A stretch of 64,000 nt of DNA, from assembly GCA_946902875.1 (NCBI GenBank), contig OX336353.1, forward strand, positions 17,559,151 through 17,623,150, read 5' to 3'. Origin of the DNA: Nematopogon swammerdamellus. Taxonomy: Eukaryota > Arthropoda > Insecta > Lepidoptera > Adelidae. Position numbers and translations under genes: made by a program. Below are positions 1 to 64,000 of this stretch, piece after piece. Each line of letters opens with the position of its first letter. Within the stretch, counting starts at the first letter, position 1. The notes below the pieces were generated by a model that saw nothing but the letters and a program-made list of their open reading frames with translations, made no database searches and had not been told where the DNA came from.

Positions 1-75
1 CAGGAGAACAGCCCGAACACGTACATACCAGTAGTTGGTATGGCCGAGGTATGTCCCACGGAAATTACCTAAATT

Positions 76-198
76 TCACTTGGATCCCGCACTATTTCCT
101 AGCCTGTAATTAATGTAATCCCTTATGGAAATCTTTAATAGGCCATCGTAAGTGTTCATTCTAAGTGTATAATTTGTATAACTTGTGCTGTTGATTTC
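76..198 (-). CDS. candidate terminal exon of an unrecognised gene
   Basis: On the minus strand a long pyrimidine tract ending in CAG (at 199-201) is followed by a frame of 40 codons ending in a TGA stop at 76-78. The phase is consistent with an acceptor directly before a complete codon. The peptide (beginning EINSTSYTNYTLRMN) is rich in Tyr, Asn and Ser and I recognise no domain. No other exon of the gene is visible, so any partner exons lie outside the window. It could equally be a chance frame after a transposon-derived pyrimidine tract. Confidence 0.22.
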   Translation of the reverse strand, partial: EINSTSYTNYTLRMNTYDGLLKISIRDYINYRLGNSAGSK

Positions 199-1652
199 CT
201 GAAAAAAAAAGAAAAAATAAGGGCACGTGTGGCAGGAGCCCAGGGCTCGATGAGAGCCCCATAGTGCAGACATTGTCGTTTACACCGAAAAAGAGGAGAT
301 ACATTTTTAGTGTATAATTTATTAAGAATTGCTGTTAAATTTCAACGTAAATCGGAAAGCCAATGAGATTTCTAATTGAGATTTTTAAACAGTAAACAAA
401 ATTTTACTAAGTCTAAAAAAATTCAGAAAAATGCATAGCGTAAAATTGATTACCTAATTGTTTCTATAAAATGTATACAAATATTTAAATAACATAAAAA
501 AATTCGAGTAACTAAATACATACTGATGTTTTAATAATTAATTTTTTTTTACTTTCTAAAAGGGCCCCAAATTTGCGCTAGGGCCCCTTCATGGGCTCAG
601 ACGGCCCTGCAACAGACAGCCCTTTTTAAGCACGATCTGGTCAAGATATATGCATCTAGCCGCTGCCCTAGATGCATCCAATTCTATTTTAATCGGTACT
701 CTTTATTGAATTTTCTAAGAAGTACCCCTGAGTAAAATGTGTAAATAAAACAATTTTCATATGGTCGTTATTTTTACATTTAGGTAATAATGTTGTTTAC
801 TCCATCAGTCATTTAGTAGGTTTTAATATCTACCTACTTAGTGATCACAATATTATATGAAATAGGTCCCAATCAACTATTAATTAGTGGGGATAATTTT
901 CACTAATGAGATAAGCGGGCCCCTTTCTCTTTACTTAAGATTGTAGAGGTAAACGTGGCCATTAAGTGCGCCCACGGCGTACCCCTTTGATAGGTAAAGG
1001 AAGGGACGCACCTGTTCCTGGCTGGTTGTGTGAGTGTGGGAAAGTGGGCCCTGGATCCTTTATAACAGGCTCTGTTGCGGAGTCGGGTGAACCGTCGAAC
1101 TCCTCGATTGGCCGTGCCCGCGCAGCTGTGGTGCCCAGGCCTTGAACGTGGGGGTTACATCGAGACGAGTCCTCGGGGTATGCACTCGATTGAAGTTTTG
1201 GCGCGATTCTCGACGCCCGTGCGTGGCGCTTTCGCTTTTGCGACACTTTATTTGATGAAAATAATAGCTGTCAAGCTCTCAGCGTGGTCACAGATTACTT
1301 AATAGTTACTTCGTAACAGATAAATCACCCCATAGAAAAAGTTCCATACCTTCGGCTTTAATAGCCTACTGTTTACGTCGCCAATCGCTGCGTGCGAAAA
1401 TGTAGGTACCTAAACGATCGAGTGTAAAGTGATTTTTGCTTTGCAGCTACGCGCAGTTGCGTGGGCGAGCGTGTAGGTATGTTTCGCGCGGCTGACGAAT
1501 TCCGCTGAATTAGATCGCCGGCGGTCCACGGGGCGGTAGGTAATTAGCGCGCGCAAGTACATAGAGTGCGTGAGGCCTGGCGTGGTGCCTCAGCAACAAA
1601 CTTTTTTCTACTGATAGTTTTTTTCTTTCTGGTACGAAGATTGGAGGGAAAA
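199..1652. other. non-coding stretch without recognised features
   Basis: AT-rich up to about 950, then more mixed and CpG-containing to 1600. Short frames on both strands around 962-1302 have no recognisable domain or convincing splice context. The missing 5' exon of the TatD-like gene was sought here and not found. Confidence 0.5.
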
Positions 1653-1676
1653 GGGGGGGGGGGGGGGGGGGGGGGG
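1653..1676 (+). repeat. poly-G homopolymer run
   Basis: An uninterrupted run of 24 G residues. Such a tract can form a G-quadruplex and is prone to length errors in sequencing, so its exact length should not be trusted. Confidence 0.9.
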
Positions 1677-1930
1677 TAAGCAGTAAAAACTACAGTGTAC
1701 GTGCGAAATTTGAATGTCAACTGGCGATCTTACCTTTCTCTTAAGTCTGCGTACACCTGAAGTATTTATAATTTATAGTACCACTATTTGGGAACCGCCG
1801 GTCTAGGTCCTTCCCGACCCTGCACTTACATTTGCTCCACAAATATCTTTTGTTGGCATGGGCGCCGGCAGCAGGGTGCAAGGGGGTGCGCTTGCACCCC
1901 CCTGTCACGAAAGAAAATACCTACATAGAA

Positions 1931-2230
1931 AAAACCCGGCCAAGTGCGAGTCGGACTCGCACACCAAGGTTTCCGCACTAAAAAAAAAAAAACATTGAAA
2001 AAAAAACTCATTTCTTGTATGGGAACCTCCTTTTCTAAATTGTTCTATTTTTTTTTTATTTGTTGTTACATCCGCCATAATAAAACATATTCTGTGAAAA
2101 TTTCAACGGGCTACCTATTACGGTTCAAGAGATACAGCTCTCGGACAGACGGACGGACGGACGGACAGACAGATGGCGTAGGTTTAGTATTAGGCTTCCG
2201 TACGGGATACGGAAACCTAAAAATAGGATT
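1931..2230 (+). repeat. lepidopteran dispersed repeat (GGCCAAGTGCGAGTC...GGAAACCTAA type)
   Basis: Begins with CCGGCCAAGTGCGAGTCGGA and ends in a GGATACGGAAACCTA motif, with the internal sentence 'TTTCAACGGGCTACCTATTACGGTTC' region and a (GGAC)n stretch before the end. A diverged copy in the opposite orientation is at 56157-56538. This layout is common in lepidopteran introns; the element encodes nothing and the transposon class is uncertain. Confidence 0.65.
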
Positions 2231-2668
2231 GTGCATGTTCGTTAACTAGTTTAGTTACTGATGCCTAGCCAACAGAACTGTCGTGTAAATATTCTTGTGT
2301 TAAAAAGTGTGTAAATAGTTTAACAATGGCGACGAGACGAAAAACGAGTCCTACATGGAATCATTTTTCTCCAAATGCGCGCGATTTGAATTTGACATTA
2401 CATATATTTATCTACAAAACATAGATGCACCTCCCTGAAAGAAATCCTGGCGGCGCCCATGTTTGTTGGTCTCATATCATCTATTACAATTTAGTGCAAG
2501 AAATACTAAAAATAAGGCTAAGTGATCATTGTTGTAGAGATTAAACGGCTTCTAACAAGGTCCTTTCGGAGTTTCCTTGCTCAATGTTTCCGGTCAAACA
2601 ATTTATATTAACAGTGATAGTTTAAAAACTCATATAAGACAAATTATAGTTGAATTTGATGTGCGCAG

Positions 2669-2767
2669 GCGTCCAGAAGATAATGGTGACGGGCACGTCG
2701 CTGAAGAGCAGCAAGGAGGCGCTCCGGCTCACCAGGCTGTACCCCGGCACCATCTACTCCACCGCAG
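2669..2767 (+). CDS. TatD-like gene, first visible exon
   Basis: Acceptor GCGCAG ends at 2668 and donor GTAAAAG starts at 2768. The exon begins with the last two bases of a codon and ends with one base (G). It encodes VQKIMVTGTSLKSSKEALRL and the following strand up to STA. The next exon completes the glycine of AGVHPHD. Confidence 0.85.
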
Positions 2768-5336
2768 GTAAAAGTACCTACCATCACAATTGACAGATCC
2801 TGTAACAGATAGTCTCGCTCCAAAAACCGGTATACGGTTTTACAACAGGTGTACTGGTGTTATAGCCACAACCGGTTTACCACCACTACACAGGTTTCGA
2901 CCACGACACTGGTTTCGACCACGACACTGGTTTCGACCACAACACTGGTTTCGACCAACACACTGGTTTCGACCACGACACTGGTTTCGACCACGACACT
3001 GGTTTCGACACGACACTGGTTTCGACCACGACACTGGTTTCGACCACGACACTGGTTTCGACCACGACACTGGTTTCGACCACGACACTGGTTTCGACCA
3101 CGACACTGGTTTCGACCACGACACCGGTTTCGACCACGACACCGGTTCGACACTGACATCTTCATGCAAATCAATTCATATGCCACAAAACCGAGGCGCG
3201 AAATGCGTAGCGGGAGTTGGTTGGTCAGGTTGGGAGTCAGGACTCGGGCAGGCGGGCGGGAGAGGACGGACACAGGCGGGCGGGACAGACAGTCAGTCGG
3301 TCGTTCGTGCTCTGCTCGTTAACGGTCGTCCGTCGTGTGAAGTCGTGTCTCAAATGTCAATCAACACTCAACAGCCAACAGGTTCGCCAATTCGTTCATT
3401 CGGAAATGGCTATTGGCCCTATGTACTTCCCCAGGATGCAATATAACTTCTTCCCAAGTTTTTTCGAAATCTATTCAGCAGTTTAGGCGTGAAAGCGTAA
3501 CAAACAAATAAATAAACTCACTTTCTAATTTATAATATTAGGATTAGGATTTAAATTTGAAAGATCAAATCAAAATATACTTTATTGTACACCATAAAAA
3601 GGAACACAACAGGCGAGTTTAATGCAAAGTAGCATTCTTTACAAACTAACCTTTGGGATGTGGAGAAGCTGATAGGGCGGACAATGCAGTGCAAGAGAGA
3701 AGCTTGAAAAATAAAACTATTAAATAAATGGACACAAACAATAGGTACATAGATACATACATAAAATAAATACTATAAGGTACGTACATATTATATTTAT
3801 GCATAAACTACATATACATATGTAAACATATATTTTATAATATAAAACCATCTGAATAAAAGTTACAAGAACGTAATTAAGGGAAATTTATATTACTCGT
3901 CGCCGTCAGAATCAGATAGAAACAGTTTGCGAATACGTTCTCTAAACATGTGGATAGTAGTGCAGCGCCGTACCTGTTCAGGCAAATGATTCCACATGCG
4001 AGCAGCATTGACTGTGAAAGATAACACCTGTTTATAAAAAAACACCTGTTTACAACCAAACACCGATTAATAAAAATAGCAGTGTTAATCAAAACACAAC
4101 AACTTCTGTGTTTAAACAAAACACCCCTGCTACCAAAACACTGGTGCTAACCAAAACACCGGTGTTATGCAAAACACTGGTGTTGGTGTTGACATCAGTA
4201 CACCAAATGAAAAACCGGTAGTCGGGAACGCCTAAAATCAGTTTCCAAAACTCAACACATGAATAGTTTCAGTCAGGTTAGGACTTAGTCAATATTTGAT
4301 TATAGATTCGTCAGCCTCGATAGCTCAGTGGTGCAGACAGTCAACTGTCGCTATTGAATGTTAAGCAACGCTGGGTGCGGTCAGTACTTGGATGGGTGAC
4401 CGCTGACCGTTGGAGGCTGACCGAGGTTCGGATTCCTCGTAAAACTGTAGGTCCCTTCCCTCCTAATCTTACTTGGTGGTAGGGTTTAACCCGCCCGGGT
4501 TGGTACCATCGCACTGAATAAAACGTCGGTCAAAACGGCTATGTAAATAGTTTGTGTTTTCCGACCAGTTCAGTGTAGCCGGCACGATCAAAGGGGGAAG
4601 CACTGACATGGCACCTAGTTCACCCGGTGTTATGGGCTGACATCACGGACGTTGCAGGTGATGTAGCCAACCGTGTCAGATTCCATAAAAAAAAAAAAAA
4701 AAGATTTGACATAGTCCACAAATGACAATGCCACCCTGATCTTCGAATTCTTCTGAGCCGTAAGTTTTTTATTTGAAAAAAAAAAATCATCTACTTAAAA
4801 TGCTATAATAAAAGCAGATCAGCCGATACAAAATCCCCCCTCATAGTTATAAATAATAGCGCTGTCAGTCTGACCGTTGTAGTCTAACTTTGGACGTCTG
4901 AAAGTGATTAATTCTATGTTAATAAATTACAAATTTAAAAAACCCCCGACTCTTAAAAAGTCAAAAATAATTCCCGTTTACTTACTTAAAGGAGTCGGTA
5001 GACCGCTAAGTAAATTCCCGCGCAACTTTTGAGTCTTTATATTTAATTTACTTAGCGGTCCCCCGACTCCTTTAAGTAAGTAAACGGGAATTATTTTTGA
5101 CTTTTTAAGAGTCGGGGGTTTTTTAAATTTGTAATTTAACTTTTATTTCAAGCTTTTTAAAAAAAACCGCATGCAAATCGGTCCACTTTTGAAGATAATA
5201 ATTTTTTTTATTACTTAATTACTTAATTACTTGATTACAAACATAGCTAAGAACCATCCCGATTAAACAGGCTTCCTAATAAAAAAAACCGCATCCAAAT
5301 CGGTCCATCCGTTTGGGAGCTACGATGCCACAGACA

Positions 5337-5379
<43 letters not shown>

Positions 5380-8300
5380 AACTTATAACACCCCTCCGTT
5401 TTTTTCGTCGGGGGTTAAAAATAGGTAAGCGGGTTCGACAACACCACACACGCTTATAGCTTTACAAGGACAGAGTTCTCTCTTTTGTATTGAAATTTTC
5501 TCAGAATATTGTGTTATTATGGCGGATATCTTGATAAATAATAAGAATAAAAACAAAAATTAAAAACGTAAGGGGTCCCGATGTTTTTTTTTAATGTTTT
5601 TTTGTTTGTATTTTAACGTAAAAATGGTAATACATACATACATACAAGCGTCAAACTTTGTGTGATTATTGTGCAAACTCTAAAGTTAAATCACAAATAT
5701 ATATACTGTTGGAATGTGCCCGGAACCAAGAACTGAGGCAGAAGCTATTGAGAGACTTAAGAACTGACAGACTCAACCTGTTTTTTAAAGTACATGAAGC
5801 CTTGGGGCGAACTCAGGGGGAGGAGTTTGAATTCATACTAAGTTTTTTTGTAAAGTCACAGGCGTTGAATCGTGCTGAAGTACAATAAAAAATCAATATA
5901 GTTACTATGGGGCTGGCATAGCCAGGAATGGCTAAAGCCCTAAACAAAATAAAGATTAAAAAAAAAAAAAAAAAAAAAAAAAATCACAAATATTAAAAAC
6001 CGGCCAATTACGCGATTGTATGAAACCCTCGGTGTGCGAGGCCTACTCGGCCGGTTTTGTTTTTTCTATTATTCATACATAGTAGTGGAGAATCTAAAAA
6101 AGGTTTTTTTTTTGTGCGAAAGCACATCTTTTCTCTGAACACCGCGATCAGTTTCCATAATGAATATATTTTATTTGTTGTAGCCACCGATACTGGGATC
6201 AGTGGGTAAAAACATTAATTCGTTTTTCAATGGAAACAGATCCCGGTATCAGTGGATACAAATCGGCATATCAGTTTTCAATTCAATCTGATCCCGGGAT
6301 CCGTGGAGACAACCCCAACTTAACAGTCTTATATAATTGTGGTGATAATAGTGATAGATACCAGTATAACTCCGCAGGGATGTTGAATCTTTGTGTGTGT
6401 TCTATCGCCTGTACCACGGAGAGTGCTCCAAGGAGCTGCACGATGCGATCTCTCCATCCCCATTCTACCATCGTTCCGCACGCAACAGGTTGGGAATGCA
6501 TCCACACACTGTCGATATCCCCTCACATGGGACAAATTGATCCTGTAAATCCTTTATTTACAGGTATGCCAACATGTGGAATGCACTCCCACCTGCATCC
6601 TTTCCTCTAATGTACAGTCTGGGGTCCTTCAAACATAATGTGAAGGTGCACCTAGCCGGCCGACATGGTTTTTTTTTATGGATGCTGACACGGTTGGCTA
6701 CTTCACCTACAACATCCGTGATGTCACCCCATAAAACCGGGTGAACTAGGTGCCATGTCAGTGCTTCCCTTCATCGTGAAACAAACAAAAAATATTTTCC
6801 GCAGGGGTACATCCGCACGACGCCAAGTCTATGGTGGAGGAGGAGATGTGGCGGGAGCTGCGCGAGGTGGCGAGCGCGCCCGAGTGCGTGGCGCTCGGCG
6901 AGTGCGGACTCAACTACAGCAAGGACTTCTCCGAGCCGGCCGTGCAGCGGGATGTCTTTGAGAGACAAGTGAGTTTTGTTATTGGAAGAAGTGGAAACAG
7001 GACAATCAAAGCACAGATCATCATCATCCTCAGCCCGTATCGGTCCACTGCTGGACGTAAGCTTCTCCCAAGGCACGCCACCACACGCAGTCTTCCGCTC
7101 TTCCCCCGGCTACCATTTTTAGTTCATCTGTCCACCTAGCTGGGGGGCGCCCCGCACTATGTATGCTTGTAGGTGACTTCCATTCTAGCACCCGTTTACC
7201 CCAGCGGTTGCCGGGTCTGCGACAGATGTGCCCAGCCCACTGCCACATCAGGTTGCTAATTTTCTTAGCAGTGTCGACTACCTTACTTTGTCATATTTCA
7301 TCATTATGGATTTTATAAACAACAATATGTTATATGAGAGCGGGCAGTGCCCGCGGCTCCGCCCGCTCTCATATTTCACTTCACTGCTAACCTCATAAGC
7401 TATTTAGCGTGATAGTAAGTAGCCTATAGCTCATGGGAAGAATCAAGCTATCCGTAGAATTTTGTTTTATTAAAATCGGTTCAGTGGTTCTCGAGTTATA
7501 AGCGGACAGACACTCAGACAGAAAGCAGACGTTGGATTCTATTATAGGTAAGGACTAGCTGTGCCCGCGGCTCCGCCCGCTCTCATATTTCACTTCACTG
7601 CTAACCTCATAAGCCATTTAGCGTGATAGTAAGTAGCCTATAGTTGATGGGAAGAATCAAGCTATCTGTAGAATTTTGTTTTATTAAAATCGGTTCAGTG
7701 GTTCTCAAGTTATAAGCGGACAGACAGACATACACTCAGACACTCAGGCAGAAAGCAGATGTTGGATTTTATTATAGGTAAGGAAAGGAAGATGAACAAT
7801 AATGAATGAATTAAGATAAAACTATTTGTCAACCCCGGTAGCTCGATGGAGCTAGAGTGTTTTCATTTTACGAAGGCACGAGGGGTATGTAGGAAGTGGT
7901 GTGAGACCGCGCGGAGCTCAGTAGGGAACGACTCGGTTCGATGGAGCGACGCAGGGACGTGTAGAACGTGTGTACCGACCGGGCATTGAGTTCGTTCTCT
8001 ACTGAGCTCCGCGCGGTCGCCTCTCGCACCACTTCCTACCTTGTACCCCTTGTGCCTTCGTAAAATGAAAACACTCTACATATGTATTGCGTTCAGCCCT
8101 ATGACCAGCGGTCTACTAAAACTCATTACGCCTCATCCTAGACATGCCAATTTCGCCCAATAGTCATGTCAAATTCAATACCTAAAGCTTTCTAATTGAA
8201 ATCGAGGCAAGTTTTCGCGTGTACAAGTGTGTGAGTGATTCCGGATACGGAAATACTGAATGCAGTTCCACCTGATCATAGGTGGCTAATGGTGTCTGTG

Positions 8301-8958
8301 GACTTTCAGTAGTACGGGAGGGTTGTTGATGGCTTGCCGGCTCACCTTAGCCATTTGATGTATCTCTCACATTGATATTTAACAATATTGCAAAACTACA
8401 ACATACAGGACACAAGCTGAACAGCTGATAACATATTTTCAAACGCAGGTGCAACTGGCATGCGAGCTGTCCAAACCGCTGTGCGTTCACGAAAAGGAAG
8501 CCCAGGAGGACGTACTGAAGATACTCGCCAGCTTCGAGAACCGCCTCCCGCCCGTCGTCATACACTCCTTCACCGGCAGCGTCGAGCAGGGCCAGAGGTA
8601 CCTCGAGAGGGGTTTCTTTATAGGCATCACCGGCTATCTCTGCAAGGATAAGTCCGACGGAGGCATTAGGAGGTTGCTCTCGGAGAGAATACTACCTCTC
8701 GACAGGCTTCTCGTCGAAACGGATTCCCCTTTTATGTACCCGAACATGCGGGCGTCGAAGTTACCACTGCACGTAAAGGATTCGTTGACGGAACGATCGA
8801 TGAACTTCGTAAATCGCTATTGCACGTTCCAAAGAAACGAACCGTGCGCTCTGCCGGCCATTGTGGAGCTGGTGGCCGGGTTTATAGGAGAGAAGCCGGA
8901 AGAGGTGGCTTTGGCTACGGCCTTCAACGCTCTGAAGCTGTTCGGGCTGAGCCAGTGA
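2669..8958 (+). CDS. TatD-family metal-dependent 3'-5' nuclease (spliced, 5' exon missing)
   Basis: Three exons join in phase: 2669-2767, 6805-6968 and 8449-8958 (stop TGA 8956-8958), giving about 257 residues. The product is a TatD/TATDN hydrolase, a TIM-barrel nuclease acting on DNA or RNA 3' ends. Family landmarks are visible in order: VTGTSL, STAGVHPHD, GECGLN with the metal-binding Glu, VHEKEA and IHSFTG with metal-binding His residues, ETDSPF with the catalytic Asp, and the late RNEP motif. The text resembles bacterial TatD (GIHPHD, GITG, RRNEP) more than TATDN2. The N-terminal strand carrying the first metal-binding motif of the family is absent, so at least one upstream exon lies before the window or was missed. 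It is a nuclear gene with introns, not contamination. Confidence 0.88.
2886..3155 (+). repeat. 18-bp minisatellite, about 15 copies
   Basis: Tandem copies of GGTTTCGACCACGACACT with few substitutions, one 2-bp deletion (near 3008) and ACC variants at the end. It lies in the TatD intron. Because 18 is divisible by three, it opens long frames on both strands, which are artefacts. Confidence 0.95.
3565..4025 (-). pseudogene. non-LTR retrotransposon 3' end fragment
   Basis: The minus strand near 3890-4020 reads a tail of the AARMWNHLPEQVRR type, followed by a phenylalanine-rich helix and a stop. This is the typical C-terminus of CR1/L2/Jockey-like reverse transcriptase proteins. The remaining sequence down to about 3565 is 3' UTR-like and AT-rich. 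Heavily 5'-truncated. Confidence 0.6.
4018..4195 (+). repeat. degenerate short tandem repeat around AAAACACTGGTGTTAACC
   Basis: Loose copies of an AACACC-TGTTTA / AACACTGGTGTTA unit of about 18-20 bp. The same CACTGG core as the minisatellite at 2886-3155 recurs, so the two arrays may share an origin. Confidence 0.5.
4311..4702 (+). mobile_element. full-length chimeric tRNA/5S-headed SINE (family A)
   Basis: The head starts CAGCCTCGATAGCTCAGTGG, a perfect tRNA A-box. It runs into TTAAGCAACGCTGGG and GTCAGTACTTGGATGGGTGA, the internal control region of 5S rRNA. A tRNA B-box-like GGTTCGGATTCC follows. The body contains CTAGGTGGTAGGG-like and GGTTGGTACCA motifs and ends TTCCAT plus poly-A. Other family A copies or pieces are at 6667, 13214, 17478, 27716, 42985, 44298, 44742, 45205, 49225, 50735, 51346, 53436, 55196, 58895 and 63909. 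Confidence 0.88.
4924..5138. repeat. long inverted repeat (fold-back), arms about 90 bp
   Basis: 4924-5014 and 5046-5138 are near-perfect reverse complements, differing mainly at GGTAGACC versus GGTCCCCC. About 30 bp separate them. The arms begin AAATTTAAAAAACCCCCGAC. Transcripts would form a long hairpin. Confidence 0.9.
5150..5425 (+). repeat. dispersed repeat with (CA)n microsatellite
   Basis: Contains twice the motif AACCGCATNCAAATCGGTCCA, a (CA)n run at about 5337-5376 and the end motif CCCCTCCGTTTTTTTCGTCG. This end is common in lepidopteran genomes. Coding content: none. Confidence 0.55.
5655..5985 (+). pseudogene. non-LTR retrotransposon tail with poly-A
   Basis: A 76-codon frame (5658-5888) begins LCDYCANSKVKSQIYILLEC, a zinc-knuckle-like region as found downstream of the reverse transcriptase in Jockey/I-type elements. 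It ends with a stop, a short 3' UTR containing AATAAA and a poly-A run of about 27. It looks like a 5'-truncated retrotransposition product. Confidence 0.55.
5998..6062 (+). repeat. remnant of the GGCCGGTTTT dispersed repeat
   Basis: AAAACCGGCCAATT at the left and CTCGGCCGGTTTTG at the right face each other over 65 bp, like the ends of the elements at 1931 and 56157 with the middle deleted. Confidence 0.45.
6385..6660 (+). pseudogene. non-LTR reverse transcriptase C-terminal remnant
   Basis: Across two frames the + strand reads FYRLYHGECSKELHDAI..., then RYANMWNALPPASFPLMYSL and SFKHNVKVHLAGRH. This is the conserved ending of a large family of insect non-LTR ORF2 proteins (LWNELPxxVFPxxY, SFKKRxxxxLxGR). 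At least one frameshift or stop separates the parts. Confidence 0.65.
6667..6778 (-). mobile_element. SINE family A body fragment
   Basis: T-run then ATGGATGCTGACACGG... to CAGTGCTTCCCTTCATCGTG, matching the 3' half of the element at 4311 in reverse orientation. Its 5' end is truncated only about 25 bp before the TatD exon at 6805. Confidence 0.8.
6805..6968 (+). CDS. TatD-like gene, middle exon
   Basis: Acceptor TTTTCCGCAG ends at 6804; donor GTGAGT starts at 6969. The exon encodes GVHPHDAKSM through GECGLN, the glutamate metal ligand, to FERQ. It is GC-rich compared with the surrounding AT-rich introns. Confidence 0.88.
7025..7260 (-). pseudogene. RTE-type retrotransposon ORF C-terminus fragment
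   Basis: The minus frame 7030-7248 reads MWQWAGHICRRPGNRWGKRV and ends [17 protein letters not shown] with a stop. The WQWAGH..R and YVQQWTDTG ends are characteristic of lepidopteran RTE/BovB-like elements. A related 3' scrap is at 48612-48735. Confidence 0.7.
7335..7786 (+). repeat. tandem duplication, about 214-bp unit
   Basis: The block starting GTGCCCGCGGCTCCGCCCGC and ending GTTGGATTxTATTATAGGTA occurs twice in a row (about 7346-7553 and 7560-7786) with few differences. The CCCGCGGCTCCGCCCGC opening is the familiar end of a lepidopteran retroposon; related openings occur at 59196 and 60680. Confidence 0.75.
7853..8078. mobile_element. MITE with about 80-bp terminal inverted repeats
   Basis: Left end GAGTGTTTTCATTTTACGAA and right end TTCGTAAAATGAAAACACTC are inverted copies and pairing continues through CCGCGCGGAGCTCAGTAG. 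TA flanks both ends, consistent with a Tc1/mariner-type insertion. Confidence 0.8.
8449..8958 (+). CDS. TatD-like gene, last exon
   Basis: Acceptor AAACGCAG ends at 8448 and the frame runs to TGA at 8956-8958. It carries the two histidine motifs, GFFIGITGYLC, the ETD aspartate and the C-terminal helix region ending KLFGLSQ. The first codon is GTG (Val) within the protein, not a start. Confidence 0.9.
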   Translation: MQLACELSKPLCVHEKEAQEDVLKILASFENRLPPVVIHSFTGSVEQGQRYLERGFFIGITGYLCKDKSDGGIRRLLSERILPLDRLLVETDSPFMYPNMRASKLPLHVKDSLTERSMNFVNRYCTFQRNEPCALPAIVELVAGFIGEKPEEVALATAFNALKLFGLSQ

Positions 8959-10300
8959 AGGGAGTCATCTGCTTCCGGGGACGTCATTCTCGGGTTACGG
9001 TTGGGGCTCGATAATCGAGCATAACTATGGGGTTGTGGGAAATTCTCTTATTGCAGGTTGCTACTTTAGTAACTGAGCTGTAGATTCTGCTGGAAGGAAC
9101 TTATAGATTTCTGAAATTTGCGAATTCTTGATTGTCGAGCTTCAAGTTTTTATATACTACTATATATATTTTGGAAAACATCGTCAGCATTTCTCTCGAC
9201 TTCCTATAATGTGCATTTGTGGAAAGCGCTCGACAACGACCACACGTGTGAACTATCGACAAAGAGGCTATGATTTATTTAACAAACATAAAATAAATAA
9301 AAATTATTTAACAACAAAAAGCTAACTCTTGCCATTTTTGTAAGAGCTAATTAGTTTTTAAGAAACAAGTCGGACTGCCACGATGAGTTGACTCGCCCTT
9401 GACGCTATTAGAGGCAACGATAAATAATTGTAGTATTTAAAAAAATAATAATAGCCATTATTTATTTTGTAATAATTTGGTATTGACGCATAATACTTTG
9501 CTCTAGTTATTTCTGACGTGTAACCACGTAAATCTAATTTTAAGATATCAAGTCATTTTAAGATATCAAGATATTCTAAAAGTTAGTTTTATAATTGTTA
9601 TATTGCACAGGCCTGGCAATTTTATACACGTAGGCAGCGGGGCACATTATATACACAACTGTAGATTGTTCAGTGATCTCGATGACGAAACTGTGAATAA
9701 CATTTTATAGTGAGTCATATAATTTATTACTGACACAATAACATTATGTAGCTATTATAGAAACCGATTAGTTATTAAATTGTTATGCCCGTTGTCTACA
9801 TTTGTGTATATATAAAGTTTTTTTTGTTATATAAAGATTTAAACCGCACTGGGTTTGGTGCTTAGTTTGTATACACTTTGGAAACACTCGCTTTATGATA
9901 CTCATGGTAATGTTATTTATACTGTAGATCGAATGCAATCGAAATATTGTAAAATTGTAAGGAATGTATTATAAATTATTTATATTTTCATGTTAACTTG
10001 TAGTCACAACGAAAACAAAGACTGCAGAGTTGTATAGATGTTGACATATTCTTTGATTACACTCTACATTATGTTAATCGTTAGAATAATGTGATTTCTT
10101 TATTTTTTGACAAGAAATAATTATTTTTGTTACGTCCCCGCGAGGGGAGAGCCGATAGTGTATAGTTAGTGCCTTGGAAACGTCCCCTTGTGATACAGTT
10201 TTGTACAGAGATATACTTCAATATACAAAAATTAATGTTCAAATATGCTGCGCGTTTTATTCATGAAAAATCCCCTATTACTCTAAGTGAGCTAAACTTG
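8959..10300 (+). other. 3' flank of the TatD-like gene, otherwise nothing recognised
   Basis: The 3' UTR follows the stop; candidate AATAAA signals lie at 9292-9297 and nearby. Beyond that the sequence is AT-rich intergenic with no domain-bearing frame, repeat or RNA gene that I recognise. Confidence 0.5.
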
Positions 10301-10305
10301 TATAT

Positions 10306-10677
10306 AGGTGCTTCGTTATTTGTGTCAAAAATTTCAGGAGGGTTACATACACACTCTAATAAACACTTTACGTAAGAAAAAAACATATCTTTATAGGAGC
10401 ATTTTTCTCCTAACAAAAAAATTAAATAAAATAAGTAGCTGTAAAAACTAATCATAGTGACCTTGTGACTTACAACAAAGAGCTGCTCTGCGTTCGAACA
10501 TAGTACGGTCATTGACCACGTACAATGCATGACACACAGGTTAATGTTTACGTAGCAAACATGTTTTGTAAAATTTCTCGAAGGTAATACTAAAAACATA
10601 TAATTTTTTTTGCGTAACGTGTTTATTTGAGTGTAATAATTCCTCCCGAAATTTTTTACATAAATAACGAAGCACCT
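10306..10677. mobile_element. MITE with about 75-bp terminal inverted repeats
   Basis: Starts AGGTGCTTCGTTATTTGTGT and ends ATAAATAACGAAGCACCT, an inverted copy with scattered mismatches. Both sides are flanked by TATAT. Frames crossing it are not genes. Confidence 0.75.
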
Positions 10678-10681
10678 TATA

Positions 10682-11134
10682 TACAGGGTATAAAAACGGC
10701 GAGTACATTAAATTTAGGAAATGATTATTGGGATCAAGAGTAACAAAAAAGTCAAATAACTTTTTTCTGAATTCCCTTTAAATAAAAAGATACAGTTTTC
10801 ATACAAACTAATTGATTATTTTAGTGTAAAAATGATCTAATGACAACAGAGCGGCGCGGAGGGGGGAAGAGCGGGAGAGACGTGAGCGCCTCGGACGGAG
10901 GTGTTGGCGGGAGGGGCGGAGGTCAGCTTTGTGAGTGGAGGACTGGAGGTAGGCAGGCGCAGGGTGCGGAGCGGCAACAACGCGTTAAATTACACTAGAC
11001 GAAAACATATATTTAAAAAATTGATATCTCGAAAACTAGACACTTTAGAGAAAAACTTTATTTGCTTTTTTGTCTAGGAAAAACATGAGGATTGTGCTGG
11101 CGAAATTAATGTACTCGCCGTTTTAACACCCTGT
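10682..11134. mobile_element. second MITE, ends TACAGGGT
   Basis: Left end ACAGGGTATAAAAACGGCGA and right end TCGCCGTTTTAACACCCTGT are inverted repeats with about 30 bp of pairing (GGCGAGTACATTAA). It lies directly beside the MITE at 10306. The interior includes a G-rich stretch (10850-10975). TA flanks suggest mariner-type. Confidence 0.75.
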
Positions 11135-11499
11135 ATAATTAATTTCTCGGAAATGGCTCTAACGATTTGGATTAAATTTTGTATTCAGAAAATGTAATTT
11201 TTTTAAAGTTTATCAAGATAGGTGTAGACGCCGAGCGAAGCCGCACTGGTATCTTAGACTAGAATGGAAATTCTTTATTACACAACAACAAACTTACTAG
11301 AAAACATAAATATATAGTAGTACATAATATAAATAATAGTACAGTATAATATACTATATATTATAGTTCAGGTAGTAGAAAATACTGTAACGCAGGTTTT
11401 TCCATACTAATATTTTTTATTGGATTTCTTGTACGTGTACCTCATTATCATGACCTCATTATTTCTTCCAGTTAGCCATGCAATTTTTTTTAAGATACT

Positions 11500-11725
11500 T
11501 ATAGATCTAATATAATTATTCCAGGAGGCGGCACACTCTCTTTGGATCTTGGCACACCTCTCGAAGTGTAGTAGGGCCCCCCAGCTCCTTCGCCATTAGG
11601 TCTGCCACCTCGCACTCCAGCAGCACGTGAGTTGGTGTCTCGTCCGCCTGAAGGCATGCTCTGCAGAGCATGCCTGGACATGCATGGACAGTGGACTGTC
11701 CAGAGAGTGACCCGGTATGGTTACA
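11500..11725 (-). pseudogene. non-LTR retrotransposon ORF2 fragment
   Basis: The minus frame reads a zinc-knuckle region CRACLQADETPTHVLLECEV followed by a helix and a stop. This arrangement is found after the RNase H/RT region of Jockey-like or related elements. About 75 codons remain. Confidence 0.55.
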
Positions 11726-11729
11726 AGTA

Positions 11730-12270
11730 AGGTGTAATGACGCCGCCATATTTCGTTATGCGGCTACGCCGTATTCACCCAAATTTTTGTTATGTGAGCG
11801 AACAACAAACATGCCATCCACACTTCGTGCCGGTGTGCCAAACATGCCAAATATGTGTGTTATTTGCGTAATCATTAGTTCACACGCAAATCACTTAAAT
11901 GCAAGGCTGCATCTGATACAGTTCCAGAAATTACATTACTTTTTCGTTCGTCCAATCCATTTTCGCACACACAGCACACGTCGAGACACGACCACCATAA
12001 GCGAGCGAACACGAGCGAATGACTGAACGAAGTGTAGGCAGTCGACGCACATATTCGGCTTATTCGTGTCCTTTTATGTGTGCCAAAAAACTGACAATTC
12101 GACGGATACGCGTCATTCGTGGGTCTGGGTCCGTGCTCCACCTAGGTTCTCCACCGTGTATTCGTGCTATGCGTGCGGTTAACGCAAATATAGATGAATG
12201 AGCGCTCCACACTTCGTCGTATGCGAGCGAATAAAGCGAATAACAAATAACGAAGTGTGGTGCCGCCGTA
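11730..12270. other. CpG-rich repeat-like stretch, class unknown
   Basis: Repeated motifs such as ACACTTCG, GAGCGAA and TTATTCG occur in both orientations, for example near 11815, 12190 and 12250, suggesting a decayed non-autonomous DNA transposon. I could not define ends or a target duplication. Confidence 0.3.
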
Positions 12271-12575
12271 AAGCTGCGTATTCATTAGAGCAGCCTCAGG
12301 CCGAACAGCCTCGACTTTAAGCAAACTAAGGCTGCTCAATCTGAGGCATAGGCTCGAGGCACGTTGCGGATCAAGGTGAGGCGTGGAACAAGTGCGCGGC
12401 TCGGACTGAGTCTCCTTTGGGCGCGGCAAAAAACCGACAAAATATGGCTCGGCCCGCGGCGACGAATTTGCCTCATGGCGCGGCGTGCCTCAGGTTGAGG
12501 CAGCGTCTACACTTGTGCGGCCTCGGGTCGAGCGGCTGCCTCGCCCCGAATCTGCCTCTAGTGGATACGCAGCTT
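12271..12575. mobile_element. MITE with ends AAGCTGCGTAT
   Basis: Begins AAGCTGCGTATTCATTAGAG and ends CTCTAGTGGATACGCAGCTT, an inverted pair of about 20 bp; the interior is GC-rich with many GCCTC motifs. No coding potential. The target duplication is unclear. Confidence 0.65.
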
Positions 12576-12616
12576 AAGTGTTATGTAGCAAGAAAAATTA
12601 ACATAAAACCTTGAAG

Positions 12617-12848
12617 CTATTTATTGCCATTATATTCTATAACTTCCACCACAGCCTCAGGCTTCTCCAACCACACTCGATTGTCCTTGTTCTTCGAAAT
12701 GGGCAGTTTTTTCTTTGCAAGGCACACTTTACACGTCCACACGACACGTTTGGTTTTGCCTACGCTCTTAATCTTGGTCGTGGCCGAGCGGCCGTCGACG
12801 AGGGCGGCGCGACATTTCTTGCATAACTGCCGCTTTACTTCAGGGTGT
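12617..12848 (-). CDS. RPP21: RPP21 exon 3 with zinc ribbon
   Basis: Acceptor TTTATCCCTCAG precedes 12848. The exon encodes HPEVKRQLCKKC, then KRVVWTCKVC, giving the four zinc-binding cysteines. It ends VIEYNGNK and TAG at 12617-12619. Confidence 0.9.
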
Positions 12849-13879
12849 CTGAGGGATAAAAAAAGGAGTGACTTCAATTTTATACTTTTTTTATGGACTT
12901 TTTTTTTTTTTTTTTTATGTAATCCGGTATGGGTGGCTGCGTTGGAGGGGCCGAAGCGCATGCTCCGACCAGCCAATATCACCTCCGAGAAGGTAGGTGC
13001 CATACCGGAGACTTCCCTGGATTGCTGGCTATACTGGAGTAGAGAACACAACCGAGGCTGCTATGCGGCCATCTTACATCCAGTACGGTGGTACCAGCCC
13101 AGTCGGCTACAATTTGAGCCTACCACCTAGTATGGGGCAAGGGAAGGGACCTACAGTTTTACACCGGTTCCGAACGGTGAAGCAGCAGGTGTAGGTATGC
13201 ACATAAATTTTTTCGTGCCATGTCAGTGCTTCCCTTCATTTCATGTCGGCTACACTGAACTGGACGGAAAACATGAACTATTTACATAGCCATTTCGACC
13301 GATGTTTCATTCAGTGCGGTTGTACCAACCCGGGCAGGGATAAACCCTACCACCTAGTAAGGTAAGAAGGGAAGGGACCTACAGTTTTACGTGGAATCCA
13401 AACCATGGTCTGCCTCGGTCGAGCGGTCACCCATCAGAGTACTGACCGCGCTCAGGGTTGCTTAACAACAGTCGACCGACCGCAGCACTGAGCTACCGAG
13501 GCTTAGGTAAAAATACTTACATTTTTAATACATTTTTCTTGGCTATATTCACGATTAGGTTGCCGTAGTAAGCAGACAACATCTTGCTACTTCTGGCCAT
13601 GTATTTACTGATCTGTAACACACAATAATATAAGCAGAACTTGGATGGGTTTAGAGTGATGAATTGTTTTGTTCTTTGGCATCGTAGACACGGGTAAAGT
13701 ATATGTTAATTGCATTATTTCCATGCATTATTTTATTATACCTGTAGGAGCCAACATGTATCAAATGGGGGTGAAATTACACAATGTTTTAGGTAGATAA
13801 TGTTTTAACTCACTTGATACAAATAGTTGATTCTATGGAAAGAATCGTGACCCTGCAGTTTACGCACCTTATTCGACAT
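12617..13879 (-). CDS. RPP21: ribonuclease P protein subunit p21 (Rpr2/SNM1 zinc ribbon)
   Basis: Three minus-strand exons give a complete 129-residue protein: 13814-13879 (ATG at 13877-13879), 13521-13612 and 12617-12848 (TAG). Phases agree at both junctions. RPP21 is a protein subunit of nuclear RNase P, which removes 5' leaders from pre-tRNAs. The N-terminal helices (SFHRINYLYQ, then MARSSKMLSAYYGNL) match the family's RLNFLYQ region. The zinc ribbon is formed by CKKC and CKVC in the last exon. Length is close to the usual 130-150 residues. The gene is transcribed towards the TatD gene, away from PNPT1. A SINE pair (12899-13505) fills the intron before the last exon. Confidence 0.9.
12899..13213 (-). 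mobile_element. SINE family B (body, head missing)
   Basis: T-run, then AATCCGGTATGGGTGGCTG... and CCTACCACCTAGTATGGGGC to GGTGTAGGTATGC, the body of family B in reverse. The tRNA-like head is replaced by the abutting family A element at 13214. Other family B copies: 23784, 31790, 45331, 48488. Confidence 0.8.
13214..13505 (-). mobile_element. SINE family A with tRNA/5S head
   Basis: Reverse copy of the element at 4311, ending with the rc head (GAGCTACCGAGGCT). The 5S-derived stretch is recognisable as GGTCACCCATCAGAGTACTG and GGGTTGCTTAAC. The 3' end is truncated at its junction with the family B element. Confidence 0.82.
13521..13612 (-). CDS. RPP21: RPP21 exon 2
   Basis: Acceptor GTGTTACAG before 13612 and donor GTAAGT after 13521. 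Encodes ISKYMARSSKMLSAYYGNLI and the helix to NVLK, ending with two bases of a codon completed by the last exon. Confidence 0.85.
13814..13879 (-). CDS. RPP21: RPP21 exon 1 (coding part)
   Basis: ATG at 13877-13879; 22 codons ending INYLYQ; donor GTGAGT read from 13813 downwards. Start chosen because it is the first ATG before the conserved SFHRINYLYQ helix. Confidence 0.82.
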
Positions 13880-14180
13880 ATTTGCAGTGTGGTGTAATAT
13901 AATCAATTTCAATCGTTTATTTTCAATTTTGGTGCAAATAGTTGTTGTTGTTGTTGTTTTCGCCGTATATAGGCAGGCAAATTGGTGCAAATAGGTACTT
14001 ACTTGACAGCCTCTCTTGACTCTTGGTTGACACACGCAAAACGCACGCGCGTAAAATTGGCAAGCGGCACATGACAGAACAAAGGAACGCTTGCGCTGTA
14101 GATCAGCTGATTGTAAACGCGAAGTGGCATAAACGAAACGTAACAAGGACGACATGCACCGCCTCAACATTAGGTTAAAG

Positions 14181-14226
14181 TTAATATAGAGAAGATGCGT
14201 CGCGTGACGCATCTTCTTTATATTAA
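14181..14226. repeat. short perfect-type palindrome
   Basis: TTAATATA-GAGAAGATGCGTC pairs with GACGCATCTTC-TTTATATTAA around a three-base centre. It sits upstream of the RPP21 start and may be a fragment of a fold-back element or a cruciform-forming site. Confidence 0.7.
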
Positions 14227-15300
14227 CCCTGGTAATTTTTTTTAACCTCAAAAAAATCACACCTGATCAACAGCGCCATCGTTCCTTTGTTCTCTCTTGT
14301 GCCAGGCCCGTCAAATTGATGTTTACTTTTTTTTAATTTTTTATTTTACGACCCTCTGGCAGCTGGCTGGACTGGATGCTTTTGAGCCAATATCTTGGCA
14401 TATTTTCCGAAAATTGAACACCTAATAAAGCTTATTTTTCATTGAGTTTTAGCACCTAGTGGAAATAATAGTAAATAACACTGTTTTGCAGGATTAAATT
14501 CTAATTCATCATGAACTCAGACTTGACACTGGCAGATTCAACCTCAATTGAAATGTGGGTGGATGCGGTGGAGGCCACTTGCGGTTAAGCCACCATCAAA
14601 GGGAAGAAAAAAAACCCGTTGTATCGTAAAAAATAAAATATGTCATGTTATATTCTTTTCTTTGATGTCATCTGGAATAAAATGTAATTGTGATGTGTAC
14701 AAAATGTTTTTGAATTAGATTTGTATCGCTGTTCAGTTCAGAAATTGCAGAATTTCTTCTGCTAGTTTCATCACAATATAAGTTTTACTTGATAATTAAC
14801 ATTTTTGAGTTTTATTTGTTTGCACCGGTCATACTTGAAAATTGGTTCAAGTATGTTGTGCGGGCGCCGGGTGCCTCTCCGATGGCCAAGATCGGCAGCC
14901 CTATCTGTCCGGTGGGAGTCTAGCGCCGCGGAACGTCCGTCCGACGTAGATATTGCCTTCTCTCATGCGTGAGTTAGGTTATGTTTAAAGGTTATGTTTG
15001 TACTATGTAAGGTCAGAATTCGACCTTCTTGGCGCTCGCCATAGACTGCTGACAGAAACTGACCATTAATAAAATTGAATGCTAACAACTTTTCTTGATC
15101 GCTCTTTCCACTCATGGTAAAAACAGAAAAAAAAATTAATTCAAACCTCAAGTCAACTTCTAGTGTTCGATACCAAATACGACTTTGGTGACGACAGCAT
15201 AAGGTTCAATGTGGAACCGTACAAGTTGACTGATCGCAAAAATTAGGCGACATCATTCATGAAGTGCAATAGATCGAAAATTTTGAGATAATATGTAATG
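14227..15300. other. intergenic, no confident feature
   Basis: Should hold the promoter regions between RPP21 (-) and PNPT1 (+). Motif GGTTATGTT (14974-15000), frequent near lepidopteran transcription starts, is seen twice. A PNPT1 first exon was sought here and not identified. Confidence 0.4.
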
Positions 15301-15560
15301 GCCCGGTGGTGTAGTTGGTTATCGCGTTGGCGGCTCAAGCCAGAGACCCAGGTTCAAGTCCTGCAGCCCGACCGTGGTAATTTTACTCGATCGACGAGTT
15401 CGAGCAAAATGAACGAGTAGGCATAATTGGTACCGTCGTAGCTGTCAAATGTACAAGTGAGTGAGTGCACGAAACGGTCACGTGGTCTACTCGAACTCGA
15501 ACGTCGATCTACCACATTTTGACAGTTATTGGTACCGTCGTACGAAATGTGAGCTCGAAC
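15301..15560 (+). mobile_element. SINE family D, tRNA-derived head
   Basis: Head GCCCGGTGGTGTAGTTGGTT and B-box GGTTCAAGTCC are tRNA-like, but the acceptor stem does not pair and the anticodon loop lacks the usual U33, so it is not a tRNA gene. The body has AATTTTACTCG, GACGAGTTCGAG and TTGGTACCG; the same body occurs in reverse at 16890-17055. Confidence 0.65.
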
Positions 15561-15864
15561 TTCGAGTCATTTTGACGTATACGCTCACCCAAACACTCGA
15601 TTGATCTTGATCAACTTTTGCGATAGTTTAGTACATCTCAAAGTTGGTTATTATGTTAAATTAACGATTCCTTTCATTGAATTTAGTGGAAAGGTATTTA
15701 AATATGTATTATTTTATTTATAAGTTGTTCATTCCTTTATTTTATTTAAGTATTTACTCAAATAATATAGATAAAAAATACAAGTAGGTACCTAAGTACC
15801 TATCACTAAAATAAAATAAGAATAAAGTCTGTACCTAGGTACATACATACATACATCACATCAT

Positions 15865-16145
15865 ACATATCACACGCTATATCCCGACCATCATCCCGAC
15901 AATCGGGGTAAGCAGAGTAATCGGTGTTGTGCTACACATACCTAACTACATCAAGCAGCAAGTAAGGCATGCAGACCCACCTTCTGCATGACTCGGTGGA
16001 AGGACCGTGACAATGTGACAGGTGGCTAGCCTGTCGCCCTTTAGCACGGCAGCGTGTCCTTATCCCTTAGCCGCCTTTTATGACATGCACGGGGAGAGAT
16101 GCAGTGGGGCTATTCTTATTAATACCGACCGGCCCACACGCACGG
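15865..16145 (-). mobile_element. SINE family C
   Basis: Reverse copy of the family with 5' end ACCGTGTGGGGCCGGTACTT and 3' part CCGATTACTCTGCTTACC plus CCCGATTGTCGGGAT. An (ATAC)n microsatellite (15839-15856) forms its tail. Other copies: 20256, 45713, 45861, 47848, 52410. Confidence 0.75.
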
Positions 16146-16236
16146 TAACGTAGTTAGTGCGTAATAAATAAATAAAGTCTTGTGTTCTAAGTACACGTCT
16201 CATATCAATTTGTCAGTACCTACCTAAGTATGTACC

Positions 16237-16307
16237 TACCAAAGAGTTTGTATTACGTCGCTGCGCTCCTTTAAGGAGCGCAGCGACGTAATACAAACTC
16301 TTTGGTA
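16237..16307. repeat. near-perfect 71-bp palindrome
   Basis: 35-bp arms, starting TACCAAAGAGTTTGTATTAC, meet at a single central T (16272). The arms are identical by eye. It may be a MITE reduced to its two terminal repeats. Confidence 0.9.
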
Positions 16308-16889
16308 CCTACCTATGTAACTCATTTATAGGTGACCGGTAGTGGAGCTATAATAACCAAATATGGTAATAATAGGTAGGTACATACAGGCGTTATTTAT
16401 TTTTAGATAGTTAGGTATCTACAGCAATGTATTACCCGTCGGAATATCTATATAGGCATTATAGGCTAGGCACCTCGCCTCGAATAAATGCGCTTCCCCC
16501 GCACTTCACCGCGGTCTCGCCTCGTTAGTACCGTTATCGGGGTATTTTTGTGGCTAGGTAATATGGCTGGAGGAAGGGCGGAGGGTTGAGGGGAAGAGAT
16601 TCAAAATGAATGTCGTCATCACTCACACAGCTGGCTGACCGACAACCAACATCGTGTGTGTGTGTGTTGCCACGATGTAATTTTTACTAATACTAAATAC
16701 CTACTCTTAAATATCGGGGTGTTCAATCTATACTCGTTTTTCAACTTAGTCAATACTCTTTTTCTCTTTTAATTAACATAAAGATTCTGAAAAATAGTAT
16801 ACATACCATATTGACCGTTTGATACCTAGCAAAATGAGCGCTTTGCATTCTAGGTAGCATAATACATTTAGTAAAAAAAATTTTATAGT

Positions 16890-17055
16890 GGCAAGACTGG
16901 TAGATCGACACTCGATCGAGAATTCGTCACTTGGTCGACACTCGCATACGTACTCACCTGCACGCCGGTACCAAAATAATTTGCCTCGTGCGACCGATCG
17001 AGTCGAGCGCAGCTCGAACTCGTCGTGCGAGTAAAATTAGCACGGTAGGGGTCCT
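16890..17055 (-). mobile_element. SINE family D body fragment
   Basis: Reverse of the family at 15301: AATTTTACTCG-like end at about 17040 and CGAACTCGTCGTGCGAG, then GGTACCAAAATAATTTG. The head is missing. It ends just before PNPT1's first recognised exon. Confidence 0.5.
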
Positions 17056-17167
17056 GGTCGGGATGTATTTTTTTCCAATGATTTTCGATTTGCATTTTTC
17101 TAAATAAAAATATAAAGAAAGTAAAATACAGAATATTTAAATGGATATGTCCACCCGGCAGCACCAG

Positions 17168-17370
17168 TAAAATGAAGTTGTCGTGCGGTCGGTACGCGCG
17201 GCTGGCGGACGGTGCGTGCGTGGCGACGCTGGGCGGCAGCAGCGTGCTGGCGACGGCCGTGTCGCGCGCCAAGCAGAGCGCCGGCTCCTTCCTGCCGCTC
17301 GTGGTGGACTATAGGCAAAAGGCAGCCGCCGCAGGACGTATTCCGACCAACTTTCTTAGGAGAGAATTAG
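17168..17370 (+). CDS. PNPT1: PNPT1 exon, start of RNase PH domain 1
   Basis: Acceptor AGCACCAG precedes 17168; donor GTAATGG follows. Encodes the [11 protein letters not shown] strand and [20 protein letters not shown]. The first base completes a codon from an unseen upstream exon, so the ATG at 17172 is internal. Confidence 0.9.
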
Positions 17371-20300
17371 GTAATGGATAATGCATTAAAAATATTCTAT
17401 ATTTTTAAATACTGTATTTATTTATTTTATGTAGGCGTTTATTGGCTGATGTCGTCTAAATCCGTTGTTGGTTTTATCACCTGGATGGCTACATCACCTA
17501 CAACATCCGTGATGTCAGCCCATAACACCGGGTGAACTTGGTGCCACGTCAGCCTTCCCTTCGGTCGTGCCGGCTACACTGAACTGGACGGAAAACACAA
17601 ACTATTTACATAGCCGTTTCGACCGACCTTTCATTCAGCGGTGGTACCAACCTGGGCGGGTTAAACCCTACCACCTAGTACTATTTTAGACAGTAGTAGT
17701 TATTTTAGACAGGCAGCCTTCAGGTCAGCCTCCAACGGTCGAGCGGTCACACATGCAAGTACTTACCGGCCCAGCGTTGCATAACAATCAATAGCAACAG
17801 TCGACTGTCTGCACCACTGAGCTATCGAGGCTGGCAAAAGGCTTAGTAATAGGCTTCAAACATAAAAATTACCATCCGCAGGACCGACGGAACGCGAGAT
17901 CCTAACGTCCCGACTGATCGACCGATCGCTCCGGCCTCTCTTCCCGACCGACTACTACTACGACACTCAGGTCGTCTGCAACACACTCGCGGTGGACTCG
18001 ATCAACCCGCCCGAGACGGTGGCGATCAATGCTGCCAGCGCAGCCGTCGCGACGTCCGATATACCGTGGAACGGACCCGTCGGGGCTGTCAGGTACGGTT
18101 TAACCTTCCACAGCATGGGTGGCCAGCGTTTGCAGCTGTCGGGAAAAAATTTAGAAATTAGATTACACGCCCAGCTGCACAACCAAAATAAAAAAAAAAT
18201 CTAAGCAAGTGAGTAGTAGCCGAAATCGATGAGCGTGTTGTCATTGTTGTTTTTTTTATTAATTTATGAGCATGTTGTTATTGTAAGTGAGGAGCAACAG
18301 ATCAAACAGACTTGTGTGCATTTATAAAAAAAAATCGATAAAAATTTATTTTGGTAGAGCTCAATAGCTGCTTTATGTGTGTTTCAGCGGTGACTCCTTT
18401 CAGTTGGCGAGGTTGGCGCCGCCAAACCAAATAAAATGAATGACACCATTAATACAGAAGTATCAAGCTAAAATAAATCTGAACAAATCTCGGAGTTATA
18501 TTATTTATATCATACATAATATAACCCACGATTAATAAGATAAAACGTCAATCCCGTACCCGTTACATAATTTGAAATTTCGCGCGCCTCAAACACGGGC
18601 GACGACGAATGAGGACACATCAAGGCATTCATTGGCCGGTTGGCTACATTTTGAAGCGCCATCGTATTCCATACAAGGCGGAAGCGGCCGAATGTCCCCC
18701 CCCGTCCCGCGCGGACCCGCTGCTCAGCCTTTCGAGTTGGCGCAGCGGGGAGTGCATTTAGTGATGCGGCGCGCGGTAGCAAGTAGAGCGACTAGCGAGC
18801 GAGCTAGGTGTGTGTGTGTGTGTTGCGTGTGTTGGTGTGTGCGCGCTGCGACCACACAATGAGTATTCTTGTGCTGTGCGACGTGCGATGCGATGCGACT
18901 AGCGAGCTAGGCTAGGTGTGTTGTGTGCGCATTGGCTCGCGAGTTGATAGCTCATATATTTCGTTATGTAGGTATGGACTTTGTATGGATGAATCCTGTG
19001 CAGTGTTGTTAAATTTAAAGTGATTTATTGGTAATTATAATGGCAAACTCCTACCGAGCTATCTACGGAGCACTCAAGGACAAGAGAGACTCAGTAATTT
19101 GGCACTCATATCTGTGGAAAAGGAGTTCCTAAAAAAATTGAGGAAGAAAGAAGATTTTCACGATCGACTTATCGAAAATTTATTGTCTGTGGAACGAAGA
19201 GTGGACTTCATGTACAAATAAAATGTAACAATTCAAGCTTGTATGCCTGTCTCGTCGTCGTCGTCGTGCCCGAGGAGACGTCGCTGTTGTCGGCTGCAAC
19301 TCGACTGCTTTGACACAACCAGTAGGTACATATTATCTACAGACAAAAAAATCGTAAAAAAGTGAGAAAAATAAATCATTTAAACTAAATATTATAAACT
19401 ATCTATACCACAGAGCATCAAATACCTACCGTGCGCATTTGATGCTCTGTGATCTATACCTATCGTAATCGTCTTTCAGTTTTTGAACTTATTGTTGTAG
19501 AAATAAATTAACGCGTAGGTACCTAAGTTATGAAATTATGAAAAAGAAATTCCTTAGCCAGAGCCAACCCAATATTCAGAACCAGGAGTTGCCACTGGTG
19601 TGTTTTTAATGAATTCACATCAAACAATATTTAGTATTATTAAAAAAATATTGAATGTTGGCGACTGCGTCAAATCGTATTTTGTTCCTAAGTTTTGAGG
19701 TTAAGATCGCGGCATGATCACCTACGTTTGGGTATCCTGCTCTTATGGAATGGATCAAAGATCGCAACAAAGAGTATTATGTTTGAAATTATAATTTAAA
19801 AAACACTGATTTATGAAATGAAAGGGTATATTTGTTATTTTATCATCATAATCTACTCGCCAAAACAAATATATTAGTAAAAAAAATCATCTTTCTATAA
19901 TTTTTTTTTAGTTTTGAAGACACATGTTTTTTGCTAATTTCTCGAAACTAGGATCCCGACACAAAACACTGTTTGATCAGTTGCTCCTCAAGTGTTTTTT
20001 CTGTAACTACCCATATAAATGTTGTAATAGGGTGCTTGACCGGCAGAGATTGCCTTATAGGCAATAAGTCCATCATTTGTTATATCATGTATACCTAATC
20101 ATAAATGTACCTACAAAGATCATTAAGGGCGGAAGATGCGGCAGAGGTGTCTCGGGTGAACTCGAGTGAATAGGGTGCTTGACCGGCAGAGATTACCTTA
20201 GGCAATAAGTCCATCATTTATTATATCATGTAAACAACAATAAAGTATATTAAATACATATACATACATACATATCACACACGCTGAATCCCGACAATCG

Positions 20301-23300
20301 GGGTAAGCAGAGTAATCGGTGTTGTGCTGCAAGTACTCTAGTAAATTACAGCACAACACCGACCACCACGTTTCGCAAAGCATTCGAACAAGATTAAATC
20401 GATCAAGCAGCAAGTAAGGCACGAAGACCCACCTGCTGCATGACTCGGTGGAAGTACCGCGCCAAGGTGAGAGGTGGCGAGCCCGTCGCCCTTTAGCACG
20501 ACATCTTGTCCTTATCCCTTAGTCGCCTTTTACGATATGCACGGGGAGAGATGCAGTGGGGCTATTCTTTTTAAGTACCGGCACCACACGGTACTTCTTT
20601 TTAAGTACTACACCACACGGTACTAAATAGATAAATAAAATACATAAATGTACCTACGAAGATCATTAAGGGCGGAAGATGCGGCAGAGGTGTCTCGGGT
20701 GAACTCGAGTAAATAGGGAAAGGGGAAATCTACAAATAGACTATGCCCGTCATGTAAGGAGTTCGTAGGCACGGCCAAACATTTGTTATGCGGATGCAAA
20801 ATACTACTTGAGCGAGGCCAGTATTCCTACCGTCATGATAAAGTCCTCCAAATCATCAGAGAGGCCATCAACCTGTCAATTGCACGGACCAGGAAAGGGC
20901 AAACCAGTAACGGCTTCCAGAAGGTCAACTTTGTGAAACCTGGAGCCAATAAGCTGCCCAAAGATAGGACTAAACCTTCTTCAATTTTGGGAGCAGCAAA
21001 GGATTGGGAATTGTTGATGGACACACATGAGAAGCATTACCAAATGCCTTCGGAAATCCGTACCACAGCATTAAGACCGGATATACTCATATTCTCAAAA
21101 GCGACAAAGCATGTAGTACTTGTTGAACTTACAGTTCCATGGGAAAGTAACATACCGAAGGACCACAACATCAAACTTAACAAGTACTGCAACTTAGTAG
21201 ACCGGATTGTGAGAAACGGATTCAAGACTGATCTCTTCGCTGTGGAAGTCGGAGCAAGAGGACTACCAGCGAAGTCGCTCTACAGTCTCTTCAAGAATCT
21301 AGGGCTCCCAAGATCGACGCTAAGCTTATATATGGAGAGAGCTTCGAAAACGTCACTGGAAGCATCCTACAGAATATGGATAGGTAGAGAGAGGAACACC
21401 GCCCATAGTCTATCTAAAACACAGCTTGAGAGCAAGATTAACAATTTTGCTGAGAGTTCTGACTACAAAGACTTATTAATTAAGTGAATCAGGTGTAAAG
21501 AGCCTTTGTCAAACTTTGATACGTAATTTGTATCAACATAACTATGTTAGTATATTAAACTACAATGTAGTATAATTGTATTGTCAAAAATAAAAAATAA
21601 AAATATATGAATATTTAAGATACTTGAAGTATCAAGTACAATAACAATAACATAAAAAAATGACTCTGTTTCAGGGTAGGCCAAATAGACAATGAAATTA
21701 TAGTAAATCCAACGAGAAGAGAGCTGCAGGAGTCAGCTCTGAACCTTGTGGTGGCTGCGACCAGCACTAACCTGGTCGTGATGCTGGAGGGAAGTGCCAA
21801 AGATATTCTGCAGCAGGATCTACTGAAGGCCATCAAATTAGGTACGAATGTAAGTTAATTTTAATGTAACCAAAATTATTTTGAAAACAGTTATTGGTAT
21901 GGAAGTAATTTTGATTAGAATATTTTTTTTTGGATTTTTAATAAAGTATTCATACATTACAGCATGTTACAAGTGTCAAAAGTTACCAACTATATCACTA
22001 CTACAAAATATTTTTTAAATCCCGGAATTCCCGTGATCTTTTTCAGAATTCCCGAAAGAGGTGGTTATAACCACTCCATGTTGTCTTCTCGCCAACATTA
22101 GGTGTTTATACTATACCTATTCCGATCCGTGATCATCATAAGTAAAGTTATTTAATTTAATTTAGGTATTATTTTATTTTCTCCCATTAAAAAAAAAAAT
22201 AATAATTTTCTCAGGTGATAGCTTTTTTTTATATATCTATAAGTACTCCAATTCTTATTCTCATTTCGACATGCGCATTTTTGACATATCGTCGCCTAAG
22301 TATCAACATCGCGGAAGTCATTTTTGGCCATTTTACAGGAACAACAAAAAACCTATTATTTCGCAAGTTTTCAAGCATCTTTATTTTAAATTATTACAGG
22401 GTATTAAAGTAATATTCCAAATCCCATGAAAGAAAAATAAATGACAAATTCACCTTTATTCAGTATGTTTGGTGACATACGCGGTGTTATCACTATCGTC
22501 ATATCATCATCAAAACAATCCTAAGCGGGTGACTTCCGCGCTGTACATTCTTAGCCCTCCAGGGCATCTGATTGGTCGTTAGGCATTTGAGCAACCAATT
22601 AGAAGACGCTTCTTTGAATCCTCTATCCAATGACATTAAAATGTTTTTTCCGTTTAAAAATGACTTCCGCGGTGTTGATACTTAGGCGACGATATCAATC
22701 ATAAAAATTTCAAACTACAATACATTTTTTAACTTGAAACTGCAAAATGTTCAATGTCACATTAAATATCCAGATTTCCGTAAAACCCTCAAGTTGATAT
22801 CGCTCGCAGGAACAAAAGAAGCGCAGCACGTGGTGAGGGGTATAGAGAGCCTTCAGAAAGCCTGCGGCAAGGTGAAGAGAGAGTACGAGGGTCAGCCGGC
22901 TCCGGATCCAAGCGTGGTGGACGCCGTTCGATCCCTGTCCCAGATGAGGATTAGGGAGATACTTAGGTTGGTAAGAATTTTTTCACAAACTCAATTTGGT
23001 CTATAGTTCACGGAATATGGATTAACCTGGAATGGCCATAGAACGGTTGTACTATTGAACTTGTGTTGAAATCACGGTGACCATTTTACTTGCGACCTAT
23101 TAGTCCGTAGTACTATAAAAGTAGTTTCCTCGCACATGCTTCTACTGCGGCCGTTATTCTGCACTGCACTGAGTTACGCGATCTCGCGCCTGGCATGAAG
23201 TAAGCCAAGCAGTCCTTACTTGTCGGCGCACCGACCACACCTCCTTTTCCCATCTAATCTGCTTATACGAGTAGGTTGGACGAAGACTGTCATGGTTCAT

Positions 23301-23752
23301 GTTTTTGGAAATCTTTAGATCTCTAGGGTGAATCTCGTCCTAATTAGTAACATAACACTGAAGGTTGTTCGAAATGGTTGGAAAAAATTGTATTTTCGGT
23401 GATAAATAGGTGTTTCTAAATGATACATCAGTCAGTCAGCGTGTAAGTGTACAATGCCTCTCCAATTTTCCTCCAGTCCTGCCGGCCTTCAGAGGAACCA
23501 CTGCTTTCCGCCGACGTACTTAATGCCGTCGCCCCAACTGGCGGGTGATCTTCCCACGCTCCGTTTTCCTGTCCCCGGCTGCGAGTGTAGACCACAGTTA
23601 CGCCAATGGTCTTCGTCTTGTTGGCTGACGTGTCCAGCCCATTGTCGCTTGAGTTTAACCATTGATGTTGATGTTGTTGTGGTTTGCTGCCCAGCCTCTT
23701 GGGAAGGCGGGTGGGCCATTCTCCGCACTGAGACCTCAAGACGGTCCGTTGT

Positions 23753-23787
<35 letters not shown>

Positions 23788-26700
23788 TATTTAATCCGGT
23801 ATGGGTGGCTGAGTCGGAGGGGCCAAAGCCCATGCTCCAACCAGCCAATATCACCTCCGAGAGGGTAGGTGCCATACCGGAGACTTCCCTGGATTGCTGG
23901 CTATACTGGACTAGAGGAGAACACAACCGAGGCTGCTATGCGGCCATCTTACATCCAGTACGGTGGTACCAAGCCAGTCGGCTAAAATTTGAGCCTACCA
24001 CCTAGTAAGGGGCAAGAGAAGGGACCTACAGTTTTACACCGTTTCCGAACTTTGAAGTTTTTTGAAGTGAAAAAACTCATTGGTACACGCCGACCGGATT
24101 CGAACCGCGGACCTCTCGCATGAGAAGCCGATGCCCAAACCACTCGGCCACCCGCCGCCGTTGGCGCTCGGGTAGTGCTACTCCGTGCGGTTACACTCTA
24201 TATGATATAAAATGTCTAATTGATATAATTCTCTCAGTGACCACTCGCACGACAAGCTGAGCCGCGACCACGCGATAGCCGAGTTGCGCCAACGCGTGTT
24301 CAACCAGCTCCGCGACACCGAGGCCGACGTCCAGAAGCTGACGGAGTGCTTCAACACGCTGCTGAAGACTATATTTAGGGATATGGTGTTTGAGACGGAC
24401 GTGCGGTGCGACGGGAGACATTTGGATGATCTTAGGAAAATTAATTGTCAGGTTTGAAATTTTTGCACACCCTTCGTTGGTCGTTCGCATGAGCTATGGA
24501 TGTAGCATTATTAAATTATGTTTTTTTTATGGATAGCGCTACAAGTGGAATCTTTTTACAAGTATGTGTCTAACGATGCCCATGGACATTCTGTGATGCA
24601 CGGGGATTGCGAATGCCATGCCGGCCTGACGGGAGCCTTTTCACTGGGAGAAGGCGAGGGACTCTTGTAGAAATGTATTTGATAAAATAGGAATTATGAC
24701 ATTACCCAGTGTTTATATTTATCAAAATATCTGCTATGCTAGGAAATATATACAGGATGCTACGCTTCACTCTGATATGCACCAGCATGATACTAGGCAT
24801 AATAATAATGTTCTAATTACGAAGCACAGATCATCTAAAATGTCGAAAAGTTTTGTTTGCAACAGTGTTAGATTGTATAATAAAATCTAAATGATACTTT
24901 GTTTAAGAAACATATAAAATCAACTCTTGTAAGGAAAGCCTACTATACTGTAAAAGAGGCATTAGCCGACAGGACCATATCTTGAGGTTCTGACTGCATA
25001 ATTAGTTAGCGCATGACTAGGTACTATTTGTACCCAAACTTATTTACTAACCGATTGACAACTTGATACTTCAAGTATCTTAATATTTTTATTATAATTT
25101 TTTATTTTTTTATTATTTGACAATACTACGTTGTAGTATGTATACTTATTACTAAGGAAGGTGTGGATCTAAGCTTACGATGGCTTCACCGAACATATCC
25201 GGGCCCATCGGCAGTAGAGGAGGGTATTAATCGAGGCCGGGACTAGCGAGTGGCCACTCTAAATTTCCCGCGCATGCTTCACGTTTCGGCTCGCTGCAAG
25301 CCCTCGTCAGCTAGTCTGCGTTGACTAGGACGCGGGGAAACACCAGTCCCGCTCTCGACCTCCCTCTCTCTACCTATCCATATTCTGTAGGATGCTTCCA
25401 GTGACGTTTTCGAAGCTCTCTCCATGTATGAGCGTAGCGTCGGTCTTGGCAGCCCTAGATTGAAGAGCCTGTCTTGTCCGTTTCTCACAATCCCGTCTAC
25501 TAAGTTGCAGTACTTGTTAAGTTTGATGTTGTGGTCCTTCGGTATGTTGCTTTCCCATGAAACCGTAAGTTCAACAAGTACTACATGTTTTGTCGCTTTT
25601 GAGAATATGAGTATATCCGGTCTTAATGCTGTGGTACAGATTTCCGAAGGCATCTGGTAATGCTTCTCATGTGTGTCCATCAACAATTCCCAATCCTTGC
25701 TGCTCCCAAAATTGAAGAAGGTTTAGTCCTATCTTTGGGCAGCTTTTTGGCTCCAGGTTTCAAAAAGTTGACCTTCTGGAAGCCGCTACTGGTTTGCCCT
25801 TTCCTTTTGAAGGTGTGGACCTGAGCTTGCGATGTCTTCACCGAACATATCCGGGCCCATCGGCAGTAGAGGAGGGCGTTAATCGAGGTCGGGACTAGCG
25901 AGTGGCCACTCTAAATTTCCCGCGCATGCTTCACGTTTCGGCTCGCGTCAAGCCCTCGTCAGCTAGTCTGCGTTGACTAGGACGCGGGGAAACCACCAGT
26001 CCCGCTCTCGACCTCCCTCTCTCTACCTATCCATATTCTGTAGGATGCTTCCAGTGACGTTTTCGAAGCTCTCTCCATATATGAGCTTAGCGTCGATCTT
26101 GGGAGCCCTAGATTCTTGAAGAGACTGTAGAGCGACTTCGCTGGTAGTCCCCTTGCTCCGACTTCCACAGCGAAGAGATCAGTCTTGAATCCGTTTCTCA
26201 CAATCCGGTCTACTAAGTTGCAGTACTTGTTAAGTTTGATGTTGTGGTCCTTCGGTATGTTACTTTCCCATGGAACTGTAAGTTCAACAAGTATTGAGTT
26301 GATACAAATGACGTATCAAAAATTTGACAAAGGCTCTTTACACCTGATCCACTTAATTAAGTCCTTGCAGTCAGAACTTCAAAAACAAAACAAAAATCTG
26401 TTTTTATCTTGCTGTCAAGCTGTATTTTCAATCGACTGTAGGCGGTGTTATTATGTGGGTAGTAACTAAATGCTTGTAAAATGATTATGAAAAAAATAAC
26501 CCTGCGAAGTTTCTTACCGGTTCTTCTTCGTGGGTGTAATCGAATCGGATAGAACAAATTGTAACAAATTCGAGTACAGTCATGCTGTCTAATGAATGCT
26601 TAATAAACAATAACAATAACTCCCCTTTTGAAAAACCCCAGGCTGTACTTGAGAGGAAATAGATGAGCAGGGAGTGCGTACCACATTTTCCTTAATTAAG

Positions 26701-29700
26701 AAATGATTTGACCAGCTGTTCTTGGGCCGAATTGGCAGTTGGCAGTATTTATTGAGCCATACATTCTGAAATAATTGCCTCGGACAGAGCAAAAGTTATA
26801 CTACGCAACACTAAAAAATATTTGCTCTATTAACATACATAAACTGTACCTAAGTCAAGTTCAAGGAGAGACATTCCTTGTATACCAGACGGCATATAAC
26901 TTGGACCAGGGCAGTAGCCGATTTTAGGGTATCTTTGGCGGAGGGCGCGGGATGCGACGGTGGAGAGAGCGCCTGTAGACCGCGTGATTGGTTGGCCAGT
27001 CGCCCGCCGCCCTCCGCACCGCGCGCGCGCGTTCGCTCCCAATTACACTTCCCTACCTGCACAAACTGGTCCAAGTTATATGCCGTCTGGTATAGTTATT
27101 GGTACGCATACGTATTTAAATCGATAGATAGGGCAAAGCGCTCAAGAGTTCATCATGTGTGCGTGACTTGATGTAAAGTTGTCATCAAGAATTGCATCAA
27201 AAGCTGCCTCATGTTAACAAAACACTAACGCTCTGCACTCGCGCATCGGCGCGTTCCGTTCCATTCCGTTCCGTTCCGTTCCGTGAAACGAGCTCCACAC
27301 ACGCGCCTGGCGCTGCTTCTGATGTGGCCCTGCATCAGAAGCAGCGCCGAAGCATCTGCATGAAGGAACTGCATGCGGCCCTTTCATTGGTGACACTGTC
27401 TGTAGTGCGCCATGTTAGACTATGCCATATCTATCTATTAAAATTTTTGGCGTATCTTAAGTTGAGCGAGATGTTTTATCCATAATCTTTGTGACAGGTG
27501 GATTTGTACGAACCGCTACACGGCAGCGCTCTGTTCCAGCGCGGACAGACGCAGGTGTTGTGCACTGTCGCTTTCGACTCACCTGAGAGCGCACTCAAGA
27601 TGGACACTCTCACCATGCTCACTAGGTGAGTAGCTATCTTGAAGCTAGCATCAACAACTGGGTGCCACAATAGCAAACTTTAAGCGGCAGGTGGCCGAGT
27701 GGTTTGGGTATCGGCTTCTTTTTTTTTTTTTTATGGAAACTGACACGGTTGTCTACATCACCTACAACGTCCGTGATGTCAGCCCGTAACACCGGGTGGA
27801 CTAGGTGCCATGTCAGTGCTTCCCTTAGTGCCCTTTGATCGTGCCGGCTACACTGAACTGGTCGGAAAACACAAACTCAACGCGGGAGGTCCGCGGTTCG
27901 AATACGGTCGGCGTGGACCAATGAGTTGTAAGTTCTCCACCTGACACTATTGACAGAGTACAACCTCACACGTCACAAAGTGTTGCGCAACCTTCCTCTC
28001 ACCATGAAGCATTTTCGCCCAGAGACCGACTAAGCTTACCGAGCATATCCGAGACCACTTGGAAGCAACATGATCGATGCCTAGCCGAAAGACTTGACCT
28101 CCCAGGCTGCAGGCAGAGTCCCGAAGATCAGCTGTATGACTTCCAGGGAACAATTTACAATTACTTCTCCGAATTGTACCCTGTTCGCTATCACCACAAC
28201 CCAATGGAAAGAGAAAACACTTTCAAAGCAAAGCTTAGGAGAAGGAAGAGAGAGTTGATAAAGCAGCTAAGGAAGGCTAAAGCCTCAGGAGACAGAAATC
28301 TATGCCACCAATTAGCCAGAGCGATGAGATCTATCCTAAAACTCATCCAGAAAGTATCTGAACAAATTACGGTTGCTGGCAATGAATTTCGAAAGGCTCA
28401 GAATATAGCAGCTTTCGAGAAGAACCCCTTTTATTTCGCCAAAAAAGCTTTTAAGGAACAGCAGGGTACAATTAGGTTAAGTACGGACGAGATGTTCAAC
28501 TACTTTAAATCCACATATACCACCCCGGAGGCAGATATAACTTACAGGGATCCACCAGCTCCAAAACCCAAAGAACCTGCTCTAGCATTTGATGCTGATT
28601 CACCGACGATGGAAGAGCTGGAATACCACATAAAAAGGAAACCAAATAGTTCCGCCCCGGGACCCGATGGCATACCATACATCATATACAAAAAATGTCC
28701 ATCAGTGCGGAAACACATGTTGAACATCTACAAAAGAATTTGGACGAACAGAGAAGTGCCAGACTGTCTTGGTAAAGCCGTGTTTGTTCTTCTACCAAAA
28801 AAGAAAGAAGTTACTGATCCCAAGGATATTAGACCTATAGCCCTTACGAACACAATTTCGAAAATATTCTTCTCCATTATACAGGCCAGACTACTCAAAC
28901 ACATGTGTACCAACGACTACTTACCGAAGAAGTACCAGAAAGGTTTTCTCCCAAGAGTTGCAGGGTGCCTCGAACATAATTCTTTGCTGACTGAATGTCT
29001 TAGAGATGCAAGGAAGAATGAGAGACAATTAACTGCCACGTGGTTAGACTTTGAAAACGCCTTCGGTTCGGTGCGCCATGAGTTACTATTAAAGGCGCTA
29101 GAGTGGTATAATGTGCCACCTCTGATCTGTAATATAATAGCCTCCTACTACAAAAAACTTTCCTTTGTAATACAAGTAAAAGGCGAAACGGAGAAGACAC
29201 CGGAAATTCGTTACGGCATAGGACTTTTCCAGGGTTGCTGCCTCTCTCCTGTCACATTTAACATTGTTATCAACATTCTAATTGATACGCTTGTCGTAAA
29301 AGAAAAGAAATGGGGATACAGGTTCAAATATGGAGACACATATATGGCGGCCATCCTGGCATTTGCGGATGATATTACGCTGTTAACCCGCAATCCAAAA
29401 CAAAATCAGTTGCTTCTTAAGGTGGTGGATGACTATTGTGAATGGACCAAAGGGATGAAGATAAAACCAGCGAAATGCTACTGTTTGAGCTTAACCAGGA
29501 AAGGTTCAAAGTTTACCTCGAGCAATCCAGGTTTGACAGTAGCCGGAAAACCAATCGCAACCGTGGCTGATGAAGCTCCTTTTAAATTCTTGGGCAAAAG
29601 GATCACCAGCAGAGGAAAGGAGCATCCTACTGATGATATTGTCCAACTTTTCGAAGAGAGCCTCCGCCAAACTGACAATCTTCCCCTCCTGGGTACACAA

Positions 29701-32700
29701 AAGGCATGGATTTACGATAACTACCTGACATCAAAACTTTCATGGCCATTTCTCGTCTACGACTTCACAAAGCAAAACCTGACTAAATTAGACTCGTATG
29801 TGACCAGATTCCTGAAATCATGGTTTGGACTGGCTCACCCGGCTGACTCGTCAACGCTATACAGATCTCACAATAACTTTGGACTGAACATTAAGAAACC
29901 GTCGATATTTTATCAAAAGGCGAGAATAGCCAAACGATGTATACTCAAAGACTCCAATGATAGCGCTATTCAAGCCTTACCCAACACATCACTATCAGAT
30001 GAACTGGAATCGAGACTCGACTTCTACAAATCATTCCAAGTTGGTACACGCACCAATAGATCTGGATTGGGCATAGAAACAGCAAAGTCTGATAAAGAAA
30101 TACTGAAAGGTTTTGCTCAGGAGGACATGGAACAAGGCTTCAAACTTCACGCCTTAAACCTAGAAATGCAGAATGATTGGCTAACAGTGGGTGACTTCTG
30201 CATCCCTCCTGCATTGAAGTGGAAATCCATAATATACAACTGGTCCCCTGAGCTGCTTAAGTTCTACTTAAATGCATTCCAGCTTACTCTCCCCGACCCG
30301 AGTAACCTAGTTAGATGGGGGAAATCTACAAATAAACTATGCCCGTCATGTAAGGAGTTCGTAGGCACGGCCAAACATTTGTTATGCGGATGCAAAATAC
30401 TACTTGAGCGAGGCCAGTATTCCTACCGTCATGATAAAGTCCTCCAAATCATCAGAGAGGCCATCAACCTGTCAATTGCACGGACCAGGAAAGGGCAAAC
30501 CAGTAGCGGCTTCCAGAAGGTCAACTTTGTGAAACCTGGAGCCAATAAGCTGCCCAAAGATAGGACTAAACCTTCTTCAATTTTGGGAGCAGCAAAGGAT
30601 TGGGAATTGTTGATGGACACACATGAGAAGCATTACCAAATGCCTTCGGAAATCTGTACCACAGCATTAAGACCGGATATACTCATATACTCAAAAGCGA
30701 CAAAGCATGTAGTACTTGTTGAACTTACAGTTCCATGGGAAAGTAACATACCGAAGGACCACAACATCAAACTTAACAAGTACTGCAACTTAGTAGACCG
30801 GATTGTGAGAAACGGATTCAAGACTGATCTCTTCGCTGTGGAAGTCGGAGCAAGAGGACTACCAGCGATGTCGCTCTACAGTCTCTTCAAGAATCTAGGG
30901 CTCCCAAGATCGACGCTAAGCTCATATATGGAGAGAGCTTCGAAAACGTCACTGGAAGCATCCTACAGAATATGGATAGGTAGAGAGAGGGAGGTCGAGA
31001 GCGGGACTGGTGGTTTCCCCGCGTCCTAGTCAACGCAGACTAGCTGACGAGGGCTTGAAGCGAGCCGAAACGTGAAGCATGCGCGGGAAATTTAGAGTGG
31101 CCACTCGCCAGTCCCGACCTCGATTAACACTCTCCTCTACTGTCGATGGGCCCGGATATGTTGGGTGTAGACATCGCAAGCTCAGGTCCACACCCTCAAA
31201 AGAAAAGGGCAAACCAGTGGCGGCTTCCAGAAGGTCAACTTTGTGAAACCTGGAGCCAAAAAGCTGCCCAAAGATTGGACTAAACCTTCTTCAGTTCCAT
31301 GGGAAGCAACATACCGACGGAACACAACATCAGACTTAACAAGTACTGCAACTTAGTAGACCGGATTGTGAGAAACGGATTCAAGACTGATCTCTTTGCT
31401 GTGGAAGTCGGAGCAAGTGGACTACCAGCAAAGTCGCTCTACAGTCTCTTCAAGAATCTAGGGCTGCCAAGATCGACGCTAAGCTCATACATGGAGAGAG
31501 CTTTGAAAACGTCACTGGAAGCATCCTACAGAATATGAATAGGTAGAGAGAGGGTGGTCGAGAGCGGGACTGGTATTTCCCCGCGTCCTAGTCAACGCAG
31601 ACTAGCTGACGAGGGCTTGAAGCGAGCCGAAACGTGAAGCATGCGCGGGAAATTTAGAGTGGCCACTCGCTAGTCCCGGCCTCGATTAATACCCTCCTCT
31701 ACTGCCGATGGGCCCGGATATGTTCGGTGAAGCCATCGTAAGCTTAGATCCACACCTTCCCCTTTCTGATGAAAAAATTTACGTGCATACCTGCTAAAAT
31801 TGCATAAAAATTGCATAAAAATTTATGTGCTACATCTGCTGCTTCACCGTTCGGAAGTAGGTCCCTTCCCTTGCCCCTCACTAGGTGGTAGGCTCAAATT
31901 GTAGCCGACTAAGTTGGTACCACCGTACTGGGAGTAAGATGGCTGCATAGCAGCCTCAGTTGTGTTCTCCTCCAGTCCAGTATAGCCAGCAATCCAGGGA
32001 AGTCTCCGGTATGGCGCCTACCTGCTGGAGGTGATATTGAACGGTCGGAGCATGTGTTTTGGCCCCTCCGACTCAGCCCGGATTACAAATAAAAAAACGA
32101 ATAAAAATACTCTTAACTTAGTGTGTCAGGATCGCGGCACGTGGAGATCCGTTGTCTCTGCCTACCCCACTGGGAAACTGGCGTGACGCTATGCATGTGT
32201 GTACTCTTAACTAACTCTATGATAAACGATTTACTTTCTCGAAGTAACCAAGCCACTAAGGCGGGACTTAGATGATAAATTTTATTGCACAGCGGAGTAA
32301 AGGAGAAGAATTTCTTCCTCCACTACGAGTTCCCGCCGTACGCGACTGGCGAGGTGGGGCGCTCGGGGGCGATGGGGCGACGCGAGGCGGGCCACGGGGC
32401 GCTAGCTGAGAAGGCTCTGCTTCCCATAGTGCCCGACCAGCAGTATACGGTGCGGTTGACTTCAGAAGTGCTCGAGTCTAATGGTGAGTGATGTACGTAT
32501 GTATGATCGTACCGTGTGGGGCCGGTAGTAGTGTAGAATTGGGCTATCTAATTCACCTCGACAAACATCATGCCGTTCAGTCTAACTCGCATCGCTTCGC
32601 TCATGCTCATTATCCTGAACACCAAGATGTTTCTGCCGAGGTGAATTAGATAACCCAATTCTACTGTATCGCTGCGGGCAACTATGCTGATTATTTGAAT

Positions 32701-35700
32701 AAAGTCGAGGTTAAATTCTGTTAACTTCAAATCGATAAAACTCAATTTACCTGCTGATATTCATGTATTGATAAGACTGAATGCCGATGAGCTGCATATA
32801 GCGATTATAAATGTTTGCAATTTTTTTTTTTTAGAGACGCTGTAAGTAAGGCATGCATGCTTTATAAAATATTGTATGCAATATTTTTTTATATTCTTAG
32901 TATTTCAAGCAATTCTCGCTTTGTCTAAAGCCCACCCGCCCGTGGAGCACTATTAAATTTCATGTAATGAATCTCTTTATCGTTTGCATGCGAGCTATTG
33001 TACATACATACTCAAATACCCCATCAAGCAGGAAATTCATCAAGCCCTCCACAACCAGACTATATTATGAAATCTTTCCTATTTCCCTGAAATTCTCGTA
33101 GGAGGCTATATTTTTGCCAAGTTTTATATCATGAACACGTATAGTAATGGAGGTCTAATTAAAATAAAACATGTTTATTAGCAAACAAGAATATTTTATT
33201 TATTCTATTACATGAACAGCATCATAAAAACACTTGGATTAATTATAAGATACGGTTACAATTATAATGCCTTCATAGGGCAAGTACTTAGCTTATAAAA
33301 AGTATAAAAAAACAGCAGATCAAACACGCAAACACGTAAATTAATTATTTTTAAGACGCAATTACAATTTATAATGCCCCCATGGCAAAGTATTATAGCT
33401 TCTTTTCAACAATCGCCGCTTATCATCAGATCTATCGAGCACCGATTTAAAGATTTCCTGTGTGAATACATTGTGATTAACCGATCGAATAGTATGCATT
33501 TTACGTCGAACTATCGCGCCGCTGTCAAGAGCGTGTTTGTATTCATCGCTGCGTAATTGCTTGGTAACAGATCCGGATATACCTTTTGCTTTCTTTATAG
33601 ATGAATCCGATGTTTTTATGCAGTACAGTTTAGCGCGAAGTCCTATGAACTCTGATATAACCACACCTCCCATTTCGTCTTTGAAGAGACCGGGAACTTT
33701 CATATTTACTCTAGGTATACCGTAAATATTATTGCAGGCAAAGTTGCTTGTATCAAAATTTGAAATATCGTCTTTTATATCTCTGTATATGTCATCAGTA
33801 AACACATGGTAAAGTAAACTGTCCGTATCAGTATAACATAATTTTATATTTTTACTGAACTTTCGCTTCATTACAGAGTAATGAAAATTGTATAGATGGG
33901 CTTTCGAAAGTTCTAATACGGTAAAACCGATGTAAATTGGCCTGTCCAAAACAATTTCTTCAGGATGCAATTGAACCGCTGCTAGATTTTCTGAAAATAT
34001 CGAAATGCTTTTGAAGTTAGGCATGCATACGAGTTTTTCAGCGCTTAAAATCTTGTTCGTTATATTACGATCGTCTCTCCACGAGTTCACTAATTTCACA
34101 TTAGCTTGCTTACGTTTGTTTTCGATTGTTTTTCCGAAGATAGCGTTATTCATTTTTTTAAAATTATCCTTTTCAAATTCTGACTTGGCAACCGTGCGCA
34201 AAGAAGTGTTAAGTTCAATATACTTTTTCAGAAAGTCATCCTGCTTGAAAACGAGTGCTCTATGCACTTTTTTCAATATCAAACCATTATTCAGACATGT
34301 CTTTAAGTGGATGTAATGAATAACATAGTTATGTTTGTGATATAAACTTGCTATGAGTTTCGAGTTAGCGCCGCCAGGCGGTGTAAGTTTTTCAGGCGCG
34401 AAAGGTAAATCCGAATGATCGTCGTGCAAATATGACGGGTATTTCAAATCAACCTCCAAAACATAGCCAATGTCGCTGTTATCGGGGACCGAGCGAATGT
34501 CCAAGCTCGCGATTTCATTAGCGGTTAAAAATGAAAATTGGGACACCGGCATTTTCCTCATCATGGAAAAGCCATATAAGTTATTTGAATCGAGATATAT
34601 GCAAAAACTTGAGGGTAATGACTCGTCATGATCAGGCAGATACTTGTTATTAGGTTTACAATATCGCAAAGAGACCTGAGCCAATCCTCCTCGAACACCT
34701 TTCTCGAAAAATTGATAAATCTCTATATCAGAGATCAATTCAAGTTTGACTTTAGTGTGAAGTAGCATCGCATCCCAGCTCAGCCCCGGCGAGGTTACAT
34801 AATAAGCCGGATCGAGCTTGTAATGTTTTAAGCTCATATTCCTAAAGTTTTCAAATATATCGCACAATAACAGAACATCGCTTTTTAAGTAAAGTTCTGT
34901 ATATTGACCCAAACTTTTAACTCTAAATTGTCTCCAAACATTTACAGCATGCTCATAATCGCTTTGCGATATATCAGCCGAAGTGAGCGTGTTGTAAAAA
35001 CTATCTTTTAACGGTAACTCGATTTCATCATATTTACCCCAGGAATCAACATAGTCGTATGGGAACACTCCTTTACGGCGTATCAAGTTGAAAAGTTCGC
35101 GCTCGGGAAAGAACGACTTCAAATGTGTAAAATCTGTATCGTTAAGACTCTGAGCGAGTTTTTCAAGACTAGAATTTAAAAATTTGAACGAATCAACAAA
35201 TTTTATCTGCGCGAAATGATCTTTGCTTAGAGGGATGTATTTAGTAAATGATATATAATTTTCTTTATTTTTAGGTATAATTTTTATAACACCTGGCGTG
35301 CTGCCTAACTCTTTGATAAATAAATGGCTGTCGTAACCAGTCAAATTATGGAAGAATACAGGTACAAACGAGCATTTTTTAAATGATAAATTGCAGCTCG
35401 AATGAGCTGGGCCTCTTAGCTCCCCAGTCATATGATCATGATCCGCTACTATGTCACCGAATAAATAATCCCCGCATATATGACATTTTTCTGCTTCCGC
35501 TAAAAGCTTTTCCTGCTCTGAGTTCAAGGTCTTCATAGGCGTGGCTGTATGTAATATACCGTCAAGTTGAAGAACTTCTTTTGTAAGCATTTTCACGAAT
35601 TTTTTCACGCAATCGCGCCCTCGATACTGGACTAGTTTATTTAATTCAGGTTTTAAAGCTGAGCATATATAAAATGCAAAACAACTAGGCTCGTGTATTG

Positions 35701-38700
35701 TAGCATAACATGTCTTTTCTGTATCCCGACTCTCGTCTAAACACGGCTTCAGTATACTTTCAAAGTCAGCGTAAATAACGAATGGAACTCTCTGCATTTT
35801 TTCCCAATTATGAAATTCTAAGAAAGTGTCTTTTGCGGGCAATATGGTTCGCACTCGAGAGCAGTCATGCCCATTAAATTTATTTTCACTGGTAAAAGTA
35901 AGCAAGCAATCTTCACAAAGAAAGGATTTCCCATGATGCTTTGATATTTGTTTTTGAACCAAAAGACCGAGATTTGTGATCAGGCAGTAATGCGACTTCC
36001 CGCCCTTCTGTATGAACAATAAATTTATATGATTGTATTTTCTGTTTTGAGTCCTGTATAGAGGCCCGTTTACATTAGAATTTGAGGCTAACCCGTACAC
36101 ATTCACGCTAATGCATGGATTGCTATTTTCAAAAAATGTTATATCTTCAAAACTGGGCGGGAAATTTAGATTATATGTGTTAAGCACTGTGGAAAAGTGC
36201 GGATATGAATTAACTCTGTGTGGGTTTCTGGAAGCAGGATGTAAATGCGCTGTGATACACCACGCAAAGCAGTATTTATCGCTATTTTGAATATTTAAAC
36301 AACTTTTATTGCGTCGAAGAGCTGGCGGCAAGGGAATGTACGATCCAGCCCTCAAAGGATTATATCTATTAATGTTTAGCTCAAGGTACGCAACATTTTT
36401 AAGTGTCCATCCGCTATCTCGATGTTCAAATTCAGAACTTTTGTGAATTAAACGTTCTACAGCATGCTTGTAAAATATCGCGATGTTAGTACCTCTCAGT
36501 ATAGCCTCATACCGCGTATTAAATGATTTCAACTCGGTTTCATCGTTTTGAGGTAGAGTAAAATGAGCAAAGAATTCCAAATTTACTTTAAGCGATGTAT
36601 GCTTCTCTAAGTGTATTTCTATAAGAGTTTTTACTTCTGATTTTACTTGCTTCAAGAATGCCTCAGGCGTGATAAGTTTTTGCGATGGTTGTATACGGTA
36701 ACTGCATACTCTTTTTTTAAAAGCTGACGCGATCAGTCTCACATTACCAAATTCGGTGCTCAATAGACTATTCGTTTTATGTAAATTGCTTCTCTTATGA
36801 GCATGAAAATAGGATTTGTGAACGCTAACATTACATTTTTCACAGTACATTATTAAAAGTAATCCCTAAACTGCTTCCTCAATATTATAAATTTCTTAAT
36901 TACTGCTTCTTATCATAAAATTTTTTCTCTTCTTTTACAAACGACTGCAGGTGGGACCACCCAGTGGAATTTTCGGCTAAATTCTCGCGCAGCGTTATGA
37001 GGGCATGCCTCCAGCGGTCGGCAGGCCTCACCATAGCAATGTCTTTCGAGTTGTAAATTTTTAATTCTACATAGTATTCGCCGTCCTTAACAGTCAGCTC
37101 ATGCTTCGAGTATCCGCACGATGACCGACGGCTTAAAGAATTAGCGAGCAATATTTTTGGTCGCTCCTGTTTCTCACCGCCATCCTCGCTATCGGTACCG
37201 AATAGCTGATACGCAAGCTTGTTATTAGCAACCTCACCATGCGATGGGGAGCGCTTCTTCGAGGGCCGCACGATGTCTTCCTCGCCGGACGAGTGTGTAG
37301 AACTTGGGAGAGGATTGGATCGCGATTTCTTGCTAGACGCTGACGGCCGGGCAGCTGGAGTTCTCTTTTTCTTCCGGTCAGGTATCAGAGACGACGGTGC
37401 TGCAACGTCCTCATCGGAAGATAAGAGGCTAGGCAGGCTGGCTTTCTTGCTCCTGTAAAGAAGAAATAATAGCTGCAGTGGTTTAGAATAAAAAAAGCTG
37501 TCCGTAGGACTGCGCGGCGGAAATGCTGAGCGTGACAGTTACGTGAGTTCACTTCAAAACATGCGCGGCGTTGAAGAAAAAGATAATGTTTTCTAGATAT
37601 TGTAAAATACTTCTACTTACTTACATGACTGTATCTGCTGTGCACAGCGCCGTGCTGAAGGATTTCTCGAGACCGCTTGATTTCTCTCCGACGCTCCGAT
37701 CTGAAACAAGCGGGGAGGACAAGTTTTATAGCATAATTATTTACAAAGTTTCAAAGAAAAGAAAATTTGCAAGTATTTGAACGAGCGCAAGAGTCAATCA
37801 ATCATTACATCGCTTAAAAACATGAGACAGAGCAGAGTTTAAACATGCATGAAATTTTTACAAGTATTTGAAATTGTGATGCTTAAAAATTGGAAAACAG
37901 ACGGGAATTGATCAAGTGTTTTATTTGAAATTTCAAAGTATTTTTTTCAATTAAAAACAGTGCAAAGAGTCTGAGAATAACAAGTAAAAATTGCCCTAGT
38001 TATGAAGAGATAAAACTTACCAGTCGAGTTCCTTGAGTCTCGGCGAAGGCGGGGCAGGCACTTACTTGTTCACTTTCCACTTTTCACTAGGCACTTGTAC
38101 TTACTGCTTACTGCTCAACTGAATGATGCCCGGTACTAGCGCGACGTCAAATTTATACAAAAACCAACGCATAAAGCCAGATTCACATAGGGACTGAAAT
38201 CTTACAGTAAATACAATGTTTGTATGCAACGATCCGCCCGTCTTCCATATTTCATCATCAAAACCGTGTGTGAGCATGTCTTTACAGAATAATGCAGTCA
38301 GGCGAATCAGCATTTTCACGGGAATTGAAATAATATTGCTTCGCAGGCGGCTTTGTACAAAGCAAGGCGCTGTGGCGCGGCGAGTGAAATTCGAAACTTC
38401 AATGCCCGGCGGCGGTGTTAATTCGTAAAAATACATCTATGCGACCGCTCTATATGAAATTTTAGGGTTCCGCACATTAAAAGGAATAAAGGAGTGCTTA
38501 CAAAAAACACCTCACTGCCTGCCTGCCTGTATGCCTGTCTGTCAATAAAAAAAAGCCTGTAGAGATACTGCATGCGGTATGTGCATATATGCATGTTATT
38601 GCACATATATTTATTGAGCATAATGTATGTTGGCTGGGAAAAATTTACTAAGGCGGTAAACCCATCCTCGCCGCATATTAAGCGGTGTAAAGCGTATTAT

Positions 38701-41700
38701 TATATTATTAATATTATGTAAATACAAAATTATTCTCGTAATATGACTACTTTCAAATGAGAATAGATTTATGCATAATGTTTTTTTTTTTACTTGAATT
38801 TAAATCGTAAATTTGCTGGGAAATTAAAACTCAAGAAGTAGCTTACATATACATTTATTTATTCTTTAAATTTCATGTTTAATTTATTTATAAAAATAAA
38901 AATAAACAATAAACCTTACGATATTATGCTAACACTACAGCGTGGAAAATGTACATTCTCGGGATATCTTTCTTAAAATATTTTGAGTTAAATCCATAAT
39001 TTCATTATAACCGCTTTCAACAACCACGTACTGAGACTGCACTGTTAGAACTTCAGAAGCTTCGCTCCCTACTAAATCATACGTCTGAATTTTTATTAGA
39101 TGGTGTCCCCGAGCCTGCTGCGGTGTTATTATGTATGATGACGGCTGTTGTTTAACGGCAGCTTGCATCTTCTTTTTTCCCCGTCCTTGACTAGTGGACT
39201 GGCTCGAATTTTTGAAAACGCCTGTTTCGTCTATCCCATAACTCTTGAGACATCCGGCGCTCCGCTCGTTTTTTAAAATATCATTATAAGTTTGAAGTAT
39301 GAGAGGTTTTGAACTTGCATCGCCATATGTCATGGCTTCCTGATCGCGAATCTGAAAAAAACAATTAAACATTATTTTATGTAATGCTGATTTGATGTAA
39401 TGCTGGAAAACATGAAAATAGTTATTATTTATTTATTTATTTATTCTTCCTTTATCACCATAGTGAAACATGGAAATAGTTGTTATTATTATAATATGAG
39501 GCTTACCGACATGATGCAGGCGTGTGAAGTATTCGAAATGTAAAGCTGAAGTGCCGCGAGAGCGGAGGAGTTCGCATCGCTGCAGCCATGATAATTTCAT
39601 CAATATTTCAAGTAAAACCTGTTCTAACATGTTTTTTTTTTCATCGAGTAGCACCTGCAGATACATGGGCGAGCTTGCTAGACACGTTTCGCTGAAATCA
39701 TTGCAGATGTCAAATTCGCGCTATCGAAAAATATTTCAAGTTAAGCCTGTCGCAACATGAATTTTTTTTATTTTTCATCGATTAGTACCTACAGTGGTGT
39801 GCACGAGCTTGCTAGACACGCATCGCTGAAAGCATTGCGGATGTCAAATTCGCGCATAGTAAAGCGTTAATTAGGCATACATCCCTTTTTTAGATTATAT
39901 TGCATGTAAAACGTTTTTTTTTCATACAGCCGGAATTTATAAAAGGGGGGTGGCTTTGCTGAAGATAATCATATATGCGCATTCAGCAGCTGAGTAAGGA
40001 ATTATATTAGGAGTATAGCGGTCATGAAATTTGTAAAACAACCTATATTATTAGATTTAAATTTCGCTTATCGCTGCGGTGAAAGTGAAAATTCAGCGCC
40101 GAGGCATTGCAGTCTTCTACCGAATAGTATAAGATCTTTAGTATGCGGAGCCAGTAATTCCGGGAAAACAAACCTGATTTTAGCACTCTTATTACACGAG
40201 AATGGGTTAAAATATAGAAACATTTATCTTTACTCAAAAACAATATTCCAACCGAAATACCTTTTCCTTAGCAAAGTTTTCGAAAATATACCTGAAGTAA
40301 GATTTGAAAAATTTTATAATAATGAAAAAGTTATATCACTCCTGGAAACATTGCCGGATTCCATTTTTATTTTTCGATCGCGATTTCTTTTCGATGGAAA
40401 GACATGCATTTATCGACTGTTTTTACTTGACTCAAACATACTCGAAGATACCGAAGCAGCTTGTGAGGGATAATGCTAATTTGATTATACTTTTTCGGCA
40501 GGATGATGTAAATCTGAAACATGTTTACGATGAGCATGTTAATAGCGATATGTCGTTTAATGATTTCCGTCATATTGCGGCGAGAATTTGGAGTGAGCCC
40601 TATAATTTCTTGGTAATTAATAAGGATTGTGAAAAGAGTAATGGGCGGTATAGAAAAAATTTTGATGAATATCTTTCCAGCGAATAAAATCTTTAAAATG
40701 TCTCGAGGGAAGAGTCAAAGCTCATTAATACTTAAATTTTAATGGTAATAGGTTGTCTTTTAATTTTTATAACAATTATCATGATAAATATTAATAAAAA
40801 TAAATCCATCAAAGAGGAAATTATAAAATCATGGTAACTATAAATGGGTTGGAAAACCACTTGCAAATATAATGACTAATTACAATAATACAGTGCACAG
40901 CACCACGCGTTTTAAACCTGCAAATGTGAGCAATTATAACACGGCTGCTGTTCATGCAAATATTGAAAAAAGTAGAAAAAAATATGCAAACGCGCTGCTA
41001 CCCCCGAAATTTAAAATAGGTGATCATGTCCGTATAAGCAAATACAAAGGAGCTTTTGCCAAGGGATATAATCCGAATTGGTCAACTGAACTGTTTAAAA
41101 TAGCTAAAATAAAAACAATGAGGCCTGCCTCGTATATATTAAGCGATATGCACGGCCAAATTATATCAGGATGTTTTTATGAGCAAGAACTGATGAAAAC
41201 AAGATATCCAGATATTTACCTGGTTGAAAAAGTTTTAAAAAGAAATGGGGAAAAGTGTTTGTAAAATGGCTGGGTCTTCCCGCGTCTGAAAATAGCTGGA
41301 TAGATGCTGATAACAAGGTATAATTAGTTATAAAAAACTTGAAACGCTTGCTAAAACCTTCATTTGATGTTAAGTGATGAAAGGGGAGGGAATAGTCGAT
41401 ACATTGATAAATAATTTACCTTTTGAAATTCATCTGCCTGGCTATAATTATTGCGGCCCGGGGACACGTTTAAATAAAAGACTGCAGCGAGGTGATACGG
41501 GGGTTAATCAATTGGACGATTACTGTCGAGAACACGATATAGAATATATGAAATCAAAAAATTTGGGCGTTAGACGTATAGCTGATTTAAAATTGATGGA
41601 TAGAGCGGGGAAACGTTCAAAGTGTGCTGATGCAGGGAGAGGAGAAAAAATCGCTTCATGGCTGGTGAAAAATATTATGAAGGCGAAAGTGAAAGCGGGG

Positions 41701-44700
41701 GGCCGGTGTAAAGAAAAAAATAAAAACGTTTAAGACAGCGATAAAAAAAATTAAGACTAAATTAGGAAAAATTAAATCCAAAAGCAATAAAACTGTTATT
41801 CGTCGGGCGCTTGCTTTTGCAAAAAAGATTATTCCGAGGAATGCATGCATTCCATTGCCTAGAGTAATACCAATTCCAAAAACAGGTGGTATATTACCGC
41901 TTATACCAATTTTTGCAGGCCTATCTGCTTTAGGCAGCTTGGCTGGAGGGGCTGCTGGAATCGCTAAAGCCGTGAATGATTACAAAATAGCTAGAGAAGA
42001 TTTGAAAGAAGCACATCGTCATAATAGCGCCATGGAATCCATCGCTATAGGACATGGTTTATATCTCAAACATTATAAAAATGGAGCTGGACTCAAACGA
42101 TCGCCATTCTACCTACAGCAGTCATAAGAATCGAATGCGATATTGTGAATGGCTCTTTTATAAACGGGAAACCATCGCATCGTATCTTCATATCGATTGC
42201 TGTGAAAACTGTAATCTATTTAGCACCTAAACATTACCATTCTGCCATCGGCATTCAGTTTACCGATCAAAAAGCGATTTTAACCGGCATTCAGTTTACC
42301 GATCAAAAAGCGATTTATAAACGGGAAACCATCGCATCGTATCTTCATATTGATTGCTGTGAAAACTGTAATCTATTTAGCACCTAAACATTACCATTCT
42401 GCCATCGGCATTCAGTTTACCGATCAAAAAGCGATTTTAACCGGCATTCAGTTTACCGATCAAAAAGCGATTTATAAACGGGAAACCATCGCATCGTATC
42501 TTCATATCGGTTGCTGTGAAAACTGTAATCTATTTAGCACCTAAACATTACCATTCTGCCATCGGCATTCAGTTTACCGATCAAAAAGCGATTTTAACCG
42601 GCATTCAGTTTACCGATCAAAAAGCGATTTATAAACGGGAAACCATCGCATCGTATCTTCATATTGATTGCTGTGAAAACTGTAATCTATTTAGCACCTA
42701 AACATTACCATTCTGCCATCGGCATTCAGTTTACCGATCAAAAAGCGATTTTAACCGGCATTCAGTTTACCGATCAAAAAGCGATTTTAACGCTCAAAGA
42801 GCTCTGCAATGCAAACGATCTGCACCTGCATCGCAGACGTAGTTTATAATTGGGCTGTTTGATTTCACCTCGACAGACAGATCGAGCTGTTTGAATCATG
42901 AGTATGAGCGAAGCGAATGCGATTATGATTGAGCAGCTCGATGTTTCTGACGAGGTGAATCAAACAGCCCAATTATACACTACTGCCGGTACTTTAAAAG
43001 AATAGCCCCACTGCATCTCTCCCCGTGTATGTCGTAAAAGGCGACTAAGGGATATGACTCTCTTCTTATATTACTAGGTGGTAGGGTTTAACCCGCCCGG
43101 TTTGGTACCACCGCACTGAATGAAAGGTCGGTCGAAACGGCTATGTAAATAGTTTGTGTTTTCCGTCCAGTTCAGTGTAGCCGGCACGACCGAAGGGAAG
43201 CACTGACGTGGCACCAAGTTCACCCGGTGTTATGGGCTGACATCACGGATGTTGTAGGTGATGTAGCCAACAGTGTCAGTTTCCATAAAAAAAAAAAAAA
43301 ATGATGTAATTGTGTCTGATGTACGTATGTATGATGTAATTGTGAGTGATGTACGTGTGTATGATGTAATGAGAATCAACGCGGTTTTTAGTTTTGAATG
43401 TAGTATTGAAGTCCATGAAAAATCCAAAACATTGGTAAAATTATTTTTTTTGTCGTACGACCAAAAATGACCTAGTAGCAATCAAATGAATGCGCCGATC
43501 GTCGACTAGGCTCGGCGCGGAGTGCGTGACGTCACGACACTCCACGCCGCTTCGAACCCCCAGTTAACCTGTTGGAAGCGATAAGGCGCGCAGTGTTTAT
43601 GTTTGGTTAATTTGTGTTTAAAACAAATTAAGTGTCCGATTTGTGCCTGGTTTCACTTTTTCACAATGTATAAATATTGTATTGTGCCGAAATGTACAAA
43701 TACGTCTATCAAAACGCCAGAGAAACTATTTTTAAACGGTTTTATTTAGCTTGACCCCTTGTTTGTTTGTTTCAACAACTTTGCGACAACTTTTTCAACT
43801 ACTTCTACTGAACCGATTCTTAAGAAACTTTGCACACACATTGAGTTCCCGTGACAATACAATGTTATGATAATTTCAACTTGGTAACGAGGGTCTGATG
43901 ATGGAGACAGGAGGTGTACAGTGGAACTCTTCAACCGTTACTAGTAACCTCCTCGAGTTTGGGCTCATATGGTTGGTTTGGACGAGTGCTCCATACTTCT
44001 ACTATACACTTGGTGACGAGGGTCTGATGATGGAATCAGGAGGTGGGTGGTGGAACTCTTCAACCGTTACAGTAACTCCTCGACTTTGGTTTGAACGAGT
44101 GTCCCATACTTCTACAAATACATTTGGTGACGAGGGTCTGATGATGGAGACAGGAGGTGGACAGTGGAACTCTTCATCCGTTACTAGTAACCCCCTCGAG
44201 TTTGGGTTCATTTGGTTGGTTCGGACGAGTGCTCCATACTTCCACCAATACACTTGGTGACGAGGGTCTGATGATGGAGACAGGAGGTGGACAGAGTTCG
44301 TGTTTTCCGTCCAGTTCAGTGTAGCCGACGTGTAATAAATTGAAGCACTGACATGGTACCTAGTTCGCCCGGTGTCATGGGCTGACATCACGGATGTTGT
44401 AGGTGATGTAGCCAACCGTGTAATTTTCCATAAAAAAAATATTTCCAATATTTCTGTTGTCAGGGTCAAGTTCAATGGCGTCCGTGTGCGGTGGGAGCCT
44501 GGCACTGCTGGACGCTGGCGTGCAGCTCACTGCGCCAGCCGCCGGGGTCGCTATCGGCCTCCTCACCAGGCACCAGGCCGACTCCGCACACATTGACGAC
44601 TATCGGATACTAACTGATTTGCTGGTGAGTGCGTGGTGGTATTCTTATTATTATTATTTTATCTTTAATTCTCACGCTCAACTCTTTTGCTACTACCTAC

Positions 44701-47700
44701 TTACATTCCACTATATTATCGAATCTCAAACATCCAAAGGTTTTTTTTATGGAAACTGACACGGTTGGCTATATCACCTACAACATCCGTGATGTCAGCC
44801 CATAACACCGGGTGAACTTGGTGCCACGTCAGTGCTTCCCTTCGGTCGTGCCGGCTACACTGAACTGAACGGAAAACACAAACTATTTACATGGACGTTT
44901 CGACCGACCTTTCATTCAGTGCGGTGGTACCAACGCGGGCAGGTTAAACCCTACCACCTAGTAATATAAGAAGAGAGTCATATCCCTTAGTCGCCTTTTA
45001 CGACATACACGGGGTGAGATGCAGTGGGGCTATTCTTTTAAAGTACCGGCCCCACACGGTACACGGTTGACTGTAAGAAATCTCTGTAAGGGATAAGTCC
45101 GCCTTTGCTCCTTATGTAAATTGTCTGATGTGGTTGTTACTGTTTAATGTTTACTGGAGCAATAAAGCATTTTCTATCTATCTATCTAACAAACTGGCGA
45201 CCAGAGGGAAGCACTGACATGGCACCTAGTTAACGAGGTGCCATAGGCTGACATCACGGGTGTAGTAAACGATGCAGTCAACTATGTCAGGGTCCACAAA
45301 AAATAATTTAGTTTTTTCAAGTTCTCCATTTTTTTTTATGTTATCCGGTATGGCTGGCTGAGTCGGAGGGGCCAAAGCACATGCTCTGACCAGCCAATAT
45401 CACCTCCGAGAAGGTAGGTGCCATACCGGATACTTCTCTGGATTGCTGGCTATACTGGACTAGAGGAGAACACAGCCGAGGTTGCTATGCCGCCATCTTA
45501 CATCCAGGACGGTGGTACCAACCCAGTCGGCTACAATTTGAGCCTACCACCTAGTAAGGGGACCAGGAAAGGGACCTACAGTTTTACACCGGTTCGGAAC
45601 GGTGAAGCAGCAGGTGTAGGTAGGTATGCATGTAAATTTTTTCGTCAGAAAAAAGTACACGCTGACCGGATTCGAACCTCGGACCTCTCGCATGAGAAGC
45701 CGATGCCCAAATCTTCCACCGAGTCATGTAGCAGGTGGGTCTTCATGCCTCGCTTGATAGTTATCTGGTCTGAATAATTTGTTTTTTTCCATTCAAAAAA
45801 CATTTTCTCATAGAAATTGTTTGTTGAAATCAAGGTGTTACACTTTCTTACACATCACTGTACCGTGTGAGGCCGGTGCTTAAAAAGAATAGCCCCACTG
45901 CATCTCTCCCCGTGCATGTCGTAAAAGACGACTAAGGGATAAGGACGAGATGCCGTGCTAAAGGGAGACAGGTTAGCCACCTCTCACCTTGGCACCTCTT
46001 TGGCACGTCTTTGTGCCTTACTTGCTGCTTGATAGTTATCTTGTCCGAATACTTTGCTGAACCTGGTGGACGATGTTGTGCTGCAATTTTCGAGATTTCT
46101 TGCAGCACAACACCGATTACTCTGCTTACCCTGATTGTCGGGATACAGCGTGTGTGGTTTTGAAACACATCACTCTCCCTGTTGCAGGGCATCGAGGACT
46201 ACATGGGCGATATGGACTTCAAAGTGGCCGGTACGAAGAAGGGCATCACAGCGCTGCAGGCGGACATCAAGATCCCCGGGCTGCCGCTCAAGATAGTGAT
46301 GGAGTCGGTGCAGAAAGCCTGCGACGCCAAGGCCAAAATTATCGACATCATGAATACATGCATTGACAAGCCGAGGTTAGTTGTTGGAAAACATTTTATT
46401 CTTGATTTTGAACATAACACCTAAAGCGTTTCAACTTAAGGCGGAAATAAGACTGAAAAGGTCAACTTTAAATGAAATTATTGAGCTATTGGTAAAGATA
46501 AAAAATCTGTAAAAAATATATGTTATGTATTTATCTTTAATTAACAAACATAGCGAAAAAAATTATATTTTACTACTTTGAAAAGGTGTTAAATAAATCT
46601 CCAAAAAATTACGAAAAGTACGAAAATTTTAGTTTCAAGTTAAATTATCTTGAGAAGCATAAATTGTTTCAATATAAGACCCTCATAGAAATATAGATAA
46701 TATTTTTCCCTACAATCGTAGCGAAAAAAATATTGTTTTTCATCTTTCCAAAACGTGAAATTTAATATACACGGTGTTGCAGTTGCCCCCGTAATATTTT
46801 TAACTGACATAAGGGGGTTATTCTATATGTGAAACTAAACAACTTCTGCGAAGAAAAACATTTATTTAAAACAAAACAAAAATTTTTTTTTCCATACAAA
46901 TTTTAATTACCTATTCTCAAAATGTATGGAGAAAAAAAAATTTTTTTTCTTCAAATAAAAAAGTCGTAGAACATAAGTTGTTCTATTTCACGTACTGAAT
47001 CACCCCCTTTCGGGTTTTACGGTTGGGGTTACAACACCGTGTATAGTGTGATTTTCGCGCAAACGTTCTTCGTCGGCGCGACGTATCAGCCACCGCACGA
47101 GTAGAATGAATCTCGCACCTATTTACATCTGCATACGATTCGTGTTTCAATCATCTGTGCTCGGGTAGCACGGTTTGAGTCTTATTTCCGCCTTAACACC
47201 TAAAGCGTTTCAACTTAACCCTTTGCCTCCCAACACATAAAATTATATGGGAATTCACACATTCCAAGGACATTTTCGCCGCGCGGAAATTCTCGAAATT
47301 TGGTCCCGCGCGCAAACTAAACTCAAATATTTCGTAAAATAATGAAGTTATATCAATAAACTCTTTTGGCACGTAAAGCTAATGAAATGACCTACAAAAC
47401 AATGCAAAACTAGTGAGGATTCGCTTATTTAGAAGCACTGACGGATTTTTTGACCTCCGGGAAAAATGGAACACATCTGACATTTTTTCCGAAAATATTT
47501 ACGAAAATCACAAAGAACTTCCATACCCATTTTTAGTTCAAATGAACCCAGAATGTATAAGAATAAGGTCATATTTTGACTGACAATATTGCAACATGTT
47601 TCCCCCGATGACAGACAAGGGCGCAAGGAGAATATGCCGGTGATGGAGAAGCTTGAAGTGGAAGTGCACCAGCGGGCGAAACTCCTCGGACTCGGAGGCT

Positions 47701-50199
47701 CCAATCTGAAGAAACTGTACGTTGAGACCGGCGTTCAGGTGAGAAAACTAGTTAGGTGTCCCCCGGCCCCCTTTTAGGATTAAATTTGAAAGAAAATGTT
47801 GTGGCCACAAACTGTGAGCGAAATTATTTCGAAAATTATACATATAGCCGTGTGGGGTCGGTACTTAAAAAGAATAGCCCCATTGCATCTTCCCCCGTGC
47901 ATGTCGTAAAAGGTGACTAAGGGATAAGGATAAGATGCCGTGCATAAGGGCGATAGGATAGCCACCTATCACCTTGGCACGGTGCTTCCACCGAGTCATG
48001 TAGCAGGTGGTCTTCGTGCCTTACTTGCTGCTTGATAGTTATCTTGTCCTGAAAGTTTGTTAAATGTGGTGGTCGGTGTTGTGCTGTAATTAACAAGAGT
48101 ACTTGCATGCAGCATAACACCGACTATTCTGCGTACCCCCATTTTCGGGATACAGCGTTTGGTTTGTGTGTTATGCATGTAGCCCAGCACTCGAGGATAC
48201 CTTGAAAGCTTACTTTCTTTGTAATACTTAATCAATGAATAGTTCTGATTAAATTCTCTATAACTGCAAAAACGAAACAAACGATTAGCAGACTCTCTCT
48301 TGAAAAATGACATTAAAATGTTATAATAACTTTAATAGTTTTACTCAAGACAGAATATCAGTGTTTCAGTGTTTCAACGACCTACTGTAGCAGTTGGAGC
48401 ATGTTCTAACGAACGTCTACCCTTGTCTTCTTCATATTCATAGAACCTATTAGTAGGCTTCACCAGTACATTCTTAGCATTCCGTTTACTAGTCTCAAAT
48501 TGTAGCCAGACTGGATTTATACCACTGTACTGGACGTAAGATAAGATGACCGCATAGCAGCCTCGGCTGTGTTCTCTAGTCCACTATAGCCAGCAATCGA
48601 AATGGAAGTCGGCCATCATCATCAGCCTGTATCGGTCCACTGCTGGACATAGGCCTCTCCCAAGGCACGCCACCACACGCGGTCTTCCGCTCTTCTTATC
48701 CATCCACTCCCGGCTACCTTTTTTAGGTCATCTGTCGCCGTATGGCACCTACCTTCTCGGAGGTGATATTGGCTGGTCGGGGCATGTGCTTTGGCCCCTA
48801 TGATTTAGCCAGATTACATAAAAAAAAAAAAAAGAGGAGTGTTGTGCAATTAGGGGGTGGTCGGTGAAAGCAATACAGAAGCTGCCGGCCTAATTTGAAC
48901 CTTGTACCCTTCCAGATTACACCCGTGGATGACACGACATACAACATCTTCGCACCGTCGCGAGCGGCGCTCGACGAAGCGCGCGAGCGCATCTCCGCTT
49001 GGCTAACGACCGAGCGCGCCCCCGAGCTCGAGTTCGGAGCCGTGTACCGCGCTCGCGTCGTCGAGCTGAGAGACATAGGCGTGCTGGTGACGCTGTATCC
49101 GGGGATGGCACCCGCCCTGCTGCACAACACACAGTTGGATCATAGAAAGGTAGGCTTGCCATAATTTTCCAGACTCAAGTCCGGACGCCACACTGATCCT
49201 CAAAAACAAGGGCCTCCCCCTTCAGGATGAGTACCACCACCGCACTGAATGAAGGTTGGTCGAAGCAGCTGTGAAATAAAATAGTTCATGTTTTCTTACC
49301 AGTTCAGCACGATCAAAAAGGAGGAATAGCCCCACTGCATCTCTCCCTGTGTATGTCGTAAAAGGCGACTAAGGGATATGACTCCCTTCTTATATTACTA
49401 GGTGGTAAGGGTTTAACCCGCCCGGGGTAAGGGTTTAACCACCGCACTGAATGAAAGGCCGGTCGAAACGGCTGTGTAAATACGGCTTTTACGACATGCA
49501 CGGGGAGAGATGCAGTGAGGCTATTCTTAAGTACCGGCCGACACACAGTACTGCAGTGAGGCTATTCTTAAGTCCTTCCTTCTTAAGCACCTTGTCCTCC
49601 TTATCCCTTAGTCGCCTTTTATGATATGCACTGGGAGAGATGCAGTGGGACTATTCTTATTAAGTACTGACCCCGCACAGTACAATATGTGTATAATATG
49701 TATACAGTATATAAGGTCATTTTTTATTAAGTGAAGTCCCTTAAATGGTAGGTTCTATATCTGAAATATATCACGTTTATGAGGTTAATTTTACTTTACA
49801 TACCTAAAGTAAATTTTTTTCTGGACATGCCACATAGTAATGCCCATGCATGCATACTAATACACCCTGAAAATTTCAACAAAATCGGTCCAGTACTTTC
49901 AGAGTTATTAATAAATGAGAAAAATCTAACTTTAGGTACGTAAAGCAAAATTAACATGATAAACGTGATCTATTTCAGATATAGAACCTACCATTTAAGG
50001 GACTTCACTTAATAAAAAATTACCCTATATGTATAATATGTTTCAGATAATGCACCCATCAGCGTTAGGCCTGGAAGTGGGTTCCGAGATCCAGGTGAAG
50101 TACTTCGGTCGGGACCCGGTGTCGGGCCAGATCAGGCTCTCCCGGAAGGTGCTTCTGTCTCCGCCGCCGGGCGTCGTTCGCAACTTGGACAAGAGCTAG
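17168..50199 (+). CDS. PNPT1: polyribonucleotide nucleotidyltransferase 1 (mitochondrial PNPase), 12 exons
   Basis: Exons: 17168-17370, 17882-18092, 21675-21841, 22810-22966, 24238-24451, 27498-27625, 32293-32483, 44464-44624, 46188-46375, 47615-47738, 48916-49149, 50047-50199. All join in phase for about 710 residues, against about 780 in the human protein; the missing part is the N-terminal mitochondrial targeting exon(s). The enzyme degrades RNA 3'-5' using phosphate in the mitochondrial matrix and intermembrane space and forms a trimer. Domains in order: first RNase PH domain ([32 protein letters not shown]), all-helical linker, second RNase PH domain ([67 protein letters not shown]), KH domain ([17 protein letters not shown]) and S1 domain (FGAVYRARV to RLSRKVL). 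No disabling mutation is seen. Confidence 0.95.
17478..17838 (-). mobile_element. SINE family A with tRNA/5S head
   Basis: Reverse copy; head at the right end reads ACTGAGCTATCGAGGCTG, with the 5S part visible as GTCACACATGCAAGTACTTA and GCGTTGCATAAC. It lies in a PNPT1 intron. Confidence 0.82.
17882..18092 (+). CDS. PNPT1: PNPT1 exon, RNase PH domain 1
   Basis: Acceptor CATCCGCAG, donor GTACGG. Encodes [17 protein letters not shown] and [12 protein letters not shown], both strongly conserved in PNPases. Confidence 0.93.
18640..19019. other. GC-rich, CpG-rich stretch with (GT)n
   Basis: Contains GCGCGC and repeats of GCGACTAGCGAGC plus short TGTGTG runs (18808-18845, 18915-18930). It may be the regulatory end of an unidentified transposon; no frame with a known domain. 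Confidence 0.3.
19086..19221 (+). pseudogene. small coding-like remnant, unknown family
   Basis: A frame ending at TAA (19219-19221) reads [20 protein letters not shown] and a further helix, with heptad-like Leu and charged residues. It looks like the end of a transposon-associated DNA-binding protein, but I cannot name it. An upstream ATG (19040) lies in another frame. Confidence 0.25.
19409..19451. mobile_element. minimal hAT-type MITE (43 bp)
   Basis: CACAGAGCATCAAAT at the left and ATTTGATGCTCTGTG at the right leave only 13 bp between. It is flanked by an exact 8-bp duplication ATCTATAC (19401-19408, 19452-19459), the hAT signature. Larger relatives are at 52085-52374 and 60941-61261. 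Confidence 0.9.
20028..20718 (+). repeat. tandemly duplicated unit split by a SINE
   Basis: The block GGGTGCTTGACCGGCAGAGA... occurs at about 20028 and 20171. The block ATAAATGTACCTAC..CTCGAGTxAATAGGG occurs at about 20101-20172 and 20644-20718. The second unit was opened by the family C SINE at 20256-20624. Confidence 0.7.
20256..20624 (-). mobile_element. SINE family C
   Basis: Reverse copy with (ACAT)n tail at the left, GGTAAGCAGAGTAATCGGTG and the 5' end AGTACCGGCACCACACGGTA, followed by a short repeat of that end (20583-20624). Confidence 0.8.
20719..21640 (+). pseudogene. 3' fragment of a restriction-endonuclease-type non-LTR retrotransposon
   Basis: Nearly identical to the end of the large frame at 27934-31029. 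It reads [18 protein letters not shown] (zinc knuckle), then [20 protein letters not shown] (PD-(D/E)xK endonuclease). Unlike that copy it continues past GRER into about 30 more residues to a stop at 21485-21487, then a 3' UTR with the palindrome GATACTTGAAGTATC. This is probably the family's authentic C-terminus. 5'-truncated. Confidence 0.8.
21675..21841 (+). CDS. PNPT1: PNPT1 exon, end of RNase PH domain 1
   Basis: Acceptor CTGTTTCAG, donor GTACGA. Encodes [20 protein letters not shown] and [20 protein letters not shown]. Confidence 0.92.
22286..22695. mobile_element. MITE with about 40-bp inverted repeats
   Basis: Left end TATCGTCGCCTAAGTATCAA and right end TTGATACTTAGGCGACGATA are inverted; pairing continues through GCGGAAGTCATTTTT. 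TA at both ends. It lies about 115 bp before a PNPT1 exon. Confidence 0.8.
22810..22966 (+). CDS. PNPT1: PNPT1 exon, helical linker
   Basis: Acceptor ATCGCTCGCAG. The donor is GTTGGT at 22967. The stronger-looking GTAAGA four bases later would put a stop at the start of the next exon, so the phase decides in favour of 22966. Encodes the [18 protein letters not shown] helix region. Confidence 0.82.
22967..23449 (+). other. PNPT1 intron, nothing recognised
   Basis: Unique-looking intronic sequence without frames of interest or obvious repeats. Confidence 0.4.
23450..23755 (-). pseudogene. RTE-type retrotransposon fragment
   Basis: The minus strand reads [20 protein letters not shown] and [20 protein letters not shown], the WQWAGHVxR..RW and GKRSxGRP..RWxDDI motifs of lepidopteran RTE elements. 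The frame breaks soon after. A short (AT)n (23757-23783) follows. Confidence 0.72.
23784..24165 (-). mobile_element. SINE family B, full length with tRNA-Ser/Leu-like head
   Basis: Reverse orientation; the head at 24085-24165 contains, on the minus strand, A-box TGGCCGAGTGG and B-box GGTTCGAATCC. The body matches the copy at 12899. Confidence 0.85.
24238..24451 (+). CDS. PNPT1: PNPT1 exon, helical linker to RNase PH 2
   Basis: Acceptor AATTCTCTCAG, donor GTTTGA. Encodes [11 protein letters not shown]... and [15 protein letters not shown], the CDGR motif that begins the second catalytic domain. A family B SINE ends about 70 bp upstream. Confidence 0.9.
24530..25150 (+). pseudogene. remnants of one or two non-LTR retrotransposon tails
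   Basis: 24690-24890 reads [17 protein letters not shown] and [20 protein letters not shown], then VRLYNKI. This is the standard ending of CR1/L2-like or related reverse transcriptase proteins, broken afterwards by stops. 24530-24680 contains GCCCATGGACATT and GCCATGCCGGCCTG, a 3' UTR motif also seen at 54745-54800. At 25045-25150 lies the palindrome GATACTTCAAGTATC, matching the 3' UTR of the copy at 20719 in reverse. Confidence 0.5.
25157..25805 (-). pseudogene. restriction-endonuclease-type retrotransposon, second 3' module (internally deleted)
   Basis: The minus frame carries [20 protein letters not shown], then jumps from IVRNG to LGLPRPTL through a deletion, and ends in a tail reaching GGATCTAAGC (rc). 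It shares specific variants (AGCCAAAAAGCTGCC) with the + strand module at 31202-31760. Confidence 0.75.
25806..26292 (-). pseudogene. restriction-endonuclease-type retrotransposon, first 3' module (5'-truncated)
   Basis: The minus frame from the [13 protein letters not shown] region through [16 protein letters not shown] to a stop, then a tail ending CTCAGGTCCACACC (rc). It abuts 25805 exactly as 31200 abuts 31202 in the other cluster. Confidence 0.75.
26293..26390 (-). pseudogene. alternative 3' UTR piece of the same retrotransposon family
   Basis: In reverse it matches the end of the copy at 20719 (AATCAGGTGTAAAGAGCCTT, then GATACGT and TTTGTATCAAC). Hence a third copy's tail directly precedes the truncated module at 26292. 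Confidence 0.6.
26391..26880. other. PNPT1 intron, unclassified
   Basis: AT-rich with short frames; no recognised domain. Confidence 0.4.
26881..27094. mobile_element. MITE with 28-bp inverted repeats and GC-rich core
   Basis: Begins TATACCAGACGGCATATAAC and ends GTTATATGCCGTCTGGTATA. The core (26935-27045) is rich in CGCGCG, which explains the overlapping frames on both strands. Confidence 0.85.
27095..27497 (+). other. PNPT1 intron with (CCGTT)n and a hairpin
   Basis: 27249-27283 is a run of TTCCG units. 27311-27348 holds GCGCTGCTTCTGATG paired with CATCAGAAGCAGCGC around 8 bases. Nothing else recognised. Confidence 0.6.
27498..27625 (+). CDS. PNPT1: PNPT1 exon, RNase PH domain 2
   Basis: Acceptor TTTGTGACAG, donor GTGAGT. 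Encodes [20 protein letters not shown], the catalytic-domain hallmark. Confidence 0.93.
27686..27936 (+). mobile_element. SINE family B tRNA-like head split by a family A SINE
   Basis: GCGGCAGGTGGCCGAGTGG (27683-27701) and GAGGTCCGCGGTTCGAATAC (27885 on) are the two halves of the family B head. Between them sits a reverse, 5'-truncated family A body (about 27716-27876). Confidence 0.72.
27934..31029 (+). CDS. non-LTR retrotransposon ORF: reverse transcriptase plus restriction-like endonuclease
   Basis: The frame is open from 27934 to a stop at 31027-31029 (about 1,030 codons), with no stop and no early ATG (first in-frame ATG 28204). The N-terminus is therefore lost to 5' truncation right after a SINE head. 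Order: basic N-terminal helices; RT motifs [43 protein letters not shown] and FADDITLL (about 29362-29385); thumb region; zinc knuckle [18 protein letters not shown] (about 30340); endonuclease [18 protein letters not shown] (about 30670-30740). C-terminal nuclease order is that of the R2/R4/Dong/Hero group. The YADD box is FADD, with both Asp residues kept. The C-terminus ends early in [12 protein letters not shown] compared with the copy at 20719. It lies in a PNPT1 intron in the sense direction. Confidence 0.85.
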   Translation, partial: SPPDTIDRVQPHTSQSVAQPSSHHEAFSPRDRLSLPSISETTWKQHDRCLAERLDLPGCRQSPEDQLYDFQGTIYNYFSELYPVRYHHNPMERENTFKAKLRRRKRELIKQLRKAKASGDRNLCHQLARAMRSILKLIQKVSEQITVAGNEFRKAQNIAAFEKNPFYFAKKAFKEQQGTIRLSTDEMFNYFKSTYTTPEADITYRDPPAPKPKEPALAFDADSPTMEELEYHIKRKPNSSAPGPDGIPYIIYKKCPSVRKHMLNIYKRIWTNREVPDCLGKAVFVLLPKKKEVTDPKDIRPIALTNTISKIFFSIIQARLLKHMCTNDYLPKKYQKGFLPRVAGCLEHNSLLTECLRDARKNERQLTATWLDFENAFGSVRHELLLKALEWYNVPPLICNIIASYYKKLSFVIQVKGETEKTPEIRYGIGLFQGCCLSPVTFNIVINILIDTLVVKEKKWGYRFKYGDTYMAAILAFADDITLLTRNPKQNQLLLKVVDDYCEWTKGMKIKPAKCYCLSLTRKGSKFTSSNPGLTVAGKPIATVADEAPFKFLGKRITSRGKEHPTDDIVQLFEESLRQTDNLPLLGTQKAWIYDNYLTSKLSWPFLVYDFTKQNLTKLDSYVTRFLKSWFGLAHPADSSTLYRSHNNFGLNIKKPSIFYQKARIAKRCILKDSNDSAIQALPNTSLSDELESRLDFYKSFQVGTRTNRSGLGIETAKSDKEILKGFAQEDMEQGFKLHALNLEMQNDWLTVGDFCIPPALKWKSIIYNWSPELLKFYLNAFQLTLPDPSNLVRWGKSTNKLCPSCKEFVGTAKHLLCGCKILLERGQYSYRHDKVLQIIREAINLSIARTRKGQTSSGFQKVNFVKPGANKLPKDRTKPSSILGAAKDWELLMDTHEKHYQMPSEICTTALRPDILIYSKATKHVVLVELTVPWESNIPKDHNIKLNKYCNLVDRIVRNGFKTDLFAVEVGARGLPAMSLYSLFKNLGLPRSTLSSYMERASKTSLEASYRIWIGREREVESGTGGFPAS
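31030..31201 (+). repeat. 3' tail of the retrotransposon, first module
   Basis: CAACGCAGACTAGCTGACGA..., GAAACGTGAAGCATGCGCGG..., GGGCCCGGATATG and CTCAGGTCCACACC. The same tail is found at 31600-31760, 25157-25350 and 25806-26000. Confidence 0.75.
31202..31760 (+). pseudogene. second, internally deleted 3' module of the same retrotransposon
   Basis: Starts GAAAAGGGCAAACCAGT at the position directly after the first tail and lacks the segment with RPDIL (deletion at about 31292). It resumes at TTCCATGGGAAGCAACATAC and ends with a tail to GATCCACACCTTCC. Confidence 0.78.
31790..32107 (+). mobile_element. SINE family B body
   Basis: Forward copy: CTGCTGCTTCACCGTTCGGA, CACTAGGTGGTAGGCTCAAA, GTTGGTACCACCGTACTGG, ending CCCGGATTACAAATAAAAAA. 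It lies about 185 bp before a PNPT1 exon. Confidence 0.8.
32293..32483 (+). CDS. PNPT1: PNPT1 exon, RNase PH domain 2
   Basis: Acceptor ATTGCACAG, donor GTGAGT. Encodes [14 protein letters not shown] and [20 protein letters not shown]. The following intron (32484-44463) carries the Polinton-type element, 43 bp after the donor. Confidence 0.93.
32527..32666. repeat. left terminal inverted repeat with internal hairpin
   Basis: Outer arm AGTAGTGTAGAATTGGGCTA..., inner arm (reverse) CAGTAGAATTGGGTTATC...; about 50 paired bases with a loop around CGCTTCGCTCAT. It matches the reverse complement of 42839-42984 in end sequence, CACCTCG, AACATC and loop. Confidence 0.85.
32667..33361. other. left sub-terminal region of the Polinton-type element
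   Basis: AT-rich. 33255-33305 resembles the final codons of PolB (ATAATGCCTTCATAGGGCAA versus ATAATGCCCCCATGGCAAAG at 33371), a decayed partial duplication. Several TTTATT hexamers (33188-33205) could serve as minus-strand polyadenylation signals for PolB. Confidence 0.45.
33362..36850 (-). CDS. protein-primed type-B DNA polymerase (viral/Polinton PolB)
   Basis: An uninterrupted 1,162-residue frame, ATG at 36848-36850. All family motifs are present: an N-terminal C2H2-like finger (Cys3, Cys6, then His); a second finger near 312-330; exonuclease I YADFESIL (360-367), II GYDSH (505-509), III YLKSD (654-658); polymerase A DSNNLYG (754-760), B NNAIFG (901-906), C YTDTDS (1006-1011). A CHIC...DHDHMTG...CN segment at 456-487 looks like an inserted endonuclease-VII-type zinc site, as in many relatives. 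It would copy the element's linear genome from a protein primer. It is intact, unlike the ATPase and integrase. A similar architecture occurs in Polintons and adintoviruses; the two cannot be told apart on PolB alone. Confidence 0.93.
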   Translation of the reverse strand: MYCEKCNVSVHKSYFHAHKRSNLHKTNSLLSTEFGNVRLIASAFKKRVCSYRIQPSQKLITPEAFLKQVKSEVKTLIEIHLEKHTSLKVNLEFFAHFTLPQNDETELKSFNTRYEAILRGTNIAIFYKHAVERLIHKSSEFEHRDSGWTLKNVAYLELNINRYNPLRAGSYIPLPPALRRNKSCLNIQNSDKYCFAWCITAHLHPASRNPHRVNSYPHFSTVLNTYNLNFPPSFEDITFFENSNPCISVNVYGLASNSNVNGPLYRTQNRKYNHINLLFIQKGGKSHYCLITNLGLLVQKQISKHHGKSFLCEDCLLTFTSENKFNGHDCSRVRTILPAKDTFLEFHNWEKMQRVPFVIYADFESILKPCLDESRDTEKTCYATIHEPSCFAFYICSALKPELNKLVQYRGRDCVKKFVKMLTKEVLQLDGILHTATPMKTLNSEQEKLLAEAEKCHICGDYLFGDIVADHDHMTGELRGPAHSSCNLSFKKCSFVPVFFHNLTGYDSHLFIKELGSTPGVIKIIPKNKENYISFTKYIPLSKDHFAQIKFVDSFKFLNSSLEKLAQSLNDTDFTHLKSFFPERELFNLIRRKGVFPYDYVDSWGKYDEIELPLKDSFYNTLTSADISQSDYEHAVNVWRQFRVKSLGQYTELYLKSDVLLLCDIFENFRNMSLKHYKLDPAYYVTSPGLSWDAMLLHTKVKLELISDIEIYQFFEKGVRGGLAQVSLRYCKPNNKYLPDHDESLPSSFCIYLDSNNLYGFSMMRKMPVSQFSFLTANEIASLDIRSVPDNSDIGYVLEVDLKYPSYLHDDHSDLPFAPEKLTPPGGANSKLIASLYHKHNYVIHYIHLKTCLNNGLILKKVHRALVFKQDDFLKKYIELNTSLRTVAKSEFEKDNFKKMNNAIFGKTIENKRKQANVKLVNSWRDDRNITNKILSAEKLVCMPNFKSISIFSENLAAVQLHPEEIVLDRPIYIGFTVLELSKAHLYNFHYSVMKRKFSKNIKLCYTDTDSLLYHVFTDDIYRDIKDDISNFDTSNFACNNIYGIPRVNMKVPGLFKDEMGGVVISEFIGLRAKLYCIKTSDSSIKKAKGISGSVTKQLRSDEYKHALDSGAIVRRKMHTIRSVNHNVFTQEIFKSVLDRSDDKRRLLKRSYNTLPWGHYKL
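36900..38100 (-). CDS. spliced gene of the Polinton-type element, function unknown
   Basis: Minus-strand exons: a leader ending at donor GTAAGT (last exon base 38021, start undefined near 38095), a 76-base exon 37625-37700, and the main exon 36900-37452. The start codon is split: AT ends the middle exon and G opens the last one. This gives a 184-residue protein rich in Ser, Lys and acidic runs for 85 residues, then a more folded C-terminal half (from [20 protein letters not shown], ending in FYDKKQ). The C-terminal half might bind DNA; I recognise no named domain. The frame is also open upstream of the ATG in the middle exon, so a longer N-terminus is possible. It lies 49 bp upstream of PolB on the same strand. 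Confidence 0.55.
38101..38436 (-). CDS. hypothetical 111-residue protein of the Polinton-type element
   Basis: Frame with ATG at 38434-38436 beginning [20 protein letters not shown]; stop at 38101-38103. Amino-acid composition is plausible for a folded basic protein, but no family is recognised. It lies immediately upstream of the leader exon of the preceding spliced gene, in the same orientation, and might be part of its 5' transcript or a decayed gene. Confidence 0.35.
   Translation of the reverse strand: MYFYELTPPPGIEVSNFTRRATAPCFVQSRLRSNIISIPVKMLIRLTALFCKDMLTHGFDDEIWKTGGSLHTNIVFTVRFQSLCESGFMRWFLYKFDVALVPGIIQLSSKQ
38437..38934. other. non-coding region within the Polinton-type element
   Basis: Includes a short CCTG-rich run (38518-38540) and a TGCATATATGCA palindromic region (38582-38610). 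AT-rich; no convincing frame. Confidence 0.4.
38935..39512 (-). CDS. second spliced gene of the Polinton-type element, function unknown
   Basis: ATG TCG at 39507-39512 stands right before donor GTAAGC. The acceptor TTTTTTTCAG leads into 38935-39351, giving 140 residues in phase. The protein starts [20 protein letters not shown], has a basic Ser/Lys middle (GRGKKKMQ) and ends in a helical segment [13 protein letters not shown]. No family recognised. Position and orientation mark it as the first gene of the leftward unit, next to the divergent promoter region. Confidence 0.6.
39601..39853. repeat. tandem duplication of about 127 bp between divergent genes
   Basis: ATATTTCAAGTAAAACCTGT..., TTTTTCATCGAGTAGCACCT..., GAGCTTGCTAGACACG and GATGTCAAATTCGCGC appear once at about 39601-39725 and again at about 39728-39853. 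It lies between the leftward and rightward gene sets, where promoters or enhancers would be expected. Confidence 0.75.
39938..40023 (+). promoter_or_regulatory. TATA-type promoter of the rightward unit
   Basis: TATAAAAG at 39938-39945 is followed about 30-40 bases later by ATCATATATGCGCATTCAG, a possible initiator. The ATPase ATG is at 40024. No ATG intervenes in a long frame. Confidence 0.55.
40024..40687 (+). pseudogene. packaging-type ATPase (A32/FtsK-HerA-like), frameshifted
   Basis: Frame one (from ATG 40024) holds the Walker A loop GASNSGKT at about residues 42-49. The downstream half continues in another frame to the stop at 40685-40687 with [16 protein letters not shown] and NLIILFRQ, the usual sequence after Walker B in viral DNA-packaging ATPases. 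The shift falls at about 40365-40385, in or beside the Walker B strand. In Polintons and related viruses this enzyme pumps DNA into capsids. As read, neither half could work alone. A sequencing error cannot be excluded. Confidence 0.8.
40827..41264 (+). pseudogene. integrase, C-terminal part only
   Basis: The frame is open from a stop at 40824-40826 to TAA/TGA at 41262-41264; an ATG occurs at 40872. It carries [13 protein letters not shown], the conserved end of a retroviral-type integrase core, then the SH3-like tail [20 protein letters not shown]. The catalytic DDE residues are not present upstream, where sequence at 40690-40826 is non-coding. Only about 145 residues remain, against 300 or more usually. 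It probably marks the edge of an internal deletion. Confidence 0.78.
41374..41733 (+). CDS. phospholipase A2 domain protein (viral PLA2)
   Basis: 119 residues from ATG 41374. The calcium loop YCGPG is at residues 26-30 and the catalytic His-Asp pair in HDIEY at 54-58, as in the PLA2 domains of parvovirus VP1 and of adintovirus-like elements, where they help particles leave endosomes. The C-terminus turns strongly basic and ends abruptly after a G-rich run; the next frame continues in the same style (see the entry at 41693). Both catalytic residues are kept. Confidence 0.85.
   Translation: MMKGEGIVDTLINNLPFEIHLPGYNYCGPGTRLNKRLQRGDTGVNQLDDYCREHDIEYMKSKNLGVRRIADLKLMDRAGKRSKCADAGRGEKIASWLVKNIMKAKVKAGGRCKEKNKNV
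41693..42127 (+). CDS. basic/hydrophobic minor-capsid-like protein, start lost or fused to PLA2
   Basis: The frame is open from 41693 (just after a TGA) to the stop at 42125-42127, 144 codons with no ATG before the conserved part. A Lys-rich stretch ([18 protein letters not shown]) leads to a hydrophobic glycine-rich segment [19 protein letters not shown] and an amphipathic helix, then [11 protein letters not shown]. The layout resembles adenovirus pX/pVI-like small core or membrane-active proteins reported in adintoviruses. It overlaps the end of the PLA2 frame by 41 bases at a run of G. A one-frame shift probably separated a single ancestral protein, or translation shifts there. Confidence 0.6.
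   Translation, partial: KRGAGVKKKIKTFKTAIKKIKTKLGKIKSKSNKTVIRRALAFAKKIIPRNACIPLPRVIPIPKTGGILPLIPIFAGLSALGSLAGGAAGIAKAVNDYKIAREDLKEAHRHNSAMESIAIGHGLYLKHYKNGAGLKRSPFYLQQS
42128..42838 (+). repeat. 157-bp tandem repeat array (about 4 copies)
   Basis: The landmark TAAACGGGAAACCATCGC recurs at 42161, 42318, 42475 and 42632, exactly 157 bp apart. Each unit contains twice a 32-33-bp subrepeat (GGCATTCAGTTTACCGATCA...). As 157 is not a multiple of three, the frames it opens end in each unit; it is treated as non-coding. It lies just inside the right terminal repeat. Confidence 0.92.
42839..42984. repeat. right terminal inverted repeat with internal hairpin
   Basis: Arms GTAGTTTATAATTGGGCTGT... and ...AATTATACACTACT pair over about 62 bases around the loop ATGAGCGAAGCGAATGCG. 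The inner arm also pairs with the outer arm at terminus-specific positions (CTGTTTGATT), unlike the left end (CTATCTAATT). Confidence 0.85.
43480..43749 (+). pseudogene. 5' part of a THAP-domain gene (first exon scrap)
   Basis: ATG at 43666 starts [20 protein letters not shown], the first half of a THAP zinc finger (CxxxxC spacing and TPEKLF), then a stop at 43747. The upstream 180 bp is CpG-containing and promoter-like. THAP domains occur in P-element-type transposases and derived host proteins; the rest is missing. Confidence 0.5.
43880..44290 (+). repeat. tandem repeat of about 118-129 bp, just over three units
   Basis: GACGAGGGTCTGATGATGGA returns at about 43886, 44015, 44133 and 44261, with AGTGGAACTCTTCAACCGTT and GTGCTCCATACTT in each unit. 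It lies close to a PNPT1 exon. Confidence 0.85.
44298..44440 (+). mobile_element. SINE family A body fragment
   Basis: GTGTTTTCCGTCCAGTTCAG to TTTCCATAAAAAAA, 5'-truncated; its A-tail ends about 24 bp before the PNPT1 acceptor. Confidence 0.8.
44464..44624 (+). CDS. PNPT1: PNPT1 exon, RNase PH domain 2
   Basis: Acceptor TTCTGTTGTCAG, donor GTGAGT. Encodes [19 protein letters not shown] and the [10 protein letters not shown] helix. A SINE poly-A tail ends about 25 bp upstream of the acceptor. Confidence 0.93.
44742..45064 (-). mobile_element. SINE with C-type head and A-type body
   Basis: Reverse copy: ATGGAAACTGACACGG... through CCTACCACCTAGTAATATAA, CCCTTAGTCGCCTTTTACGA to CGGCCCCACACGGTA. 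The head is that of family C and the body that of family A. The same mosaic occurs at 42985 and 55196. Confidence 0.85.
45065..45310 (+). mobile_element. retrotransposon 3' tail plus diverged SINE A piece
   Basis: 45065-45190 ends GAGCAATAAAGCATTTTCTA and (TCTA)n, a non-LTR 3' end with polyadenylation signal; it shares GATAAGTCCGCCTTTGC with 50870. 45205-45310 is a family A body fragment. Confidence 0.55.
45331..45712 (-). mobile_element. SINE family B
   Basis: Reverse copy with body and part of the tRNA-like head (GGATTCGAACCTCGGACCTC, GAGAAGCCGATGCCCAAATC). The head is cut at 45712 by a family C fragment (45713-45782). Confidence 0.8.
45861..46160 (+). mobile_element. SINE family C
   Basis: Forward copy TACCGTGTGAGGCCGGTGCT to GATTGTCGGGATACAGCGTG. 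It ends about 28 bp before a PNPT1 exon, so it now supplies the sequence just upstream of the branch region. Confidence 0.82.
46188..46375 (+). CDS. PNPT1: PNPT1 exon, active-site aspartates
   Basis: Acceptor CTCCCTGTTGCAG, donor GTTAGT. Encodes [19 protein letters not shown] and [10 protein letters not shown]. The paired Asp residues in GDMDFK belong to the catalytic phosphorolysis site of the family. Confidence 0.94.
46440..47192. mobile_element. piggyBac-like non-autonomous element with odd flanking repeat
   Basis: Perfect 15-bp ends GGCGGAAATAAGACT / AGTCTTATTTCCGCC flanked directly by TTAA on both sides (46436-46439, 47193-47196). In addition, a 25-bp stretch (46415-46439) is repeated exactly at 47194-47218. 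No transposase. Confidence 0.8.
46768..47043. mobile_element. MITE nested in the TTAA element
   Basis: TACACGGTGTTG at the left and CAACACCGTGTA at the right, TA duplicated at both sides; a CCCCC-rich inverted pair lies inside. Confidence 0.75.
47219..47614 (+). other. PNPT1 intron, unique-looking
   Basis: No repeat or domain recognised. Confidence 0.4.
47615..47738 (+). CDS. PNPT1: PNPT1 exon, KH domain start
   Basis: Acceptor CCCGATGACAG, donor GTGAGA. Encodes [20 protein letters not shown] with the GxxG RNA-binding loop variant (GLGG). Confidence 0.9.
47848..48166 (+). mobile_element. SINE family C
   Basis: CCGTGTGGGGTCGGTACTTA to TTTTCGGGATACAGCG, forward. Confidence 0.8.
48488..48832 (+). 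mobile_element. SINE family B body with RTE fragment inserted
   Basis: Body from CTAGTCTCAAATTGTAGCC to GATTACATAAAAAAAA. Between 48612 and 48735 an RTE 3' scrap (CAGCCTGTATCGGTCCACTG...) interrupts it. Confidence 0.75.
48916..49149 (+). CDS. PNPT1: PNPT1 exon, KH to S1 domain
   Basis: Acceptor TACCCTTCCAG, donor GTAGGC. Encodes [20 protein letters not shown] (end of KH) and [19 protein letters not shown], the S1 RNA-binding fold. Confidence 0.92.
49202..49690 (+). mobile_element. mosaic of family A and C SINE pieces in both orientations
   Basis: Family A pieces at 49225-49320, a C-head/A-body piece at 49321-49485, then reversed C-head fragments (CTTTTACGACATGCACGGGG) at 49486-49680 ending CCCGCACAGTAC. 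Repeated ATTCTTAAGT duplicates suggest successive insertions or template switches. Confidence 0.65.
49714..50026. mobile_element. MITE with about 90-bp inverted repeats, beside the last PNPT1 exon
   Basis: Left AGGTCATTTTTTATTAAGTG, right CACTTAATAAAAAATTACCCT; arms continue through CCTTAAATGGTAGGTTCTAT. TA-rich flanks. It ends 20 bp before the exon at 50047. Confidence 0.82.
50047..50199 (+). CDS. PNPT1: PNPT1 last exon
   Basis: Acceptor ATATGTTTCAG; ends at TAG 50197-50199 after 50 codons. Encodes [18 protein letters not shown] and [18 protein letters not shown] (49714-50026) ends about 20 bp upstream. Confidence 0.93.
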
Positions 50200-51345
50200 C
50201 GCGACGTCTCGACGAACTGTTCTCGTGTGCTTAACTACTTGGGCATATGTAGCTGTGGTCGCGGCCGATTTTGGACTGTTGCAGTTGTGGACTAGCTAGT
50301 GGATGGATAAATTTGGACCATTTTGAACTTTTGGACTTTTAATTGATAAGCAATAGGCAACTAATGTAAAGAATGTGTGATCAATTTTTTTATAAAGAAT
50401 TTTTGAAGTTTTATGGAATAGAATGGAATAGAAATTCTTTATGATATGTGAACGAAACATACTGAAGAACAATATAAATATACCATCATACATAGAGAAA
50501 CAAAAGAACAATAGCATGCAAAGGCGCACTTATCGCTATAAGTGATTTCTTCCGGTTAACTTTATTTAATTTATCCTGGAAATACTATGTGAAAAGGATA
50601 ATTTTTGTAAAGTCTTGAAACACTTTTTTGAGGGTGACTTTATAAGGCGTTTCCAAACTAACTGCAAATATTTTGGGAGGGGCACATACCCGCCATAATG
50701 ACCATGTTAAGCAGAAAAACAAATTTATGATTTTTTTTATTTTATTTAGGAAACAGACACAGTTGGCTACAGTAACTACAACATCCGTGATGTCAGCCCA
50801 TAACACCGGGTGAACTAGGTGCCATGCCAGTGCTAAGTTGACCGGAAGAAATCACTTATAGCGATAAGTCCGCCTTTGCATGCTATTGTTCTTTTGTTTC
50901 TCCCTGTATGATTTTTAGCATTATTATTATTTAAAGTTTTCGATAAATTTAACAAAGTATGTCTATGCTCTAACAAAGAAAACGTGCCACTAGGTACCTA
51001 AACAGCTCATTATTATTTGAGGTCTCATGGCCACGATGGCACCACAGACCTAGTCAAACTCATCGACAAACATGTCTCTATAGACCGACATACTTTAATA
51101 AGCACCCAGCCAACACCATAACTGAAGGCGCCATTTTGAAACGTCATTTATGAACGTCAGTATGAGAAAAAAACGTTAAATTTGGTGCGCATTTTAAGGT
51201 TCAAATGTTTGGTCATACTCGCCACATAGGTACTCCAAGCTCTGTGTGATGCTGAACAAGTTCAGCAAGATATTAAATAAAGACATTATTACCTATGTGT
51301 CATTGTGTTTTATTAATAGTCAATTAAATAAAATGTTAACCCAGA
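50200..51345. repeat. PNPT1 3' flank with an inverted retrotransposon-tail pair
   Basis: Past the stop the 3' UTR gives way to AGAAACAAAAGAACAATAGC..GGCGCACTTATCGCTATAAG (about 50490-50545). Its inverted partner is at about 50845-50925, with a reverse SINE A body (50735-50834) between. 50926-51345 has no recognised feature. Confidence 0.6.
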
Positions 51346-51502
51346 ACTTTTTTTTTTATCGAAACTGACACGGTTGGCTACATCACCTACAACATCCGTG
51401 ATGTCAGCCCATAACACCGGGTGAACTTGGTCACACGTCAGTGCTTCCCTTCGGTCGTGCCGGTTACAGTGAACTGGACGGAAAACACAAACTATTTACA
51501 TA
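51346..51502 (-). mobile_element. SINE (C-head/A-body), right-hand piece before insertion
   Basis: Reverse A body down to CACAAACTATTTACATA; continues after the insertion at 61298 with TAGCTGTTTCGACCGACC to 61472 (CGGCCCCACACGGTAC). The TA at 51501-51502 is duplicated at 61298-61299. Confidence 0.88.
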
Positions 51503-52084
51503 CCGTAGCGGCGGGTTGCTTTGGCTTATTTTTTTTTTTTATTTAGAATTTGATCTGTAGTTTGTTTCGGTATTGTTATTTTAGTATTCTTATATTTTAT
51601 ATACAATCTCAAAGATGTAACTAATGATATGCAAAGTGTATTTTAGAAATATGCTAAGCACAACTTAGGTTTTTTTTTTTTGTAAAGTTTGGGCCAAAGT
51701 TGTTCTTAGGAAAGGGTTACTTAATCCCATGAAAATGTATCGGTGAAAAGTCGCATTTAGAGCTATCAGTGGCTAAAGTAACCCCCAAGGGCGGTAAGAT
51801 TAAATATCTAGGGACAGGTTTAATGTAAGAAATAGTTCAAAATAAATAAAAGTACGATAGAAAATTATCATTATATATTTATTAAGGTTTTTCTATAAGA
51901 AAATGTTTACAACCATTTTGAAATTTAACTTTAAACAGCTTTATTAGATGAATTATCTTAAACATTTAACTTTTCTATCTTTAATTATGTAATTTTAGTC
52001 ATAAGTAATATGAGAATCACCGTTTACAGCAGGTACAGTAGCAGATCCTAGTCTAATAGGAACGTTACTGAAAACAGTTTAACA

Positions 52085-52374
52085 CACAGAGCATCAAATG
52101 CGCGCGCCCCTCCTAGAGGCGCCCTGAGCGCGATTTCTCTACAACGCCGTTGAAGCCTGTGGGTGTGGCCTATGACTTACATATGTGTGTTGTGCGTGTG
52201 CATTTGTTTTGTGCGTGTGCCTAACTTGCTCCTCTTTGTGTGTAGTGTCGATACTAGCACACACACACACATACGAAGCGCTAGCAGCACTGCGTGTAGT
52301 TTTTGGGTTTCAAATATTATCGCTTAGGGCGCCTCTAGTAGGGGGCGCGCGCGGTAGGTATTTGATGCTCTGTG
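52085..52374. mobile_element. hAT MITE (290 bp)
   Basis: CACAGAGCATCAAAT ... ATTTGATGCTCTGTG with exact 8-bp duplication GTTTAACA (52077-52084, 52375-52382). Confidence 0.92.
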
Positions 52375-52409
52375 GTTTAACACAATTATCAAATTAATTA
52401 CATATGTTC

Positions 52410-52749
52410 ATACATACATACATATACATATCACACACGCTGAATCCCGACAATCGGGGTAAGCAGAGTAATCGGTGTTGTGCTGCAAGTACTCTAGTAA
52501 ATTACAGCACAACCCGACCACCACGTTTCGCAAAGTATTCGAACAAGATTAAATCGATCAAGCGGCAAGTAAGGCAAGAAGACCCACCTGCTGCATGACT
52601 CGGTGGAAGTACCGTGCCAAGGTGAGAGGTGGCGAGCCCGTCGCCCTTTAGCACGATATCTTGTCCTTATCCCTTAGTCGCCTTTTACGACATGCACGGG
52701 GAGAGATGCAGTGGGGCTATTCTTTTTAAGTATCGACCCCACACAGTAC
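52410..52749 (-). mobile_element. SINE family C
   Basis: Reverse copy: (ACAT)n, GGTAAGCAGAGTAATCGGTG, ending TATCGACCCCACACAGTAC. Confidence 0.8.
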
Positions 52750-52779
52750 ACATTTGGCACAGAGAAACAATCTTTTTAC

Positions 52780-53430
52780 CCGACTACGGCGAAGCCAAAA
52801 AAGGAAGGGTTATGAGTTTGGCGTGTATGTATGTATGTATGTATGTATGTATGTATGTATGTATGTATGTATGTATGTATGTATGTGACTATCTATATTC
52901 CACTCTACAGCCTAAAGTACTGGGCCGATTTGAATAATTCTTGCGCCAGTGGATTTGTCTTATTCACGGGAGTGTCATAGGCTATATAACAATTTTCAAA
53001 ATTCAAAATGGCGGACGCACGGCCTCAAAATGTCAAATTAATTTTTCAAAATATATTGAGTGGGGTATCAAACTAAAGATAATTAAATTACGATTCCGAA
53101 AATATATACTTTGCTATCTATTAAACTTATGTATACAGAGAAATAGAGCCAAATGTGTGGCGCATGTATGAATCGCGATTATTCGCGATGAAGCGTGGTC
53201 GCCCGCGCACCGCGCCGCGCGCCCCCGCGGTTTCGGTACGCGACGACGCGACTGCGACGCGAAGAAGCGACATGGTATTGTTGGTAATATACCTACATAC
53301 TTACTCACTGATCTACCGCAAATTTTATGTATATATAATATTATTATTATTAGATACAGTACTATGCTAAAATAAATTGGTATTAAATGTCCATGTAGGT
53401 ACCTAGTGTAAGCATAATATGTACTGTAGG
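52780..53430 (+). other. dispersed repeat with (GTAT)n, then unclassified sequence
   Basis: CGACTACGGCGAAGCC followed by (GTAT)n at 52828-52886 and CTGGGCCGATTTGAATAATT is a common lepidopteran arrangement of unknown class. 53155-53270 is CG-rich without a credible frame. Confidence 0.5.
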
Positions 53431-53431
53431 T

Positions 53432-53815
53432 GTACCGTGTGGGGTCCCCACTGCATCTCTCCCCGTCGCATGTCGTAAAAGTCGACTAAGGGATCGTCAG
53501 CCTGGGCAGCTTAATGGTGCGGTCAGTTTACTGATGGATGACCGCCCGACTGTTGGGGCTGACCGTGGTTCGGATACCACGTTAAACTGTAGGTCCCTTC
53601 TCTTCTTACCTTACTAGGTGGTAGGGTTTATCCCGGCCGGGTTGGTACCACCGCACTGAGCGAAACGTCGGTCGAAACGGCTATGTAAATAGTTCGTGTT
53701 TTCCGTCCAGTTCAGTGTAGCCGGCGCGAAATGAAGGGAAGCACTGACATGGCACCTAGTTCACCCGGTGTTATGGGCTGACATCACGGATGTCAAGTTT
53801 CCATAAAAAAAAAAG
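53432..53815 (+). mobile_element. SINE mosaic: C-head, tRNA/5S-like head, A-body
   Basis: Starts ACCGTGTGGGGTCCCCACTG..GACTAAGGGAT, then CGTCAGCCTGGGCAGCTTAA, GGTCAGTTTACTGATGGATGA and GGTTCGGATACC, then the A body to TTTCCATAAAAAAAAA. Two different heads are placed in series. Confidence 0.75.
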
Positions 53816-53856
53816 GTAGGTACATTAAATATACCTAATACCTCAAATATTTTCGG

Positions 53857-54800
53857 ATGCAAGTTACCCTTCAGCTAAGCGGGATATTGTGGAAGAGAAG
53901 AACCGCCGATTGCGGAAAAGTTCCCAATTTTCTGGGTGCAGTTTTAGCCCTAGACTCGATTAGTTGCCGGAAACCTACGTCTTTGGAAATGGCGGTGCCC
54001 AGGAGGTTCAGGTGCTTCCAGACAGGTATGACGCTGACTTAGAAACTGGCTTGGAAAGCAAAAGGACCTTCAAATCGACCTTCGCAGATAATGCGCAGCA
54101 CTGAGCCTTGCTAACGTTGAAGGCGTGGGCGTAGCATTCAGGGGGCAACATATTATTGTTATGCATACGAGAGTACGGAACACAGGTTCTACACCAGTTA
54201 CCCTTCAACTAGGCGGGATGTGGATGAGAAGAGGCGAAGACTTGTGTCTGAACTTGAGCAAACACTCGGCTCTATTTCCGAATGGGCCGTAGCAAGTTGG
54301 TCAAGTTAAATACCTCCAAGATACAAGTTTGCGCGTTCAGTGCGAAGAGAGCGGTGTTCACACCAGCTCCTTCCTACCAAGGCACGTCACTTAAATTTTG
54401 CGACCACCTCGGGGTCCTCAGAGTCGAATTTTCGCACGATCTAAACTTACGGCGTGACATCGAGGGCAAGGCCGTATAAATCGCAGATTCGGTCCTGCTT
54501 GGGGTACTGCTCGCACCTATGGGATGGCTCAGTCAAATACCAGCTGGCGCCTCTGGATTCGATCCAGCGTCGAGCCGTGCGAATAGTAGGTGACGCCCAA
54601 ATGTCCCGCGATCTAAAAGCACTGCAACTCCGTAGGAATACATAGCTAAATCAGAGCCTGTTGAAATACAAACAGAGATAAATATTTTCCCCCAAGTACA
54701 GTCTCGGGTCCTTCAACCTGGGCACCTGTCAGGCCGGCATGGCATTGGCAGCCTCCGCATGCTACCGAATGTCCATGGGCATCGCTAGACACCTTATGGG
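53857..54800 (+). pseudogene. non-LTR reverse transcriptase remnant (Jockey-like)
   Basis: Fragments in shifting frames: LNTSKIQVCAFSAKRA and GTSLKFCDHLGVL (about 54300-54430), YKSQIRSCLGYCSHLWDGS and LDSIQRRAVRIVGD (54478-54595), then STVSGPSTW-like and the GCCCATGGACATT 3' region (rc form) near 54760. This is the thumb to C-terminus of an insect non-LTR RT; several frameshifts. 53857-54200 is probably a more decayed upstream part. Confidence 0.6.
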
Positions 54801-55195
54801 TGGCTCGGCGCCACATGTCGCGCTTACTATAAAAATAATATCAGTAGCTTTGGCCTCGCCTTAGTGGCTTTCCTGCTTCGAGTGAGTACATCATTCATGT
54901 ACAACCTGAAACCTCCCTCGGTCTTCGGCCTTGAACTGATTGGTTTACTTACTTCCCGAATCCGCTTCACCCCAGCCAGATATATTTACTTACATAGACA
55001 AAGAAAATCGTGTACTTACACAGCTCAGTCTTCGGTCTTGCTCTGACTGACTTTTCATTTTACTTCAAGACTATACATCGTTCAACTATACATAATTTGT
55101 ATATATATGTAGGTACTCACTCATGCGCTATTTGCAGAAAACTTTAGTTTCAAATAGAGATGACGACAAATAAACGGACGGATAGTATCAATTTT

Positions 55196-55490
55196 GTACC
55201 GTGTGGGGCCGGTACTTATATAAAAGAATAGCCCCACTGTATCTCTCCCCGTGTATGTCGTAAAAGGCGACTAAGGGATATGACTTCCTTCTTTTATTAC
55301 TGGGTGGTAGGGTTTAACCCGCCCCTGTTGGTACCACCGCACCGCACTGAATGAAAGGTCGGTAGAAACGGCTATGTATTTAGTGTAGCCGGTACGACCG
55401 AAGGGAAGCACTAACGTGGCACCAAGTTCACCCGGTGTTATGGGCTGACGTCACGGATGTTGTAGCCTGTAGGTGATGTGTCAGATTCCA
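55196..55490 (+). mobile_element. SINE with C-head and A-body
   Basis: GTACCGTGTGGGGCCGGTAC to AGATTCCATAAAAAAAA. Confidence 0.82.
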
Positions 55491-55665
55491 TAAAAAAAAT
55501 CAATATACGAGTTACATACAACATTTAAAGTATGCAAACAGTTTTTAAAAAAGCCTAAAATAAAAAAAAATAAGTTATAAAAAACTAAAACCCGACTACG
55601 TAAAAGCTAATTATGAAAATCGTTTAAATAAAAAAAAATAGTTATAAAAAACTAAGGCCCGTATA

Positions 55666-57336
55666 CATAGAGCGTGCTCAAATCGCTTCTTACGCTCAAC
55701 TCAGCCAAGTCGTTCTCAAATCTTACTCGGCCGAGCGCACTCAGTCGTATTCATAGTTAAATCTCGTCAACGTCTCCGCCGAGACCTACTCAAGAAAATC
55801 CTGAGTAAATCTCAAGTCAACTTCTTTTTTTTTTGCTGTGGACGCTAAGGATATAACCATATTGCGCGTTACTGCGTAGTGTAGCCGTTCCTTTTTGTTG
55901 GTGGCTCGCCGTCGTTTGTACCAGAGAAAAAATGGTGTTGCCATAATATGAAATTACCCCAAAATATTTGATCTCTGAACCTATAGGCAGTAATATTATT
56001 TGAAGTAATATTTTTTTAGAAGTAATATTTAGTTAATTGAGATAAAGTATAACATCTTACCCTTATTTGAAATCAACATTATATACCTACTTGATAAATA
56101 ATGACGAGCAATGTTAGATCGTTCAAAAACGATGCGTATATATATTAACTTGGCTTTTAGGGTTCCGTATCCGGTACGGGACCCTATTACTAAGCCTACG
56201 CCGTCTGTCTGTCCGTTCGTCCGAGGGCTGTATCTCTTGAACCGTAATAGGTAGTTCGTTGAAATTTTCACATAATATGTGCTATTATTCCCGATTTAAC
56301 AAGAAATAATAAAAATAAGAAAAACTAAAAAATTCACGCGGGCTCCCATAGAAGAAAGCAAAAAGTGTATGCGTGCGCGCCATCTACCGAATAGAGTGTG
56401 AAGCATTTTAACTAATCATGACATTTAATTAATATGAAGCATTTCATAACACGCCTCAGATGGCGTGACTGGAGATAACCATGACATGGCGATACGGAAC
56501 CCTCGGTGCGCGAGTTCGACTCGCACTTGGCCGGTTTTTGTGTGAACAGAAACACATTCTGAAGACAAACAATGTACTGATCTTTTTAAGTACTTAGGCG
56601 ATAGCAAAATATCTGAAATTTTTTCGACAGTTGCGAGGCAATAAAATAATATTTAAAGGCGGTTGAAGGTCGAAAAACTAGGTACTTACCTACTTTAAAA
56701 ATGAATGCAGGAAAGGTTGTCAAACAGATGGTCAGACCGGCAGCACAGTTATCCTTTAATCCTTATTTAGTTACTATTCTTTTGTTTTTTTTTTTTCTAA
56801 AAATAAATATATAACAATGAATTTCTCCTCTTTGTCTTGACTTTATAGCTGAAATCTTCGAAATCTAGCGAAAGGCCATAAACAAATTAACTCATCGTTA
56901 CCGGTAAAGTTAGCCATATGATGTGATATTTGCCTTTATGTCTACTGCAGTAAAGTTCAATGTGCACCTTCTTCACATTCTTTATGCACCTTTAAATCTA
57001 AAGAACGTGCATTACAAAAAATAATTAGGTTTGTACGTGATCCAATAAACAAAGAAACCCCGATACAAACAAACCGACAGCCTGCGTTCCATTTTTCAAT
57101 CATTCGCATTGATTAATAATGCAAATGATGCGAACTTGGAACGCCAAGTCTGTCTCGAGCCGTAGGATTTTGCTAAGTCGTGATATTTCGAGACTTGGGT
57201 TCGTCTCGGCTCAGCTGAGATTATTGTGAGTAGAAGTTGTGAGTCTAGTCTCAAGCATTGTTTAAGAATGCCAAATGACGACTTGAGACCGAGTTTTTGC
57301 CGAGCTAAGACTGAGAACTCTTTATGTATACGGGCC
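55666..57336. mobile_element. PIF/Harbinger-type non-autonomous element, 1,671 bp
   Basis: Ends GGCCCGTATACATAGAG / CTTTATGTATACGGGCC; 3-bp duplication TAA (55663-55665, 57337-57339). Inside are many CTCAG/CTGAG motifs near the ends and a reversed dispersed repeat (56157-56538). No transposase recognised. Confidence 0.85.
56157..56538 (-). repeat. lepidopteran dispersed repeat, reverse copy
   Basis: TTTAGGGTTCCGTATCCGGT at the left and GAGTTCGACTCGCACTTGGCCGG at the right: the same family as 1931-2230. Confidence 0.7.
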
Positions 57337-57965
57337 TAAAACCCGGCTACGAAAAAGCAAATTATGAAAATAGTTTAACTAAAAATAACAAAATAATGTT
57401 TTCCATATAATTTATCAGATACAGCAATTCTCTTTTTATATTGATTTTACCTTAGCACTAACTCTATAAATTTTGATAAATTTATTATTTTTAACGTTCT
57501 AAATATAGAGCCGTGGTCGGGCGTTCTTCGTTCAACAAGACAAGTGAGACCGTCGTTGTGCATTATAGCCGTTGACGTTCGGTATGTACCTATGTATCTA
57601 CCTATAATAATTTTAGATTGGCTCTGACTGATCTTACAAAAAGATGCCAGTATGACACAATGGCGATGGCCGTCCTAAGTTCCGCGCTCTAATAATGCAC
57701 GACGACGGCCTCACTTGTCTTGTTGAACGAAGAACGCCCGACCACGGCTCTATATTTAGAACGTTAAAAATAATAAATTTATCAAAATTTATAGAGTTAG
57801 TGCTAAGGTAAAATCAATATAAAAAGAGAATTGCTGTATCTGATAAATTATATGGAAAACATTATTTTGTTATTTTTAGTTAAACTATTTTCATAATTTG
57901 CTTTTTCGTAGCCGGGTTTTAGTTTTTTATAACTATTTTTTTTTATTTAAACGATTTTTTCAAAT

Positions 57966-58112
57966 TTAGGAAGCCGCTCGTTGCGTGAGCACTTTAGATT
58001 TAATTACAGCCAGAATTTTTTTTAAATCTTCCTGTGTGTAGTCTACGTATCGACGACTGCCAGGCTTTCGTCTGTACTTCGATGGCATCGTCGTCAGTGG
58101 CAGTGTCGTTCT
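57966..58112 (-). pseudogene. pogo/Tigger-type transposase N-terminus (HTH-psq)
   Basis: ATG at 58110-58112 begins MPSKYRRKPGSRRYVDYTQE and continues DLKKILAVIKSKVLTQRAAS before a stop. This is the start of the Psq-type helix-turn-helix of pogo-family transposases, which normally continues with KxxxIPxxTL. The fold-back element at 57960 cuts it. It agrees with the TA target duplication of the host element. Confidence 0.72.
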
Positions 58113-58419
58113 GTAACAAAGAGTAAAAACGTAAAGTTTCATGAAATAAATTCGGCGGGTAACTTTGGCCCGCGGGCCAAAGCCACCCGAAAATGCGGTC
58201 AAAGTATACCGATTTTCTAGATCTCTAAAAAACAATTTGCAATGCTCCTAAATACATGCCTAAGAATCTTCTATACATATAATAAAATCGTAGAGGTAAG
58301 AAAGTCTGTACATTGAATGTATTCGGAAAAAAACTAACCAGGGCGGCTTAAAATGAGACACTGAACATGTTAGAACAGTTTTTAAAATTTTTGTTTGTTT
58401 GCTTGTTTGTTTGTTTGTC

Positions 58420-58840
58420 TGTACGCGCATCACGCAAAAACCACTGAACGGAATTAGACGAAACTTTGTATAGTGGCAGTTTATATGCCGGGTTAACATA
58501 ATACGTAAAAAAAAATAACAAAAATAAAAAAAAATTACAATTATAAACATTATTGCGCGTTTAAAATCACGTAGTCCAAAGTACATAATTATATATTGAG
58601 AACTGGCAGCAAATACAATTTGAATAAAATATTCATTCGAAATTTAATAAGTACGAAAATGACAGTTCTTCTTTTTTATAACTTGAACACAATAGTCTAT
58701 ACATATCTATTCTTTCTATACATATCATAAAATCGTAAATGCAAAAATGTCTATTTGTACGCGCATCTCGCAAAAACCACTGAACGGAATTTGACGAAAC
58801 TTTTTATAGTGACAGTGTATATCCCGGATGAACATAATAA
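58420..58840 (+). repeat. duplicated 'CACTGAACGGAATT' dispersed repeat
   Basis: CGCGCATCxCGCAAAAACCACTG..AACTTTxTATAGTGxCAG occurs at about 58425-58500 and again at 58755-58825; a common lepidopteran retroposon end. Confidence 0.6.
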
Positions 58841-58894
58841 TTAAAAAATATAATAAAAATCACGTAATCCAAAGTAAAGGTAAAAAACAATTTT

Positions 58895-59084
58895 AAATGT
58901 CGGTCGAAACGGCTATGTAAATAGTTTGTGTTTTCCGTCCAGTTCAGTGTAGCCGGCACGACCGAAGGGAAGCACTGACGTGGCACCAAGTACACCCGGT
59001 GTTATGGGCTGACATCACGGATGTTGTAGGTGATGTAGCCAACCATGTCAGTTTCCATAAAAAAAAAAAAAAAAAAAAAAAAAA
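58895..59084 (+). mobile_element. SINE family A body with long poly-A
   Basis: GTCGGTCGAAACGGCTATGT to TTTCCAT plus about 27 A residues. Confidence 0.85.
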
Positions 59085-59189
59085 ATGTCATGTTGACAAC
59101 GGAGAACTGTCATCTCGACGTGAGCTGGCCGGTGACAAAATTGAAAGTCGAAGTTATGTCGCTGTCATTGGTGCAATAAAATTTATATA

Positions 59190-60700
59190 TCTGTTGCCCG
59201 CGGCTTCGCTCGCGTGAAATTCGTATTTAAAAAAAAGAAGGCGAATCTGCGTTCACGTAAACGATATTCTTTCTCGATGAAAGTAACTAAGGGCGAGGCG
59301 GAAGGCGGAGCTGAGTTCAGGAAGAAGAAAAACATTCTTGAAGAAAGTAAGTAACTAAGGGCGAGGCCGAAGGCCGAGCTCTATTCTGGAAGACCATAAA
59401 CCTTCTCGAAGAAAGTAAGTAACTATAAGCGAGGCCGCAGGCCGAGCTGCGTTCAGGAAGAAGCTAAACCATCTTGAAGAAAGTAAGTAACTAAGGGCGA
59501 GGCCGAAGGCCGAGCTACGTTCGGATAATTGAAAAACCATCTCGAAGAAAGCAAGTAACTAAGGGCGAGGCCGAAGGCCGAGCTGCGTTCAGGAAGAAGC
59601 TAAACCATCTTGAAGAAAGTAAGCAAATAAGGCGAGGCCGAAGGCCGAGCTGCGTTCTGACAAATGATAAACCATCTCGAAGAAAGCAAGTAACTAAGGG
59701 CGAGGCCGAAGGCCGAGCTGCGTTCAGGAAGAAGCTGAACCATCTCGAATAAAGTTAATTAATATTAAGATTGAGTTAATTTAATTTAAATTTTATTATA
59801 AAGTCCACGCTTCTAACGGCAAATATACCGTGCATCCTAGAACCTCGCGGTTATTCCCGGCTGGATGGCAAGAGGCTCGATGCTATCACCTTAGTGCCAT
59901 GGACTAAGGGTAGTTCTATGGTGTGGGACGCCACTTGTGTTCTCACATTGGCTCCAAGTCACGTTAGGGCATCTTCAAGAGCGGCTGGCGCGGCCGAGGC
60001 TGGGGCGGAGAGCCTCAAACGCAGCAAATATAGAAATATAATTCAAGATTTCGAATTTGTTGCGTTTGCGGTTGAAACCCTCAGTCCGTGGAGCAGTGAA
60101 GCCAAAAGAGGCTTGAGCTGGTTGACGCAACTGGTGTCCCGCCATCAAGGGCTTATGTACTTCATTCAAAGGGTAAGCCTTGCCATCCAGCGGGGTAATG
60201 CCGCAAGTGCTCTAAGAACATTTGAAAATGCCCGTTTTGATAGTTATTTTATTTTTTGTTAGGTAGGTTTAATTCTTTAGTTATTAATATTACTTTTTTA
60301 TTTTTATGAAATAAATAGATTGAGTAAACGATATTATATTCTATCGAAGAAATGAAGTCTTTAAGGGCGAGGCCCGAAGGCGGAAGAGTGTTTTTGGTTT
60401 ACCTGAACGCAGCTCGGCCTTCGGCCTCGCACTTAGTTCCTTCCTTTCTTCCAGAAGGTTTATCGTCTTCCTGAACGCAGCTCGGCCTTCGGCCTCGCCC
60501 TTACCTACTTCCTTTATTTGAGAAAGGTTTATCGTTGACCTGAAAGCAGCTCGGCCTTCGGCCTCGCCCTTAGTTAGTTACTTTCTTTAAAAAGGTTTAT
60601 CGATTACCTGAACGCAGCTCGGCCTTCGGCCTCGCCCTTAGTTACTTACATTCTTCTTTGAAATACGAATTTCACGCGAGCGGAGCCGCGGGCTCAGCTA
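59190..60700. mobile_element. inverted pair of tandem arrays around a retrotransposon remnant
   Basis: Outer ends are inverted: GCCCGCGGCTTCGCTCGCGT (59197) and ACGCGAGCGGAGCCGCGGGC (60674). Inside, 59280-59755 holds about 7 units of about 68-70 bp (GGGCGAGGCCGAAGGCCGAG); 60360-60655 holds about 4 similar units in reverse. The centre contains a retrotransposon endonuclease tail (59812-60262). Confidence 0.75.
59812..60262 (+). pseudogene. retrotransposon C-terminal fragment (RPDG/WDATC type)
   Basis: The frame reads LDGKRLDAITLVPWTKGS, SSMVWDATCVLTLAPSHV, FEFVAFAVETLSPWSSEAKR and SLAIQRGNAASALRTF, then a stop. This C-terminal block is widespread in animal retrotransposons, where the first motif is normally RPDG; here the Pro is Leu and the usual VDTLA is VLTLA. 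5'-truncated. Confidence 0.65.
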
Positions 60701-60940
60701 GTATAAAATAAAATACTTCACACAAAAGTTTGCATCACAGTAATTCGCGGGTTTTAGCTGTCAAAACTTCAAATGCCACAACCAACAAACTTGCTCGCGG
60801 CGTGTCGGTTATCGTACCGCAAGTACGCATCTATAGCCATCTATTGGTTAGCGAAGGAACTACAACGTTTGGTTGCGTGGTAGCGATAGCGACATGGCGG
60901 GAAGTCCAAACAATTTCTCGATTTGGGCCAAAGTTATGCC

Positions 60941-61261
60941 CACAGAGAATGAAATGCGCGCGCCCGCCCCTACTAGAGGCGCCGTGAGCGCGATTTCTCT
61001 ACAACGGCGTTGAAGCCTGTGGGCGTGGCGTATGACTTACATATGTGTGTTGTGCGTGTGCATTTGTTTTGTGCGTGTGCCTAACTTGCTCCTCTTTGTG
61101 TGTAGTGTCGATACTAGCACCACAGAATAGAAAAGAGTACCTAGCACACACACACACATACGAAGCGCTAGCAGCACTGCGTGTAGTTTTTGGGTTTCAA
61201 ATATCATCGCTTAGGGCGCCTCTAGTAGGGGGCGCGGGCGGTACGTATTTGATGCTCTGTG
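60941..61261. mobile_element. hAT MITE (321 bp)
   Basis: CACAGAGAATGAAAT ... ATTTGATGCTCTGTG with exact 8-bp duplication GTTATGCC (60933-60940, 61262-61269). It is closely related to the copy at 52085 and inserted just inside the right end of the pogo-like element. Confidence 0.92.
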
Positions 61262-61297
61262 GTTATGCCCTAGGGTCAAAGTAACCCGCCGCTACGG

Positions 61298-61472
61298 TAG
61301 CTGTTTCGACCGACCTTTCATTCAGTGCGGTGGCACCAACCCGGGCGGGTTAAACCCTACCACCTAGTAATATAAGAAGGGGTCATATCCCTTAGTTAGT
61401 CGCCTTTTACGACATACACGTGGAGAGATGCAGTGGGGCTATTCTTTTAAAGTACCGGCCCCACACGGTACA
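61298..61472 (-). mobile_element. SINE (C-head/A-body), remaining part after the pogo-like insertion
   Basis: Continues the copy at 51346-51502: GCTGTTTCGACCGACCTTTC to ACCGGCCCCACACGGTAC. Confidence 0.88.
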
Positions 61473-61911
61473 AAACTGAAGAAAACTGTTGAAAATGCTC
61501 ATACATGCTCCCAGCAGGCCCTCAAAGCAAACAAAGTTGGTAAAAATCTGCTGCTTGAGAGATCTTCGTTTTCAAATTCGAAACGGATGGATAGCATCGT
61601 CTTGTTGCACAGTGACGTGCGACAGGGACGACGCTATACAACCGGCGGATGATGGTTCTTTCTAAAGCTCGACGCGCATTATTCCTGCGGGGAACTGTAT
61701 ATGTCGTTCGTTCTAACCTGAGGCGTACAATTCACGCACATGACGGTGAGCATAAAATTCTGCGAGTGTATTAGTGCGCAGGTCATGTATAGGTGCATGT
61801 CAAGCATTTGAATTAGGGAAATGCATTTGTGTGCGTACATGTGTGCGCCTCAAGTTAGACCTTCCATGCTATACGCGTCATAGTGCTGTGCTCTGGATGG
61901 GTGGCGGAGTC
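61473..61911. other. intergenic, nothing recognised
   Basis: Short frames without domains; 61555-61650 may be a decayed coding scrap, but I cannot assign it. Confidence 0.4.
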
Positions 61912-62281
61912 TAGAGTGCGACAAGGCTTGAAATGAACGTCGCTGACAGCGGAACTAACGCCGCCACAGTGTTGCCAGATGACCGTTTCGCGTTTCACCC
62001 GTTGACGCGTATGTTAGTATCGCTTCTTAGTCTGTGTTGTTGTTAGCAGAAATCGAAGTCTATCTGTTATTTTATTAGTGAGCAAGTCTTCCTAAAATTC
62101 AATACATAAAATAAAAAATAAGTAAGTACCTACCTACCTTATTGGTACTATACATACATTTTCTTTTGCAGCGATAGTTTCCCCTAGTGTAAGGAAATTT
62201 TCAAAATTGAGAACCCTAATGCTGCAGCAGCGTCCTCGCACAAACGTCATCCACGTTCATTTCAAGCCTTGTCGCACTATA
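61912..62281. mobile_element. MITE with about 30-bp inverted repeats
   Basis: AGTGCGACAAGGCTTGAAAT at the left and ATTTCAAGCCTTGTCGCACT at the right, pairing through GAACGT. Confidence 0.75.
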
Positions 62282-62569
62282 GTCTCAAATTCTCAATTAA
62301 CTCCGATGCTATGCCTGTATATATGAAGAATTGTCAGTCGAAACTCGGCCTCAAGTTGTAATTTGGCATAGATAGACTACATATTGTTTTCGATACGAAT
62401 CTAGGATCCTCCCCTTTACTTACTTTAACGTAATAATATTAATACCTAATCACATTATCATATGACAAATCTGAGGGTAGTGTACTGCAAAGAGAGGACA
62501 AAAAAATCAATAAACAATACATACTTACCTACTCACCATTCTCCCTGTGAGTTAAAGGCCATTATCATA

Positions 62570-62980
62570 TCACAGACAGGACTATTCTCGCGAACAGGCC
62601 TGATATTGTGATAGTAGATCGGGAGGCAAGGCGCGCAACGCTCGTCGATATCGCCGTGCCGCACGATGGTAACCTCGTCAGTAAGGAAGCAGAGAAGATG
62701 TTATTAAAGTATCTGGATCTGCAGCACGAGGTTACCAAAATGTGGCCCGTCGACTCGACGATCGTTGTGCCCATAGTCGTTTCGGCGCATGGGCTGATAG
62801 CGAAGAGCCTCGAGAAGATCTCGCTGAGTGGTTGGGTCAAGGGTCAGATCCAGAAGGGAGCTCTCCTCGACACTGCCCGTATAGTCCCAGGTTTCTCTCT
62901 TTGGGCCCCGCGGCCGCCGGTGGTGGAAACTCCGTTTGTTTTTATATTAATTTTAGGTTTTAATAAAAAAGAAAATTAAA
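62570..62980 (+). pseudogene. restriction-like endonuclease end of another non-LTR retrotransposon
   Basis: The frame reads NRPDIVIVDREARRATLVDI with the PD...D pattern, then KYLDLQHEVTKMWPVDST and IVVSAHGLIAKSLEKISLSG, ending with a stop near 62979. It is a common lepidopteran retrotransposon ending, distinct in sequence from the RPDILIY family at 27934. No reverse transcriptase upstream. Confidence 0.72.
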
Positions 62981-63094
62981 AAAAAAAATTTATTTATAAA
63001 AAGAAATGTGTAAATAAATAGAAGAATACTTTTTAATAATACATGCATAATACTTATACTTAGATACTTTTAACTACTTTTACCCTACTTTTTT

Positions 63095-63215
63095 GTAAAG
63101 TATCTGGATCTGCAGCACGAGGTTACCAAAATGTGACCCGTCGACTCGACGATCGTTATGCCCATAGTCGTTTCGGCGCATGGGTTGATAGCGAATAGCC
63201 TCGACGACACGAATC
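63095..63215 (+). repeat. partial duplicate of the endonuclease fragment
   Basis: GTAAAGTATCTGGATCTGCA to GCATGGGTTGATAGCGAATA repeats 62705-62815 with few changes, including a stop in place of TGG. Confidence 0.75.
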
Positions 63216-63908
63216 CTTCATCGCAGGAGAGAGTTTTGGCTCAGTGGACAAACTGCACTATGCGAGTACAGAGACCACGAGACAGAGACTATGGTGGTTT
63301 AAAAAAAAATAACCAGGGTTATACTATGGGAGCATAAAACAAAAGAATCCTTCGCCTACACCAGGTGTACACCAGGTGGCGCCCGCCCACCTGGCGTAGG
63401 TGAAGGTGTTAGAAAAAAAATCATTTTGAAAGATTTTTCCATGAAACTTTATGAACTAACGAATGGATTGTATTTACAGATAAATATTCTAGCTATAAAT
63501 GACATTTTTTTATGTATATTACATATTCTGGGTAACAAAATTATTATGTAAAGTTGTGTTATGTGAAAATTGCGACGTCTCTCTGATTTTATATTTTTAT
63601 AAATTTATCACGAACGCAAATTGGTGATATAGTATTTTTATCATAAAAAGGAATACATATACAAACCAATCCTACCTTTCTGGTGTATCAGCAGCTCGTG
63701 TGTCGCACACAATAAAATCTTGAATTCACAAATTTTTTTTGTCAAAAACTACATTTTCGCACTCACAAGCCATTGCAACATTTGGGCTATTCATTACGTA
63801 AATATGTGTGTTGGATATATGGAAAGCACATGGTTGGATAGATAATTTTATCTACTCATCTTGAGACACTTTCTACACTCAAAACACGAATTTAGGCAGA
63901 ACTAATTT
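63216..63908. other. intergenic, one short inverted repeat
   Basis: 63348-63406 contains CCTTCGCCTACACCAGGTG facing CACCTGGCGTAGGTGAAGG. The rest is AT-rich without recognised content. Confidence 0.5.
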
Positions 63909-64000
63909 GTCAGCCTCGATAGCTCAGTGGTGCAGACAGTCAACTGTCGCTATTGAATGTTAAGCAACGCTGGGTGCGGTCAGTACTTGGATGGGTGACC
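63909..64000 (+). mobile_element. SINE family A head, cut by the window end
   Basis: TCAGCCTCGATAGCTCAGTG through TTAAGCAACGCTGGG and GTCAGTACTTGGATGGGTGA; identical by eye to 4310-4402. Confidence 0.88.

Follow-up and report, generated by a model that had tools for sequence, protein, structure and literature searches.

The virus-like element that interrupts a host gene in the analysed stretch of Nematopogon swammerdamellus DNA (64,000 nt; hereafter the window, to whose positions all coordinates refer) belongs, as judged from sequence comparison, to a class of elements that has multiplied recently in deleted form, and the capsid, protease and integrase genes that it misses are present in sister copies with the same ends. 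It can be read as an internally deleted member (A1) of an adintovirus/Polinton family that has integrated recently and repeatedly. We give about an even chance to the view that this family is a provirus population of partial adintovirus genomes that are mobilised in trans and complement each other, the window holding a defective A1 copy. The view builds on ends and deletion junctions that recur among the copies, gene sets that complement each other, the similar youth of the classes, the 6-bp duplications and one chimera of the two main classes. The lack of a capsid gene does not necessarily make a Polinton copy a fossil or a pure transposon. The transition from a one-piece to a multipartite genome is an open question, and two complementary partial classes may show its beginning.

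The element spans positions 32527-42984 (10,458 bp), starts with AG, as Polintons do, finishes with CT, and is bordered by a perfect duplication of the 6-bp target site GCCGGT (32521..32526 on the left and 42985..42990 on the right). A SINE is interrupted by the insertion, with the 5' portion found at 32509..32526 and the rest at 42985..43303. When the flanks are joined and one copy of the duplication is removed, they match the SINE at 45062-44741 (minus strand) with 97.2% over 322 nt, across the junction, and the junction is spanned in the alignment by ten SINE copies elsewhere in the window. Since the flanks rejoin into a SINE, the borders are fixed to the base and the SINE must be older than the insertion, which bears out the order of intron, SINE and element given in the preliminary description. 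The open frame directly upstream (32279..32488, plus strand) matches RNase_PH (1.5e-7) and is taken as an exon of a PNPT1-type host gene, and weak matches to RNase_PH_C (0.051) and KH (0.01) are found downstream, at 46164 and 47580, respectively. These matches support the proposed location of the element inside a PNPT1 intron.

The ends of the element recur throughout the genome. All 40 scored places, its own copy included, are 99-100% identical for the left end (115 candidates) and 100% identical for the right end (114 candidates); the scored ends are those most like the window's own among about 115 places, and the counts given below therefore favour class A and young copies. In total 31 copies could be paired end to end, the shortest of which measures 10,159 bp. 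Perfect 6-bp duplications were found in all 29 copies that were read (in part), at 28 distinct sites, which excludes chance. Two copies on C21 have flanks that are identical in 200 of 200 bases on each side, and may represent a single locus that was assembled twice. This pair, together with the chimera, which could be a misjoin, might suggest that viral reads were collapsed or misjoined by the assembler, but an artefact of that kind is very improbable for a family with 28 distinct sites, perfect duplications and deletion junctions that are shared at many places. A single old and decayed insertion, i.e. a plain fossil, would agree with the broken ATPase and PLA2 frames of the window copy. Near-identical copies are present at dozens of places, however, and we rejected this explanation, which retains hardly any probability, on the basis of the genome-wide end matches and the duplications in 29/29 copies.

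All recognised adintovirus genes, i.e. PolB, ATPase, rve-chromo integrase, PLA2-pX, protease, penton and hexon, are carried by a single copy of 14.3 kb among the 29. The 28 partial copies could be sub-divided into 15 A1, 2 A2 and 8 class B copies, two copies with a single class B deletion and one A/B chimera. The 17 class A copies (15 A1, including that of the window, and two A2) kept PolB, and virion genes are absent in the parts read; for the A1 copies other than the window's, these parts lie on either side of the middle 2-3 kb, and the absence is deduced from the parts read and the shared junctions. The eight class B copies kept the virion genes and the integrase and lost PolB via shared junctions. 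At the first junction of A1, near 40830 (40790..40870), two genes to which no function was assigned and the catalytic core of the integrase are missing; at the second class A junction, near 42090 (42050..42130), the protease and the N-terminus of the penton; and at the third, near 42179, the hexon and p160. Probes for the first two junctions match 15/15 A1 copies and that for the third 14/15, while both PolB-deletion probes match all eight class B copies. The chimera, which matches all three A probes and both B probes, could be the result of chromosomal recombination or of an assembly fault. Class A2 lost the ATPase and kept the integrase, which implies that the deletions are not strictly partitioned; A1 and A2 have two deletions in common and differ in the third. 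Two copies show one of the two PolB deletions of class B and eight show both, and the deletions would, given also the difference between A1 and A2, have accumulated stepwise.

The window copy holds, on its minus strand, a PolB gene (33362..36850) that is open over 1,162 codons, as described before, with a Pfam DNA_pol_B_2 match of 3e-25. This family matched only one of the 22 members of the PolB alignment, and the label is based on the fold match of the model, which is best to phi29 DNA polymerase, and on the invariant motifs. Adintovirus PolB proteins have an OTU-like domain at the N-terminus. In the present protein the residues N, D, C and H are conserved in a way that would be compatible with an OTU-like site; the fold search matched polymerases, and the OTU family is absent among the 25 of 27 domain families that were listed for the 22 members. 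A sequence search against the PDB and a scan of viral contigs with the single PolB sequence gave no match, and a scan with the alignment yielded one relative, L009 (38%, on a 17.4-kb contig). Two further minus-strand frames are open, without an assigned function. The first, unkA (36903..37463), is possibly a 3' exon, and about 0.68 kb at this place is missing from a class B copy and from the copy with all recognised genes (the class A copy read here is the window's). The second, unkB (38938..39372), is present in class B too, and no relative was found in a protein search at E<=1e-3.

On the plus strand the packaging-type ATPase (40024..40687) is broken, a break that is common to the window copy and some of the 19 copies compared; in a class B copy the gene is an open frame of 230 aa. 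The stretch at 40872..41264 had been labelled an integrase tail, and it indeed forms the C-terminus of a 308-aa integrase in a class B sister copy (rve 4e-12; chromo 3e-4, the latter below Pfam's own cut-off). It is followed by a phospholipase A2 domain (41374..41733; Pfam PLA2 5e-13, as anticipated), a function that adintoviruses carry, and by a basic, hydrophobic protein that we presume to be pX-like (41734..42127); the two share one frame in another copy. The small frame differences in PLA2 and in the integrase tail are unique to the window copy in comparison with the 19 others, wherever these genes are present. A tandem array of four 157-bp units lies around the third class A junction (42157..42787), and other class A copies have about 3 to 11 units. 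The window copy thus retains only PolB, a broken ATPase and an integrase tail of the Polinton set of PolB, integrase, ATPase and protease. The preliminary description of a single insertion with damaged genes and no capsid gene holds for this copy as far as the ATPase and PLA2 frames and the missing capsid are concerned, but not for the element as such, which is one of many recent deletion derivatives with same-ended sisters that have a hexon and a penton.

Both ends carry a terminal inverted repeat with a nearly palindromic sequence of its own, on the left at 32527..32670 (hairpin 32533-32664, z -9.6) and on the right at 42839..42984 (z -13.0), both taken on the plus strand. Compensated changes are seen in both, which bears on the start of replication in such elements. 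A literature search that covered titles and the first lines of abstracts (PMC papers with an open licence) gave no account of palindromic ends in adintoviruses. Neither these palindromes nor the 157-bp array or the genome-wide family figured in the preliminary description.

Divergence within the classes is 0.20% for PolB of A1 (15 copies) and 0.18% for the virion block of B (8 copies), and on this measure the two classes look similarly young. In the left 560 bp the B copies differ by 0.56% and the A1 copies by 0.12%, so that it is only from the gene blocks that the classes are clearly of the same age. When A and B are compared with each other, three segments that they share diverge by 1.1-1.4%, and the last 192 bp do not diverge at all. 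Shared variants in seven genes number 20 non-synonymous to 19 synonymous, versus about 3:1 expected in the absence of selection (p 0.001). The variants of PolB (N 37 : S 15 : stop 2) look neutral. Those of the penton (N 2 : S 8 in the 11 copies with the whole gene; p 0.0004 for one of seven genes, uncorrected) and the hexon, which is without stop or indel in 11/11 copies, suggest a role for the virion genes in the active lineage. This constraint speaks against the improbable reading of class A as a capsid-free transposon that would multiply within the genome by means of a PolB of its own and an integrase from elsewhere, and for which the virion genes of class B would be irrelevant. Such a transposon is compatible with the open PolB and the ends of class A, and with copies that have a whole PolB and, in the parts read, no virion genes outnumbering class B by 17 to 8 in a sample that favours A, but not readily with the lack of any copy below 10,159 bp among the 31 paired ones.

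In the provirus population that we favour, A1 has an open PolB but is without the integrase core, the protease, the hexon and a whole penton, so that it can only have been produced and integrated with the help of proteins provided in trans. The likeliest suppliers would be sister copies that share its ends, class B in particular. Copying may be driven by PolB, protein-primed and outside the chromosome, with recognition of the common ends, and insertion would be carried out by the integrase. As no paired copy below 10.16 kb was seen, we expect a size-limiting step, e.g. packaging. Classes A and B may complement each other mutually. The existence of a copy with all recognised genes means, however, that a full-length helper, endogenous or an exogenous adintovirus, could explain everything without such mutual help, A and B being independent defective genomes that parasitise it. 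This is a serious possibility, to which we give somewhat less than an even chance: A2, having lost the ATPase and kept the integrase, indicates that the partition is not strict, but the copy with all recognised genes is one of 29 read, and the two common classes are complementary and show similar divergence in their gene blocks. More tentatively, and in our estimate rather unlikely, the complementing population might be a dsDNA adintovirus that is turning bipartite, in which A (PolB) and B (integrase and virion genes) would depend on each other for replication and spread via the palindromic ends that they have in common, with the full-length form displaced and both classes shaped by a packaging floor near 10.2 kb.

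The assignment to the Polintons/adintoviruses proved sound, in view of the 6-bp duplications, the inverted repeats, PolB, and the rve-chromo integrase and DJR hexon of the sister copies. The hexon of a class B sister copy is 63% identical, over its full length, to 'hexon [Spodoptera moth adintovirus 1]', and its DJR domain matches with 3e-110. Recognition of the hexon by a plain protein search against an adintovirus hexon defines adintoviruses (excerpts of PMC11071296); here this applies to the family, through class B, and the window copy itself has no hexon. Likewise, an rve integrase with a C-terminal chromodomain is found in a class B copy, and only its tail in the window. The 6-bp duplication and AG/CT ends of Polintons/Mavericks are present in 29/29 copies, and the inverted repeat is seen in the window copy; PolB, integrase, ATPase and protease occur together, in recognisable form, in one of the 29 copies read. 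A PolB of mitochondrial linear plasmids was considered and rejected, as the PolB matches with organism names are lepidopteran and the sister hexon resembles that of an adintovirus.

With adintoviruses the family shares the DJR hexon, the rve integrase with C-terminal chromodomain, PolB, ATPase and protease, but 28 of the 29 copies read are partial and belong mostly to two complementary classes of similar youth. Adintovirus contigs associated with Drosophila are reported to measure 13.3-14.6 kb, and genes for PolB, integrase, capsid, protease and an FtsK-type protein are described for the first of them (excerpts of PMC8363768); the copy with all recognised genes in the present family has 14.3 kb. 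Polintons/Mavericks likewise have 6-bp duplications and terminal inverted repeats (excerpts of PMC8097293) and a protein-primed PolB (excerpts of PMC6431247). In vertebrates 96% of Polinton copies are defective and element size is constrained, and in axolotl and tuatara hundreds of defective copies are present, an amplification that was called perplexing; the excerpts of this source (PMC8097293) describe mutationally degraded copies and mention no complementary deletion classes, whereas here structurally defective copies have multiplied nearly identically. Nor was a description of complementary Polinton/adintovirus classes listed by the literature search, which covered the titles and initial abstract lines of papers with an open licence in PMC.

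The Bidnaviridae (Bombyx bidensovirus, VD1/VD2) are also insect viruses with a polintovirus-type PolB, and have two segments in separate capsids, but their capsid and helicase genes are derived from parvoviruses and their ends are without hairpins (excerpts of PMC4061559). The present family has a DJR hexon, near-palindromic ends and integrated elements, and neither a parvovirus-type capsid nor a superfamily 3 helicase was found by Pfam in the scanned class A and B proteins. The segments of multipartite viruses travel in separate particles and are needed together, whereas the two classes are known here from chromosomal copies alone. Multipartite viruses are proposed in theory to arise from cheats, i.e. 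partial genomes that have each discarded shared genes and depend on complementation in trans (excerpts of PMC10159356). The family described here would differ in being a chromosomal record of a dsDNA element in which a copy with all recognised genes is still present, and stepwise deletions in two similarly young, complementary classes would allow the cheat model to be tested on real lineages.

The preliminary description of a bounded Polinton/adintovirus-like insertion was confirmed, and genome-wide the insertion belongs to a family of adintovirus proviruses, most of which survive as partial genomes that complement one another. In the window copy the proposed borders are exact to the base, with GCCGGT on both sides of 32527-42984 and an element that starts with AG and finishes with CT. 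The order of insertion read from the flanks also held: the joined flanks, with one duplication removed, align across the junction to the SINE at 45062-44741 (322 nt, 97.2%), one of ten SINE copies elsewhere in the window that do so after a scripted flank join. The host gene fits PNPT1, as had been suggested, with an RNase_PH exon approximately 40 bp before the element and weak RNase_PH_C and KH matches downstream. Between two RNase_PH exons of this gene lies a reverse transcriptase frame (27925-31026, plus strand; open over 1,034 codons; RVT_1, 7e-26), which we take to be a non-LTR-like retroelement. Elsewhere in the window, arrays of a 68-nt unit at 59281-59755 and 60390-60655 look mutually similar and oppositely oriented.

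The 699-Mb assembly (39 contigs), of which the window is one stretch, was searched with the element ends. For the left 144 nt there were 115 candidate places; among the 40 scored, identity was 100% in 21 and 99% in 19. For the right 192 nt there were 114, and the 40 scored were all at 100%; both sets include the window's own copy. Left and right ends that share contig and strand and lie at most 60 kb apart were paired, which yielded 31 copies of 10,159 to 25,517 bp; most of these (22) fall within 10.16-10.94 kb. Nine left and nine right ends had no partner, and the length range covers the 31 paired copies. The two longest copies were covered by one 151-base probe each and the other 29 were read in part. 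Perfect 6-bp duplications and identical terminal bases are present in all 29, which occupy 28 distinct insertion sites, since two copies on one contig (L014/L016 and L034/L036 on C21), 1.9 Mb apart, have identical flanks (200/200 on each side). This pair reflects either a duplicated locus or a duplicated assembly.

Searches with protein pieces against the fetched stretches, together with probes across the deletion junctions, sorted the 29 copies into six structures, the counts being biased toward class A because the scored ends are those most like the window's. A single copy, of 14,318 bp, contains all recognised genes, although the first part of PolB and the integrase core each match in two pieces and the frame at 36903-37463 (-) matches to 45% only. 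Class A1 (15 copies, the window copy included) keeps PolB, the integrase tail, the PLA2-pX region and the 157-bp array; the ATPase is whole in some copies and broken in others. Protease, hexon and the element gene p160 were not found in the parts read, and the penton is a remnant of at most 13%, the middle 2-3 kb being read in the window copy only. In the two A2 copies PolB and the whole integrase match, and neither the ATPase nor the gene p177 was found in the parts read; of the three probes for A1 junctions, two match. Class B (eight copies) has the ATPase, protease, penton, hexon and p160, with PolB gone except for a remnant; integrase was seen in two B copies, those for which the middle had been retrieved. 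Two further copies match only one of the two probes for B's PolB deletions. Finally, an 11.9-kb copy on C22 (L028, L048, L051) matches all five probes, three of class A and two of class B, and is by this pattern an A/B chimera. Among 11 further left ends (nine unpaired and those of the two longest copies), eight look A-like and three B-like.

Relative to the 14,318-bp copy, A1 lost approximately 1.76, 0.82 and 2.08 kb and B lost approximately 1.69 and 2.15 kb of PolB, while the window copy has about 0.68 kb extra and lacks about 0.34 kb. By alignment coordinates, all three A1 breakpoints and the first of the two in B have overlaps of 0-4 nt, and at the second B breakpoint some 50 nt of other sequence is interposed. 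In 14 A1 copies the 157-bp array has 4 to 7 units; the fifteenth has about 11, and the third junction probe finds no match in it.

Divergence within classes is low: 0.20% for PolB in A1 (15 copies) and 0.18% for the virion block in B (eight copies). If moths mutate at 2.9e-9 per generation, 0.2% would correspond to approximately 0.35 million generations. In three shared segments A and B differ by 1.1-1.4%, against less even within-class values of 0.12-0.36% for A1 and 0.21-0.56% for B (highest in the left 560 bp of B); in the last 192 bp A and B do not differ. Over seven genes, variants present in at least two copies number 20 nonsynonymous to 19 synonymous, against a neutral expectation of approximately 3:1 (p 0.001), and private variants 72 to 38 (p 0.016). 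The penton, one of the seven genes, has 2 to 8 in 11 copies (p 0.0004, uncorrected). PolB variants, mostly private (37 nonsynonymous, 15 synonymous, two stops), look as if they accumulated neutrally. All these variant counts were polarised by majority, not on a tree, and are indicative only.

The PolB of the window copy is indeed open over 1,162 codons, with a match to DNA_pol_B_2 and an endonuclease VII-like stretch. Its AlphaFold model (mean pLDDT 70.6, pTM 0.53) has as best fold match the phi29 DNA polymerase, a protein-primed enzyme (TM 0.29 by query, 0.52 by target). It has 4,148 matches; the 120 listed share 49-57% identity with it, and those named by organism are all from Lepidoptera; the host is therefore probably a moth or butterfly. 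A viral contig from IMG/VR (L009) encodes a PolB 38% identical, next to frames that by eye look like capsid, ATPase and integrase. The hexon has a double jelly roll domain (3e-110) and is 63% identical over its full length to 'hexon [Spodoptera moth adintovirus 1]'. The integrase shows an rve and a weak chromo match, the ATPase matches Pox_A32 (1.7e-7), the protease has a match, short of the Pfam threshold, to the adenovirus endoprotease (0.0055), and pX in the PLA2-pX region denotes a pX-like protein. The frames at 36903-37463 (-) and 38938-39372 (-) are preceded by apparent 3' splice sites, seen by eye, hinting that they may be parts of spliced genes; the latter has no relative at E<=1e-3 among 5.8 billion proteins. 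The non-coding sequence that precedes the ATPase contains, at 39602-39855, imperfect direct repeats spaced by about 130 nt.

The element ends are inverted repeats of each other and each is also a near-palindrome, with single-strand folding well beyond that of shuffled sequences (z -9.6 left, -13.0 right). With the left structure as template for the right end, a choice that favours the left structure, 36 of 52 pairs are unchanged, six are changed on both sides, nine are broken and one falls at a gap. The outermost pair is among those broken; the other 26 pairs of the outer stem comprise 22 without change and four changed on both sides, with none broken. Self-pairing of this stem was thus largely kept despite sequence change, through selection or through a process copying arm from arm.

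With no integrase core or virion genes in A1 and no PolB in B, neither class would have multiplied alone, unless host enzymes substitute. From the common ends, the similar ages and the existence of a chimera it is likely that A and B replicated together in one cell. They may sustain each other, or both may live off a helper. Cut-and-paste families mobilised in trans shed short derivatives, whereas among the 31 paired copies none is shorter than 10.16 kb (approximately 71% of the whole length), which suggests that a size-limited step such as packaging acts on the copies. A1, A2 and B all end up near 10.2-10.5 kb, a hint of such a limit from just three end points. For mutual support a theoretical model has been published (PMC10159356). 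A constrained size, together with selection on virion genes, is likewise described for vertebrate Mavericks in PMC8097293.
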